Positions 1-53,703 of a stretch of DNA of 53,703 bases are shown here, piece by piece. Both the position numbers and the translations under genes were made by a program. Source of the DNA: Propionispora vibrioides (lineage in GTDB: Bacteria > Bacillota > Negativicutes > Propionisporales > Propionisporaceae); contig NZ_FODY01000030.1 in NCBI RefSeq assembly GCF_900110485.1, forward strand, positions 1-53,703, written 5' to 3'. Each line of letters starts with the position of its first letter. Position 1 is the stretch's first letter. The notes under the pieces were generated by a model, which saw nothing but the letters and a program-made list of their open reading frames with translations, had not been told where the DNA came from and did not search any database.

Positions 1-126
1 CCTGTGTGTGGCTGGTAGACGAGTTATCTTCTTTAGTAACGAAAATGGAATAAGTCAGTGCCTGCCGGTTTAAACGGAAGACTTGGTTGGAAACGGCCCG
101 GGAGGATAGATAGTTGCTGGTTAAGA
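1..126 (+). ncRNA. Divergent 5S-rRNA-like RNA, copy 1
   Basis: The 3' half reads like the end of a bacterial 5S rRNA: ACTTGG, then a GGUUG-GAAA-CGGCC hairpin (helix IV with a GNRA loop), then CGGGAGGATAGATAGTTGCTGG. The segment CGAAAATGGAATAAGTC at 40-56 aligns to the loop C/helix III strand of 5S. The 5' half is much more diverged, and about 12 extra bases sit before ACTTGG. Its length of about 125 nt fits 5S. A Rho-independent terminator follows at once. The 5' end may be cut by the window edge. It could be a variant 5S gene, a 5S-derived regulatory RNA, or a decaying pseudogene. Confidence 0.5.
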
Positions 127-130
127 GAAA

Positions 131-157
131 GACACTCACTTTGGTGGGTGTTTTTTG
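131..157 (+). terminator. Terminator of 5S-like copy 1
   Basis: A 7-bp stem (133-139 with 144-150, one G-U pair) with a 4-nt loop is followed by six T residues. It gives the RNA its own 3' end. Confidence 0.8.
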
Positions 158-228
158 TTTGTGCTGATAAGTTGAAGTAGTTAAGCTCACATACGTCAAG
201 GAAGGTACTGACGTACCTTTGATTTATT

Positions 229-354
229 CCTGTGTGTGGCTAGGTAGAAGAGTTATCGTCTTTAGTAACGAAAATGAAATAAGTCAGTGGCTGCCGGTTT
301 AAACGGAAGACTTGGTTGGAAACGGCCCGGGAGGATAGATAGTTGCTGGTTAAG
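229..354 (+). ncRNA. Divergent 5S-rRNA-like RNA, copy 2
   Basis: This is a near-identical second copy of the RNA at 1-126, with only a handful of substitutions and small indels. The 5S-like 3' half is unchanged. Both copies keep a terminator stem while its loop and flanks differ, which suggests the unit is maintained. The 70-nt spacer between the copies holds a perfect 7-bp hairpin at 202-219 that has no T run and may be a processing site. Confidence 0.5.
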
Positions 355-360
355 AGAAAA

Positions 361-387
361 ACACTCACATTTTGTGGGTGCTTTTTT
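361..387 (+). terminator. Terminator of 5S-like copy 2
   Basis: The stem at 362-368 with 374-380 has a 5-nt loop and is followed by CTTTTTT. It is the counterpart of the hairpin at 131-157, with a different loop. Confidence 0.8.
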
Positions 388-398
388 GTTGTGTAAAG

Positions 399-580
399 AT
401 GAGTGTAGGGCTGAGAGCTAAGTCCTCATAGGAATCGATGTGAGGACATTAACATCAAGGCGGGCCGACGAGGGTTGTATCATAACAACGTTGCAGCGCT
501 ATCGCTGATTTACGCTTATGTTAAGATATAGCCCTTACCGGGTAGCAGTAGTGCGTATGGCACCTTTTAATACTCATCTA
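399..580 (+). ncRNA. Candidate structured RNA, class unknown
   Basis: A stretch of about 180 nt folds into a closed multi-stem shape by eye. GATGAGT (399-405) pairs with ACTCATC near 572-578. TAGGGCT pairs with AGCCCTA-like sequence further in. GTCCTCATA pairs with TGTGAGGAC, TTAACAT pairs with ATGTTAA, and small hairpins such as GTTGT/ACAAC, AGCG/CGCT and GTGC/GCAC lie inside. The closing 3' strand can also pair with ATGAGTA just downstream, so two folds compete. The length and closed ends recall 6S RNA or an orphan riboswitch, but I recognise no conserved core. Strand is assumed. Confidence 0.4.
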
Positions 581-630
581 TGAGTAATTTACTTATTTGT
601 CCAAGACTGTTTAATTGAGCCGTTCCCGGC

Positions 631-777
631 GGCCTTTACGTAAAAAGACGGTCCGTAGGATGCCAGAAGGGGGAACTTCCGTTAAGAAATCCACCTGTGC
701 CCTTTGGGTATTTGTTTGAGCGAAGCTTTGGATTTTAGGAAATTCCCCCTTCTGGCGAGTCTTTTGGAGTGTAGGCC
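631..777. repeat. Long imperfect palindrome, possible MITE-like element
   Basis: The left arm 631-696 and right arm about 727-777 are imperfect inverted repeats. They share a 14-bp core (GCCAGAAGGGGGAA and its complement), AAAAGAC/GTCTTTT, and GGCCT/AGGCC at the outer ends. A minus-strand reading frame at 611-805 runs through both arms. Its composition follows the palindrome, so I do not call it a gene. The structure resembles a non-autonomous mobile element or dispersed repeat. Confidence 0.5.
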
Positions 778-789
778 TAGATTTTTTTG

Positions 790-817
790 CCCCTTTTTGT
801 ATCATGACAAAAAGGGG
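790..817. repeat. Perfect 11-bp hairpin
   Basis: CCCCTTTTTGT (790-800) and ACAAAAAGGGG (807-817) pair perfectly around a 6-nt loop. Neither strand has a T run after the stem. The T run lies before it on the plus strand, so it is not a standard terminator. Confidence 0.5.
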
Positions 818-896
818 GAATTAAGTAATTGGAGATAGTTTATCTCCTAAAAGTGAGGCGGGAGGGCGTATCTGAAAAAGGAACCTTAAAATTCCC

Positions 897-929
897 AATA
901 AATAAAGGCCGTATAAAATACGGCCTTTA
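897..929 (-). terminator. Terminator of fba
   Basis: The 10-bp stem AAAGGCCGTA/TACGGCCTTT (904-913 with 919-928) is followed on the minus strand by TTTATT. It lies about 20 nt beyond the fba stop codon. Confidence 0.75.
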
Positions 930-949
930 CATCAATGCAACTAAGAAAA

Positions 950-1885
950 TTAAGCCTTACCGTTGCAACCAAGAACATGAACCAGTTTGTGTTTAACCAA
1001 TTCTTTTATGTAAGATCTGGCAGGTGTTAAGTATTGTCTCGGGTCAAAGTGGTCAGGATGAGCGGTGAAATGCTCTCTGATACCAGCGGTTAAAGCGAGA
1101 CGCAGGTCGGAGTCAATGTTGATTTTGCAAACAGCCATTTTAGCTGCTTCACGTAACATATCTTCCGGAATACCGATAGCATCAGCCAAGTTACCGCCGT
1201 TTTTATTGATAATTTCAACATATTTCGGAATAACGGAAGAAGCTCCATGCAGAACGATCGGGAAATTAGGAAGTCTTTCTTCGATCTCTTTCAAAATGTC
1301 AAAACGCAGTTGAGGTTTTTGACCCGGTTTGAATTTGAAGGCGCCATGGCTTGTACCAATAGCGATAGCCAAAGAGTCAACTCCTGTGCTTTTTACAAAT
1401 TCTTCAACCTGTTCAGGTTGGGTATAAGAAGCATTTTCAGCGGACACGTTTACATCATCTTCGATACCGGCAAGCTGTCCTAATTCGCCTTCAACAACAA
1501 CGCCTTTGCTGTGTGCATAGTCAACTACACGTTTTGTCAATTCGATATTGTCTTTGAAGCTATGGTGTGAACCATCAATCATAACGGAAGTGAATCCGCC
1601 ATCAATACAGGACTTACAAATTTCAAAATCAGCACCATGATCCAGGTGAAGGGCGATAGGAAGATCAGTATCTTCAAGAGCTGCTTGTACTAAATGAGTT
1701 AAATACGTATGTTTCGCATATTTTCTTGCACCGGCGGAAACTTGCAAAATAAGGGGTGCATTTTCTTCTTTAGCTGCTTCTGTAATTCCTTGAACGATTT
1801 CCATGTTGTTTACATTGAAAGCGCCAATTGCATAACCGCCTTCGTAAGCCTTTTTGAACATTTCTCTAGTTGTAACTAATGGCAT
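950..1885 (-). CDS. fba: Class II fructose-1,6-bisphosphate aldolase
   Basis: It cleaves fructose 1,6-bisphosphate to dihydroxyacetone phosphate and glyceraldehyde 3-phosphate in glycolysis, and runs the reverse in gluconeogenesis. The 311-residue protein has the class II signature: HLDHG near residue 80 with a zinc-binding His, the VVEGELGQLAGIEDD segment near 130, and HGASS near 215. The length fits the family. The start codon follows a strong AGGAGGG site. A -10 box TATAAT (minus strand, 1931-1936) lies about 50 bp upstream. It appears to be a single-gene unit ending at the 904-928 hairpin. Confidence 0.95.
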   Translation of the reverse strand: MPLVTTREMFKKAYEGGYAIGAFNVNNMEIVQGITEAAKEENAPLILQVSAGARKYAKHTYLTHLVQAALEDTDLPIALHLDHGADFEICKSCIDGGFTSVMIDGSHHSFKDNIELTKRVVDYAHSKGVVVEGELGQLAGIEDDVNVSAENASYTQPEQVEEFVKSTGVDSLAIAIGTSHGAFKFKPGQKPQLRFDILKEIEERLPNFPIVLHGASSVIPKYVEIINKNGGNLADAIGIPEDMLREAAKMAVCKINIDSDLRLALTAGIREHFTAHPDHFDPRQYLTPARSYIKELVKHKLVHVLGCNGKA

Positions 1886-1930
1886 TGTGGAGTCCCTCCT
1901 AAGTAATTATAAATAGTATGCACTCTTGCT

Positions 1931-1936
1931 ATTATA
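1931..1936 (-). promoter_or_regulatory. Likely -10 box of fba
   Basis: The minus strand reads TATAAT about 46 nt upstream of the fba start. The -35 region is AT-rich with no clear TTGACA, so only the -10 is proposed. Confidence 0.45.
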
Positions 1937-2003
1937 CCATAATTCATGGAAAAAAAATATATATCCGAGGAAAAATGGATTTATGTGCAAAATAAAACAA
2001 TGA

Positions 2004-2888
2004 TTATTCAACCGGTTGGTCTAGAATTTGCATGAGATTATACATGTCTTCTGGAAGAGGTGCTGTCAGATCGAGTAGTTGCTCCGTAACCGGGTGTTTG
2101 AATGTCATCCGGTAAGAATGTAAGGCGTGGCGCTGAATAAGGGCTGTAGAGCCTCCATATAAGTCATCACCCCAAAGTGGATGGCCCAGAGAAGAGAGGT
2201 GAACACGGATCTGATGAGTTCGCCCGGTGAATAACTGCAACTCCAATAAGCAGCCCCGTGAAAAGGAGTGTAAAACTTTATAAGCCGTAATAGCAGCTTG
2301 TCCCTCCGGATCAATGGTGCGCTGAATAATGCTGTCTTTTAAACGCCCAATTGGGGCGTCAATAATTCCCTGCTGTTGCTTCATGTTACCTGAAGCCAGT
2401 GCCCAATAAATTCTTTGAATACTTTTTAAATTTGATGAAGACAGCATGTGTTGAATATGGGGAAATTTGGCGATAAGGATTAACCCGGAAGTGTTGCGGT
2501 CAAGGCGATGAACCGGATGAAATGAGCAAGCTATGTTTTGCTGCTGGTAGTAGGCGAGGACGCCGTTGGCCAGTGAAAGAGTATGTTCCTGTGTCGTTGG
2601 ATGAACCAATAGTCCCGGCGGCTTATTGATAACAAGCAGATAGCTATCTTCGTAAATGATTGAGAGTGGCATAGCCACTGGCAGAAGAGTTGATTCTTGC
2701 TGCCAGGTTAGTCTCACGACGTCACCGGATTGCACATTGACTGGTAGTGTTACTTGCAGCCCATTGACAGAGACGGTACCAGTATGTTTTACTTTTCGCC
2801 ATAACGATAAAGATATGCCTGCGTGGCGACGTAGAAAATCCTTTAGCGGCAAATTGTGGAAAGTTCCGGGGACAATGATTTCCAGCAT
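2004..2888 (-). CDS. RluA-family pseudouridine synthase
   Basis: It converts uridines in rRNA or tRNA to pseudouridine. The family motif HRLDRNTSG, with the catalytic Asp, is near residue 125. An S4-like N-terminal region (LKDFLRRHAGISLSLWRKV, VSVNG) precedes it, and the conserved GRTHQIRVH motif lies near 225. I use the start at 2888 (294 aa) because an AAGGAG site sits just upstream. The longer frame to 2933 adds 15 residues with no ribosome site. Which uridine it modifies cannot be read from the sequence. It runs in the same direction as its upstream neighbour, 84 bp away. Confidence 0.9.
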   Translation of the reverse strand: MLEIIVPGTFHNLPLKDFLRRHAGISLSLWRKVKHTGTVSVNGLQVTLPVNVQSGDVVRLTWQQESTLLPVAMPLSIIYEDSYLLVINKPPGLLVHPTTQEHTLSLANGVLAYYQQQNIACSFHPVHRLDRNTSGLILIAKFPHIQHMLSSSNLKSIQRIYWALASGNMKQQQGIIDAPIGRLKDSIIQRTIDPEGQAAITAYKVLHSFSRGCLLELQLFTGRTHQIRVHLSSLGHPLWGDDLYGGSTALIQRHALHSYRMTFKHPVTEQLLDLTAPLPEDMYNLMQILDQPVE

Positions 2889-2972
2889 GATTTCTCCTTT
2901 TTGCTCATAGTATATGCAATAGAGCAGAGACAATTAAGAATAAGTCCCTGCTCTACCCGCTGCTGTACCTTA

Positions 2973-3440
2973 TTATATCAGGCTTTGAACCATGGATACA
3001 AGATTAGCCATATGTTCGCGTTCCATGATGAGTGAGTCTTTCAGATGTTCCGTCATAGGTTCACCGTGCAATCCTAAAACATGCCATATTCTGCGATGAC
3101 GTCTGGAGAGAGCCAGCAAAAGAAGCAGTAAAAGGGTATAATTAGGATTGAATTCTCGTGCTGAAAGGTCTTCTTCTTGTTCGGAAAGTTCCATTCCTCG
3201 TTCTTGAAATACAAGAGTAATTGTTTCATCATGCTTGGATATCATGTGAATTACATCCAGATAGTAACGCCAATGGTCTAGCATTATCTGGTCTAAATTA
3301 TCTCGAATAGTGTCCCTGGCCTGCATTGCTGCTTCTAAAGCTGTCTTCATAAGATCAAGTTGTTCGATTGCCTCTTCATGCAGCATACGCATATGGTCTA
3401 TATCCAACGACATAGGTCTGCGACTGCTGAATTTTCTCAA
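2973..3440 (-). CDS. Hypothetical helical protein
   Basis: I do not recognise this 155-aa protein. It is mostly helical and charged, with heptad-like Leu/Ile spacing in residues 14-60 that suggests a coiled coil. A short Leu-rich stretch (LLLLLLLALS) near residue 103 is too isolated for a clear membrane anchor. The start is TTG at 3440, with AAGGAGG about 11 nt upstream. An internal ATG ten codons on is the alternative. It is read in the same direction as the genes on both sides. Confidence 0.6.
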   Translation of the reverse strand: MRKFSSRRPMSLDIDHMRMLHEEAIEQLDLMKTALEAAMQARDTIRDNLDQIMLDHWRYYLDVIHMISKHDETITLVFQERGMELSEQEEDLSAREFNPNYTLLLLLLLALSRRHRRIWHVLGLHGEPMTEHLKDSLIMEREHMANLVSMVQSLI

Positions 3441-3505
3441 CCTGGATCAATCCTCCTTGCAGTTGGATAAGTGTTTGTAAGGTGTGTGGGTGGAGAGTAT
3501 TTGCG

Positions 3506-3838
3506 TTAGCGACGGCCTTTAAAAGGGGCAATGAACCGCAGCATTTTGATAGGAATATGCATAGAGATTGATTTGCGGTGGAAGCAGGTATTTACGATAA
3601 TAAAATCACAACCTACATAACATAAGGTACCACAAAAAGATTCGCGTCCACAAAATCTTGCGTCAACCGAGAATAAAACCTCATCGCCTAGTAAGCACAT
3701 TAAACGATCTTTAAAGTGTGCATCTGGAAACGATAAAACCTTTCCTGGCATAGAATCGTACATCCCCGTGTCCATGGGATCGCAACATGGTTCCATTTTT
3801 TCTTCATCATGGTACCAATGTGGATATTTACAGTCCAT
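3506..3838 (-). CDS. Cys-rich hypothetical protein, possible Sm-like fold
   Basis: This 110-aa protein has a Cys/His/Met-rich N-terminus (DCKYPHWYHDEEKMEPCCDP). It is followed by a beta-rich region (VLFSVDARFCGRESFCGTLCYVGCDFIIV, in parts) whose pattern, a strand then GTL-x-x-VG-x-DFIIV, resembles the small spore-coat/Sm-like proteins of Firmicutes. That resemblance is inference. AGGAGG lies 11 nt before the start. The eight cysteines suggest metal binding or disulphide cross-linking, which would fit a spore surface role. Confidence 0.6.
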   Translation of the reverse strand: MDCKYPHWYHDEEKMEPCCDPMDTGMYDSMPGKVLSFPDAHFKDRLMCLLGDEVLFSVDARFCGRESFCGTLCYVGCDFIIVNTCFHRKSISMHIPIKMLRFIAPFKGRR

Positions 3839-4092
3839 AAAAATCGTGAGCCTCCTTTATTCATATTATCAACCGATAGAATTCTTTGATATCTACCTGC
3901 TATATAGTATGAAATGACGAAACATAATGCTACTGGAGGTAAAGTTTTAAAAGCCAAATATCTGGAAAAGCAGAATTGAAGCGTCCTTTTTATTTTCTAA
4001 TGGCAGGTCTTACGATAGAATATGCAGGAGAAGTTGATTTTGTCTCGAATTGATAAACCAGTTACGCATTATATTATCTGCAGGAGGGAAAC

Positions 4093-4344
4093 ATGGAGTT
4101 CTTTAAGAACACCAGCACCATATTATACGGATTTCTGGTTTGGCTGGTAATAGCACCACGTTTCAATAGTCCCAAATACGGAGAATCGTTTTTGGCATAT
4201 ATGACGGCATTGTTATTTTGCCTTATCGCCAGTTCCGAGATTATGATGATTAAGCCGGTTGCTTTTTTCTTTACAATAGGCGGTTCAATCGCTTTTTGTT
4301 ATGTAGTAGCACGCATGGCGATCAAATTTAGTATAAAAAAGTAG
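4093..4344 (+). CDS. Small integral membrane protein
   Basis: This 83-aa hypothetical protein has three hydrophobic segments at roughly residues 8-23, 34-52 and 55-75, and a basic C-terminus (KFSIKK). GCAGGAGGGAAAC places a strong ribosome site before the ATG. The stop is 13 bp before yajQ, so the two are probably cotranscribed. No function is recognisable. Confidence 0.65.
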
Positions 4345-4357
4345 GAGGAATACTACT

Positions 4358-4852
4358 ATGGCTAAGGATTGTTCTTTTGATATTGTCTCAGATGTGGACA
4401 TGCAAGAAGTGGATAATGCGGTTAATCAGACTGCGAAGGAAATATCACAGCGTTTTGATTTTCGCGGCAGTAAGTCATCCATCGCGCTGGAGGCCGAAGA
4501 AATTAAAATAATTGGCGATGACGATTATAAATTACAAAGTGTAATCGATATTTTACAGACCAAAATCGTTAAACGGGGTATATCGCTAAAAGCGCTTGAT
4601 TATGGTAAAGTCGATCCGGCATCGCATGGTACGGTACGTCAGATCATCAAGATTAAAAAGGGAATCGACAAGGAGACGGCCAAACTGGTTGTAGCTGCTA
4701 TCAAGGAAAGCAAACTTAAAGTTCAGCCGCAGATTATGGATGATCAAGTCCGCGTGTCAGGGAAGAATAAAGATGATTTGCAAAATACCATTGCCAAGTT
4801 AAAGCAAATGGATTTTAAGGTAGATTTACAGTTTGTCAATTTCAGATCATAA
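4358..4852 (+). CDS. yajQ: YajQ family nucleotide-binding protein
   Basis: This UPF0234/DUF520 family protein of 164 aa is full length. It shows the characteristic start ([20 protein letters not shown]), the [10 protein letters not shown] segment, and the C-terminal [12 protein letters not shown]...DLQFVNFR. Family members bind nucleic acids or nucleotides, and some bind cyclic di-GMP, but the role in Firmicutes is unclear. It follows the membrane gene at 4093-4344 and ends ahead of a shared bidirectional terminator. Confidence 0.93.
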
Positions 4853-4956
4853 AAAGACTTGTTTTTCGATAAGTTTTATCTTTAGCATGTTTGTTGATGC
4901 GGTGGTTAGTTACTAGGGAGCGTGAAGACATAAATACATGAGTATCCGGTTATGAT

Positions 4957-5004
4957 AAAGAGAAAGGGTCTGCACGCTGATTCTCGTGCAGACCCTTTCT
5001 CTTT
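4957..5004. terminator. Bidirectional terminator between yajQ and uraA
   Basis: A perfect 20-bp stem (4957-4976 with 4985-5004) around an 8-nt loop has T-rich sequence on both exits. It lies between converging genes and ends right after the uraA stop on the minus strand. Confidence 0.9.
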
Positions 5005-5011
5005 TTATAGA

Positions 5012-6265
5012 TTACTGTTGATCGTTAGTCAGACCAATGACATCAAGCACCTTGAATGCCAGACTGAGAATAATGGAAACGATTGTGGCCAGCGCCATAC
5101 CTTTCAAGGTCACTGTGCCAAAGGTAATACTGGCGCCACTGACACCGATGATTAATACGATAGAGGTAAGAATCAAGTTGCGGGAACGGCTGTAATCTAC
5201 TTTGGATTCTACCAGCATGCGAATGCCGGATGCTGCAATGACACCGAACAGCAGCAGAGATACGCCACCCATTACGGCTGTGGGAATACTTTGAATTGCA
5301 GCAGCTAATTTTCCAACGAAGGATAGAACAATGGCAAGAACCGCCGCACCGCCAATAACCCAAACACTGTATACCTTAGTAATGGCCATAACGCCGATGT
5401 TTTCACCATAGGTTGTGTTCGGTGTAGAACCAAAGAAGCCAGATAACAGTGTCGATAGCCCATTGCCCAGCAGAGACCGGTGAAGGCCAGGATCTTTGGT
5501 CAGATCACGGCCAACAATATTTCCTGTTACGACTAAGTGTCCAATATGTTCGGCAATGACTACAAGGGCAGCAGGGATAATAACCGCAATGGCACTGAAA
5601 TTAAATTCAGGGGCATAAAATTGAGGAATGGCAAACCAAGGGGCTTTTTCAATGCCGCTTAAATCGACAAGCCCTGTGAGGGAAGCCAGCACATAACCGC
5701 TCAAAACACCAATCAGAATGGGAATGATAGACATAAAACCTCGAAAGAGGATGGAACCGAATACGGTCACTAACAGGGTGAAGATGGAGACAGTAACGAC
5801 GTTGGGGTCCAGTTTTTCGGCTGTAAGGCCAGCCATTCCAGCAGCTACGGGAGCCAGTTCCAATCCAATTACGGCTACAATGGCACCCATGGCGGCAGGA
5901 GGAAACACGACGTCAATCCACTTAGTACCTGTGGCGCTGATGCTTAATGCCACCACGGAGAAAATAACGCCTGCGATGATGAATCCGCCTAAAGCAGCCG
6001 GATAACCATATTGTGGGATAACCGCTAAAACCGGTGAGATAAACGCGAAACTGGAGCCAAGGTAAGCGGGAATTTTTCCTTTGCAAATCATTAAGTACAA
6101 TAGGGTACCAATGCCATTAAACAATAAAATAGTGGCAGGATTGACCTTAAAGAGGATTGGTACAAGTACGGTAGCGCCGAACATGGCAAATAAATGCTGT
6201 AAACTTAAGGGAAAGGTTTGTAATAAAGGCAATCTTTCTTCAACTTGGATAACTCGATTTATCAT
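5012..6265 (-). CDS. uraA: Uracil permease (NCS2 family)
   Basis: This inner-membrane uracil:H+ symporter brings uracil in for salvage. The 417-aa protein carries about 12-14 hydrophobic segments. It has the NCS2 start (LPLLQTFPLSLQHLFAMFGATVLVP) and the middle segment VVIAEHIGHLVVTG with its conserved Glu/His, followed by GSTPNTTYGENIG. The start at 6265 follows GGGAGGTT. The frame runs to 6325, but that extension overlaps the attenuator hairpin, so I reject it. Regulation by PyrR is indicated by the leader upstream. Confidence 0.93.
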   Translation of the reverse strand: MINRVIQVEERLPLLQTFPLSLQHLFAMFGATVLVPILFKVNPATILLFNGIGTLLYLMICKGKIPAYLGSSFAFISPVLAVIPQYGYPAALGGFIIAGVIFSVVALSISATGTKWIDVVFPPAAMGAIVAVIGLELAPVAAGMAGLTAEKLDPNVVTVSIFTLLVTVFGSILFRGFMSIIPILIGVLSGYVLASLTGLVDLSGIEKAPWFAIPQFYAPEFNFSAIAVIIPAALVVIAEHIGHLVVTGNIVGRDLTKDPGLHRSLLGNGLSTLLSGFFGSTPNTTYGENIGVMAITKVYSVWVIGGAAVLAIVLSFVGKLAAAIQSIPTAVMGGVSLLLFGVIAASGIRMLVESKVDYSRSRNLILTSIVLIIGVSGASITFGTVTLKGMALATIVSIILSLAFKVLDVIGLTNDQQ

Positions 6266-6296
6266 AAAATAACCTCCCAAATCCTTTGGTACACAT

Positions 6297-6384
6297 AAAA
6301 AGCCTCTTACCGGAGTAAGAGGCATGGATATATCACAGTTCTATTGTTTACTGTGGTGTACCTTCTTAGTCTCTCCGGACTAAA
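6297..6384 (-). promoter_or_regulatory. PyrR-type attenuator leader of uraA
   Basis: On the minus strand, TTTAGTCCGGAGAGACTAAG (6364-6383) matches the PyrR-binding hairpin consensus (AGTCC-R-GAGAG-RCT). A Rho-independent terminator follows: a 9-bp stem at 6302-6310 with 6315-6323, then TTTTT. A further hairpin with CCACAGT/AACTGTG lies between them and probably takes part in antitermination. UMP-bound PyrR would favour termination when pyrimidines are plentiful. Confidence 0.85.
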
Positions 6385-6571
6385 TTAAAGGAATATACTA
6401 TATTTTATAAAGAATGTAACATACTTTACTTTGCTTGTCTACTTTTTTCTGCAAAAATAGACTGGGCAATTGCCATATTTTTCGTTACAATATAATAAAA
6501 AAGAGTAGTTATCATTAGTTGTCATTAAATTTGCGAGAATTTATGTTGCATTGCGTAAAGGGGAGAAGATA

Positions 6572-7699
6572 ATGGCTAATAATATAAATGGAACAGGATA
6601 CAATACGGCCTTACGTGAGCTTGGGGGAGAGAAGGAAACGGTTTTTGGAGAGCAGCATCGTTTTCGGTACGTTGATCAGGAAGAACGCTGGCGTCAGGAA
6701 TATAGACAGCAGCAAATAGTTGAAAACCAATTGGCGGCTGTAAAGAAGCTGACTTATGATCCTGTTGATTATGCTTCTCTGGTGATCCGTACTCCTTGGA
6801 AGGATCAGCCGCTTACTGATTTTTCTTATCTGGTTGTGGATGCCCAAGATCAGGTAGAGAAAAGTTATTTTTTCCGGGTGATAAAAAGAATTGCCATAAT
6901 TATCGCTTTAATTGTAGTGCTGGTTATTGGTGCCAATGCGATTGTTTTGTGGATTACAGGAGTTTTAGGCGCCGCTGTAGCCGCTTCGTTATATTTTATT
7001 GTCAATGATAAACGCAGTGCTTTGGAAAAAGCGACGGCGGAGGCCCAATTCGAGGTGGAACGGCTGGAAAATGAAGAAAAAAACATGAATGAGCAGGCAA
7101 AAATGGTACATGAGCAAAGTGAGGATGCCCGGGTATCGGAAATAGAAAAATTGTTGGACGGTGATCTTTCGGCTGTTATCTTAAGGTTGGATAATGTATT
7201 GCCGAAGATAGGGTTTCCCTTTCCTGTAGATATTGATATCGAATTCTATAATAATATACCCCTGGTGAGAGTCTGGCTGCCTAATCGAGATGTTATTCCG
7301 CGCAATACTTGCGAACTATTGCCTTCCGGGCGGTTAAAATATACGGAAAAGGAATTACGGGATATTAATAAACAGTATTTGGAATTGTGTACGGCAATTC
7401 TTATCCAAATTATGTTAGTCATTTATGCACATATTCCATCGTTTGACCGGGGATATATATATGGGGTATCGAAAGAAGAATTGCAAAATAATTGTTTAAT
7501 GAATATAACTTTAGAACGGGAAAGCTTGACGGTCGCTTGTGAAGCGGCCAATGTGCTGGCTGCTGCCCAGGCGCTGGATACGCAATTTGAATGCGACACC
7601 AATTTAAAATTATCCCCTATTGAAGCCGTTCGTCCGGCTGAGTGGGCCGATGTTGAACGGAAGGATATTCGTGGGATAAACATTAAAATTTTTAAATAA
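6572..7699 (+). CDS. Hypothetical membrane protein with coiled coil
   Basis: This 375-aa protein is not recognised. The cytoplasmic N-terminal 90 residues are charged. Two adjacent membrane segments follow at about residues 107-150 (RIAIIIALIVVLVIGANAIV, LGAAVAASLYFIV), then an Ala/Glu/Lys-rich coiled coil at about 155-190. The remainder is a soluble domain of about 190 residues. The ATG at 6572 follows GGGGAGAAG; the frame begins earlier at a TTG without support. A role in envelope or signalling would be a guess. Confidence 0.65.
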   Translation: MANNINGTGYNTALRELGGEKETVFGEQHRFRYVDQEERWRQEYRQQQIVENQLAAVKKLTYDPVDYASLVIRTPWKDQPLTDFSYLVVDAQDQVEKSYFFRVIKRIAIIIALIVVLVIGANAIVLWITGVLGAAVAASLYFIVNDKRSALEKATAEAQFEVERLENEEKNMNEQAKMVHEQSEDARVSEIEKLLDGDLSAVILRLDNVLPKIGFPFPVDIDIEFYNNIPLVRVWLPNRDVIPRNTCELLPSGRLKYTEKELRDINKQYLELCTAILIQIMLVIYAHIPSFDRGYIYGVSKEELQNNCLMNITLERESLTVACEAANVLAAAQALDTQFECDTNLKLSPIEAVRPAEWADVERKDIRGINIKIFK

Positions 7700-7811
7700 T
7701 GATAATTACTAATTAATAAATATTCCGGAAAGAAGGATTTTGGGTTACCTGAGCGGAATGTTTATTATATGTGTTACATACATAATTTCAGCGAAGATAA
7801 GGGGGATTATA

Positions 7812-8204
7812 ATGAAAATTGCCGAGGTTATTCAAACTGCCGATTGGAAAGCTGAAAAACACGTACCGGTGATTAACGCGCCGGCACAGGTAAAAGCGGG
7901 AGAAAAATTCAGCGTGAAGGTCTGTGTTGGCCAGGAAATTGCTCATCCGAATACAACGGAACATCACATTCGTTGGATTAAATTGTACTTTAAGCCCACT
8001 AACGGAAAATTTGTATATGAAGTTGCATCCTTTGAGTTCAACGCCCATGGTGAGTCAACAGACGGCGCCAACAAAGGACCTGTTTACACAGAAACTGATT
8101 CACAGGCCACTGTAAAATTGACGGCTTCCGGAACGTTTATCGCAACGGCATACTGTAATATCCATGGATTATGGGAAAGTTCACAGGAAATAACAGTCGA
8201 ATAA
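7812..8204 (+). CDS. Superoxide reductase (neelaredoxin type)
   Basis: It reduces superoxide to hydrogen peroxide at a mononuclear non-haem iron, using electrons from rubredoxin, and protects anaerobes from oxygen. The 130-aa protein is the single-domain class II form. It has EKHVPVI at residues 15-21 (Glu and His of the site), HPNTTEHHIRWI, and CNIHG near the C-terminus (axial Cys and His). No desulforedoxin N-domain is present. The ATG at 7812 follows AAGGGGGAT; upstream codons encode an unrelated hydrophobic stretch. It ends at a terminator. Confidence 0.93.
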   Translation: MKIAEVIQTADWKAEKHVPVINAPAQVKAGEKFSVKVCVGQEIAHPNTTEHHIRWIKLYFKPTNGKFVYEVASFEFNAHGESTDGANKGPVYTETDSQATVKLTASGTFIATAYCNIHGLWESSQEITVE

Positions 8205-8209
8205 GTAAA

Positions 8210-8246
8210 AAAACAGCGCTTTGATTTGCCAAGCGCTGTTTTTTTA
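8210..8246 (+). terminator. Terminator after superoxide reductase
   Basis: The stem AACAGCGCTT/AAGCGCTGTT (8212-8221 with 8231-8240) is followed by a run of T. Confidence 0.88.
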
Positions 8247-8399
8247 CTTATTTTTTATACAAAAATGTCCATTCTTAAGAGGATTTTGTTTTTCTAGAGA
8301 GAATATAAGATTTCATGCTTATTTTAGCAAAGAGTGGGTATGGTAACTGCTAGGAGTTAGGGTTTGCTGGCGGTTTGGTAAAGAAAAAGGGGGATAGGA

Positions 8400-9629
8400 A
8401 TGGCATTAGTTGTAAAAAAATTCGGTGGAAGCTCGGTAGCTACCCCGGAAAAAATATTGGCGGTGGCTCAAAGAGTGCTAGCCGAAAAGAGTCTGGAAGA
8501 CAAGGTGGTTGTGGTGGTATCGGCGATGGGGGATACTACGGATGATTTAATCTCTTTAGCGAATGCGGTTATGGATCCGGTTTATAATAATAGCCGGGAG
8601 ATGGACATGCTGCTGGCAACCGGTGAGCAGATTTCTATTGCTTTATTATCCATGGCTTTTGCGCGGCTGGGTCAGCCAGCCATATCGCTTACCGGAATGC
8701 AGGCAGGTGTTCAATCCAATACCGCATATGGTAAAGGGAGAATTTTGGATATTACGCCCGAACGGGTACTGGCTGAGCTTAATAAGGGTAAAATCGTTGT
8801 AGTAGCAGGTTTTCAGGGCGTGACGCCGGACGGGGATATCATCACCCTAGGGCGGGGCGGTTCAGATACTTCGGCAGTGGCGTTGGCGGGAGCATTGCGG
8901 GCCGATGCCTGTGAAATATTTACCGATGTTGATGGAATTTATTCTGCCGATCCGAGAGTAGTACCTACGGCCAGAAAAATGAAAGAGATCACCTATAATG
9001 AGATGTTGGAAATGGCTCGCCTCGGAGCCGGTGTTATGCAGCCCAGATCGGTTGAGATGGGGAAATTTTACGGTGTTCCTATCCATGTCCGCTCGACATT
9101 TACACAAAATGAGGGAACTTTTATTAGGGAGGAATATACAGTGGAAGAAAAAGAATTTATTATTCGCGGCGTAACTCATGATACGAATGTAGCTAAAATT
9201 GCTGTATTGGGTGTGCCTGATCGTCCGGGTATTGCATATAAACTTTTTTCTGCCTTGGCAGAGGCCAATATAGACGTCGATATGATTGTACAAAGTGTGC
9301 GCAGTACCCAGAAAAATATTATTGATATGGTGTTTACTATTGCGCAGCCTGATATTGTACAAGCCAGGCAAATTGTGGAAAAAATTGGTGAAGAACTGGG
9401 GACTATGGGAGTTCAAGTGGAAGAAAATGTGGCCAAAGTTTCTGTAGTTGGTGCCGGTATGCTGGGAAATCCAGGGATTGCCGCTAATATGTTCGGGGCG
9501 CTGGCCGATGCGGAAATAAATATTGAAGTTATCAGTACTTCAGAAATCAGCATATCTTGCGTGATAAAGGCCGAACAGGTAAATGAGGCTGTTCAGGCGA
9601 TCCATGCCCGCTTTTTTAGTGCGTCATAA
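8400..9629 (+). CDS. lysC: Aspartate kinase
   Basis: It phosphorylates aspartate in the first step of lysine, threonine, methionine and diaminopimelate synthesis. The 409-aa protein opens with the kinase motif VVKKFGGSSVAT, has the FQGVTPDGDIITLGRGGSDT loop near 145, and carries two C-terminal ACT domains from about residue 265 (VLGVPDRPGIAYKLFSALAE and VVGAGMLGNPGIAANMFGAL). This is the feedback-regulated monofunctional form. The start follows AGGGGGATAGGA. No lysine riboswitch is apparent upstream. Confidence 0.96.
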   Translation: MALVVKKFGGSSVATPEKILAVAQRVLAEKSLEDKVVVVVSAMGDTTDDLISLANAVMDPVYNNSREMDMLLATGEQISIALLSMAFARLGQPAISLTGMQAGVQSNTAYGKGRILDITPERVLAELNKGKIVVVAGFQGVTPDGDIITLGRGGSDTSAVALAGALRADACEIFTDVDGIYSADPRVVPTARKMKEITYNEMLEMARLGAGVMQPRSVEMGKFYGVPIHVRSTFTQNEGTFIREEYTVEEKEFIIRGVTHDTNVAKIAVLGVPDRPGIAYKLFSALAEANIDVDMIVQSVRSTQKNIIDMVFTIAQPDIVQARQIVEKIGEELGTMGVQVEENVAKVSVVGAGMLGNPGIAANMFGALADAEINIEVISTSEISISCVIKAEQVNEAVQAIHARFFSAS

Positions 9630-9748
9630 GGACGGGATGAAGCGAAATAACTGCTAATATTTTCAACACATATGTCTGTTTTCTCTGTGGCATTCTATCA
9701 TTAGAACCTTAGGTTACAATATAAAATATGAAATGGAGGTTTTGCGTA

Positions 9749-9955
9749 ATGTCAAGGAGTAAAAAACCTGTGAACCCGGCGGCGCAAAAGGCTCTCGACC
9801 AGCTTAAGGAAGAAACGGCATCAGAAATTGGCTTGAAGGACTATAAGAACACCTATAAAGGTGCTCTGACCTCAGCCGACAACGGCAGAGTCGGCGGGCA
9901 CATGGTCCGCAAAATGATTCAGGCCCAAGAAAACAGTTTTAGCAATAGTAAGTAA
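9749..9955 (+). CDS. Alpha/beta-type small acid-soluble spore protein
   Basis: This DNA-coating protein of the spore core protects DNA from UV and heat. The 68-aa protein has the family pattern NPAAQKALDQLKEETASEIG near the germination-protease cleavage site, and NGRVGGHMVRKMI in the C-terminal DNA-binding half. The ATG at 9749 follows GGAGGTTTTG. It stands alone with its own terminator, as spore protein genes usually do. It is direct evidence that the organism sporulates. Confidence 0.93.
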   Translation: MSRSKKPVNPAAQKALDQLKEETASEIGLKDYKNTYKGALTSADNGRVGGHMVRKMIQAQENSFSNSK

Positions 9956-9957
9956 GC

Positions 9958-9982
9958 AACAGGCCATTTGGCCTGTTTTTTT
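9958..9982 (+). terminator. Terminator of spore protein gene
   Basis: The 8-bp stem AACAGGCC/GGCCTGTT (9958-9965 with 9970-9977) is followed by a T run. Confidence 0.85.
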
Positions 9983-10162
9983 ATGTACTACAATGGTAAT
10001 GAGTATAAATATGGATAATATCGTTAAATTGTCAGGCGTGGCAGGATTTTATATAGAGAATTTAGAAAATAATACAGACACGATTTTACATTATTATCTA
10101 TAGGTAGTGCCTTTGTGTTCCGGAAATAATAATCCTATGCCAAGTAAGAAGGAGGTAGTAGC

Positions 10163-10339
10163 ATGGGATATCGAAGGAAAAACTGGATTGATGATACAAG
10201 TTTTGAATTTCCCAGGACTGGTTTTTGGATTATTCATGTGGCAGGTTCACTACTGCTTTTTCTTATGGGAATGCGCTTTGCTGCCCGCCGGGCGCCACTA
10301 CCTGTCATCCTGTTTCGCTTATTAAAAACATTAAGGTAA
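10163..10339 (+). CDS. Short single-span membrane protein
   Basis: This 58-aa reading frame starts MGYRRKNWIDDTSFEFPRTG. It has one hydrophobic segment at about residues 21-37 (GFWIIHVAGSLLLFLMG) and a basic C-terminus (FRLLKTLR). AAGGAGGTAGTAGC before the ATG is one of the strongest ribosome sites in the window. It overlaps a longer frame at 10107-10325 that lacks such a site and has a less natural composition. No function is recognised. It lies 150 bp upstream of the nucleoside kinase gene. Confidence 0.6.
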   Translation: MGYRRKNWIDDTSFEFPRTGFWIIHVAGSLLLFLMGMRFAARRAPLPVILFRLLKTLR

Positions 10340-10492
10340 TAAAGGCTTCCTGTCGTGGTGAACAGAAGTTCACCATTTTTCTTAATATAACAACAAACCA
10401 GTTATTTCTATATTAGCCAGATCATGTTTCATAAGTGCAAATTATATATTGCTCTATGCATATACTGAGTATTATTACTCTGGAGGTTATCT

Positions 10493-12154
10493 ATGAAGAG
10501 TTCAAATGTAAAAATTCAATTTACTAACGGGGAAGTCGGCGAATATGATAAAGGCAGTTCTTTATTAGACATTGCCCGTGAACGGGCAGTCCTATACACA
10601 TCTCCGATTGTTGCTGCCAAAGTGAATAATGAAATAAAGGATTTGCAATCACGGGTTGACTCAGATTGTTCTATTGATTTTCTCGATTTGCAAACGGAAA
10701 CCGGAATCAAAGTGTATGAGCGCAGTTTGACTTTTGTTATGATTGCCGCAGCTAAGGAGCTTTTTCCCAATGCGACATTAACAGTCGAACATTCCTTAAG
10801 CAAGGGATTATACTGTGAGCTGTATTTAGGCAGAAAGACGGAGCGGGCAGATATTGCTCAGTTAGAAGGAAGAATGCGCGAAATAGTGGCGGAAGACAGG
10901 CCGATTGTTCGCAAGACGATGCCGAGAGAAGAGGCAATCCGATTGTTGGAAGCAGATGGCCAAGTGGAGCATGTGCGTTTATTAAAGCAGGTGAAACGGG
11001 AAAATGTCAGTGTTTATTATTGCGGACAGGTATTTGACTATTTTTATGGAACAATGACGCCAAGCACAGGGTGTTTGCAGGTGTTTGAATTGACTTTTTA
11101 TGAACCGGGATTAATTTTGCGTTTTCCTGAAAAAGAACGCCCCGATGCATTGCCCGCCTTCATCGATCAGCCCAAATTAGCGCAGATTTTTTTAGAAGCA
11201 GAGCGGTGGGGCAAGATTTTGGGGTGTGGCTATGTGGCTGCGCTTAACGATTTTATTACAACAAATAAAATCAGTGATATTATTCGAGTTGCCGAAGCGC
11301 TGCACGAGAAGAAACTGGCCCAGATTGCCGATTTTATTGCCGGTCATAGTGATCAAGTCCGAGTAATTCTAATTGCCGGTCCTTCTTCTTCAGGTAAAAC
11401 TACTTTTGCCCGTCGTCTGGGTATTCAATTACGGGTGAATGATATCCGACCGGTTCCGATATCGCTTGATGATTATTTTGTTGATCGCGAGCACACGCCA
11501 CATGATGAGAATGGTGACTATGATTTCGAGGCGCTGGAGGCTATTGATTTAGAATTATTTAACAGGCATTTGATCCAGTTGTTACGTGGTGAGGAAGTGG
11601 ACTTGCCGACATTCAATTTTCTAACAGGAAAAAGAGAGTATCAAGGGAATAAAATCAGGCTTGATAAGGACCAGCCTCTGATCATAGAGGGAATTCACGG
11701 ATTAAATGAAAGACTTACCGCAGCTATTCCGCGGGAACAAAAAATAAAGATATATATTAGTGCTCTTACCCAGTTGTCGATTGATACTCATAACCGTATT
11801 CCCACAACGGATACCCGGCTGATCCGGAGAATTGTCCGCGATAGTCAGTTTAGATCCCATGATGCCCTGGGAACGCTGCGGATGTGGCTGTCTGTGAGGA
11901 GAGGAGAGGAAAAGAATATTTTTCCCTACCAGGAAGATGCGGATGTCATGTTTAATTCGGCCTTGTTGTATGAATTAGCCGTATTGAAGAAATATGCCGA
12001 ACCTCTGCTGGAAAGAGTCACTTTAAATGATGATGTATATCCGGAGGCAAAACGATTACTTAAGTTTCTATCTTATTTCAGTAATTTGGAGACAGATGAA
12101 ATACCACACAATTCCATCATCCGGGAGTTTATCGGAAATTCCTGCTTTTATTAA
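10493..12154 (+). CDS. TGS-containing nucleoside (uridine) kinase
   Basis: This 553-aa protein fuses two parts. The N-terminus (about 1-70) is TGS-like, followed by a region resembling the second domain of threonyl-tRNA synthetase. The C-terminal half (from about 280) is a uridine kinase/phosphoribulokinase domain with Walker A GPSSSGKTTFARRL near residue 297, DDYF and EGIHGLNE. This architecture is known in Firmicutes and Thermotogales as a nucleoside kinase. Substrate choice is inferred from the family. The start follows TGGAGGTTAT. It ends at a bidirectional terminator. Confidence 0.9.
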   Translation: MKSSNVKIQFTNGEVGEYDKGSSLLDIARERAVLYTSPIVAAKVNNEIKDLQSRVDSDCSIDFLDLQTETGIKVYERSLTFVMIAAAKELFPNATLTVEHSLSKGLYCELYLGRKTERADIAQLEGRMREIVAEDRPIVRKTMPREEAIRLLEADGQVEHVRLLKQVKRENVSVYYCGQVFDYFYGTMTPSTGCLQVFELTFYEPGLILRFPEKERPDALPAFIDQPKLAQIFLEAERWGKILGCGYVAALNDFITTNKISDIIRVAEALHEKKLAQIADFIAGHSDQVRVILIAGPSSSGKTTFARRLGIQLRVNDIRPVPISLDDYFVDREHTPHDENGDYDFEALEAIDLELFNRHLIQLLRGEEVDLPTFNFLTGKREYQGNKIRLDKDQPLIIEGIHGLNERLTAAIPREQKIKIYISALTQLSIDTHNRIPTTDTRLIRRIVRDSQFRSHDALGTLRMWLSVRRGEEKNIFPYQEDADVMFNSALLYELAVLKKYAEPLLERVTLNDDVYPEAKRLLKFLSYFSNLETDEIPHNSIIREFIGNSCFY

Positions 12155-12162
12155 ATAAAACG

Positions 12163-12195
12163 AAAGCCCCTCGTCCTGTCAGGACGAGGGGCTTT
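12163..12195. terminator. Bidirectional terminator, kinase/carboxyltransferase
   Basis: A perfect 15-bp stem (12163-12177 with 12181-12195) has a 3-nt loop. T-rich tails on both sides serve the two converging genes. Confidence 0.92.
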
Positions 12196-12204
12196 TTGTT
12201 TAGC

Positions 12205-13557
12205 TTAACGGTTGTTTTTAAAGAACTCCAGTGCAACTTCCGGGAACAATGCGTAAGACAATACATCTTCAACAGAAGCATTGGGATAACCCTTTTCGGC
12301 AAGCTGTGCTTTAAGAGTATCCAATTGCGGCGGGATATCATCTGCAGGACGATAGTCGATAATCGGTTCATTGCCAATGATTTTTTCCCGTACTTCTTCG
12401 GCAACCGGCAGCGGAGTGCGGCCATATTTACCACGGGCCAAGTCTTTAACTTCACGGGGAACAATTTTATAACGTTCACCCAGCATGACATTGAAAGTAG
12501 CCATGGAACCGACAATCTGGCTGGTCGGAGTTACCAACGGAGGATAGCCAAGGTCGGCGCGAACACGCGGCATTTCTTCCAACAGATCTTGGTATTTTTC
12601 TTCCATACCTTGTTCTTTTAATTGGTTGTACAGGTTGGAAAGCATACCGCCAGGAATCTGGAAGTCAAGCACATTTGTGTCTACATCAAAGTAGGTTTTC
12701 AGGCCGAAATCTTTAGCCAGGCTCTTCTTAACGTCTGCGAAATGCAAGGCCAACGGTTTAAGATTTTTACGGTCAATGCCGGTATCATATTCAGTGCCTT
12801 CCAAGGTGGCAATCATACTTTCGGTACAAGGCTGGGACGTACCAAGAGCAAACGGAGACAAAGCACAGTCAATAATGTCTACGCCTGCTTCAATAGCCTT
12901 TAAATAAGCCATGGAGCCGAAGCCGCTGGTATAGTGGGTATGCAATTCAATGGGAACCTTGATTTCCGATTTGAGAGCTTTTACCAGGTCATAAGCCACG
13001 TAAGGCTTCAATAAACCGGACATGTCTTTAATACAAATGGAGTTTACACCGCGATCAACCAATTCATGGGCCAACTTGATGTAACTTTCGTTTGTGTGGT
13101 AAGGGCTGATAGTGTACACACATACACCCTGCACATGAGCGCCTGACTCAATACCGGCTTTGATGGCCACTTCCAGGTTGCGGACGTCATTGAGGGCATC
13201 GAAAACGCGAATCACGCCAACGCCATATTCAACCATTTTCTTAACGAACAATTCAACCACATCGTCGGCATAATGATTATAGCCTAAAATGTTTTGACCT
13301 CTAAGCAACATGGAAATAGGAGTTTTCTTCACGTGTTTCTTTAAAGTTTTCAGTCTTTCCCAGGGATCTTCATTCAAAAAGCGCAGGCAGCTGTCAAAAG
13401 TTGCGCCGCCCCAAGCTTCCAAAGCGAAATAACCGACATTATCAAGTTGCTCTAATGAAGGCAGCATATCATTGATACGCATGCGAGTAGCAGCTAGTGA
13501 TTGATGTCCATCACGCAAAACTGTTTCCGTAATTTTTACAGGTCTTTTTGCAGACAT
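12205..13557 (-). CDS. Carboxyltransferase subunit (PycB/OadA/transcarboxylase 5S type)
   Basis: This TIM-barrel biotin-dependent carboxyltransferase exchanges a carboxyl group between carboxybiotin and pyruvate/oxaloacetate. The 450-aa protein has the family start (VKITETVLRDGHQSLAATR), the metal-site region ELHTHYTSGFG near 205, and the conserved C-terminal extension (PTSQIVGSMATFNV, KYGRTPLP). It stops before any biotinyl domain (no MKM motif), so the carrier must be a separate protein. No biotin carrier or carboxylase gene lies next to it. PycB, OadA alpha and transcarboxylase 5S cannot be told apart here. Confidence 0.88.
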   Translation of the reverse strand: MSAKRPVKITETVLRDGHQSLAATRMRINDMLPSLEQLDNVGYFALEAWGGATFDSCLRFLNEDPWERLKTLKKHVKKTPISMLLRGQNILGYNHYADDVVELFVKKMVEYGVGVIRVFDALNDVRNLEVAIKAGIESGAHVQGVCVYTISPYHTNESYIKLAHELVDRGVNSICIKDMSGLLKPYVAYDLVKALKSEIKVPIELHTHYTSGFGSMAYLKAIEAGVDIIDCALSPFALGTSQPCTESMIATLEGTEYDTGIDRKNLKPLALHFADVKKSLAKDFGLKTYFDVDTNVLDFQIPGGMLSNLYNQLKEQGMEEKYQDLLEEMPRVRADLGYPPLVTPTSQIVGSMATFNVMLGERYKIVPREVKDLARGKYGRTPLPVAEEVREKIIGNEPIIDYRPADDIPPQLDTLKAQLAEKGYPNASVEDVLSYALFPEVALEFFKNNR

Positions 13558-13868
13558 ATTTTTCCCCTCCGTTCAATGTTTATCAGAATAACTTCGATGA
13601 TAGTAAAGAAAGTTATTTACTGAACAATCTTTTACACCCTTATTTTACCTCATTGCCTTTGGTTTTGCAAACCTATTGTGTCTTGTAGACTGTATACATT
13701 ATAGTTTTTCTGAAAAGTTCATTTTTTATTTCATTTAAGTAACTGTCCATATCCAGGAAACAAAGTTATTTGTAATTGCCGGTATATTGAGTGGGCACAA
13801 TAAGATTAGTACGTATCTTGTTGTGGGGAATTTTGCCGGAAAAATGGATCAAGGGAGAGAGAAGGCGT
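13558..13868. other. Divergent intergenic region
   Basis: These 311 bp separate the divergent carboxyltransferase and permease genes. They are AT-rich and contain GTATAC and TATAAT-like sequences around 13690-13710. I could not assign a spaced promoter pair to either gene. Confidence 0.4.
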
Positions 13869-15176
13869 TTGGGTAATAAGCAACAACTGAAAAAGGAGCT
13901 TAATTTCGCTGCTGCTTTAGCGTTAGTCGTTGGCATGGTGATTGGCTCAGGGATTTTTATTAAAGCCGGCAAAGTGGTGGAACTGGCAGGTAATTCTAAT
14001 ATGGCGCTTTTAGCATGGGCGGCAGGAGGCATCATCACATTATGTGCTGGACTGACAATAGCCGAATTGGGGGCATGTATTCCTCAAACCGGCGGCGTGT
14101 ATGCTTATTTGGAAAATATATATGGTAAATTTCCGGCATTTCTGTTTGGTTGGGTGCAAAGCGTTATATACGGACCGGCAACCATTGCGGCACTGGCTTT
14201 ATATTTCGCCGCATTGTTCCTGCCGTTTTTTACGCTTCCTGACACCTGGCAGAAGGGAGTGGCCATGGGTGTGGTTTTACTGTTGGGCAGCATAAATTGT
14301 CTGGGGGCTAAATATGGTGGTTATATTCAGTCGGCGGCTACGGTGGCTAAATTTGTTCCGATTTTGCTGATTGTTACCTTCGGCCTTTTGCAGGGGGAAA
14401 ATCAGGTTTTAGGTGTGCCGGTCAGTGAAAGAGGCAGTATGGGGGCAGCGATTTTAGCTACATTATGGGCATACGATGGCTGGGTGGGGGTTAGTTATGT
14501 GGCCGGAGAAATGAAAGACCCCGGCAAGCTGCTTCCCAGGTCTATTTTTGTGGGGCTAAGCATTGTCATAACCGCCTATCTTGCCATGAATATCGCTCTT
14601 TTGCACATATTACCTGCCCAGGACATGATGGCATTGGGCACACAGGCGGCAGGAACAGCAGCCGGGTTGTTGTTTGGAGCTTTTGGAGGAAAGCTGATTA
14701 ACATCGGCATATTGATTTCCATTTTTGGAACATTAAATGGTTATATACTGACCAACTCCCGTGTTCCTTTCGCTATGGCTGAACGAGGTGTGATACCTTT
14801 GGCTGCAGTGCTGTCAAGAGTCCACAGTTCATGGGGAACTCCGGTATATGCAACCTTGCTGGAATTAGGCTTGGCCACTACACTGATTTTATTCTGGAAA
14901 CCCGATAGCTTGACAGATATTGCCATGTTTATCATTTGGGCTTTTTATATTCTGGCATTTACAGCCGTCTTTATTTTGCGCCGGCGACAGCAGCCAGGAA
15001 CTGCTTATTCTTACCAGGTTCCTCTGTATCCCGTGGTGCCGCTTGTCGCGATAGGTGGTGCAGGCTATATTGTCATCAGTATGTTTTTTGATAAACCGTT
15101 GGATGCCTGTTGGGCGGTACTTTGGGTTGCTGCCGGGATACCATTGTTCTTTTTTAGAAAAACTGTGGAGAAATAA
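13869..15176 (+). CDS. APC-family amino acid permease
   Basis: This secondary transporter in the inner membrane has 435 aa and about 12 hydrophobic segments. The first carries the APC motif GMVIGSGIF, and the third-segment region reads GGVYAYLENIYG. The substrate is probably an amino acid but cannot be read from sequence. I prefer the TTG start at 13869 (LGNKQQLKKELNF), which follows GGAGAGAGAAGG. The frame extends to GTG at 13791, but those 26 residues are basic and atypical. Confidence 0.88.
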   Translation: MGNKQQLKKELNFAAALALVVGMVIGSGIFIKAGKVVELAGNSNMALLAWAAGGIITLCAGLTIAELGACIPQTGGVYAYLENIYGKFPAFLFGWVQSVIYGPATIAALALYFAALFLPFFTLPDTWQKGVAMGVVLLLGSINCLGAKYGGYIQSAATVAKFVPILLIVTFGLLQGENQVLGVPVSERGSMGAAILATLWAYDGWVGVSYVAGEMKDPGKLLPRSIFVGLSIVITAYLAMNIALLHILPAQDMMALGTQAAGTAAGLLFGAFGGKLINIGILISIFGTLNGYILTNSRVPFAMAERGVIPLAAVLSRVHSSWGTPVYATLLELGLATTLILFWKPDSLTDIAMFIIWAFYILAFTAVFILRRRQQPGTAYSYQVPLYPVVPLVAIGGAGYIVISMFFDKPLDACWAVLWVAAGIPLFFFRKTVEK

Positions 15177-15221
15177 CTGGAAAGGGATCAGGCGAAATTT
15201 GATAAGGTGTGGGTGAGGTTT

Positions 15222-15449
15222 ATGGAAATCGTTTGCCCTGTATGCAACGGATTGACACCGGTTGAAGCTTTTTGCCCGCAATGTGGAGAACCGATGCTGG
15301 ACGGTGGTCCAGTAGAAGATTACCTGGGGTCATACAGCCCTTACATGGAAAAAAGCACGTGGCAGGAACAGAACTATTGCATACATTTGCTATATTGCCC
15401 GGACTGCCACTATGATGTCCGGGCTGCCTGGGAAATGGTGATTGTTTAG
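15222..15449 (+). CDS. Small zinc-ribbon-like protein
   Basis: This 75-aa protein has two CxxC pairs at the N-terminus (CPVCNG, CPQCGE) and one CPDC near the C-terminus, a likely zinc ribbon. The acidic and aromatic middle is unassigned. The ATG at 15222 follows a modest GTGAGG site. It follows the permease by 45 bp and may be cotranscribed with it. Function unknown. Confidence 0.6.
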   Translation: MEIVCPVCNGLTPVEAFCPQCGEPMLDGGPVEDYLGSYSPYMEKSTWQEQNYCIHLLYCPDCHYDVRAAWEMVIV

Positions 15450-15505
15450 CCGGATAAAAAGAATGGGAAAGGCCATACTAATAAAAATAATAGGAGGTGT
15501 TCAGT

Positions 15506-15889
15506 ATGGCCAATCCTACAGTAAAATGCACGGTTGATCAATGCACGCATTATATGCCGGGAGATCAGTGTATGGCTGCCAAAATCAGCGTATATAATAA
15601 TGAGCAGGCGGGCTACTCTTCGGAAGATGGAGATACGCAATGCAAATCATTTCATCAACGGAAAACAGTGGGAGATATGGTCGGCGCAGTTCATAACTCG
15701 AATATTGGCGGAATGATAACAGGCGCTTTCATGGATGGTAAACAACTCACTCCGGAAGTGGAATGCTTCGTCAACCACTGTGCATATTGGCACCAAAACA
15801 ATGTTTGTCAGGCTTCTTCCATTGAAGTTGCAGGCTATAACGCGGCAAATCCGCAGGATACCGATTGTAAAACTTTTAAGGAAAAATAG
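15506..15889 (+). CDS. DUF1540 protein, two Cys-rich repeats
   Basis: This 127-aa protein has two DUF1540-type repeats. Residues about 5-50 show CTVDQCTHYMPGDQC...C, and about 86-125 show CFVNHCAYWHQNNVC...C. A Gly/Met-rich linker (VGAVHNSNIGGMITGAF) separates them. Each repeat has four cysteines and probably binds metal. DUF1540 proteins are common in spore-forming Firmicutes and have no established function. AGGAGGTGTTC precedes the ATG at 15506. It ends at a strong hairpin. Confidence 0.85.
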   Translation: MANPTVKCTVDQCTHYMPGDQCMAAKISVYNNEQAGYSSEDGDTQCKSFHQRKTVGDMVGAVHNSNIGGMITGAFMDGKQLTPEVECFVNHCAYWHQNNVCQASSIEVAGYNAANPQDTDCKTFKEK

Positions 15890-15904
15890 ACAGGTAAAAT
15901 ATAT

Positions 15905-15938
15905 GGCGAAAGTCCGCAAACTTATGCGGACTTTCGCC
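15905..15938. terminator. Strong hairpin after the DUF1540 gene
   Basis: A perfect 14-bp stem (15905-15918 with 15925-15938) has a 6-nt loop. The tail is only AGGTTT, so it is a weak intrinsic terminator or an mRNA-stabilising hairpin. Confidence 0.6.
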
Positions 15939-16037
15939 AGGTTTAGAGACTGGTACTTTGTCAATTCTAAAACTGTGGGAATAATGGCTTGCAGAAAATA
16001 GACCGTCATTATTCACAGGATTAGGGTTGACAAGGTA

Positions 16038-16247
16038 CTAGTGTTTTGCGTGACAGCCACAGCCGCAGGTCTCACTGTGAGGCACGACGGTTACGGAATC
16101 AAGCTGTGCTTTCACTTGCTTTTTTATATTGTCGATATAAAGACGTCGTAATTGGGCTTGCTCCTTTTTTTCTGAATCGTTAAGAACACCGTTTTTTTGT
16201 TTTTGAGCCAGTTCGTTAATCCTGGCAATAACTTCCGGAGTTATCAA
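16038..16247 (-). CDS. DUF896 family protein (YnzC-like)
   Basis: This 69-aa protein begins ITPEVIARINELAQKQKNG and continues LRRLYIDNIKKQVKAQLDSV, the two-helix DUF896/UPF0291 pattern. Bacillus relatives such as YnzC are induced in the SOS response. The C-terminus is unusual: the family tail is replaced by CGCGCHAKH, a compact Cys/His cluster that could bind metal. The TTG start follows GGAGTGACC. Confidence 0.85.
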   Translation of the reverse strand: MITPEVIARINELAQKQKNGVLNDSEKKEQAQLRRLYIDNIKKQVKAQLDSVTVVPHSETCGCGCHAKH

Positions 16248-16502
16248 TTAGGTCACTCCAATCTAAGAAATACTAAAATATTATCAAATATTCATTAAGG
16301 TGTCAACTTTTCTCATAGCCGTTGAAGGATGTAACAAAGGATGATAAACTAAAAGTAAAATATTGGCGATTGTTATTTGGAAAAATAATTTGTAAGGAAT
16401 TGTTTGACAGTTCCTTCTGTCCTAAACGGCATAATCAAAATGATAGTTTCTATACCGGTATTTGTTGTTGGGATAGCGCGTAAAGGAGGATAGCGTACTC
16501 AT

Positions 16503-17414
16503 ATGTATGAGTTACTGATCATAGGTGGAGGACCGGCCGGGATGACGGCGGCCGTCTATGCCGCCAGGAAAAAAATGAATGCCTTGCTGATTACGAAAGA
16601 GTTTGGCGGTCAGCCCATGTGGACGATGGAAATTGAAAACTATATGGGATATCAATTTATTACAGGTCCTGAGCTTATGGCAAAGTTTGAAGAACAGGTG
16701 CAACGGTTTGCCACTCCGATAAAATATGAGGAAATTGTGCAGCTCCGGCGCAATGACGATGGGTCTTTTACGCTGGCAAGTGACGAAGGGAATGAATATC
16801 AGGCTAAGTCGGTTATCATTGCATCCGGTAAACGCCCCAGGCGGCTGGAGGTCCCGGGAGAAGAGGAATTTACGGGGAGAGGGGTCAGCTACTGTGCGAC
16901 TTGTGACGGTCCTCTGTTCGCCGGTAAAAGCGTAGCCGTTATCGGCAGTGGTAATTCGGCGGTGCAGGCTGCTATTGAGTTAGGCGGTGTGGCGGAAAGG
17001 GTTTATTTGGTAGTACGTAGAAGATATAGAGCGGATGCTATTTTGATGGATAAACTAAGAGCATTGGACAATGTGGTTGAATTAGTGGGATATGTTGCCA
17101 AGGAAATTGTCGGTGGACAGGTAGTTGAAAAATTTATTATCAGTCAGACCGAGGGGAATGAAACCAAAGAACTTGCGGTTCAAGGAGTGTTTATCGAAAT
17201 TGGGCTGAAACCTAATTCGGAGTTTGTGGAAAGCCTGGTAAAATTAAATGGTGAACGTGAAATTGCAGTGGACTGTACAACCGGTACAGGGATTCCGGGG
17301 TTGTTCGCGGCCGGTGATGTGAATAACGGCCCTGACAAACAGATTGTTATCGCCGCCGGTGACGGGGCCAAAGCTGCACTGATGGCGTATAATTATGTGC
17401 TTCGTCATGCGTAG
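16503..17414 (+). CDS. Thioredoxin reductase-like flavoprotein
   Basis: This 303-aa FAD/NAD(P)H disulphide reductase has the FAD motif GGGPAGMTAAVYAARK at residues 8-23, the redox pair CATC near 132, the second nucleotide motif GSGNSAVQAAIELG near 150, and GLFAAGDVN near 268. The protein is close to TrxB and to the AhpF core. The second dinucleotide motif ends in VVRRRYRAD, an arginine-rich loop that would favour NADPH. No thioredoxin gene is adjacent, so the partner is unknown. Confidence 0.9.
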   Translation: MYELLIIGGGPAGMTAAVYAARKKMNALLITKEFGGQPMWTMEIENYMGYQFITGPELMAKFEEQVQRFATPIKYEEIVQLRRNDDGSFTLASDEGNEYQAKSVIIASGKRPRRLEVPGEEEFTGRGVSYCATCDGPLFAGKSVAVIGSGNSAVQAAIELGGVAERVYLVVRRRYRADAILMDKLRALDNVVELVGYVAKEIVGGQVVEKFIISQTEGNETKELAVQGVFIEIGLKPNSEFVESLVKLNGEREIAVDCTTGTGIPGLFAAGDVNNGPDKQIVIAAGDGAKAALMAYNYVLRHA

Positions 17415-17800
17415 CTGATACTTTATCAACCTAATTCAGTGAATATTGGCGGTCTAGTTTCCACACGCCGTTTGTCGTCAGTCTGCAGCTCCCGGTATGC
17501 TTTTTTCGCCTTGCGTTGGGGAAATAGTTTTGCCATTATTCTACTGTTTTAGAGTGGCAAGCTATTGGTTTTGAATATTTCTAGTTGTTTTCTTGTCCTT
17601 ACTTATTTTTAATTTTTAATGAGCCGTCAGGTCAGTTATGTGCTGCTGTATGGCTCATCTTTGTTTTTTTATGCATAATAGTAGAATTTTTTCTTATAAA
17701 TACTTGGCTTTTCTCAGAAATTGCGTATAATAAATATAATTCAATATCTATTACATATGTGTGAAATTAGTGGAAGTAAAAAAAATATGGAGTGTGATAC
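17415..17800. other. Intergenic region with a terminator-like hairpin
   Basis: These 386 bp contain an ATGAGCC/GGCTCAT stem (17619-17625 with 17652-17658) with an imperfect internal extension, followed by CTTTGTTTTTTT. It could end a short transcript on the plus strand. I see no gene or recognisable riboswitch in the rest. Confidence 0.5.
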
Positions 17801-18073
17801 ATGATGAAAGTAGTAGTAACGATAGTGGGAGAAGATCGTGTTGGCATCATCGCCATGGTGAGCGATATTTTAGCCAAAAGCCAAGTTAACATTTTAAATA
17901 TCAACCAGAATATAGTCGATGGCTTTTTTAACATGGTCATGATTGTTGATATGGCCAATAGTACGATCCGTCTGACCGAATTGCAGCAAGTATTGAAGAA
18001 AAAAGGGGAAGAAATCAACCTGGAAATCAAGGCTCAGCACGAAGATATTTTTAGAATTATGCATCGTGTATAA
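17801..18073 (+). CDS. ACT domain protein (UPF0237)
   Basis: This 90-aa single ACT domain protein has [33 protein letters not shown] in its first 45 residues, matching the UPF0237 family. ACT domains bind small ligands, usually amino acids. It is followed 25 bp later by the UPF0210 gene. This conserved pairing in Firmicutes suggests the ACT protein is its partner. The start follows GGAGTGTGATAC; a second in-frame ATG is adjacent. Confidence 0.93.
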
Positions 18074-18098
18074 GGCGATTAGGGAGGAGCATCCACTC

Positions 18099-19457
18099 AT
18101 GTTAACTATTCAGGATATTTTTGAAACAAATCGCATGATTGAAGAAAACAATCTGGACGTCAGGACCATAACCATGGGGATCAGTCTTCGGGACTGTGCC
18201 CATCCGGATGTAAAGGTATTTTGCCGTAATGTTTATGATAAGGTAACCCGGCTGGCTGAAAATCTGGTCCGCACAGGCGAGGCTATTGAAGCTGAATATG
18301 GGATTCCTATTATTAACAAGCGGATATCCGTAACGCCAATTGCTATTGCTGCAGAAAGCTGTCATACCGACAGTTTTGTGCCTGTGGCGCAGGCGTTGGA
18401 TGAAGCGGCAAAAATCGTCGGCGTTAACTTCATTGGCGGCTTTTCCGCTTTAGTCGAAAAAGGCTATACCAAAGGAGACCGGATTCTTATCCAATCCATT
18501 CCCGAAGCCCTGGCCTATACGGAACGGGTCTGTTCGTCGGTTAATGTGGCGTCTACCAAGGCAGGCATTAATATGGACGCGGTGCGTGAAATGGGAGAAG
18601 TTATCAAGCGGGCAGCCGAACTTACCAAGGATCGGGACGCTGTTGCCTGCTCTAAACTGGTTGTATTTGCTAATGTGCCTGAGGACAACCCTTTTATGGC
18701 TGGTGCCTTTCATGGTGTAGGGGAAGCGGAAAATATCATTAACGTAGGTGTAAGCGGTCCCGGCGTGGTAAAACGGGCTTTGGAAGATGTAAAAGGGGAA
18801 GACTTCAGCGTAGTTGCCGAAACCATAAAACGGACAGCCTTTAAGATCACCAGGGTCGGCCAGCTTGTAGCCCAGGAAGCCTCACGCCGTCTTAAAGTGC
18901 CTTTTGGGATTATCGACCTTTCGTTGGCACCGACACCGGCCGTTGGTGACAGCGTTGCCCATATCCTTGAGGAAATGGGTCTGGAAAGCTGTGGTGCTCC
19001 CGGAACTACTGCCGCATTAGCTTTGTTAAATGATGCAGTGAAAAAGGGTGGTCTTATGGCCTCGTCGCATGTAGGCGGTTTGAGCGGTGCCTTCATTCCG
19101 GTCAGTGAAGATGCCGGTATGATTGCAGCGGCTGAGCGTGGCAGCCTAAGTCTGGAAAAACTGGAAGCCATGACCTGTGTCTGTTCGGTTGGTTTGGATA
19201 TGATTGCCATACCAGGTGATACATCGGCGTCTACCATTTCAGCTATTATTGCCGATGAATCGGCTATCGGCATGATTAATAATAAAACCACGGCTGTGCG
19301 TATTATTCCGGCACCGGGTAAAAAAGCCGGCGATAAAGTCGAGTATGGCGGTTTGTTTGGGTATTGTCCCATATTTCCGGTTAGTCCGTTTAAATCGGAC
19401 GATTTTATTGCACGCGGTGGCAGGATTCCGGCTCCTGTCAGAAGCTTGACCAACTAA
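18099..19457 (+). CDS. UPF0210 family protein (PFL/DUF711)
   Basis: This 452-aa protein is the normal length for the UPF0210/DUF711 family. Typical segments are [16 protein letters not shown] near residue 23, [14 protein letters not shown] near 115, and [15 protein letters not shown] near 330. The function is not established. The fold is distantly related to glycyl-radical pyruvate formate-lyase proteins. The ATG at 18099 follows GGGAGGAG. An upstream in-frame start at 18066 would overlap the ACT gene and has no site. The stop lies 2 bp before nth, so all three genes form an operon. Confidence 0.93.
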
Positions 19458-19459
19458 TT

Positions 19460-20122
19460 ATGCGGGTTACCAAAGTCATAAAACAGCAGATGCTGGCACT
19501 GCTGGAAGAAACATACCAGGATACGACAACAGCCCTTACCTATACAACGCCGTTTGAATTATTAATTGCTGTTATTTTGTCGGCTCAATGTACTGATGTT
19601 CGGGTCAATATCATTACCGGAAGGATGTTCCCGAAGTACAATACCCCGGAAAAGATACTGGAATTAGGCCAGAGTGGTTTGGAAGAACAAATTCGTGACT
19701 GTGGATTATATCATAGCAAAGCTAAGAATATTATTGCTACCTGTACGATGTTGTGTGAGCAATATCAGGGGCAGGTTCCCGATAGTATAGAGGAATTAGT
19801 CAAATTGCCCGGTGTTGGCCGAAAAACTGCCAATGTGGTGGTCAGCCAATTGTTTCATATTCCGGCCATTGCTGTAGACACCCATGTGTTTAGAGTGGCA
19901 AATCGGTTACAATTGGCTAAAGGTAAGACTCCTTTAGAGGTAGAAAAAGGATTAATGAAAGCCATTCCCCGGGACAAATGGAGTGATGCTCATCATTGGC
20001 TTATCTGGCATGGCAGGAAAGTTTGCAAAGCCCGCAAGCCGGAATGTACGGCTTGTTGTTTGGGTGAGCTGTGCCCGAGCGCACTGCTGCCGGATCAGCA
20101 GCATCAGGGAATCCCTGATTAA
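19460..20122 (+). CDS. nth: Endonuclease III
   Basis: This bifunctional DNA glycosylase/AP lyase removes oxidised pyrimidines in base-excision repair. The 220-aa protein has the helix-hairpin-helix LPGVGRKTANVV with the catalytic Lys, VDTHVFRV with the catalytic Asp, and a [4Fe-4S] ligand set C-x6-C-x2-C-x5-C near the C-terminus (CKARKPECTACCLGELC). The last residues (GIPD) and the stop codon are encoded by the end of the palindromic element that begins at 20107, so the native C-terminus has probably been altered. Confidence 0.95.
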   Translation: MRVTKVIKQQMLALLEETYQDTTTALTYTTPFELLIAVILSAQCTDVRVNIITGRMFPKYNTPEKILELGQSGLEEQIRDCGLYHSKAKNIIATCTMLCEQYQGQVPDSIEELVKLPGVGRKTANVVVSQLFHIPAIAVDTHVFRVANRLQLAKGKTPLEVEKGLMKAIPRDKWSDAHHWLIWHGRKVCKARKPECTACCLGELCPSALLPDQQHQGIPD

Positions 20123-20268
20123 TTTACACTGCACGTCCTGGCGGATTTTTTTCGTCTGGCTGAGTCAGCAAAACCTTGAAATAGCCCAATTATTCCTGTG
20201 CTTTTGCTTGCTTGCCGGACGAAAAAATTTCTCGCCAGGCTGTCAGGCTTATTAAATCAGTGGTTCCC
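20107..20268. repeat. Palindromic element family 1, copy A
   Basis: This 162-bp element has inverted ends, GGGAATCCCTGATTAAT and ATTAAATCAGTGGTTCCC. It matches copy C (53179-53345) in the same orientation and copy B (33239-33402) reversed. Shared internal blocks include GTCCTGGCGGAT, GTCAGCAAAACCTTG and TTGCTTGCTTGCC. It is probably a non-autonomous mobile or REP-like element. It overlaps the last codons of nth. Confidence 0.8.
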
Positions 20269-20302
20269 TGGAGAATAATTTTAAGTCGGAAGGGATTAGT
20301 AG

Positions 20303-20755
20303 ATGATTTATCGTAAGGCCACGTTTAAAGATGTAGAGGCTATTCATAAATTAGTAAATGATTATGCTGAGAAGGGTGTTATGCTGCCCCGTTCGAGAAA
20401 CGTGCTGTATGAAACCTTGCGGGATATGATTTTAGCTGAAGATGGAGGGAGTATTGTCGGTGTAGGCGCGCTCCATCTGGTATGGGATGAATTGGCGGAG
20501 ATCAGGACGATGGCGATTGCACCTGATTATATGAAACAGGGGATTGGACGGGAGATCGTTCAATTATTGATTAAAGAAGCGTATACGCTTGGCATTAAAA
20601 CGCTGTTTACCTTAACATACCAGCCGGGTTTTTTCGCGAAATTAGGGTTTGCGGAAATTCCCAAAGAACAACTGCCGCACAAGGTGTGGAAAGAATGTAT
20701 TAATTGTGCTAAATTTCCTAACTGTGATGAGATTGCCATGATAAGAAAAATTTAG
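20303..20755 (+). CDS. GNAT N-acetyltransferase, short ArgA-like
   Basis: This acetyl-CoA-dependent acetyltransferase has 150 aa. The GNAT core is IRTMAIAPDYMKQGIGREIVQLLI (in parts), with the acetyl-CoA loop Q-x-G-I-G-R. The C-terminus (KVWKECINCAKFPNCDEIAM) is characteristic of short stand-alone glutamate N-acetyltransferases such as mycobacterial Rv2747, so an arginine-biosynthesis role is likely but inferred. No arginine gene is adjacent. AAGGGATTAGTAG precedes the ATG. Confidence 0.85.
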   Translation: MIYRKATFKDVEAIHKLVNDYAEKGVMLPRSRNVLYETLRDMILAEDGGSIVGVGALHLVWDELAEIRTMAIAPDYMKQGIGREIVQLLIKEAYTLGIKTLFTLTYQPGFFAKLGFAEIPKEQLPHKVWKECINCAKFPNCDEIAMIRKI

Positions 20756-20757
20756 CA

Positions 20758-20792
20758 GAAAATCCGTATCCAAAGCCGGGATACGGATTTTC
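20758..20792 (+). terminator. Terminator after the GNAT gene
   Basis: GAAAATCCGTATCC (20758-20771) pairs with GGATACGGATTTTC (20779-20792). The T content lies mainly within the stem end. Confidence 0.7.
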
Positions 20793-20810
20793 TTATGTGG
20801 CTACATTAAG

Positions 20811-20902
20811 GCTAGCAGTCCGTCAGCTTTGAATTTACAATTCCTTCACGGATCTTTTTCCGCCAATTTAATTTGTACTTTCAAAGTTGACGGATCGCTA
20901 GT
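20811..20902. repeat. Imperfect palindrome of about 92 bp
   Basis: GCTAGCAGTCCGTCAGCTTTGAA on the left mirrors TTCAAAGTTGACGGATCGCTAG on the right. The centre, ACGGATCTTTTTCCGCC, is shared with the interior of family 1 copies B and C. It looks like a relative or a shortened derivative of that family. Confidence 0.6.
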
Positions 20903-21036
20903 GGTCTGTTGTAAAAATAAATATATTGAAAAACTATGTAAGAAAAGTATAATGTATTATGGAAGCTGTATCGTAATATAAAAATGATACTTTACTATTC
21001 TTCATCAGTATTTAGATTTTTAGTAAGGAGGAGAAG

Positions 21037-21855
21037 ATGATGGAAATTAAGTCAATTAAAAAACTTAAGCTCTATGGCTTCAATAATTTGACCAAGACGT
21101 TAAGTTTCAATATGTATGATATCTGCTATGCTAAGACTCCTCAACACCGTCAAAAATACATTGAGTATGTCGATGAAGAATATAATGCGGAGCGTCTTAC
21201 TGGAATTCTTACCGAAGTGGCCAACATTATCGGTGCCAATATTTTGAATATTGCTAAACAGGATTATGATCCGCAGGGAGCTAGCGTAACTATGCTCATT
21301 TCGGAAGGAAAGCTTTCTTCCGGACCGACTAAAAGTATAACAAACGGGCTTGACGATCCTTTGCCGGATGCAGTTGTGGCTCATTTGGATAAAAGCCATA
21401 TCACGGTCCATACCTATCCGGAAAGCCACCCGGATAAGGGGATTAGTACATTCCGCGCGGATATTGATGTATCTACCTGTGGTGAAATCTCGCCGCTGAA
21501 AGCGTTGAATTATTTAATAAACAGCTTTAATTCGGATATTGCGATTATTGATTACCGGGTTCGCGGCTTTACCCGTGATGTGAACGGTAAAAAGTTTTAC
21601 ATTGATCACAAAATAAATTCGATTCAAAATTATATTTCCAAAGATACCCGTGAACTCTATCATATGATTGATGTCAATGTGTATCAGGAGAATATATTTC
21701 ATACCAAAATGCTGCTTAAAGAATTTGACTTGGATAATTATTTATTCGGCACTGACCAAAAGGAATTGATTCCCGGCGAAAAAAAGAAAATTAAGCAGCG
21801 GTTGAAAAAAGAAATGGCCGAGATTTTTTATGGAAAAAACATCCCTAAAGTATAG
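21037..21855 (+). CDS. speD: S-adenosylmethionine decarboxylase proenzyme
   Basis: It makes decarboxylated S-adenosylmethionine, the aminopropyl donor for spermidine. The 272-aa protein is the long E. coli-type proenzyme. It cleaves itself at the Lys119-Ser120 bond in [17 protein letters not shown] to form the pyruvoyl group. [11 protein letters not shown] and [20 protein letters not shown] are nearly as in E. coli. AAGGAGGAGAAG precedes two adjacent ATGs. The terminator stem starts inside the last codons. No spermidine synthase (speE) is adjacent. Confidence 0.96.
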
Positions 21856-21868
21856 GGATGTTTTTTTT
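21834..21868 (+). terminator. Terminator of speD
   Basis: A 14-bp stem (21834-21847 with 21853-21866) is followed by T residues. It overlaps the speD stop codon at 21853-21855. Confidence 0.88.
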
Positions 21869-21898
21869 ATGAAGCATAATAACGGAAAAGAGCCCGCA

Positions 21899-22275
21899 AT
21901 GATCTTCGCTACGGCCCGGACCAGCCATTACGTACCTGTGCGCAATCTTTCGACTACGTACAAGCATTACACCGCCGGCCAAGACCTTTGCCCGACTACC
22001 AAAGATACCTGGGAAACCTACTGCAATCTCCCGACTACAATAGACCTCTGTGAATTTTCCGGGATAAAATTCCGGAACCCTTGGCAATCTTTGCTCGACC
22101 GGTATACACCGCTATCGACCATACGATAACAGTTGGGCTACCGCACAGCCTTACACGGCCCATACCGATCTTCCCGCCGACCGATACTGAGCCCGCAGAC
22201 CCAGTATAGATCTTTGGCCGACCAACGCCGAACCCCTGTGCGAGACCCGACGCCAGTCTTGGCTCAACCATTACG
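21899..22275. repeat. Degenerate tandem array, period about 41 bp
   Basis: About eight decayed units recur. Each begins GATCTT/CAATCTTT followed by GCCCGACTACC-like sequence, near 21901, 21943, 21982, 22024, 22085, 22167, 22208 and 22254. Gaps are close to 39-46, with a 61 and an 82 (two periods). The plus strand is rich in C and A and poor in G. One unit contains a hairpin, TTCCGGGATAAAATTCCGGAA. Open frames on both strands (21830-22129 plus, 22035-22271 minus) are by-products of the bias. It is not a CRISPR because the units are not conserved. Confidence 0.55.
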
Positions 22276-22431
22276 GACCCTTTCCTTGTTATTGTGAGTC
22301 AAAATACAGGAGATATGCCTGGAAATTAGCGGTATAACTGAGCGAACGGTGCAGGATATTGAAACTATATGTAGAATCTTCTAACAAATAGTGGAAAAAA
22401 GAATTCTATCCAGCCCGATGGAGGAAGCGGT

Positions 22432-23130
22432 ATGTTTATTTTACATAGAAAGATAGCAGCCATTTTAATATTGGTGCTGCTGCTGTCAGTTTCAACTGTC
22501 TATGCCGGTGAGGCCGGTTATCGGCAAGGTGACCGGGCGCCGGAAATTAAAAATATACAACTTAGACTGAAGCAGCTCGGCTATTACCGGGAGAGCAAAA
22601 ACGAGAGGCTTGACGGGTACTTTTCAGCGGGAACGACGGTTGCCGTGAAAAAATACCAGAGAAATAAGAAGTTAAAAGAAACCGGTGTGGTGGATGCAAA
22701 GACCTATCGTCTGCTGATGGGCCGTGATCTGCCCGGACAGGACAAGCCGGGAACCCTGCCGGAAAAGGCAAAACCAGTCATTACTACAGCCAGAAAACTT
22801 TTGGGGGCTCCCTATCGATTCGGCGGAGAAACACCGACCGGTTTTGATTGCTCCGGCTTGGTTCAATATGTGTTTGGTAAGAATGGGAAACGTTTGCCGC
22901 GCATGGCGGATGAACAGTTTAAAACGGGCAGCGCAGTGGAATTAAAGAAGCTGGAACCTGGTGATTTGGTGTTTTTTTCTACCTATGAGCCGGGTGCTTC
23001 CCATTGCGGTATTTATTTAGGAGAACAACAGTTTATTCATGCCTCTTCCAGTCGGGGCGTTATGGTAAGTCGCCTGGATGACGTGTATTGGAAACCCCGT
23101 TATGTAGGGGCCCGGCGTGTTTTGTATTGA
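22432..23130 (+). CDS. Secreted NlpC/P60 endopeptidase with PG-binding domain
   Basis: This cell-wall hydrolase of 232 aa cuts peptide stems of peptidoglycan. It has a signal peptide at residues 1-25 (cleavage after VYA), a peptidoglycan-binding type 1 domain at about 35-95 (IKNIQLRLKQLGYY, TTVAVKKYQ), and a C-terminal NlpC/P60 domain at about 115-232. The catalytic Cys is in FDCSGLVQ, one His in SHCGIYLG and another in FIHASSS. Spore-formers use similar proteins in cortex or sporangium remodelling. GATGGAGGAAGCGGT precedes the ATG. Confidence 0.93.
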   Translation: MFILHRKIAAILILVLLLSVSTVYAGEAGYRQGDRAPEIKNIQLRLKQLGYYRESKNERLDGYFSAGTTVAVKKYQRNKKLKETGVVDAKTYRLLMGRDLPGQDKPGTLPEKAKPVITTARKLLGAPYRFGGETPTGFDCSGLVQYVFGKNGKRLPRMADEQFKTGSAVELKKLEPGDLVFFSTYEPGASHCGIYLGEQQFIHASSSRGVMVSRLDDVYWKPRYVGARRVLY

Positions 23131-23298
23131 ATTGGGAAATTAAAGGAAAATAAAATATTTTCCAAAAAATTACATTCGGCAGGAATTTTTATAATTCCTG
23201 CCGAATAAACATGAGTAACTTATTAAAGTGTTTGTTATTTATGCCACAGCCATGAGTATATAGTAAATGAACTGATCTGGACTTAAGTATAGGGGAGT

Positions 23299-23550
23299 GT
23301 GTTGGGTTACATGGTAATAGAAGTAAGGTTATATGCCGGATTAAAAAAATATGCACCTTCGAGCAGCAGTGGCATATTGGCAGTAGATGTATCGGAAAGC
23401 ATTCTGGTAGAGGAGCTCTTGGAAGAGTTGGAGATTGCAGCATCGGAAGTCGGCAGTATCAAAATCAATGGTAATGCCGGTAGCGCCAGGCAGACATTGC
23501 AAGACGGAGACAGAGTAGATTTATTACCTGCCAGTGGTTTGATCAGCTAA
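23299..23550 (+). CDS. ThiS/MoaD-like ubiquitin-fold protein without GG tail
   Basis: This 83-aa beta-grasp protein has the MoaD/ThiS pattern VRLYAGLKKYAP...EELLEELEI...IKINGNAG...LQDGDRVDLLPA. True sulphur carriers end in Gly-Gly, but this one ends SGLIS, so it probably cannot be adenylated. It may instead be a binding or regulatory protein. The TTG at 23299 sits a few bases after GGGGAG; the ATG at 23311 is farther away. No molybdopterin or thiamin gene is adjacent. A strong promoter follows the stop. Confidence 0.75.
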   Translation: MLGYMVIEVRLYAGLKKYAPSSSSGILAVDVSESILVEELLEELEIAASEVGSIKINGNAGSARQTLQDGDRVDLLPASGLIS

Positions 23551-23570
23551 GCGTATTTTATAAGTTTTTC

Positions 23571-23599
23571 TTGACATTGTTAAACGGTTTTGTTATAGT
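23571..23599 (+). promoter_or_regulatory. SigA-type promoter of the aroF-tyrA operon
   Basis: TTGACA (23571-23576), a 17-bp spacer, then TATAGT (23594-23599). It drives the T-box leader beginning near 23606. Confidence 0.85.
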
Positions 23600-23617
23600 A
23601 ACTTTAACAAAAAAATG

Positions 23618-23872
23618 TAAATGCAATGAGTAGGAGAAGTAAATTAGATTTGTCTTGCAGAGAGCCGGGGGGTGGTGAGACCCGGTAGATGGTCTGATTG
23701 AAATACACCTAGGAGTAGCAGGTCGAAATGTGAGTAGACTTTGCCGGAGCGCCACCGTTACCATAGGCTAGGGTATACAGACTTTGTCTCGTACCTGAGT
23801 TGAGCGGCTTGCAATGCAAGCAGGGTGGTACCGCGGGTTAATCCCGTCCCTGAGTAGGGGACGGGATTTTTT
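23618..23872 (+). promoter_or_regulatory. Tyrosine-type T-box leader
   Basis: A full T-box is visible. Stem I contains AGAGAGCCGGGGGGTGGTG near 23659. The specifier loop reads GAAATACACCT, with UAC (Tyr) at 23704-23706. The antiterminator box AGGGTGGTACCGCGG is at 23822-23836, followed by a terminator stem (23840-23850 with 23858-23868) and a T run. The UGGU bulge pairs with an ACCA-ended tRNA, consistent with tRNA-Tyr. Uncharged tRNA-Tyr should allow readthrough into aroF-tyrA. Confidence 0.92.
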
Positions 23873-23926
23873 GCGTTTCTTTTTTGTAAAATAATAAGAT
23901 CAATAGGTGATAACGGAGGGATCGTT

Positions 23927-24943
23927 GTGATTATTGTCATGAATCAAAATGCCACGCAAGAGGAAATTAAAAAAGTGATCGACAAACTGACCAATACCGG
24001 CCTAAAGGCACATGTATCGGAAGGTTCGACCCGCACGATTATCGGAGTTATTGGCGATAAAAAGGTCATTGCGGAATTACCGGTAGAAGCCATGGCTGGC
24101 GTGGAGAAGACTGTGTCAGTGACCGAGTCCTACAAATTGGTTGGGCGTGACTTTAAGCAGGAAGACACAATCATTGATGTTGGCGGTGTACAAATCGGCG
24201 GACAACGGCTTACTGTTATGGCCGGTCCCTGCGCCGTGGAGAGTCGTGAACAGCTTTTGGAATCGGCCCATATTGTTAAAGCGGCGGGTGCTCAATTTTT
24301 AAGGGGCGGTGCTTACAAACCGCGCACTTCACCCTATGCATTTCAGGGCTTGGAAAAACAGGGATTGGAATTTTTGGCAGAGGCTAGAGAAAAAACAGGC
24401 CTGAAAATTGTTACCGAAGTGGTGGATGTGGAATCAGTAGCTACCGTGAGCGCCTATGCGGATATGCTGCAGATTGGCGCAAGAAATATGCAGAACTTCC
24501 AATTGCTAAAAGCCGTGGGACGGACTAATAAGCCGGTACTCTTAAAACGGGGTCTGGCCGCTACGATTAATGAATGGCTCAATGCAGCGGAATATATCAT
24601 GAGTGAGGGGAATTATAATGTAGCGCTTTGTGAACGGGGCATCCGGACGTTTGAAGATTATACCCGTAACACGCTGGACTTAAGCGCGGTTGCTGCGGTA
24701 AAGAGTCTCAGCCATTTACCGATTATTGTGGATCCAAGCCACGGAACGGGAAAATGGAAACTGGTTCGTCCCATGTCGCGCGCTGCGATTGCCGGCGGTG
24801 CAGACGGCTTGATGATTGAAGTTCATCCCGATCCCAGCAGGGCTTTGTCCGATGGCAAGCAGTCGCTTACGCCGGAAAATTTTTCGCTGGTGATGCAGGA
24901 GATTGCTCAGATTGGGGCTGTGGTAGGTAAGTCCTTGCTATGA
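23927..24943 (+). CDS. aroF: 3-deoxy-7-phosphoheptulonate synthase, type I-beta
   Basis: It condenses phosphoenolpyruvate and erythrose 4-phosphate in the first step of the shikimate pathway. The 338-aa protein has a ferredoxin-like regulatory domain at residues 1-68, found in I-beta enzymes such as those of Thermotoga. The barrel carries [10 protein letters not shown] near 98, [18 protein letters not shown] near 125 and DPSHGTGKW near 265. The GTG at 23927 follows ACGGAGGGA. It overlaps tyrA by 4 bp. A Tyr T-box controls both genes. Confidence 0.96.
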
Positions 24944-25809
24944 AGAAATTGAATATCACCATCATTGGCATGGGGCTTATTGGCGGCTCAATTGGACTGG
25001 CACTAAAAGAAGCCGATCCCGACCGTTTTTTTATTACAGCAGTGGCTACTCGTGCTGCTACGTTGGAGCTGGCTTTAGAGCGTAAGGCGGCAGACCGGGC
25101 AATTGTCGATTTGACGGAAGGTGTAGCCGATGCCGATATTATTTTTGTCTGTACACCGGTGTTGCAAATCGTACCTATCGTGGAAAAAATAGCACCGTTC
25201 TTAAAACAAGGGACTATCATTACCGATGTTGGCAGTACCAAAGGTTATATAGCCGAACAGATTAACCGCATTTTGCCGCCGGGTGTTTTTTATGTGAGTG
25301 GTCATCCCATGGCCGGGTTAGAGCAAAGTGGTATGCAGGCGGCTGATTCGCGCTTGTTTATCAATAAATGGTATATTCTAGTGCCCGAAGTATCCACTTC
25401 TGCCGAAGCGGTCAACACAGTAGCCGAACTCATCGCGCTTACCGGAGCGAAGATTACGACCATGAAGGTCGAAGATCATGATCGCTGTGCGGCGGTGATT
25501 AGTCACGTACCCCATGTGGCGGCGGCAGCGATGGTTCATTTGCTGGATTTCTCTCATGATATGGAAGAAAGTCTTAAGCTGGCCGGCGGAGGATTTCGTG
25601 ATACCACGCGAATTGCTTCTTCCAATGCCGATATGTGGTCGGATATTTGCCTGACAAATCCCCAGGCGATTACGGATAGTCTGCAAAATTTACGGGCCAT
25701 ACTTTCACAGGTTATTGAGGATATCGAGGAGGGCGACAGGCAGGCTCTGCATACATTTTTCAGCATTGCCAAGAAAAGACGGGATGCGCTTATTAATGCA
25801 TCATTATAG
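24940..25809 (+). CDS. tyrA: Prephenate dehydrogenase
   Basis: It converts prephenate to 4-hydroxyphenylpyruvate on the way to tyrosine, using NAD(P)+. The 289-aa protein has the Rossmann motif [17 protein letters not shown] at the N-terminus, [11 protein letters not shown] near 123 and the catalytic-region segment [12 protein letters not shown] near 187. There is no fused chorismate mutase and no ACT domain. The ATG overlaps the aroF stop (ATGA), so the two are translationally coupled and share the T-box. Confidence 0.95.
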
Positions 25810-25824
25810 GAGTTGGCTGGGAAT

Positions 25825-25869
25825 AAAAACCATGTGGACCGGAGTTCTTCTCCGGTCCACATGGTTTTT
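25825..25869. terminator. Bidirectional terminator between tyrA and hydG
   Basis: A perfect 19-bp stem (25825-25843 with 25851-25869) has a 7-nt loop and A/T ends that give a T run on both strands. It overlaps the hydG stop codon. Confidence 0.92.
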
Positions 25870-27295
25870 AAAAGTATAAATCGCGTGAACCTTCCGTGAT
25901 TTCCTTCAGGCGTTTTACTGTCTGACGGCGGATACTTTCCTGTGGAATGGTAGCGAGGGCGTTTTGAATCATCTTTTCACCGCTGGCCTTGGTCTGTTCA
26001 TCTGTCGCATAATCCAGTAAATACTCCTGGAAAGTCAGCAAGGCATTGGGCAAACAGACATTTTGTATTTCGCCGCTTTTGGCCAGACGCATGAAGCGGT
26101 CGCCGGTGCGTCCCTGACGGTAGCAGGCCGTACAATAGCTCGGGATAAAGTCATGTTCGCATAACATCCGGATAATTTCCTCCGGCGAGCGATTGTCGGC
26201 CGGTTCAAACTGGGCCGCGCTGGCCGGTACCGTGTCGGTATGATAAGCCTCCTGATAACCGCCGACGCCGGTACAGGAACCGGCGCTGATTTGGGATACC
26301 CCATAGTTAATTAATATATCACGGAAAGCAGAGTCCTCCCTGGTAGAAAGGATGATGCCCGTGTAAGGGACTGCCAGCCGTATTACGGCTATTATTTTTT
26401 GAAAGGCCGCGTTATCGACCAGATAGGGGAAAGTGGAAAGTGTAATGCCCGGTGCCGGGCGCAGGCGCGGCACTGAAATCGTATGGGGGCCGACTCCGTA
26501 GGTAGCTTCCAGATGAGCCGCATGCAGAAGCATGGCAGTTACTTCGTATTTATAATCATATAAACCAAACAGCACGCCGATACCGACATCGTCAATACCT
26601 GCCTGCATAGCACGGTCCATCGCCGTGGTGTGCCAATTATAGTCAGTTTTTGGTCCACTGGCATGAAGCTTGGCGTACATTGGACGGTTGTAGGTTTCCT
26701 GAAAAAGAATATAGGTTCCGATGCCGGCGCTCTTGAGTTTTTTATATTCGTCAATAGTTGTTGCCGCAATGTTCACATTGGCCCGGCGAATCGCACCATT
26801 GCCGGACTTAACGCTATAAATGGCCTGTAATGCTTCAACCACATAATCAATCGAACAGTTGAGCGGATCTTCACCGGCTTCTACCGCCAGCCGTTTGTGT
26901 CCCATAGATTCTAAGATTTCCACTTCCCGTCTGATCTCGTCCATTGTCAACCGGCGGCGATGCTGGTGATTTGCCTGGCGATAGCCGCAGTAGGTACAGT
27001 TGTTTACACAGTAGTTGGCAATGTATAGAGGGGCAAACAGAACAATCCGTTTTCCGTAAATGGCTTCTTTAATGGTCGAGGCAGCTGCAAATAATTCTTC
27101 CAGCAGGTCGGAATCATTTACTTCGAGAAGAGTTGCGGCATCGGCAGCTGATAAGCCCTGATAACCGAGCGCCTTGGTTAAAATCTGTTTTACGATGCCA
27201 GGATCTTGCGCTTTTACTTTAGCATCAGCTAAAAGCCGGGAAATCAGTGAGTCGTCAATAAAGGCATCGCTTGTCCGTTCTTTTTCATCAATCAT
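25868..27295 (-). CDS. hydG: [FeFe]-hydrogenase maturase HydG
   Basis: This radical SAM tyrosine lyase makes the CO and CN ligands and the iron synthon of the hydrogenase H-cluster. The 475-aa protein has the SAM-cluster motif CVNNCTYCGY near residue 90 (C-x3-C-x2-C). The C-terminal second-cluster motif CTACYRQGRTGDRFM is near 385. The start at 27295 overlaps the TM1266-type gene by 8 bp and follows AAGGGAGAG. HydE and HydF are not in the window. HydG consumes tyrosine and lies opposite the tyrosine-regulated operon, which may be coincidence. Confidence 0.96.
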   Translation of the reverse strand: MIDEKERTSDAFIDDSLISRLLADAKVKAQDPGIVKQILTKALGYQGLSAADAATLLEVNDSDLLEELFAAASTIKEAIYGKRIVLFAPLYIANYCVNNCTYCGYRQANHQHRRRLTMDEIRREVEILESMGHKRLAVEAGEDPLNCSIDYVVEALQAIYSVKSGNGAIRRANVNIAATTIDEYKKLKSAGIGTYILFQETYNRPMYAKLHASGPKTDYNWHTTAMDRAMQAGIDDVGIGVLFGLYDYKYEVTAMLLHAAHLEATYGVGPHTISVPRLRPAPGITLSTFPYLVDNAAFQKIIAVIRLAVPYTGIILSTREDSAFRDILINYGVSQISAGSCTGVGGYQEAYHTDTVPASAAQFEPADNRSPEEIIRMLCEHDFIPSYCTACYRQGRTGDRFMRLAKSGEIQNVCLPNALLTFQEYLLDYATDEQTKASGEKMIQNALATIPQESIRRQTVKRLKEITEGSRDLYF

Positions 27296-27566
27296 GCAGG
27301 TTCTCTCCCTTTTCAATAGTTTTTGCAGTAAGGGCGGATTTTACTGTTACGCCGGGAAGATTGCCAAGTTTTCCTGTCAGAGCGCCGACTTCGTCAGTAT
27401 TTCCTTCGATGATAAGTGCGATGACCCCCACATTTTCCTTATGATTAGGGATGCCCATGCGGCCGGTAATCAGATGGCCGTATTGTGAAAGAATCGTATT
27501 AACCCGGTGGGCTGCACTTTTAGGGTCTTCAATAATGATGCCGATAACACCAATCCGTTTGGACAT
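27288..27566 (-). CDS. TM1266-type putative hydrogenase-system regulator
   Basis: This 92-aa ACT-like/NikR C-terminal-like protein has RIGVIGIIIEDPKSAAHRVNTILSQYGHLITGRMGIP and VIALIIEGNTDEVGALTGKLGNLPGV (in parts), matching the small family named as an iron-only hydrogenase system regulator after Thermotoga TM1266. It has no DNA-binding domain. It precedes hydG and overlaps it by 8 bp. AGGAGGCAACCAGT precedes the ATG at 27566. A longer frame to 27767 only reads through the leader RNA. Confidence 0.88.
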   Translation of the reverse strand: MSKRIGVIGIIIEDPKSAAHRVNTILSQYGHLITGRMGIPNHKENVGVIALIIEGNTDEVGALTGKLGNLPGVTVKSALTAKTIEKGENLHD

Positions 27567-27636
27567 ACTGGTTGCCTCCTTAAATATAGAAGAAAAATGA
27601 TCGCCTTGCGGAGAGTAGTTGTTTCGGAATGATGAT

Positions 27637-27667
27637 AAAAAAGGCCTTCTTACACAGTAAGAAGGCC
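27637..27667 (-). terminator. Attenuator terminator of the hydG leader
   Basis: On the minus strand, GGCCTTCTTA pairs with TAAGAAGGCC (27643-27652 with 27658-27667), followed by TTTTTT. It lies 70 nt upstream of the TM1266-type gene and downstream of a folded leader, so it probably acts as an attenuator. Confidence 0.85.
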
Positions 27668-27785
27668 GGCCCTTAGAAGATGGCAGGTACATGGTCTTCC
27701 TATGCGCAGGCATATAGCCCTTGCTTGCAGAAAAATAGGTTTGTCCTTCAAAGCGCGCACTAGGCACCCTTCGTCAGATATCTTT
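27668..27785 (-). promoter_or_regulatory. Candidate riboswitch-like leader of the hydG operon
   Basis: On the minus strand a leader of about 110 nt precedes the terminator. CCTAGTGCGC pairs with GCGCATAGG (one bulge), closed by GGGT/ACC-type pairs. Inside are the small hairpins TTTG-AAGGA-CAAA and AGGGC-TATAT-GCCT. A TATAAT box on the minus strand lies just upstream (about 27787-27793). The arrangement of promoter, fold, terminator and gene is that of a riboswitch or protein-binding attenuator. I could not match it to a known class. Confidence 0.5.
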
Positions 27786-27948
27786 ATTATATAACAAAAT
27801 GTCGGAAACCGATAATATAAATTTCCCGGCAGACGGAAGCGGGAGCCTATTAAAGTAGTCTTGTTTTGTAACTTTATTGCTTTCCACCGCGTAATATATA
27901 GTGGACCTGATAATGGCTAGTCTAAATCAATGATTAGGAGGAGGAAAA

Positions 27949-28392
27949 ATGGCTGACGAAGGGCGGATTAATTCAGTGGATCAAGATGACCGGCATACGA
28001 TCCATGTGCATACGTTCAATACCATAACTAATGTGGCTGACGATCATCAACATATTATGCAGGCTGTTACCGGCCCTGCCCGCGAAGCGGGAAATTCTCA
28101 CGTACATCGCGTGAGAGGACGTACATCCTTTTTTGCAGGCAAGGGCGACGGACACTGGCACTGGTTTGATGTTGTATCAGGACCGGCAATCGATATGCCT
28201 GACGATACCCACACCCATTATTTTGAAGGAGACACCAGCCGCGATTGCGGGCATTGTCATAGTTTTGCCGCAGTTGCCGGCTTAGCGCCGGACTGTGATG
28301 ATGATACTGATGACGATACCGATTGTGATGATAACCATCATAAGAGCAAGAATAAAAAGTATCGTGAGGATGGATTACCGGTAGAAGAATAA
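27949..28392 (+). CDS. ymaF: YmaF family His-rich protein
   Basis: This 147-aa protein has the YmaF pattern of repeated HxH units (HTIHVHTFNTITN, HQHIMQAVTGPA, HVHRVRGRTSFFAGKGDGHWHWF, HTHYFEG, in order). More than fifteen histidines suggest metal binding. The C-terminal 40 residues add an Asp-rich tract (DDDTDDDTDCDD) and HHKSKNKK, which look like a separate low-complexity tail. The function of YmaF is unknown. GAGGAGGAAAA precedes the ATG. Confidence 0.88.
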   Translation: MADEGRINSVDQDDRHTIHVHTFNTITNVADDHQHIMQAVTGPAREAGNSHVHRVRGRTSFFAGKGDGHWHWFDVVSGPAIDMPDDTHTHYFEGDTSRDCGHCHSFAAVAGLAPDCDDDTDDDTDCDDNHHKSKNKKYREDGLPVEE

Positions 28393-28410
28393 GCGATATA
28401 TGTATCATTT

Positions 28411-28441
28411 TGAGCTGCTACATGGAGTGGCAGCTTTTTTA
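28411..28441 (+). terminator. Terminator of ymaF
   Basis: AGCTGCTACA pairs imperfectly with AGTGGCAGCT around a short loop, followed by TTTTTT. Confidence 0.8.
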
Positions 28442-28658
28442 TTATGCTTTTTGTAACTGTGTGTTTAAAAATACCTATATTTTGTAGCAGGATATTGGAT
28501 ATAAATATGGAATATAGCAGAAAACCAAACAATAGCAGTCGGTTTTTCCGTTTCGCATTGGAAAAAACAATTGCTGCTGTCGGGTGATTTTCCGGCAAAC
28601 CGGGAAATATACCGCCATGACTGGCTGGATAAAAAATATAACAGGGTGGTTGAAGGAT

Positions 28659-30311
28659 ATGCGTAGTGATATTGTAAAAAAAGGGTCCACAAGAGCGGCT
28701 CACAGGTCGTTATTCTATGCCATGGGGTATACACCTGAAGATTTGAATAAACCACTGATTGGCGTTGTTAATGCATTTAATGAAATTATTCCGGGGCATA
28801 TTCACCTGCGTTCTATCGCGGAAGCCGTAAAACTGGGCGTAGCGGCCGCAGGCGGGACTCCATTGGAGTTTCCGGCTATTGGTATTTGCGATGGGATTGC
28901 GATGGGACATCAGGGGATGAAATATCCTTTGGCCAGCAGAGAACTGGTTGCTGATTCCATTGAGGCTGTTGCGATGGGACACGCCTTCGACGGCCTGGTA
29001 CTTATTCCGAACTGTGATAAAATCGTTCCGGGTATGCTTATGGCTGCAGCACGGATTAATATTCCCTGTGTGGTAGTCAGCGGCGGTCCTATGATGGCCG
29101 GACGCTATCAAGGAAAAGATGTCAGCGTAACGCAAATGTTTGAAGCTGCCGGACTGTATGAGGCGGGAAAGATCAGTGCGGAGGAAATGGATGATATGGA
29201 AAAGTCCGCCTGTCCTGGCTGTGGCTCCTGTGCCGGCTTGTTTACGGCAAACACGATGAACTGTTTGACAGAAGTGCTGGGAATGGGACTGCCGGGCAAT
29301 GGAACCATACCTGCCGCTCATTTCGGAGCGCGCAAGATGCTGGCTAAAAAGGCCGGGCAGGTCATCTTGGATTTGGTTAAGCGGGACGTGAAGCCCCGTG
29401 ATATTCTTACCCAAAAGGCTTTTGAAAACGCTATTGCCGTGGATATGGGAATTGGCGGTTCCTCCAATACGGTGCTCCATTTAACAGCCATTGCTCATGA
29501 AGCGGAAGTGGAACTGCCGTTGGATTTATTTAATGAGATTAGCTTGAAAACGCCTTATATTACCAAGCTAAGTCCGGCCGGTATACACCATTTGCAGGAT
29601 TTAAACGAAGCAGGGGGGATTCCGGCGGTTATACGGGAACTGTCCAAAACAGGAATCATTCATGCCGATGCATTGACGGTAGATGGAACGATCGGCACAC
29701 GGATTGAACAGGCTGTGATTAGGCGGCCTGATGTCATTAAGACTGTTGAGGAGCCATACCGCAAGCGGGGTGGCATTGCCATATTGCACGGTAATCTGGC
29801 ATTGGATGGTGCGGTGGTAAAAGAAAGTGCGGTAGCCGAAGACATGCTGATATTCAAAGGTCCGGCAAGAGTGTTTAATTCTGAGGATGAAGCCATTGAG
29901 GCGATTATCGGCAAGCAGGTAAACAATGGGGAAGTGGTGGTGATTCGCTATGAGGGGCCGAAAGGCGGACCGGGGATGCGTGAAATGCTTAATCCCACTG
30001 CGGTTATTGCCGGTATGGGACTGCGGGTGGCATTGCTAACCGACGGTCGTTTTAGCGGCGCAACCAGAGGGGCCTGTATTGGGCACATCTCTCCCGAAGC
30101 GGCCGAGGGAGGGACGATTGCGTTGGTTAAAGAGGGCGATATAATCAGCATTGATATTCCGGCACGGAAACTGGAAGTCGTTATACCGGACGAGGAACTG
30201 GCGCGGCGCCGGGATGAATGGTCGGCACCGGAGCCTAAGGTGAAGGGCGGCTATCTGGCAAGGTATATGAGAATGGTAACTTCGGCCAGCACCGGAGCTG
30301 TTGTGAAGTAA
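28659..30311 (+). CDS. ilvD: Dihydroxy-acid dehydratase
   Basis: It dehydrates 2,3-dihydroxy acids to 2-keto acids in isoleucine, valine and pantothenate synthesis. The 550-aa protein is full length. FeS-cluster cysteines lie in NCDKIVPG near 122 and [18 protein letters not shown] near 190. [18 protein letters not shown] near 457 is the family signature. I use the ATG at 28659; the frame is open to 28584 but the added residues are atypical. No other ilv gene is adjacent. The gene ends at a terminator. Confidence 0.95.
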
Positions 30312-30327
30312 AGGAAAAGTATGATCC

Positions 30328-30378
30328 CTCCTGACAATGCGCACAATACCTGTATTGGCGGTTGTCAGGAGTTTTTTT
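30328..30378 (+). terminator. Terminator of ilvD
   Basis: CTCCTGACAA (30328-30337) pairs with TTGTCAGGAG (30362-30371), with an inner CAATAC/GTATTG stem, followed by seven T. Confidence 0.9.
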
Positions 30379-30409
30379 ATGCAAACGCCCAAGTTGTAAA
30401 AAAACACGC

Positions 30410-30596
30410 CTAGGGCGTGTCTTCAAACTAACGGAATGGTTCATGGCGAGTGATTTTTGCGTCAGCCCGAGTTACACCCTAAAGGGCACAGGCAATTTTG
30501 TAGGAATAGCGGCCCCTATTTCAAAAAAAATTAATGAAGTATGGCACAAAAAGCACCGTCAAGGAGCGTTTCGGATAGTTTGGAGACACGCTCTAG
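30410..30596. mobile_element. MITE-like element with CTAG flanks
   Basis: A 187-bp segment is bounded by inverted ends GGGCGTGTCTTCAAACTA (left) and TAGTTTGGAGACACGCTC (right). Each is flanked by CTAG, consistent with a target duplication. The interior holds no credible gene; the frame 30362-30640 just reads through it. It shares a 24-bp internal block (AGGAATAGCGGCCCCTATTT plus CAAA) with family 1 copy B. The ends resemble those of IS5-family elements, which is a tentative link. Confidence 0.6.
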
Positions 30597-30657
30597 GAGG
30601 GTTATTCTTAAAAATAGCGAATTTAGTTGTTAAAAAATAATTACATAGAGGTTAACC

Positions 30658-31821
30658 ATGGATGATAAGATCGGTTTACTTGTAAAACAATATGCTGAGA
30701 AAGTTATTCTGCTGCGCCGCCATTTTCACAAGTATCCGGAGGTCAGCGGGAAAGAGTTCAATACGCAGAAAAAAATCATGGAAGAATTGACGGTTATTGG
30801 TCTCCAGCCGCGTAAGGCCGCCGGTACGGGAGTGGTTGTTGAAATTGAAGGAACCAGGCCGGGAAAAACCGTGGCAATACGGGCAGATATGGACGCTTTG
30901 AAAATTCAGGACGAAGGAACCGCCGAATATCATTCGGTACATGACGGTGTCTGCCATGCCTGCGGCCACGACGGCCATACCGCTATGCTGCTGGGAGTTG
31001 CCCAAATTCTGTCGGAATATAAAGAGTTCAGCGGAACCGCACGGCTTTTGTTTCAGCCCACGGAAGAAGAGCCGCCTAGCGGTGCCATGTCTTTAATTAA
31101 AGAGGGAGCTCTTGACGGCGTTGCGTCGATTATTGGCGTTCACTTATGGCAGGCCTTGGCAGTCGGAACCATCGGCAGTACTTATGGCCCGATGATGGCA
31201 TCACCCGATGAATTTATCATTACCGTTCAGGGCCGTGGCGGCCATGGGTCTATGCCGCATCAGACGGTTGATGCCTTATTAGCGGGAACACAGATTGTGT
31301 TAGCGCTCAATACGGTTGTTAGCCGGAATGTTGACCCGATGGATTCGGCCGTACTTTCCGTATGCTCTTTCCAGTCCGGGAATGTATATAATGTCATTCC
31401 CGATACGGCTACAATCAGAGGGACGATACGTACCTTTAAATTGGAGCTGCGGCAGGCTATTCTTTCCCGGATAGAACAAATTGTTCTGGGCATAGGCGCG
31501 GCAACGGGAACTACCTGTGTCTTTAAAAAAGGAACCGGCTGCCCGCCGGTAATCAACGCGCCGGAGATTGTCAAACAGGGAATGCTGGCTGGCGCCGAGA
31601 TCGTAGGAGCGGATAAGGTGCTGGAAATATCGCCGGTGATGAGCGGTGAGGACTTTTCCTGTTATCAGGAGAAAATTCCGGGCGGGTTTTTCTTTATCGG
31701 GAGCGGGAATCCGGCCAAAGGCATTATTTATCCGCAGCATCATCCCAAATTTGATATTGATGAGGCAGCCTTGTCTTATGGAACGGAATTTTTGCTCAGG
31801 ACTGCTTTGAAGCTGCTATGA
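30658..31821 (+). CDS. M20 family amidohydrolase
   Basis: This metal-dependent hydrolase of N-acyl amino acids or related amides has 387 aa. The catalytic domain has IRADMDAL near 82, CHACGHDGHTAM near 100 (metal-binding Cys/His/Asp), FQPTEEE near 135 with the catalytic Glu, and a dimerisation insert starting GRGGHGSMPHQTVD near 180. The last metal ligand lies near PQHHPKFDIDE. The subfamily covers hippurate, IAA-conjugate and N-acetyl-diaminopimelate hydrolases, so the substrate is open. It lies directly after the MITE-like element. GAGGTTAACC precedes the ATG. Confidence 0.9.
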   Translation: MDDKIGLLVKQYAEKVILLRRHFHKYPEVSGKEFNTQKKIMEELTVIGLQPRKAAGTGVVVEIEGTRPGKTVAIRADMDALKIQDEGTAEYHSVHDGVCHACGHDGHTAMLLGVAQILSEYKEFSGTARLLFQPTEEEPPSGAMSLIKEGALDGVASIIGVHLWQALAVGTIGSTYGPMMASPDEFIITVQGRGGHGSMPHQTVDALLAGTQIVLALNTVVSRNVDPMDSAVLSVCSFQSGNVYNVIPDTATIRGTIRTFKLELRQAILSRIEQIVLGIGAATGTTCVFKKGTGCPPVINAPEIVKQGMLAGAEIVGADKVLEISPVMSGEDFSCYQEKIPGGFFFIGSGNPAKGIIYPQHHPKFDIDEAALSYGTEFLLRTALKLL

Positions 31822-31920
31822 AACAGCATGACGGGCTTTAAAACATTTTTTGCAGGAATGTTTGTTTAATGTTACAATCATACTCGGTATAGGTTTCGTC
31901 AGAATGGTAGGTGATAGAAT

Positions 31921-32379
31921 ATGCATATCGTTTTAGTAGAACCGGAAATTCCCGGCAATACGGGAAATGTTGCCCGGTTATGCGCAGCAACAAACAGTGA
32001 GCTTCATTTAGTAAAACCGCTTGGTTTTTCCATAGAAGACCGTTACTTGAAGCGTGCCGGTCTGGACTATTGGCACTTGGTCAAAGTACATATTCATGAG
32101 TCTTTTGCCGAGGTGGCAGCCACCTATGCAGGACATAATTTTTATTTCAATACAACAAAGGCGTCGAAGCACTATACGGAAATGACATATCAGACTGATG
32201 ATTTCTTAGTATTTGGCAAAGAAACCGCCGGCCTGCCGGAAGCTTTGCTGGCGGCGAATCATGAAAATTGCATCCGGATTCCTATGTTGAATGAGGCTCG
32301 CTCTTTAAACTTATCCAATGCGGTGGCTATTGTGGTATACGAGGGTTTGCGGCAGCAAAATTTTATCAATTTAAGGTGA
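31921..32379 (+). CDS. trmL: tRNA (cytidine/uridine-34-2'-O)-methyltransferase
   Basis: This SPOUT methyltransferase modifies the wobble base ribose of tRNA-Leu. The 152-aa protein has the TrmL start (HIVLVEPEIPGNTGNVARLCAAT), the LKRAGLDYW motif near 42, FGKETAGLPEALL near 100, and the trefoil-knot SAM loop IPMLNEARSLNLSNAVAIVVYE near 120. Length is typical. The stop lies 4 bp before the endonuclease IV-like gene, indicating cotranscription. Confidence 0.95.
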   Translation: MHIVLVEPEIPGNTGNVARLCAATNSELHLVKPLGFSIEDRYLKRAGLDYWHLVKVHIHESFAEVAATYAGHNFYFNTTKASKHYTEMTYQTDDFLVFGKETAGLPEALLAANHENCIRIPMLNEARSLNLSNAVAIVVYEGLRQQNFINLR

Positions 32380-32383
32380 TTGA

Positions 32384-33250
32384 ATGTCTTACGCATTATT
32401 TGGCTCGGCTGGCAATCCGGACGCATTCTATCAATCCGGGCATAAAGCCTCGGTGGAAATGCCGGCCTGGCTGGCAAAACACGGGCTCACGGCCTACGAA
32501 TATCAATGCAGCCGTGGTGCTCGCGTAAAGGAAGCAACGGCCTGCGCCATAGGCCAAACAGCCATGGCCCACGGCATACGGCTTAGTATACATGCCCCGT
32601 ATTATATCAGTCTGGCCACTAATGATGCCCAAATTTCAGCCAATACGGTGCAGCATTTTATCCGCTCTTTACGGGTAGCGCATTGGCTGGGGGCAGACCG
32701 GATTGTTTTTCATATGGGCGGCTGTGGTAAGGAGCCGCGGGAGACGGCGCTGGAAAAGGCGAAAGCCTCATTTGCTGCGGTGTTGAATGAGATAGAAAAG
32801 GAAGGGTTGGGCGGCATATATTTGGCCCCGGAAACCATGGGCAAACAGAACCAACTAGGGAATCTGGAGGAGGTGCTGGCCCTTTGCCGGATGTCGCCCT
32901 GGGTTATTCCGGCCGTTGATTTCGGACATCTTCATGCCGTCAGTACCGGTGGGTATACCCGCAAGGAAGAATATGCGGCGGTTTTTGACCGGATTGGCGA
33001 AGAATTAGGTGCTGAAATTGCTAAGCATCTGCATATTCATTTTAGCAAGATTGAATTTACCAAAGCGGGAGAAAAAAGGCACTGGACGTTTGCCGATCCT
33101 TTCGGACCACCGCATGAGCCGCTATTGGAGCTATGCGCCGAGCTGGGTTATACACCGCGGATTATTTGTGAATCAGCCGGCACACAGGCCGCTGATGCCA
33201 GGCAAATGCAGGAAATGTATTTCCGGTTGTTGGGCATAGGGAACCGCTGA
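32384..33250 (+). CDS. Endonuclease IV-like TIM-barrel protein
   Basis: This 288-aa TIM-barrel protein is of the AP endonuclease IV/xylose-isomerase-like superfamily. Metal-ligand segments visible are SIHAPYYI near 70, FHMGG near 110, LAPETMG near 146, VDFGHLHA near 180 and LHIHFSK near 215. These match the Nfo zinc sites in order, so a role in cutting at abasic sites is plausible and complements nth. It is more divergent than classical Nfo. GGTGATTGA precedes the ATG. Its stop codon lies inside the left end of palindromic copy B. Confidence 0.82.
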   Translation: MSYALFGSAGNPDAFYQSGHKASVEMPAWLAKHGLTAYEYQCSRGARVKEATACAIGQTAMAHGIRLSIHAPYYISLATNDAQISANTVQHFIRSLRVAHWLGADRIVFHMGGCGKEPRETALEKAKASFAAVLNEIEKEGLGGIYLAPETMGKQNQLGNLEEVLALCRMSPWVIPAVDFGHLHAVSTGGYTRKEEYAAVFDRIGEELGAEIAKHLHIHFSKIEFTKAGEKRHWTFADPFGPPHEPLLELCAELGYTPRIICESAGTQAADARQMQEMYFRLLGIGNR

Positions 33251-33402
33251 TTTAATGAACCTGCCAGCCTGGCGAGAGATTTTTTCGGCTGGCAAGGAAG
33301 TAAAACCGCAGGAATAGCGGCCCCTATTTCAAAGTTTTACTGACGCAGTCAGACGGAAAAAGATCCGCCAGGATGCGCGGTGTGAATAATTCAGTGGTTC
33401 CC
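33239..33402. repeat. Palindromic element family 1, copy B (inverted)
   Basis: This 164-bp copy is in the opposite orientation to A and C. Its ends are GGGAACCGCTGATTTAATGA and TTCAGTGGTTCCC. Internal blocks AGCCTGGCGAGAGATTTTTTC, GGAATAGCGGCCCC and AGATCCGCCAGGATG mirror those of A and C. It overlaps the last three codons and stop of the endonuclease IV-like gene. Confidence 0.8.
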
Positions 33403-33493
33403 TAAATAAAGAAGTGTCATCCCAGCGTTAAGAACTGCATGGAGTACTGTAAATAAGCATATCCTAATTGATGAGGATAAGATGGAGGATATA

Positions 33494-33844
33494 ATGAGTA
33501 CATATGATAAAGCTCATGATTTGGCCAATGCCTTGAAGCATTCAACGGAATACCGTGAGTTTATGACGGTTAAACAAGCCATAGATACGGATGAACAGGC
33601 AAAGAAGATGATCAAGGAATTCATCGCCAAGCAGATGGAACTGGAGTTTGAAATTATGTCGGGAAAACCGGAAGACAAAAATAAAACGGCTCAGTTGCAT
33701 AAAATGTATGAAGTCCTGGCACTGAATACCAAGGCGCGTGACTTTTTACAAGCCTATATGCGGTTTCAGCGCATGATGGGAGATGTTTATAAAATTATCG
33801 GTGATGCAACTGCTGAAGGGCTGGATTTTATTGAAAAAAGATAA
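33494..33844 (+). CDS. YlbF family regulator
   Basis: This 116-aa all-helical protein is of the YlbF/YmcA (DUF964) family. Segments STYDKAHDLANALKHSTEYREF and FQRMMGDVYKIIGDATAEGLDF are typical. In Bacillus, family members form a complex that promotes mRNA processing by RNase Y and affect sporulation and competence. That role is only inferred here. TGGAGGATATA precedes the ATG. It overlaps the murB start by 14 bp. Confidence 0.88.
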   Translation: MSTYDKAHDLANALKHSTEYREFMTVKQAIDTDEQAKKMIKEFIAKQMELEFEIMSGKPEDKNKTAQLHKMYEVLALNTKARDFLQAYMRFQRMMGDVYKIIGDATAEGLDFIEKR

Positions 33845-34754
33845 CTGTAATGAGTTTTTAACAAATTTAAAAGAGGTTGTAAAAGAGGAACATTTGCTGT
33901 TGCAGGAGCCGATGGCCAATCATACGACTTTTCGTATTGGTGGACCGGCGGATTATCTTTTTCTGCCCGGCTCAGAGCAGGAAATTATGGCCGTGTTAAA
34001 GCTGACACAGCAATTTTCAGTACCGGTTACGGTGATTGGCAATGGTTCCAATATGTTGGTGCGGGACAAGGGGATCAGAGGCTTGGTGCTGAAGCTGGGC
34101 GAAAATATGAGCTATGCAAGAAGGCAAGGGAGCTGTATTGTTGCCGGTGCCGGTACTATCTTGGGTGATGTGTCCCGTTATGCGGAGAATCAGCACCTGG
34201 CAGGGATGGAATTTGCGGTGGGAATCCCAGGCAGTATTGGCGGAGCTGTGTTTATGAATGCCGGAGCGTATGAAGGTGAAATGAGCCAAATTGTGGCGGC
34301 TGTGTCCGCCGTCTGTCCGGATGGGACCGCTAAGCGCTTCACCCGTGATATGCTTGATTTTGGATACCGGCATAGTATTTTTCAGGATAATCATTGCATC
34401 ATTTATGAAGTGGAAGTGCAACTTTTACTTGGACAGCAGCGAAACATCAATCAAAGAATGTGTGATTTTACGCAGCGCCGTGAAAGCAAGCAGCCGATAG
34501 AATTGCCTAGTGCCGGCAGTACTTTTAAACGGCCGCCGGGATATTTTGCCGGTACCTTGATTGAACAGGCGGGATTAAAAGGGCTGCGGGTGGGCGGGGC
34601 TCAGGTTTCCGAAAAACATGCCGGTTTTATCATTAATGCCGGTGGTGCAACGGCCCGGGATGTCCTGGCCTTGATCGAAGAAGTACAGCAGCGGGTATAC
34701 GAATACGCGGGAGTTATGCTTCATCCGGAAGTACGGATTATTGGGGAAGAGTGA
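33831..34754 (+). CDS. murB: UDP-N-acetylmuramate dehydrogenase
   Basis: This FAD enzyme makes UDP-N-acetylmuramate for peptidoglycan. The 307-aa protein is the type II MurB: TTFRIGGPADYLFLP near 31, GNGSNMLVRDKGIRGLVLKL near 70, GIPGSIGGAVFMNAGAYEGEM near 130, and PSAGSTFKRP near 225 with the catalytic Ser. The TTG at 33831 (LKKDNCNEF), preceded by GAAGGG, is the best start. It lies within the last codons of ylbF. An upstream ATG at 33783 would give a longer, unlikely extension. Confidence 0.94.
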   Translation: MKKDNCNEFLTNLKEVVKEEHLLLQEPMANHTTFRIGGPADYLFLPGSEQEIMAVLKLTQQFSVPVTVIGNGSNMLVRDKGIRGLVLKLGENMSYARRQGSCIVAGAGTILGDVSRYAENQHLAGMEFAVGIPGSIGGAVFMNAGAYEGEMSQIVAAVSAVCPDGTAKRFTRDMLDFGYRHSIFQDNHCIIYEVEVQLLLGQQRNINQRMCDFTQRRESKQPIELPSAGSTFKRPPGYFAGTLIEQAGLKGLRVGGAQVSEKHAGFIINAGGATARDVLALIEEVQQRVYEYAGVMLHPEVRIIGEE

Positions 34755-34764
34755 AATGATGAAC

Positions 34765-34790
34765 AGGCTTGGCAGTTGCCAAGTCCTATT
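34765..34790 (+). terminator. Probable terminator of murB
   Basis: AGGCTTGGCA pairs with TGCCAAGTCCT with one bulge around a 2-nt loop, followed by ATTTATT. It is weak. Confidence 0.5.
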
Positions 34791-34932
34791 TATTGTCTAG
34801 TGGCCTGTAAATTCTAAGGTACTAGTGTAATGCCAGGTTTATAAACTGAGGTTACAGTATAGCATAAAAGTGGAATTTCATATATACTGATAGTGAGAAG
34901 AAAAACAAGAAGCTGTAAAGGAGTTAATAGCT

Positions 34933-36540
34933 ATGAGATTAACCTTTCTGGGTGCAGCTCGAATCGTAACAGGTTCATCGTATCTTTTAGAGGTGGCGGA
35001 ACGTAAGATTCTGATTGATTGTGGCATGTTTCAGGGCTCGAAAGCCGTTCGGTCGTTAAATTATCGTCCGTTTCCTTATAACCCGGCGGAGATTGACTGT
35101 GTGTTATTAACCCATGCGCACATTGATCACAGTGGTTTAATTCCCCGGCTGTGCAAAGATGGCTTTAAAGGCAAGATTCATGCAACTAAAGTTACGGCGG
35201 AGCTATGTGGGATTATGCTGCCCGATAGCGGCCATATACAAGAGTTTGATGCGGAAATTGCCAATCGCAAGGGAAAGCGTGCCGGCAAAAAACCGGTAGA
35301 GGTTCTTTATACGGTTGAAGATGCTTACGCCTGTTTAAAACAGTTCGCTTATGTTGATTATAATACCGATCTTTTCCTTTCACCGGAGATTCGGGTCCGT
35401 TACCGGGAGGCCGGACATATTTTAGGGTCTTCGCTTTTAGAAGTGTGGGTGACTGAAAATCAGAAAACCGTCAAAATCGTATTTTCCGGCGATTTAGGCC
35501 AGCCGGACCAGCCGATTATCAAAGATCCCGTATATATAACAGAGGCCGATTATGTTTTGACGGAAACAACCTATGGCAACCGGCTGCATGAGACCTATGA
35601 CAAAGAGGAGGCGCTGGCTGAGGTAATCAACAGCACGTTTAACCGTGGCGGCAATGTCATTATTCCTTCTTTTGCTGTGGGCCGGACCCAAACGCTGCTT
35701 TATTATCTGCATAAACTGTTTAAAGCCAAGCGGATACCGGATATTCCGGTCATTATCGATAGCCCGCTGGCTATATCAGCTACCGATGTATTTATGAAAA
35801 ATGTTCAGGAATATGATAGTGAGGCCTATGATTTACTCTTTAAAGAGCATGATGATCCTTTGCATATGCCGCAGTTGACTTTTACGAAAACGGCGGAGGA
35901 ATCGAAGGCGCTTAACACCATGGAGCAGCCCGCCATTATCATCTCAGCCAGTGGTATGGCTGATGCGGGGCGGATTTTACATCATCTGAAGCACAATTTG
36001 TGGCGGCCCGAGTCCAGCGTATTATTTGTGGGCTACCAGGCACAGGACAGTCTAGGTCGCCGGTTGATTGAAGGCGTGAAAAGAGTAAAAATTTTAGGTG
36101 AAGAGATCAGCGTCCGGGCGGAAATTCACAATATGGATGGTTTCTCAGCTCATGCCGACCGCAGCCAGTTATTAGATTGGCTGGAGCATTTTACCGGTAA
36201 ACCGGCCAATATTTTCCTTGTCCATGGTGAATCGGATATGTCCGAACCTTTCGCTAAACTGGTGGAAGAACAATTGGGGGTAAGCACCTATATACCCAGC
36301 TATGGTGAAACGGCTGTACTTGACGGGCGGCAATGGCAGATGGAACCGTCTACACTTGCCGGTATGGATCCGGCGGTTAAACAGTTGCAGGATTCGCTGC
36401 TTGTAATTGAGACTGAATTGGCAGAATACCGTAAAAAGCTGGAACAGCTCATGCTTACCGATACTGCTAAGGCTAAAGAGGCAATGAATCAATTCAAAAA
36501 ACTGTCCGGTGATTTGAAAAAAGTGATTTCTGGACAATAG
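34933..36540 (+). CDS. Beta-CASP metallo-beta-lactamase fold nuclease
   Basis: This probable RNA-processing nuclease has 535 aa. The metallo-beta-lactamase signature THAHIDHSG is near residue 60, with further ligands in EAGHILGSS near 160 and FSGDLG near 185. The beta-CASP segment reads VIIPSFAVGRTQTLLYYL near 245, IISASGMADAGRILHHL near 335, and a late HGE motif near 433. A Lys/Glu-rich helical tail follows at 480-535. It resembles the RNA exonuclease/CPSF-type family rather than RNase J. It is monocistronic. Confidence 0.9.
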   Translation: MRLTFLGAARIVTGSSYLLEVAERKILIDCGMFQGSKAVRSLNYRPFPYNPAEIDCVLLTHAHIDHSGLIPRLCKDGFKGKIHATKVTAELCGIMLPDSGHIQEFDAEIANRKGKRAGKKPVEVLYTVEDAYACLKQFAYVDYNTDLFLSPEIRVRYREAGHILGSSLLEVWVTENQKTVKIVFSGDLGQPDQPIIKDPVYITEADYVLTETTYGNRLHETYDKEEALAEVINSTFNRGGNVIIPSFAVGRTQTLLYYLHKLFKAKRIPDIPVIIDSPLAISATDVFMKNVQEYDSEAYDLLFKEHDDPLHMPQLTFTKTAEESKALNTMEQPAIIISASGMADAGRILHHLKHNLWRPESSVLFVGYQAQDSLGRRLIEGVKRVKILGEEISVRAEIHNMDGFSAHADRSQLLDWLEHFTGKPANIFLVHGESDMSEPFAKLVEEQLGVSTYIPSYGETAVLDGRQWQMEPSTLAGMDPAVKQLQDSLLVIETELAEYRKKLEQLMLTDTAKAKEAMNQFKKLSGDLKKVISGQ

Positions 36541-36590
36541 GTTTTTTCGCTGAATAGACTGTGAAATAATAAAAAATTTTCGGTTTAATA

Positions 36591-36619
36591 TTGACAGGGA
36601 AAGAGCATTATAATATATT
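36591..36619 (+). promoter_or_regulatory. SigA-type promoter of typA
   Basis: TTGACA (36591-36596), a 17-bp spacer, then TATATT (36614-36619). Confidence 0.8.
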
Positions 36620-36663
36620 GAAGTGTACATGTTTACAGTTTCGTATCTAAACAGTGAGTTTAC

Positions 36664-36708
36664 TAAAGAAAGGGTGCATGAACATGCCATCCTTTCTTAT
36701 TTTTATCA
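36664..36708 (+). promoter_or_regulatory. Leader hairpin before typA, possible attenuator
   Basis: AAGAAAGG pairs with CCTTTCTT, with an inner GCATG-AA-CATGC stem, followed by ATTTTTAT. It lies between the promoter and the typA start and has a terminator-like shape with a short T tail. Confidence 0.5.
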
Positions 36709-36749
36709 AGGTTTTTTAGTTTAAGGATTATCAGGGGGTAAATAAAAAT

Positions 36750-38564
36750 ATGAAACGACAGGATTTACGGAATATCGCAATTATTGCACACGTTGACCAT
36801 GGTAAAACTACGCTAGTGGATGCCATGCTTCGTCAAAGCGGTGTATTTCGCTCCAACGAACAAGTGGTGGAAAGAGTTATGGACTCCAATGACCTGGAAC
36901 GGGAGCGGGGCATCACCATATTAGCAAAAAATACATCGGTTATGTATGAAGGAGTTAAGATCAACATTGTGGATACACCGGGCCATGCCGATTTTGGCGG
37001 TGAGGTGGAACGGGTTCTAAACATGGTAGATGGTGTTTTGCTTCTGGTGGATGCATTCGAGGGTCCTATGCCTCAGACAAAGTATGTTTTGCGCAAAGCC
37101 TTGGAACAAAAACTGAAACCGATTGTGGTCATTAATAAAATAGACCGGCCTGATGAACGGGTGGCCGATGTTGTAGATGAAGTCCTGGAGCTGTTTATTG
37201 AATTGGATGCCGATGATGAGCAATTGGACTTCCCGGTTATCTATGCCGCAGCCCGCGACGGGATTGCCAAGACGACTATGGAGGATGAAAGCAGCAGCTT
37301 AGAGCCTTTGTTTAAACTGCTGCTTGAAGCCATTCCAGCTCCGGTCGGCGAAGCGGAAGGTCCTTTGCAGATTATGGTTACCACGTTAGACTATGATGAA
37401 TATGTGGGCCGTGTCGCCATTGGCCGGGTTATGCGCGGCAAGGTGGTTAATGGACAAGCTGTAGCTGTGCTTAACGGTGATACCGTAACTAAGGCGCGAA
37501 TTGGCCGCTTATATACCTATGAAGGTTTAAAAAGGACAGAAGTAAAAGAAACCGGCTTAGGCGATATTGTAGCCATTACGGGTCTGGAAAGTGTTAACAT
37601 TGGTGATACTATTGCCGATGCAGAAAATCCGGAAGCGTTGCCGACGATTAACATTGATGAACCAACCTTGGCGATGGTGTTTTCTGTCAATAACAGTCCG
37701 TTTGCCGGTCGGGAAGGACAATTTGTGACTTCGCGGCATTTAAGAGACCGTTTGTTCAAAGAAGTGGAAACCAACGTAAGTCTTAGAGTAAAAGAAACGG
37801 ATACGCCTGATGCTTTTGAAGTGTCGGGACGGGGCGAACTTCATCTTTCCATTCTGATTGAAACCATGCGCAGGGAAGGCTATGAGTTTCAGGTTGGTAA
37901 GCCGGAGGTTATTTTTAAGACGATTAACGGACAATCCTGTGAACCGATGGAATTTTTGACGATTGATGTGCCTCAGGAATATATGGGGGCAGTTATGGAA
38001 TCGCTGGGAACCCGTAAAGCGGAGCTTGTTAATATGATTGAATTAGCCGGCTACTTGCGCATGGAGTTTATCATTCCGGCGCGGGGACTCATTGGCTTCC
38101 GTTCTGAGTTTTTAACCAACACCAAGGGCAATGGCATTATGCATCATATTTTTAACGGTTATGCTCCTTATAAAGGCGATATTCCGGGCCGTACGCGAGG
38201 CGCGTTAGTAGCTTTTGAAAATGGTGAAACAACTGCTTATGGGATCCATAGCGTACAGGATCGCGGCGTTATGTTTGTCGTCCCTGGTCAGGCTGTTTAT
38301 CAAGGCATGATTATTGGAGAAAACACCAGAGATATGGACATGGATGTAAATCCCTGCAAGAAAAAGCATGTTACCAATATGCGCTCAAGTGCTTCCGATG
38401 AAGCCTTGCGTTTGGTATCACCTCGCATATTAAGCCTGGAACAGGCCCTTGAATACATTAACAAAGATGAATTGGTTGAAGTAACACCGAAAAGCATTCG
38501 CTTAAGAAAGAGTGTTCTTGACAGGCAGATGCGCGGTCGCGAAAGAAAAACCTCACAGGGCTAA
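36750..38564 (+). CDS. typA: Translational GTPase TypA/BipA
   Basis: This ribosome-associated GTPase is involved in ribosome assembly and stress adaptation. The 604-aa protein has the P-loop [10 protein letters not shown] near 13, RERGITI near 48, [16 protein letters not shown] near 72 and NKIDRPD near 126, then EF-G-like domains and the BipA-specific C-terminal region ([37 protein letters not shown]). It is full length. It has its own promoter, a leader hairpin and a terminator. Confidence 0.97.
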
Positions 38565-38569
38565 CAGTA

Positions 38570-38604
38570 AATAACAGCAGTTCTCAGGAACTGCTGTTAT
38601 TTTG
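38570..38604 (+). terminator. Terminator of typA
   Basis: A 14-bp stem (38570-38583 with 38588-38601) has a short loop and a short T tail. Confidence 0.85.
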
Positions 38605-38746
38605 AAAAAATTACTATATAACTGTATAATCCTAATAAATATTGAAGGATTTTTTATCCAACTGTCGAAATAAGATAATACATATCACTATCAGGGATAG
38701 TATCTTTAGTTTGGTATGGCAGGATTTGGTGGGGAGGTTGGAAGAA

Positions 38747-39163
38747 GTGGCTCACAGTTTGATCGATAAAATAACAAACTTTCTGATGCCTGTAGATGAA
38801 TTTCAACAGCCGGAAGAGTCAACTCCAGCAGGTAATAAAGTTGAATTTACCGTGCATAGTCCGGCCGAGTTAAAGGTACTAGTAACAATACCACGCCAAT
38901 ATCAGGATGCTTTAGTTTGCGCCGACCGGCTAAAGGCCAATCATGCGGTCATTGTGAATCTGCAACTGTTGGATGCAAAGCTGCAGCAGTCGATTAGTGA
39001 TTTTTTAAATGGTGTTTGCTATGTGACCGGTGGGAGCGTTGAGAAAGTTTCCGACTTTATTTTGATATATGTTCCGGCGAAGGTCGGGGTTAGTAAAGAG
39101 CTATACGCTTATTCGGTTCCCACGTATATAAAGGCTCGAAATGATAAGGTTTTTAATCTATAA
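38747..39163 (+). CDS. sepF: Cell division protein SepF
   Basis: This FtsZ-binding membrane-anchored division protein has 138 aa from GTG at 38747. The N-terminal amphipathic helix (HSLIDKITNFLMPVDEF) is followed by a linker and the SepF core, VTIPRQYQDALVCADRLKANHAVIVNLQLLD (in parts), and FLNGVCYVTGGSVEKVSDFILIYVP. The GTG follows GGGGAGG, and the resulting N-terminus matches the family. The frame is open to 38642, but the extra 35 residues have no support. It lies away from the usual ftsZ-ylm cluster. Confidence 0.87.
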   Translation: MAHSLIDKITNFLMPVDEFQQPEESTPAGNKVEFTVHSPAELKVLVTIPRQYQDALVCADRLKANHAVIVNLQLLDAKLQQSISDFLNGVCYVTGGSVEKVSDFILIYVPAKVGVSKELYAYSVPTYIKARNDKVFNL

Positions 39164-39171
39164 GGCAAGAA

Positions 39172-39206
39172 AAACTCTCTCCCAGGTTTGGAAGAGGGTT
39201 TTTTTA
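39172..39206 (+). terminator. Terminator of sepF
   Basis: AAACTCTCTCC pairs imperfectly with GGAAGAGGGTTT, followed by a T run. Confidence 0.75.
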
Positions 39207-39301
39207 TTGCTGCCATTTATGAAAGGCATAAGCACCGGGTAAACGGCATAAGATGATGAAAGATGTATAGGGGATTAAAATGAAGCGAGGTAGGTAGAAG
39301 T

Positions 39302-39607
39302 ATGAAAAGTTCGCTTAAGGAAAAAGCGCAGGTTTTCAAAGCTTTATTTTGCCTGACAATCTTAATGGTCTTATGGTGTGTATTTTCCTTGGCTTTGCCG
39401 CAATTTCTTTCATCCGATGCAGGACGGGTATTTTCATTTACCTGGGCTGTGGCTGCGGCTATCATGGTTGCTGCCCATATAAGGCGGCTGTTGGCCTCCC
39501 GCCGAAGACGCTATGAACTGCCGCCTGAATTTAGGTTGGAATATAACAATGGGCACCGCAAAAGTTTTGGTTTTCAGCGAAAAATGACGCGAGGTCTGCT
39601 GAAATAG
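39302..39607 (+). CDS. Small membrane protein, basic C-terminus
   Basis: This 101-aa hypothetical protein has two hydrophobic segments at about 13-33 (ALFCLTILMVLWCVFSLAL) and 43-58 (SFTWAVAAAIMVAAHI). The C-terminus is strongly basic (RRLLASRRRRYELPP, then HRKSFGFQRKMTRG), so it probably faces the cytoplasm. GAGGTAGGTAGAAGT precedes the ATG. It is transcribed toward the aminotransferase gene, with only 5 bp between the stops. No function recognised. Confidence 0.6.
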   Translation: MKSSLKEKAQVFKALFCLTILMVLWCVFSLALPQFLSSDAGRVFSFTWAVAAAIMVAAHIRRLLASRRRRYELPPEFRLEYNNGHRKSFGFQRKMTRGLLK

Positions 39608-39612
39608 ATTGT

Positions 39613-40905
39613 TTAGTTGCCGACGGTTTTAAGTATAGTTTCTAGATTTGTCAATAAATCGTCAATATTTTCCCGGGTGATGACTAATGGCGGCTGGAAG
39701 GCCAGTACATTGCGGTTAGGACCATTTTTCCCGATCAGGAAGCCATGATCCTTTAATTTTTCCAAAATATAATCCACCTTTTGTGGCGCCGGTGATTTAT
39801 CGGCGTGAACAATTTCTGCGCCAAGCATAAGGCCTAAGCCGCGGACATCGCCGATGACCGGATATTTTTTCTGCAGTTCCAATAAGCCTGTTTTTAGCTG
39901 GTTGCCCAGCGTTTCGGCTCTGTCGACCAATTTATTTGTTGTAATATAGTCCAGCGTAGCCAGGGCGGCTGCCGATGTGACCGGATTCCCACCCAGCGTA
40001 GAGGCACCTGGCCGGGTGTAGGTATCGGCAATAGCCGGTGTGGCGATGAAGGCTCCCACCGGTGTACCGTTGCCCAATGCCTTGGCGACAGTCATAATAT
40101 CCGGTTCCGTAGCATAATGCTCTATGGCAAACATTTTGCCTGTGCGGCCAAAGCCGGTCTGAACCTCATCAACGATTAGTAAAATTCCGTATTGCTGTAA
40201 AATTTCCTTTATACGCTTAAAATAACCTGGCGGCGGTGTGATCATACCGCCGTTTCCTTGGATTGGTTCGGCAAACATGGCGGCTACTTGGCTAGACGTG
40301 GCTGTTTTTATGACAGCTTCCACCTCGTTGGCGCAAGCCAGGTCACATTCGGGATAGCGCTTGTTCATGGGACAGCGGTAACAATAGGCATTCGGTGCAA
40401 AGCTGATACCGCCGACCGGTGAGGTATCGGTCCGCCAAAGGCTAAGTCCGGTCAAACTCATCCCTAGTTTTGTACGGCCATGGAGGCCCTGCCGTAAACT
40501 GATAAATTCATGTTTGCCGGTATAAATGGAGGCAAGTAAGGCCGCTCCTTCATTTGCTTCACTGCCGCTGGCGCAGAAGAAGGATTTTTGCAGGCGGCCG
40601 GGAACAATTTGCGCCAGCTTTTCCGCTAAATTGACAATGGTTTCTGTCAGGTAAATGGTGCAGGTATGCTGTAGTGTGGTTACTTGTTTTACAATAGCTT
40701 CGGTGATGGCCGGATTGCAATGACCGCAGTTCATAACCGATACGCCGGCAAAGCAGTCCAGGTACTGTTTCCCCTGTTCGTCGAACAGATACTGCATTTG
40801 GCCTCGTACTAATTGCATCGGATTTTCGTAAAAATGATATACACAGGGGATTAGATAGTCACGTTTTTTTCTGAGTACTTCTTGTACGCCGATAGGTTTA
40901 TTCAC
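39613..40905 (-). CDS. Class III PLP-dependent aminotransferase
   Basis: This 430-aa enzyme uses pyridoxal phosphate. Segments are FCASGSEANEGAALLA near 112, LLIVDEVQTGFGRTGK near 245, and PDIMTVAKALGNGTPVGAF near 270 with the PLP-binding Lys. The family includes acetylornithine, 4-aminobutyrate and alanine-glyoxylate aminotransferases. An unusual Cys-rich insert (YCYRCPMNKRYPECDLAC) near 178 occurs in some alanine-glyoxylate/4-aminobutyrate-like members. I prefer the GTG at 40905, with AGGAG 8 nt upstream; the GTG at 40914 is too close to that site. Substrate open. Confidence 0.88.
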   Translation of the reverse strand: MNKPIGVQEVLRKKRDYLIPCVYHFYENPMQLVRGQMQYLFDEQGKQYLDCFAGVSVMNCGHCNPAITEAIVKQVTTLQHTCTIYLTETIVNLAEKLAQIVPGRLQKSFFCASGSEANEGAALLASIYTGKHEFISLRQGLHGRTKLGMSLTGLSLWRTDTSPVGGISFAPNAYCYRCPMNKRYPECDLACANEVEAVIKTATSSQVAAMFAEPIQGNGGMITPPPGYFKRIKEILQQYGILLIVDEVQTGFGRTGKMFAIEHYATEPDIMTVAKALGNGTPVGAFIATPAIADTYTRPGASTLGGNPVTSAAALATLDYITTNKLVDRAETLGNQLKTGLLELQKKYPVIGDVRGLGLMLGAEIVHADKSPAPQKVDYILEKLKDHGFLIGKNGPNRNVLAFQPPLVITRENIDDLLTNLETILKTVGN

Positions 40906-40998
40906 CTTAATCACTCCTCAATGCCGCAAGGCTGTAGTTTGCCAGGGTTGTCTTTGCTTTGGCAGTTTGAAGACAAACCCTGGCTTATTAATGAAAGA

Positions 40999-42915
40999 TC
41001 AGCGCGATTTACGATAACGGAAGGCGCCAATGCCCAATTCCCGGGGGCTTTGCGCGGCAAGCCGGGCTAAAACAGCTTCGTCATAACGATAATTTTCTTT
41101 TTGCTTTTGCAATTTATCCAGTTCCTGACGATAGATAGCGGTAATTTCGCCAAGCTGTTCCGGTTGGTAGTGCTGACCTTCAATTCGCAGGCTGTGAAGC
41201 TGGGAGAGGCCCGGCAAATAGGGCAGCAGGCAAAGGTCCTTGGCAAATAAAATATGATGACGATTGTATTGATCACGGCGAATCAGGTGGCGTTCACCGG
41301 AACTGTCCAGCAATGCATAGTGGTCGGAAGCATGCGCAAGGGTTGCCGACATGTCATGGTCCATGACCATCGCTTCCAGGCTGCCGTGAACGATCAACTC
41401 CAGCGGCAGGGAACTGGCGGCAGTCAGTGCCGTTACCTGGGCATAGGCTGCTTCCGGGGAAATCGCTGCCTGGACTACTCGCTGCTCGTTAAGCAGCTTC
41501 GCTGTGTAATGATTAAAGAGATTGAAGGAAACATCCGCATAGAGCGGCAGTGAAGTTGTTTGATTAGCCAAAAGGAGGGCGCCGGGATTGCTGACCATGA
41601 TTCCCTGGGGCCGTAGTTTATCCAGTTGGGTAAACAAATGGGAAAGCTCGGCGCATTCCCGCTCACTAGTAACACGCGGCGTTGTGACTACCAACTGGGC
41701 ACCGTACTCAAGTGTAATGGCCAGTGCCTCTTTAAAATCGTTGAATGTCCAGGGCTTGGCCGGGTAAAAGGCTTCGCCGCCGGCATAAACGATATTGGCT
41801 CCTTGTTGGCAAGCCTTAGTCAGACCATCCAGGTCGGCCACGCGTACGGTTAACTGCGGAAGGGAAACCGTCGGCTGGTAGGTTATATTTTCTAGCAGCT
41901 TGGCGGCGGGGATGCCGGCTTCTTTTACGGCCTGGCTGAAAAAGCGCGGTTCCCGTTCGCCTGTATAGCCAATGGACTGGGGACCGGGATTGCCGAAGGC
42001 ATAACAGGTCGAAAAATCACGGGCCCGGCTGTCATAAAGCTCCTGCCAATCTTCTTCATTGATAACGTAGCCGGTAGGATCAGCCATATAGCTATCAATA
42101 GCACGGCGATAGATATTGACAATTTTGGTTACAAAATCGGCTGTACGCATACGTCCTTCGATTTTAAAAGAACAAACGCCGGATTGAATAAGTTCGGGCA
42201 GATTGCGATACATGCACATATCTTTCAGTGCCAGTTTATAGGGCCCTGGATTGTCGGCTCCTTGTAAAGCGGTGGAGGTTTTCGAATCGATAATTTGATA
42301 AGGCCAGCGGCAGGGCTTCAAACAACGGCCGCGGTTGGAGCTTTGGCCGAACAATACGCCGGAATGGGTGCATTGGCCGCTATGGGCTATGCACATATCA
42401 CCGTGAACGAAATATTCGACTTCAATGCCGGTCCGTTCCTTTAACAACGTAAGCTGGGGCAGTGACATCTCGCGATTGGCGACGACACGGCTAACGCCAT
42501 ACTGCTGCAGCAGACGGACGGCATATTCGTTGTGTGTGTTCATCATGACGGAAGCGTGCAACGGCACAGTCAGATTGACTTCTCGGGCCAGTGCCAGGAC
42601 GGCCAGATCTTGTACAATTAGCGCGTCAGGTTGTATCTCATTCAAAAATTGGAGATAGGAACGCATGGCATCCACTTCATCGGCACTGATCAGGTTATTT
42701 ACGGTAATGTGCAGTCGCACCTGATGCTTATGAGCATAGTCGACTGCTTTTTTTAACATATCGTCATCAAAGTTGGCGTCGGTACGATGCAGGCGCATGT
42801 TAAAACGTTTGCCGCCAAGATATACGGCATCTGCGCCGGCGGCAATAGCGGCTTCCAGTACGTCCCAGGTACCTGCCGGGGCCAATAATTCTACACTGCT
42901 TGGTTGTAATAACAT
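40999..42915 (-). CDS. U32 family peptidase
   Basis: This 638-aa protein is of the U32 collagenase-like family. ELLAPAGTWDVLEAAIAAGADAVYLGG (in parts) opens it, the signature EYFVHGDMCIAHSGQC is near 175, and CLKPCRWPY follows near 205. A second U32-type repeat begins near 360. Family members act in tRNA or rRNA hydroxylation or as peptidases; long forms in Firmicutes are often linked to RNA modification. AGGAGGAAACT precedes the ATG at 42915. It lies 16 bp after the substrate-binding-like gene, in the same operon. Confidence 0.9.
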   Translation of the reverse strand: MLLQPSSVELLAPAGTWDVLEAAIAAGADAVYLGGKRFNMRLHRTDANFDDDMLKKAVDYAHKHQVRLHITVNNLISADEVDAMRSYLQFLNEIQPDALIVQDLAVLALAREVNLTVPLHASVMMNTHNEYAVRLLQQYGVSRVVANREMSLPQLTLLKERTGIEVEYFVHGDMCIAHSGQCTHSGVLFGQSSNRGRCLKPCRWPYQIIDSKTSTALQGADNPGPYKLALKDMCMYRNLPELIQSGVCSFKIEGRMRTADFVTKIVNIYRRAIDSYMADPTGYVINEEDWQELYDSRARDFSTCYAFGNPGPQSIGYTGEREPRFFSQAVKEAGIPAAKLLENITYQPTVSLPQLTVRVADLDGLTKACQQGANIVYAGGEAFYPAKPWTFNDFKEALAITLEYGAQLVVTTPRVTSERECAELSHLFTQLDKLRPQGIMVSNPGALLLANQTTSLPLYADVSFNLFNHYTAKLLNEQRVVQAAISPEAAYAQVTALTAASSLPLELIVHGSLEAMVMDHDMSATLAHASDHYALLDSSGERHLIRRDQYNRHHILFAKDLCLLPYLPGLSQLHSLRIEGQHYQPEQLGEITAIYRQELDKLQKQKENYRYDEAVLARLAAQSPRELGIGAFRYRKSR

Positions 42916-42931
42916 AGTTTCCTCCTGAGGG

Positions 42932-43801
42932 TTACTCAAATATTTCGACTGCTTCCTTTAATAAGGAGGCAGGTAAATCAATCGATAGGTTTTGTGCTGT
43001 GAAGGCGTTTAATAAAACTTCAGGCTGATCAGCTATTCCCACCGGAATGGTGCCGACCGGTTTCCCACTGAGGATTTCCGAGGCTTTTGCTGCGCAGGCC
43101 CGGCCTAATTGATAATGGTTGGCTACCAGCGCCCCTAGGGCGCCGGCGGATACATTGGGTGGATGGGAGGCTATGACCGGCAAGTTTAAGCTGTCTGTAT
43201 AGTATACAATGGAAGCGAAATTTTCTTCGATAATGCGTCCGATTGGCAAGAATAATGCATCCAAATCGGCCGGAAGCAGATCGGGCAGAGTGGACAAGTC
43301 CTCTGGCCGGTCAACGGGCAGTAAAACCAGTTCAAACGTCCCCTGATTGGCGTCGGTAATGTTTTTTACTTCCAGGAGGGCATTACTGTCGGCGGAGTGG
43401 TACAATACACCGAGCTTTTTGGCTTGTGGCAGCAGACGTTTGATAAAGTCCAGCTTGACTTCCGCCTTTACCATGCCGGCGACACCGGTCGCCTTACCGC
43501 CAGGATTTGCGAGACTTTGGACCAATTTAGCGCCCACCGGATCAAAGACAGGCGTAAAAACAACAGGCACATAGCCCGGTAAATGCAGTGCGGCCAGTGC
43601 GGCCGGTGTTGAACAGGCAAAGCATAAGTCAAGGGGATGGGAGCCGAGCTTTTCAACTAAACCATTCAGTGCTTGGGTATTTCCATCTGCATTGTAATAA
43701 TAAAATTGTGCGGTTATGTTGAGGCTGGCTAAGCCGGCTTTGAAACCGCGTACCGCATCATCAAGATTTTGGGTTAACTGAAGAATGCCAATGTGGAACA
43801 A
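42932..43801 (-). CDS. ABC substrate-binding-like protein without signal peptide
   Basis: This 289-aa protein matches the ABC_sub_bind (TrpX/YtrF-type) family. IGILQLTQNLDDAVRGFKAGL opens it, then PVVFTPVFDPVGAKLVQSLANPGGKATGV near 80 and LPVIASHPPNVSAGALGALVANHYQLGR near 205 (in parts). Relatives are lipoproteins, but this one starts directly at the first strand with no signal peptide or lipobox, and no permease or ATPase gene is adjacent. It may be a cytoplasmic ligand-binding protein. The start is TTG at 43801 after AAGAGGTG. It is the first gene of an operon with U32. Confidence 0.82.
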   Translation of the reverse strand: MFHIGILQLTQNLDDAVRGFKAGLASLNITAQFYYYNADGNTQALNGLVEKLGSHPLDLCFACSTPAALAALHLPGYVPVVFTPVFDPVGAKLVQSLANPGGKATGVAGMVKAEVKLDFIKRLLPQAKKLGVLYHSADSNALLEVKNITDANQGTFELVLLPVDRPEDLSTLPDLLPADLDALFLPIGRIIEENFASIVYYTDSLNLPVIASHPPNVSAGALGALVANHYQLGRACAAKASEILSGKPVGTIPVGIADQPEVLLNAFTAQNLSIDLPASLLKEAVEIFE

Positions 43802-44023
43802 GATAGTACACCTCTTTTTTACGCATAGTAACCTATAAAAATTCCATACGGGATAGAATAATACCTGCAGGAATAGACAAAATTTGCGTAGATTTGTCAG
43901 GAAAAGATAATAGTTTTAAAATTTAGAAGGATTTTATAAGAGGACTATGGAAGTAACAATATTTCAATGTGATATATACCTTGTTGCTAAAGCTGCTCAA
44001 ATTGATTCTTTTTCAGGCTAGTG

Positions 44024-44176
44024 CCTCATCCGGTGGGAGATGTAGTATTGAATCGGGAATTTTTGCCGTAAGGCAAGACGGAGAGGCGCGCATATCGGAT
44101 ATATGTAAGCCGATGACACCGAAGGCTGACGGCAAAAAGGCCGGTGAACTGCTACAGATTTCTGCCGGATGGGGCA
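44024..44176. repeat. Nested palindromic element upstream of dnaE
   Basis: The outer arms CATCCGGTGGGAGATGTAG (44027-44045) and CTACAGATTTCTGCCGGATGG (44152-44172) pair. The inner arms TTTTTGCCGT (44060-44069) and ACGGCAAAAA (44129-44138) pair, and a CATAT/ATATATG hairpin lies at the centre. There is no T run, so it is not an intrinsic terminator. The frame 43969-44253 reads through it and is discounted. Confidence 0.55.
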
Positions 44177-44215
44177 ATAGGGTAAGTATTTATTACGTAA
44201 TAAAAGGTGATATTC

Positions 44216-47200
44216 ATGGATTTTGTTCATCTTCATGTACATACGGAATATAGTTTGCTTGATGGAGCCAGCCGGATCAAGGATTTGATCAAACGGGTGA
44301 AGGAACTTGGCATGACTTCTATTGCCATCACCGACCACGGTAGTATGTACGGCGTGGTTGATTTTTATAAAGCGGCAGTTAAGCAGGGGGTTAAGCCGAT
44401 TATTGGCTGCGAAGTGTATGTGGCGCCTCGCTCACGCCATGAGAAGACTGCTGTCGAGGGAGAAGCCTATTATCATTTGATTTTGCTGGCTGAAGATAAT
44501 GAAGGCTATCGTAATTTGTTGGAGTTGGTATCCCGGGCAAATACGGAAGGATTTTATTACAAACCGAGAGTCGACCGGGAGCTTTTGCGCACCTATCATA
44601 AGGGGCTTATTTGTCTTAGTGCCTGTATCGCCGGCGAGATACCTGCCCTGCTGCTGCGGGGGGATGTGTCGCGGGCCACGGACCTGGCAAAAGAGTACCG
44701 GGACATATTTGGACCCGATAATTTTTTCCTGGAATTGCAGGACCATGGTATACCGGAACAAAAACAGGTCAATCAGCAGTTGATTGATATGTCCCGTGAA
44801 CTAGGGATTGAACTGGTTGCCACCAATGATCTTCACTATATAAATAAAGAGGACGCCGAGTTTCACGACGTGTTGCTTTGCATCCAAATGGGAAAAACTG
44901 TAGATGATACGGCGCGTATGCGTTTTCCTTCGCCGGAATTTTATCTAAAAAGCACGCAGGAAATGGCCGACCTGTTTCCCGGCCACCCGGAGGCACTGAC
45001 CAACACTTGTAAGATTGCCGAGCGCTGCCAGGTCGATTTTGATTTTAATACTTTCCATCTGCCGGAATTTCCGGTGCCGGACGGGCTGACGGCCGATGCC
45101 TATTTGCGCCGGCTATGCCAGGAAAAATTGCCGCTTCGCTACGCTGATATTACGGAAGTAATTACTGAACGGCTGGTCTTTGAACTGGATGTCATTCAAA
45201 AAATGGGATATTCCAGCTACTTTTTGATTGTCTGGGATTTTATCAATTATGCCAGACAAAACAACATTCCGGTAGGGCCGGGCAGAGGTTCGGCGGCAGG
45301 CAGTATTGTCTCTTATCTTTTGGGGATAACGAATATTGATCCCCTGAAATACGGTCTGCTGTTTGAACGGTTTTTAAATCCTGAACGGGTAACCATGCCT
45401 GATATCGATATTGATTTTTGCTACGTTAAGCGCGGCAAGATTATTGAGTATGTGTCGGCACGTTATGGCGCGGACCGGGTAGCGCAGATTATTACCTTTG
45501 GTACCATGGCGGCTAAAGCTGCCATCCGGGACGTAGGCCGGGCGTTGAATATGTCCTATGGTGAAGTTGACCGGGTTGCCAAGCTGGTACCCAATGAGCT
45601 GGGCATTACGCTTAGTAAAGCACTGCAAAGCAGTACGGAATTGAAAGAAGCTTATCAGCAGGAACCGGCAGTGACCAAGCTGGTTGATCTGGCGATGGCG
45701 GTAGAAGGGCTGCCGCGTCATGCCTCCACTCATGCGGCCGGGTTGGTTATTGCAAAAGAACCGTTGACTCATTATGTGCCGCTGCAGAATTCGACCGAAG
45801 GATTTCTTACCACGCAATATGACAAAGACCGGGTTGAAGAGATCGGGCTATTAAAGATGGATTTGCTGGGGTTGCGTACCTTGACTGTTATTGGTGATGC
45901 ATTGACCCTTCTGAGTGAAAATCGGAATATTCACATTGATATAGACAACATTCCGCTTGTCGATCAGGCAGTCAATGAAATGCTGGCCAGCGGCGATACG
46001 GCCGGCGTGTTTCAGATGGAATCAGGCGGCATGACCAACCTGGTAAAAGACTTAAAACCGGAGAGCTTTGACGACCTGATCCCGCTGGTTGCCCTGTACC
46101 GTCCCGGTCCTCTGGGCAGTGGTATGGTTACCGACTTTATTGAGGGCCGCCATGGCAAAAAGAAGGTTACTTACCTGCATCCACGGCTGGAGACGATACT
46201 GAAGGATACCTTCGGCGTTATTCTCTATCAGGAACAGGTTATGCAAATCGCCTCCGAACTGGCGGGTTTTTCACTGGGACAGGCTGATTTGCTCCGGCGC
46301 GCCATGGGCAAGAAGAAGCACGAAGTGCTGGCTGCACAGCGCGAGAACTTTATGAAAGGTGCCCGTGAACGGGGAATTGACGATAAGCTGGCGACGGAGA
46401 TTTTCGATCTGATGGCCCATTTCGCCGATTACGGATTCAATAAGTCCCATAGCGCCGCCTATGCCTTGGTTGCCTATCAGACCGCTTATTTAAAGGCTCA
46501 TTATCCTTGTGAGTTTATGGCGGCGTTACTATCCAGTGTCATGGGCACGAATGATAAGGTGGGCTTCTATATTGAAGAATGCCGGCGGATGGGAATTCGC
46601 ATTCTGCCGCCGGATATCAACGCCAGTCTGGCCGGCTTCAGCGTAGATGACAAGGATATCCGCTTTGGTCTGGCGGGAGTAAAAAATGTAGGGGAAAACG
46701 CTATCAATAACTTATTATCTGCCCGCCAAAAGGGCGGAAAGTTTATTTCGCTGGTTGACTTTTGCACTCGGGTGGATATGAGGGTGGTCAATAAACGGGT
46801 TATTGAAAGTCTGATTAAATGTGGTGCCTTTGATTCGCTAGGCGCCAAACGATCCCAGCTTCTTCAGGTATTGGAAAAGGCGGTGGATGTTGCCGCAGGC
46901 CGCCAGAAAGATCAGGCCAGCGGCCAGCTGGGTTTATTTGGGGAAGAAACGCTTCAGCATGTTGATTCTGTCGCATTGCCGCCGATGGAAGAACTGGCCT
47001 TGGATCAATTGCTGGCCTATGAAAAAGAAATGATAGGTTTTTATGTTACGGGGCATCCTTTAGATAAATACCGCGATAAGATGAAATCCTTGGTGCCGAT
47101 CAGCCAGCTTGCCGATTGCCCCGACGGTAAAGTACTAAAACTAGCCGGTCTTATTAGCAGCGCTAAGCGGATCAATACAAAAAGTGGTGACATGATGTGC

Positions 47201-47605
47201 TTTCTGACGCTGGAGGACTTTACCGGCCAGGTAGAAGTGATTGTTTTTCCCCGTCTCTTTCAGCGAAAGGGAGCCATTCTTGCCATGGATATGCCTGTGG
47301 CGGTCATTGGAAAAGTCAACAACAATGAAGAAAGCAGTAAAGTCATCGCGGAAGATGTCGTGCTACTGGACCAATTCGGTCCTGAGGTGAGAGTTAAAAT
47401 CCGCAAAGAGCAAGAAAATCCAGAAGTATTTGCTGACTTGAAAAAGGTGTTTGCCAATTTTCACGGTTCGGCGGTTGTTTATTTGCACTTGGTTGACAGC
47501 CGGCGTGTGATTAAAACCGAGCCGCAATATTGGATTGACCCTTCACCGGATGCGACAAAGGCCATTGAAGCTGTCTTGGGCGATCAGGTTGTGAATATTA
47601 TTTGA
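44216..47605 (+). CDS. dnaE: DNA polymerase III subunit alpha (DnaE)
   Basis: This replicative polymerase subunit has 1129 aa. The PHP domain opens it (FVHLHVHTEYSLLDGA). The polymerase active site has MPDIDIDF near 400 and GPGRGSAAGSIVSYLLG near 360. A helix-hairpin-helix region near 800-900 and an OB fold near 985-1060 follow. This is the DnaE type, not PolC. AAAAGGTGATATTC precedes the ATG at 44216; upstream in-frame codons lack a site. It follows a 414-bp intergenic region with a palindrome. Confidence 0.96.
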   Translation: MDFVHLHVHTEYSLLDGASRIKDLIKRVKELGMTSIAITDHGSMYGVVDFYKAAVKQGVKPIIGCEVYVAPRSRHEKTAVEGEAYYHLILLAEDNEGYRNLLELVSRANTEGFYYKPRVDRELLRTYHKGLICLSACIAGEIPALLLRGDVSRATDLAKEYRDIFGPDNFFLELQDHGIPEQKQVNQQLIDMSRELGIELVATNDLHYINKEDAEFHDVLLCIQMGKTVDDTARMRFPSPEFYLKSTQEMADLFPGHPEALTNTCKIAERCQVDFDFNTFHLPEFPVPDGLTADAYLRRLCQEKLPLRYADITEVITERLVFELDVIQKMGYSSYFLIVWDFINYARQNNIPVGPGRGSAAGSIVSYLLGITNIDPLKYGLLFERFLNPERVTMPDIDIDFCYVKRGKIIEYVSARYGADRVAQIITFGTMAAKAAIRDVGRALNMSYGEVDRVAKLVPNELGITLSKALQSSTELKEAYQQEPAVTKLVDLAMAVEGLPRHASTHAAGLVIAKEPLTHYVPLQNSTEGFLTTQYDKDRVEEIGLLKMDLLGLRTLTVIGDALTLLSENRNIHIDIDNIPLVDQAVNEMLASGDTAGVFQMESGGMTNLVKDLKPESFDDLIPLVALYRPGPLGSGMVTDFIEGRHGKKKVTYLHPRLETILKDTFGVILYQEQVMQIASELAGFSLGQADLLRRAMGKKKHEVLAAQRENFMKGARERGIDDKLATEIFDLMAHFADYGFNKSHSAAYALVAYQTAYLKAHYPCEFMAALLSSVMGTNDKVGFYIEECRRMGIRILPPDINASLAGFSVDDKDIRFGLAGVKNVGENAINNLLSARQKGGKFISLVDFCTRVDMRVVNKRVIESLIKCGAFDSLGAKRSQLLQVLEKAVDVAAGRQKDQASGQLGLFGEETLQHVDSVALPPMEELALDQLLAYEKEMIGFYVTGHPLDKYRDKMKSLVPISQLADCPDGKVLKLAGLISSAKRINTKSGDMMCFLTLEDFTGQVEVIVFPRLFQRKGAILAMDMPVAVIGKVNNNEESSKVIAEDVVLLDQFGPEVRVKIRKEQENPEVFADLKKVFANFHGSAVVYLHLVDSRRVIKTEPQYWIDPSPDATKAIEAVLGDQVVNII

Positions 47606-47701
47606 TAAAAGATGTTTTATTGCAGAAATATAAGTAGATTTTTGTGGAATCATTTCAGTGAGTGATGATATAATTGACAATTGTAAAAGGGAAAAAGGAC
47701 C

Positions 47702-48493
47702 ATGAAAATCATAGTATGTGTCAAACAAGTGCCTTTGACCGGTGATGTCGCCCTTCATCCTGAGAAGTATACGTTGCTGCGGCAAAGTGCCTTGGGGATG
47801 TTGAATCCTTATGATAAAGAAGCTTTGGAAACGGCATTGGCTTTGCGGGAAAAACATGGCGGCCAGGTATATGCCTTATCCATGGGGCCTGAACAGGCCC
47901 GGGAAATCCTTCGTGAGTGTCTGGCTATGGGGGCTGATGCGGCTGTTTTGCTAAGTGATCCTTGTTTTAGCGGCTCAGATACGCTGGCGACCAGTTATAT
48001 CCTGGCTGCCGGTGTACGTAAACTTGGCGGGTCGAATCTGATTCTTTGCGGACAGTGCGCTCTGGATGGCAACACGGCGCAGGTTGGCCCTGAGTTGGCG
48101 GCACAATTGGATTTTGTGCAAATTACCAGGGGGATTAATATTGATATAGAAGGCGATATTCTTACCGTTCAACGTAAAGCAGAGAATGGCTTGGAATGGC
48201 TTACCGCTTCGCTGCCGGCTCTGGTCACAATCTCGCAGGCACCGCAAAGTCCCCGGTCGCCGACTGTTAAGGGAGCAATTAGGGCTAGAAACCAAGAGAT
48301 CACTGCCTGGAATGCAGCCGATTTGGCGGTTTCCCAAAATTCTACCGGTATCAGCGGGTCGCCGACCAGGGTGCGCCGCATTACTACCCCTTTTATCGAT
48401 ACTACAGTGCCTTGCCAACTGATTACCGAACAGACGCCGGAACAGTCGGCCCGGGTGTTAATCGGAAAGTTGCGCGAAAATCGTATTCTTTAA
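47702..48493 (+). CDS. etfB: Electron transfer flavoprotein beta subunit
   Basis: This AMP- and flavin-binding subunit has 263 aa. IIVCVKQVP opens it, LNPYDKEALETALALREKHGG near 37 and GADAAVLLSDPCFSGSDTLATSYILA near 80 (in parts) follow, and ILCGQCALDGNTAQVGPELAAQLD is near 118. This matches ETF beta including the region that contacts AMP. It is followed by etfA at 59 bp. No acyl-CoA dehydrogenase or crotonase gene is adjacent. Whether it bifurcates electrons cannot be told from this reading. Confidence 0.94.
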   Translation: MKIIVCVKQVPLTGDVALHPEKYTLLRQSALGMLNPYDKEALETALALREKHGGQVYALSMGPEQAREILRECLAMGADAAVLLSDPCFSGSDTLATSYILAAGVRKLGGSNLILCGQCALDGNTAQVGPELAAQLDFVQITRGINIDIEGDILTVQRKAENGLEWLTASLPALVTISQAPQSPRSPTVKGAIRARNQEITAWNAADLAVSQNSTGISGSPTRVRRITTPFIDTTVPCQLITEQTPEQSARVLIGKLRENRIL

Positions 48494-48552
48494 TAGATAT
48501 TTGCGAATGAATTTGCTAAGATGTAGGTAGCTTATGAGGAGTCAAGGCCATA

Positions 48553-49560
48553 ATGGACATAGATGGTACTAACAAAAGCTGTTCTTCGGACATTTGGGTC
48601 TTTATTGAACAAGCCGACAACAAGCCGAAAGAAGTCAGCTGTGAATTATTGGGACAAGCCCGCAGGCTTGCTGCTCGGATGAAGCTGACGGTAGCCGCCG
48701 TAGTCATTGGTCATGGTGTGAACCAGGTGGCCAGAGAGGCGATCGCTTTCGGTGCCGACAAAATTTTCTTAGTCGACGGACCGGAATATGAGCATTACTC
48801 CACAGATGCCTTTTCGGCTGTTTGCACTAAGTTAATTTATACATATAAACCTGCAGTATTTCTCTTGGGGTCAACAGAGGTTGGCCGTGATTTGGCGCCG
48901 CGTGTTGCCTGTCGGGTGAAAACCGGGCTGATAGCGGATTGCACTGGAATCTATTTTGCCGCTGATGATAAACAGCTTATCTGGACGCGTCCCGCCTATG
49001 GGGAGGCTGTCGTAGCGGAGGTTGTTTGTCCGGAACGCCGTCCTCAAATGGGAACGGTCCGGCCGCAAGTCTTTGAGCTTCCGGTAAGAGACGCTTGTCG
49101 GTTGGGTGAAATCATTCAAGTAGATAGTCCGGTTCGTTTTAACGAGATTCGTACATTGATTGTAAAAACTCTGGAGGAACAATTCAGAAATAATTCGTTA
49201 AAAGAAGCGGACATAGTCGTTGCAGGTGGACGAGGAGTTGGGAATGTAAAACAGTTTTTGTTGATAGAGACGCTGGCTAAGAAGTTAGGCGGTGTGGTGG
49301 GGGCCTCGCGGGCCGCCGTAGATGAGGGCTGGAGTGACCCGGCCTGTCAGATAGGACAAACGGGTCAGATTATTAAACCGAAATTATATATTGCCTGCGG
49401 AATTTCCGGATCCGTGCACCATCTTGCCGGAATTGCGGCGGCAAAGACGGTTGTGGCGATAAACAAAGATCCTAAAGCGCCTATTTTTAAGCGGGCTCAT
49501 TATGGGATAGTCGGTGAGGTCGAACAAGTTATTCCTGCCTTAATTGAACAACTATCCTGA
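48553..49560 (+). CDS. etfA: Electron transfer flavoprotein alpha subunit
   Basis: This FAD-binding subunit has 335 aa. It has the alpha-subunit N-terminal domain (DIWVFIEQADNKPKEVSCELLGQARRLA, in parts) and the C-terminal FAD signature with VVAGGRGVGN near 218, VGASRAAVDEGW near 247 and IACGISGSVHHLAGI near 278. GAGGAGTCAAGGCC precedes the ATG. It lacks an N-terminal ferredoxin domain. It forms a heterodimer with etfB and passes electrons from a dehydrogenase to a quinone or to another acceptor. Confidence 0.95.
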   Translation: MDIDGTNKSCSSDIWVFIEQADNKPKEVSCELLGQARRLAARMKLTVAAVVIGHGVNQVAREAIAFGADKIFLVDGPEYEHYSTDAFSAVCTKLIYTYKPAVFLLGSTEVGRDLAPRVACRVKTGLIADCTGIYFAADDKQLIWTRPAYGEAVVAEVVCPERRPQMGTVRPQVFELPVRDACRLGEIIQVDSPVRFNEIRTLIVKTLEEQFRNNSLKEADIVVAGGRGVGNVKQFLLIETLAKKLGGVVGASRAAVDEGWSDPACQIGQTGQIIKPKLYIACGISGSVHHLAGIAAAKTVVAINKDPKAPIFKRAHYGIVGEVEQVIPALIEQLS

Positions 49561-49693
49561 TTTGTCATCGATATGTTCGCAATATTTCCGGTAAAAAGGG
49601 GAAGTAAGCAGGAATACTGTTTACTATGGAGAAAAGCATTTTATATATTTAGTTATTCAGCTAGCTAAGCTGTAATTGGTAGGAGGCGGCAAT

Positions 49694-49894
49694 ATGTGGA
49701 TAGCCATATATATAGCAGCTAATCGCGCTCAGGCCGAGATGTTAAAAAATTTGTTGTGCAACGAAGGCATTCTTGCTAATGCCAGACCCACCGGAGTAGC
49801 ATCAGCCCTCGGTGATGGGATGTACGAAATATTAGTATTAGAATCGGAAGCGGATGAAGCTCATGCCGTTCTCTGTCAACATGCGGTGAAATAA
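49694..49894 (+). CDS. DUF2007-like protein
   Basis: This 66-aa protein has the DUF2007 pattern (putative signal-transducing, ferredoxin-like fold): WIAIYIAANRAQAEMLKNLLCNEGILANAR, then YEILVLESEADEAHAVL (in parts). The function is unknown. AGGAGGCGGCAAT precedes the ATG at 49694. It lies 69 bp upstream of pyk in the same direction and is probably cotranscribed. Confidence 0.82.
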   Translation: MWIAIYIAANRAQAEMLKNLLCNEGILANARPTGVASALGDGMYEILVLESEADEAHAVLCQHAVK

Positions 49895-49963
49895 TTAAAG
49901 AATATTTTTAGTGCGAATAGTTTGAGATTTTTACGTTAAAGATTACTTGAGGAGAGTGTGTAT

Positions 49964-51718
49964 ATGTTAAAAAAGACAAAGATTATCTGTACAATGGGAC
50001 CGAGTACAGAAAAGGCCGGTATTTTGGAAAATATGATGGAAGCGGGAATGAATGTCGCCAGATTCAATTTTTCGCATGGCAACCATCAGGAACATGCCGA
50101 ACGTATTCAATATGTGCGTGCAACGGCAGCAAAAACCGGTAAGACGATTGCTTTGCTGTTAGATACAAAAGGGCCTGAAATGCGCCTGGGTATGTTTGCC
50201 GAAGGTAAAGTAAAATTAGTTGAAGGACAAACCTTTGTCCTGACAAGTGAGGAAATTCTGGGGACTACGGAACGGGCTATGGTTAATCACAGCATGCTGC
50301 CGCAGGAAGTTTCTCCGGGCAACCAAATCCTTTTGGCCGACGGCCTGGTTTGTCTCAATGTGGAGGCTGTTAAAGGAAACGATATTATTACCACCGTACT
50401 GAACTCCGGTGAAATCGGCGACCGCAAAAGAGTGGCTGCTCCCGGCGTAAGCCTTAATCTGCCGTTCTTATCCGACAAGGATGTTTTGGACATTCAATTC
50501 GGTATTGAACAAAATATGGACTTTATCGCCGCTTCTTTTGTACAGCGGGCGGCTGATGTGCTTGCTATCCGCAAGGTGCTGGAAAATGCCAAAGCGCAGA
50601 TGGATATCGTTGCGAAAATTGAAAATGCGGAAGGCGTAAAAAATATTGATGAAATATTGAAAGTTGCCGACGGCATTATGGTGGCTCGCGGTGATTTGGG
50701 TGTGGAAATTCCGGCCGAAGATGTTCCGGTAGTGCAAAAACGTATCATTGAAAAATGCAATAAAGCTGGAAAACCAGTTATTACGGCTACCCAAATGCTA
50801 GAGTCCATGATCAATAATCCGCGTCCTACCCGGGCGGAAGCCAGTGATATTGCCAATGCCATTATGGATGGCAGCGATTGCATTATGCTCAGTGGCGAAA
50901 CCGCACAGGGCAAGTATCCGGTGGAAGCGGTGGAAACCATGGCCCGTATTGCGCTACGTATTGAGGCCGCTTTGAATTATTCCTCCATTTTGTTGGCCAA
51001 GGGAATTGTACCACAGCGTACAACTACCGATGCAATCAGTCATGCAACCGTACAAATTGGTCATGAGCTGGGGGCGGCGGCCATCATTACCTCCACTCAG
51101 TTCGGTCACACGGCGCGGATGGTGTCCAAGTACCGGCCGTCGGCCAATATTGTTGCCGTAACGCCTTTTGAAAAGACCATGCGCCGGCTTATGCTGTTGT
51201 GGGGCGTTATTCCGGTACTGGGGGTTACCTCTGAAAACAGTGATGAAATGGTAAATAATGCGGTGCAGTACGCATTGGCCGCCGGTGCGGTTAACGATGG
51301 TGATTTAGTAGTTTTGACCGCCGGTGTTCCAGCCGGTATGACCGGTACGACCAATATGATCAGGGTTCATATCGTGGGCAATATTCTGCTCCGCGGCACA
51401 GGCATCGGACAAAAGGCAGTTACGGGAAGAATCTGCATTGCCACCTCGATCAATGACGTTCAAAATAAATTGCAGCCCGGTGATATTCTGGTTGTCCATA
51501 GCATTGATGAAGAAACCGCACCTTATGCTTCGAAAGCTGCTGCTATTGTGGCTGTGGAAGGCGGACTCACCTCGCAGGCCGCCATTGTTGGCATTAGCTA
51601 TAGTATACCAGTGATTGTCGGTGTAGATGGTGCTACCGACCGCTTGCACGATGGTTCGACCGTTACGGTGGACGCTGGCAGGGGACTGGTATTCCAGGGA
51701 GAAATAAACGCACGATAA
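49964..51718 (+). CDS. pyk: Pyruvate kinase with C-terminal PEP-utiliser-like domain
   Basis: It converts phosphoenolpyruvate and ADP to pyruvate and ATP. The 584-aa protein has the classical kinase: TKIICTMGPS, MNVARFNFSHGNHQEH, MVARGDLGVEIP and KPVITATQMLESMI. It also has the extra C-terminal domain of Firmicute enzymes from about 475. That domain normally contains TSHAA; here it reads GGLTSQAAIVG, with His replaced by Gln, consistent with a non-phosphotransfer structural role. ATG at 49964, after GAGGAGAG. A GTG two codons earlier is too close to the site. Confidence 0.96.
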   Translation: MLKKTKIICTMGPSTEKAGILENMMEAGMNVARFNFSHGNHQEHAERIQYVRATAAKTGKTIALLLDTKGPEMRLGMFAEGKVKLVEGQTFVLTSEEILGTTERAMVNHSMLPQEVSPGNQILLADGLVCLNVEAVKGNDIITTVLNSGEIGDRKRVAAPGVSLNLPFLSDKDVLDIQFGIEQNMDFIAASFVQRAADVLAIRKVLENAKAQMDIVAKIENAEGVKNIDEILKVADGIMVARGDLGVEIPAEDVPVVQKRIIEKCNKAGKPVITATQMLESMINNPRPTRAEASDIANAIMDGSDCIMLSGETAQGKYPVEAVETMARIALRIEAALNYSSILLAKGIVPQRTTTDAISHATVQIGHELGAAAIITSTQFGHTARMVSKYRPSANIVAVTPFEKTMRRLMLLWGVIPVLGVTSENSDEMVNNAVQYALAAGAVNDGDLVVLTAGVPAGMTGTTNMIRVHIVGNILLRGTGIGQKAVTGRICIATSINDVQNKLQPGDILVVHSIDEETAPYASKAAAIVAVEGGLTSQAAIVGISYSIPVIVGVDGATDRLHDGSTVTVDAGRGLVFQGEINAR

Positions 51719-51739
51719 AAGTAAACTAAGTAATAGATT

Positions 51740-51772
51740 GTCAGCCCGGAATTTGGTTTCGGGCTGACTCTT
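51740..51772 (+). terminator. Terminator of pyk
   Basis: GTCAGCCCG (51740-51748) pairs with CGGGCTGAC (51760-51768), followed by TCTTTA. The T tail is short. Confidence 0.75.
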
Positions 51773-51788
51773 TAGTAAAGAGAATCTG

Positions 51789-53189
51789 ATGAGGGTGGGG
51801 GCGGTTATGTCGGCCGTGTGGATAGTAGCATTGCTATGCAGCGTTTTTACAGTTTGTTTTATTGCGCTCTTCTACATACGGTTTATGCGTTTGGAACGGC
51901 GTATAGAACGTGTGGCAGCAGCGCTGTCTGGTAAAAAAACGAAACGGCAAGTCTCCCGAAGTTTGTCTAAAGTTTACGGCTTTATTAATGAAGGCATGAT
52001 CAGGGAGAATGATATTATTGTCTATAAGGCTGCGGAATTGCTCAAGACAGCCTATGCAGAAGGGATGCTACGCAGTGATGAGCCTATCCGCTTGATGGGT
52101 ATTGTTGTCAAGGCAATTCATGCCGGTCGGTATAATGCTGCTGCTGCTTTACTGAATACCTTCCGCCCCATGCTTTTGCAGTTGCCGGCGCAGCATTTTC
52201 CGGTGATTGCGGAGCAGTTTGTATTGATTGCAGTCGTTGCCTTTCGTGCTAGGCAACATTTTTTTATTTCCCGCATTGCGGATTATGTATTTTTCATTTT
52301 GCAAAATAAAAGTCTTGTGAAGGCTAATGCCTCTCACATTTTTGATATTTTGCGGGTTTTGAAGGTGTTAGGTTTACTGGCTTTACGGCGAAAAGATTTT
52401 TCGTTATTTCGGGAAATCTGTAAATGCTGGAGTGAAAACCTGCTTACTTATGAAGAACATGAGGTTACACAGGCTGTTTTGCAGGTTTGGACAGCCTGGC
52501 TGCATCGGATTGTCAAAGTAGAAAACCAGGACATGTTTGATTTGATGGTAGAGGGAACCTGGCAACTTTTCCGGGCGGGGCGGCTAACCGATGAGGATAT
52601 CAATTATTTGGTCTTGGAATGGCATAAGCAAGCGGGTATTGCTTGCTTGAATCCTTACAATCCGCTTGCTGTGGGAATTTTGCGGTTCATGTTACAACTG
52701 GCTGAAGCAAAAGCTGATTTGTCGCTTTGGACCTTAATCATCCGTCAGACGGCCCAAGTGATAAAAACAGCTATTGTCCAACGCAGTTTCAGGGATGCAT
52801 TTTGTGTGTTTGTGCCCTTATTGGACGCGGGTCGTAAGCTTTTTATTATGGAAGTAAAATTTGGCGAATATTCCGATGGATTTCGTCAGCAGGTATTGTT
52901 CCAAATCCTGAAAGAATGCGTAATGCTGGTGGCTTATGTTGCGCGGCAGGATTACACTGTTTTGCAAGGAGAGTGCATCAGGCAACTCAGAGCGTGGTGG
53001 CTTGAGATTCCCGAGTATAGTGGGCGAAGAAAAACAATTTCAAAATTTTGTCAGCTTCTTTTTGCCTATTGGACTAAGACCCATCATAGACAGGCTAAAA
53101 AAGAGAGAACGGCAAACGACCCGCTCCTGGAACCGCAGTTCTTGACTGAACGAGAGAAGGAACTGTTCTTTTTTCTAAGGAGCTACTGA
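51789..53189 (+). CDS. Large membrane-anchored helical protein, unknown
   Basis: This 466-aa protein has one N-terminal membrane span at about 8-30 (VWIVALLCSVFTVCFIALFY) and a basic stop-transfer (RFMRLERRIERV). About 420 cytoplasmic residues follow, rich in helices with Leu/Ala/Phe and tetratricopeptide- or HEAT-like spacing, but no repeat I can name. The start could be ATG 51789 or ATG 51807, which has the better GGTGGGGG site. The last codon and TGA lie at the left end of palindromic copy C, so the native C-terminus may have been longer or different. Confidence 0.65.
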   Translation: MRVGAVMSAVWIVALLCSVFTVCFIALFYIRFMRLERRIERVAAALSGKKTKRQVSRSLSKVYGFINEGMIRENDIIVYKAAELLKTAYAEGMLRSDEPIRLMGIVVKAIHAGRYNAAAALLNTFRPMLLQLPAQHFPVIAEQFVLIAVVAFRARQHFFISRIADYVFFILQNKSLVKANASHIFDILRVLKVLGLLALRRKDFSLFREICKCWSENLLTYEEHEVTQAVLQVWTAWLHRIVKVENQDMFDLMVEGTWQLFRAGRLTDEDINYLVLEWHKQAGIACLNPYNPLAVGILRFMLQLAEAKADLSLWTLIIRQTAQVIKTAIVQRSFRDAFCVFVPLLDAGRKLFIMEVKFGEYSDGFRQQVLFQILKECVMLVAYVARQDYTVLQGECIRQLRAWWLEIPEYSGRRKTISKFCQLLFAYWTKTHHRQAKKERTANDPLLEPQFLTEREKELFFFLRSY

Positions 53190-53345
53190 TTAATTCGCAC
53201 TGAGCGTCCTGAAGGATCTTTTTCCGTTTGGCTCTGTCAGCAAAACCTTGCAACTGCAACAGCCCAATGATTCCTGCAGTTTTGCTTGCTTGCCAGATAA
53301 AAAATCTCTAATCAGGCCGGCAAGATCATTAAATCAGCGGTTCCT
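53179..53345. repeat. Palindromic element family 1, copy C
   Basis: This 167-bp copy is in the same orientation as copy A. Its left end is CTACTGATTAATTCGCACTG and its right end CATTAAATCAGCGGTTCC. Shared blocks are GTCAGCAAAACCTTG and TTTTGCTTGCTTGCC. It overlaps the stop codon of the gene at 51789-53189 and directly abuts the IS3-like element. Confidence 0.78.
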
Positions 53346-53703
53346 AAAATAAAAAAGCTTGGCCGGTCTGGACCGCCCCAGGAAAGATAGACACAAAAGA
53401 GAAAAGCCAATCGTAGAATATCTTTGTGTTAAGCCGACTGACGCCGTTTTCGGATGGCGTCAGTCGGTAGTTGATTTGGAAACGCTCGAAATTGTAAAAA
53501 TGGATGTAGTCGTCAATCAGTTCCTGAGCCTGTGTTAAGGTTTGGATCTTCTGGCGGTGAATGCACTCTGCTTTGAGAATAGAAAAGAAGTTTTCAGCCA
53601 TAGCATTATCGTAAGGATTTCCTCGTCTTGACATGGAGGGCATAATGCCATATTCTTTAGTCAGGTTGAAATATGCTTGTGAGGTGTATTGAAACCCCTG
53701 GTC
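53344..53703 (-). mobile_element. IS3-family element, 3' part, cut by window edge
   Basis: The minus-strand frame encodes the C-terminal part of an IS3-family (IS150-like) DDE transposase. The edge codons give DQGFQYTSQAYF, where the D is the second catalytic Asp. Then come SRRGNPYDNAMAENFFSILKAE, with the catalytic Glu region, and FYNFERFQINYRLTPSE. The likely IS terminus is TGGACCGCCCCAGG beginning at 53369. The frame continues past it, so the last residues (about QTGQAFLF) come from flanking DNA. The 5' part of the gene lies outside the window. Confidence 0.85.

Follow-up and report, generated by a model that had tools for sequence, protein, structure and literature searches.

On the minus strand of the window (the whole 53.7-kb stretch of DNA analysed), a leader precedes a gene of the TM1266 family (NCBIfam TIGR03959, 111.8 bits with a cut-off of 60.8) and hydG (TIGR03955, 652.7 bits with a cut-off of 312.15), and hydG overlaps the TM1266 stop codon (Table 1). 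The TM1266 product has a relative in the PDB, 2NZC (2nzc_A, E 6.6e-14). The preliminary description had placed a TATAAT box, a leader, and a strong terminator ahead of this gene pair; all of these elements are present, on the minus strand. The leader is about 115 nt long and P1 starts straight after the -10 box. The promoter scan reported no sigma-70 site at the TATAAT; a -10-like box also occurs in relatives, with the same spacing from P1. In whole-genome model searches, the leader RNA has a single copy in its own genome.

The leader promoter adjoins a divergent YmaF-like gene (PF12788, 27949-28392, plus strand) with an aspartate run near the C-terminal end of its product. Farther along the window, a T-box leader (23617-23854, plus strand) precedes genes for DAHP synthase and TyrA, which converge with hydG; in the alignment, its specifier position reads UAC (tyrosine). 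Tyrosine is the substrate of HydG.

Table 1. Elements of the TM1266-hydG leader and operon (positions in the window)
Feature	Positions	Strand	Sequence or description	Basis
-10 box	27786-27791	-	TATAAT, without recognisable -35	sequence
Hairpin P1	27744-27778	-	UCU-GA-(stem and loop)-AA-GGA (UCUGACGAAGGG...UUUGAAGGA)	R2 and R3 matches, covariation
Linker P1/P2	27732-27743	-	A/U-rich, variable in length	alignments
Hairpin P2	27698-27731	-	UCUGCAAGCAAGGGC-UAUAU-GCCUGCGCAUAGGA, two-fold symmetric module	covaries in other classes
Putative antiterminator strand	27693-27702	-	UAGGAAGACC, shares part of the P2 3' strand	duplex test
Intrinsic terminator hairpin	27643-27667	-	GGCCUUCUUAC-UGU-GUAAGAAGGCC, 11 pairs	folding, terminator scan
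Terminator U tract	27637-27642	-	six U	sequence, terminator scan
Shine-Dalgarno of TM1266	27575-27580	-	AGGAGG	sequence
TM1266-family gene	27288-27566	-	putative hydrogenase system regulator, ACT/NikR-C-like	TIGR03959, PF21699
hydG	25868-27295	-	[FeFe]-hydrogenase H-cluster radical SAM maturase	TIGR03955

Without its terminator, the window leader shows no extra folding stability over shuffled sequences (z 0.08; z -1.68 with the terminator). A single sequence is therefore insufficient to show a structured RNA, so that the claim rests on comparison, and single-sequence folding was dropped as evidence. The folded leader of the preliminary description does hold as a structured RNA, not as the long bulged stem that is the minimum-energy fold of the single sequence; comparison supports two hairpins, P1 and P2, instead.

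In a DNA search of 100 relatives, the core UCUGACG..GGA..UCUGCAAGCAAGGGC-loop-GCCUGCGCNNAGGA recurs far outside the genus, each time ahead of TM1266. A covariance model from eight Negativicutes sequences (R1), searched in 380 genomes of the class, gave 19 matches followed by TM1266 (18 with TM1266-hydG and one with TM1266-hydE); two further matches at E of about 0.05 were rejected as chance. The retrained model (R2) recovered four more members among the TM1266 loci and matches the window at 27782-27692. A DNA pattern scan over the whole genome collection gave, outside Negativicutes, mostly chance matches. The weak matches that count as chance in the various searches are L060, L062, L135, and L320.

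Beyond Negativicutes, a search of 398 phylum genomes with R2 yielded four weak matches besides the own genome: two precede hydG (L136 and L137), one precedes TM1266-hydF (L138), and the fourth is chance. When 1 kb ahead of each of 80 hydG genes was searched with R2 unfiltered, the 11 best matches and the lower-ranked L203 were all sense-oriented and ahead of TM1266-hydG or hydG. A third model (R3) was made from 14 sequences, none of them from Negativicutes. In the window, its sole match is at 27779-27693 (28.3 bits, E 4.9e-4 in 227 kb), which is an independent confirmation since R3 contains no Negativicutes sequence. Among 59 genomes of one class (that of G600), 26 have R3 matches, and the 30 loci read there head TM1266-hydG, hydG, TM1266-hydF, or hydF, with one exception (L275). 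The exception is a copy with a terminator and no hyd gene within 1.5 kb downstream; one nearby ORF is transposase-like.

Over 289 genomes spread across Bacillota, R3 matched 50 places in 45 genomes. At 47 of these 50 the first gene is TM1266, hydG, hydE, or hydF, and the RNA there has the position expected of a riboswitch, in the 5' leader and on the same strand as genes of one pathway. Twelve of the 50 places are training sequences; 35 of the 38 new places are at hyd-maturation genes. The three others are a locus ahead of a gene for a 182-aa protein (L305), a contig end (L317), and L320 (E 0.014, chance). The RNA at L305 (positions 2864-2960, minus strand) is convincing, has a terminator, and is the second copy in its genome (G527); the 182-aa protein has no Pfam family. 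The operons headed by the RNA include TM1266-hydE-hydF, TM1266-aspA-hydF, hydE-hydF, and hydE-hydG, and none of the RNA loci read has a hydrogenase subunit gene as its first gene. An association with TM1266 only, suggested by the Negativicutes data, was dropped on finding leaders before hydG, hydE, and hydF without TM1266. The RNA is conserved across dozens of bacterial families, is widespread in Bacillota, and is almost perfectly specific to H-cluster maturation genes. With hydE and hydF operons also under such a leader, the link to hydrogenase maturation is stronger than could be seen from the window.

Some neighbourhoods hold additional genes. An aspartate ammonia-lyase-like gene (aspA) follows TM1266 at L290, L300, and L304, in TM1266-aspA(-hydF) operons. 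In two unrelated families (L303 and L307), the RNA and TM1266 are followed by a gene for an ECF-transporter S-component-like protein (PF12822, just under the cut-off), with no maturase.

Comparison of relatives, as proposed in the preliminary description, found the stems conserved, with strong compensatory change both in Negativicutes and in other Bacillota classes. In Negativicutes, P1 has changes on both sides in 9 of its 13 pairs, and the covariation score is reached by none of 500 shuffles; the sequence of P2 is near-invariant there. Unguided folding of the alignment of the 14 sequences from outside Negativicutes yields two hairpins with 2x2 internal loops, and double-sided changes occur in 15 of the 22 pairs. 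In 54 sequences outside the R3 training set, pairs are formed in 92.8% of pair cells, double-change cells number 276 (86.4 in shuffles), and the covariation score is 0.618 (0.221 shuffled, with 0/500 shuffles as high); this alignment was fitted to the R3 model, with a bias to that structure, the model itself coming from other sequences. Sliding the partner columns by one to three positions lowers the score to ≤0.17. A conserved fold with compensatory base changes, of the kind expected of a riboswitch sensor, is thereby present.

The P1 consensus is NYCU-GA-N4-..GGG-loop-CCUG..-N4-RA-GGRN and that of P2 is CCU-GA-N4-AA-GGG-loop-CCU-GA-N4-NA-GGG. The present P2 pairing was revealed by L136 and L137; an earlier one (UGC-GCA-GGC with bulges) was abandoned, being broken by members with CCUACGC or CCUGAGC. 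P2 is two-fold symmetric, each half being YCUGA-N4-NAGGR (CCUGA-N4-AAGGG twice), and the same elements occur in P1. Since the halves of P2 are alike and recur in P1, the RNA is built from duplex modules that repeat and are two-fold symmetric, with conserved U-G pairs beside the G.A/A.R internal loops.

The preliminary description recognised no known riboswitch class in the leader, and the Rfam scan it called for agrees. With Rfam 15 at permissive settings (E up to 10), nothing credible matched the window leader; over the whole window, the only match above the gathering score is the T-box mentioned above. Twenty related loci and 17 further ones (16 of other lineages) gave no match above the gathering score at the RNA and no sub-threshold match to it that makes sense. 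The leader does not qualify as a T-box leader, a type marked by Stem I, a specifier loop, and an antiterminator T-box sequence: the only Rfam T-box matches are at 23617-23854, on the other strand. In the literature searched, nothing of relevance links TM1266, hydG, or hydF to a riboswitch, no RNA-level regulation of hydE/F/G was found, and the papers examined on candidate and former orphan RNAs are silent on hydrogenase maturation, one of them on hydrogenase altogether; an earlier description has a slight residual chance. We conclude that the leader belongs to an undescribed class of cis-regulatory RNA of H-cluster maturation genes; the class, its fold, and its association with these genes are what the comparison shows.

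Other leaders precede TM1266 as well. A clearly different one of about 130 nt ("class B") stands before a more distant type of TM1266-hydG in Sporomusa and others (18 loci). It contains GGU-GA-GCUG..CGGC-AA-ACC and CAU-GA-GGG-UUCGU-CCC-AA-AUG, then a terminator; it likewise has GA/AA internal loops, and it has no Rfam match. A third type, in five loci of family f4, reads TGACGGAAAAC...TCTGCAAAGG..CTGCGCAGGCGAGGCGAAAGCAC before its terminator. Within one Sporomusa genus (g29), two genomes (G082 and G326) have the class A leader with its TM1266-hydG and six have the class B leader with the distant TM1266-hydG, which suggests that the operon was exchanged.

How the RNA might act is suggested by an alternative pairing between the 3' strand of P2 and the 5' arm of the terminator. 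Most members, the window leader among them, have a terminator after the two hairpins. In the 36 members with a detectable terminator, the P2 3' strand plus the next 12 nt was paired with the terminator 5' arm and compared with its own shuffles: p is below 0.05 in 13 and below 0.1 in 20. For the window leader, 9 of 10 positions of UAGGAAGACC (27702-27693) can form pairs with GGCCUUCUUA (27667-27658), with p 0.10. The predicted pairing has statistical support across the set, with single members weak and kinship inflating the significance; the Fisher combined p of 1e-11 is too optimistic, given the relatedness of the sequences. A folded P2 and the putative antiterminator would be mutually exclusive, so that stabilisation of P2 should favour termination. 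A signal that stabilised P2 would block the antiterminator, the terminator would form, and the maturation genes would be off; without the signal, the antiterminator would form and the genes would be transcribed. We infer that the RNA probably switches the maturation genes off.

The expression platform is not uniform across the RNA class. The main Halanaerobium-like family (f96, so named from gene content and lineage) mostly has no detected terminator, and its members need another platform. In nine Halanaerobium-type members, GGGGAGGG directly follows P2, with an AUG next and a short ORF, frequently MSKFK or MPNFT..., and this arrangement may be such a platform. In three Sporomusa members (L054, L056, and L059, one of them Sporomusa malonica), the RNA is close to the start codon and no terminator lies between the two. 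Translation control would be more likely than termination there, because the terminator is missing and the RNA abuts the ribosome-binding site.

Three other explanations carry little weight. Chance plus a conserved terminator would agree with the window leader, which alone folds no better than its shuffles, but it is refuted by the genome-wide specificity of R3 (the independent match in the window and the 35 new places at hyd-maturation genes) and by the covariation; we give it practically no weight. As little can be said for a coding stretch that extends TM1266 in frame at its N-terminus. An open frame does run from GTG 27767 to 27288, yet in L002, the nearest relative at 90% identity, P1 and the linker carry indels of -2 and +2 that compensate each other, in L024 the frame does not run on into TM1266, the terminator and the Shine-Dalgarno sequence stand between the conserved stretch and TM1266, and the base pairs covary; the RNA also precedes hydG, hydE, and hydF. 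The indel pattern and the differing downstream genes refute such an extension. In an attenuator governed by tRNA, ribosome, or leader peptide, a short ORF just after P2, with the AGGA of P2 as its Shine-Dalgarno sequence, would decide the fate of the terminator. The window has AGGAAGACC-AUG directly after P2, and the Halanaerobium-type members with their AUG and ORFs such as MSKFK would suit this scheme. However, the ATG found after P2 in 28 of the 54 members (16.8 expected) owes its excess to one family, many members lack it, the putative peptides share neither length nor codon run, and any such ORF would start only after the covarying part. A leader peptide was rejected for want of a common length or codon run, and attenuation of this kind is very improbable.

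The harder choice concerns what triggers the RNA. The genes that the RNA heads suggest the state of H-cluster assembly, and not the hydrogenase structural genes, as what is sensed. We lean towards a riboswitch that directly binds a small molecule or metal species of H-cluster assembly, and rate this reading of the undescribed class as somewhat more likely than not. Counting against it, two hairpins with small internal loops make a modest aptamer next to those of most metabolite riboswitches. The less probable, though serious, alternative is that the TM1266 protein, perhaps with its own ligand, binds the leader hairpins and promotes termination of its own operon and of other hyd-maturation operons. 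As an ACT/NikR-C-like oligomer without a DNA-binding domain, it might work on the leader in the manner of ribosomal proteins or PyrR, and the repeated module with its two-fold symmetry would be a fitting site for an oligomeric protein. At most places, the RNA has TM1266 as its first downstream gene, and all eight genomes tested with the RNA before hydG or hydE alone encode it elsewhere. Six Selenomonas-type genomes (family f11) have hydG and neither TM1266 nor the RNA. As the RNA is found only in TM1266-encoding genomes, a protein trigger fits equally well. Against this, TM1266 generally co-occurs with hydE/F/G and its presence wherever the RNA is found is expected anyway; the eight of eight and the Selenomonas-type absence are both confounded by this co-occurrence and by descent. 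The RNA also heads hydG, hydE-hydF, hydE-hydG, and hydF operons in which TM1266 is not the next gene, many TM1266 genes have no such leader, and we know of no RNA-binding ACT/NikR-C-like protein of the TM1266 kind.

A more specific version can be put forward only tentatively, at a little short of an even chance: a riboswitch for an H-cluster assembly intermediate or an iron, cyanide, or carbonyl species, or else TM1266 as an RNA-binding, cluster-responsive regulator that uses the two-fold symmetric RNA site. The OFF polarity and the ligand of the RNA are both things that we infer. The idea that a ligand linked to hydrogenase maturation would be new keeps its footing in that no known class matches and the stems are conserved; binding of a metabolite stays a proposal.

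If true, either mode of regulation, by a riboswitch or by TM1266 and RNA, would give the maturation of [FeFe]-hydrogenases its first known case of feedback control. Being widespread and specific for H-cluster maturation genes, the RNA makes it possible to test directly what is sensed by cells as they build the [FeFe] centre. It also lets the function of TM1266, labelled a "putative regulator" for years, be tested. In the case of a riboswitch, candidates for the ligand are an organometallic intermediate and an iron species, and a sensor of such a ligand would be a tool for hydrogen production engineering.

Among known leader RNAs, the Moco/Wco RNA (RF01055) is reported ahead of hydrogenase or formate dehydrogenase genes (PMC5651825, PMC9481103). 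Its fold is different, the members tested here have no Rfam match to it, and the present RNA heads maturation genes rather than hydrogenase subunits. The ldh2 motif, found ahead of Ldh_2 genes (PMC8632094), is likewise an orphan leader RNA in Negativicutes, and hydrogenase genes are not mentioned in that report. Leaders autoregulated by a bound protein (ribosomal protein leaders, PyrR sites) similarly have small hairpins before the operon of a regulator that, in the case of TM1266, may bind RNA; unlike them, the RNA also stands ahead of operons that do not start with TM1266, for which RNA binding is hypothetical. With the riboswitches that control a terminator (purine, glycine, guanidine-II), the leader shares the 5' position, a covarying fold, the linkage to one pathway, and an overlap of the sensor 3' strand with what is here a predicted antiterminator, and with guanidine-II also the two tandem hairpins. 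It differs from them in matching no Rfam sequence or structure and in its two-fold symmetric hairpins with GA/RA loops beside conserved U-G pairs.
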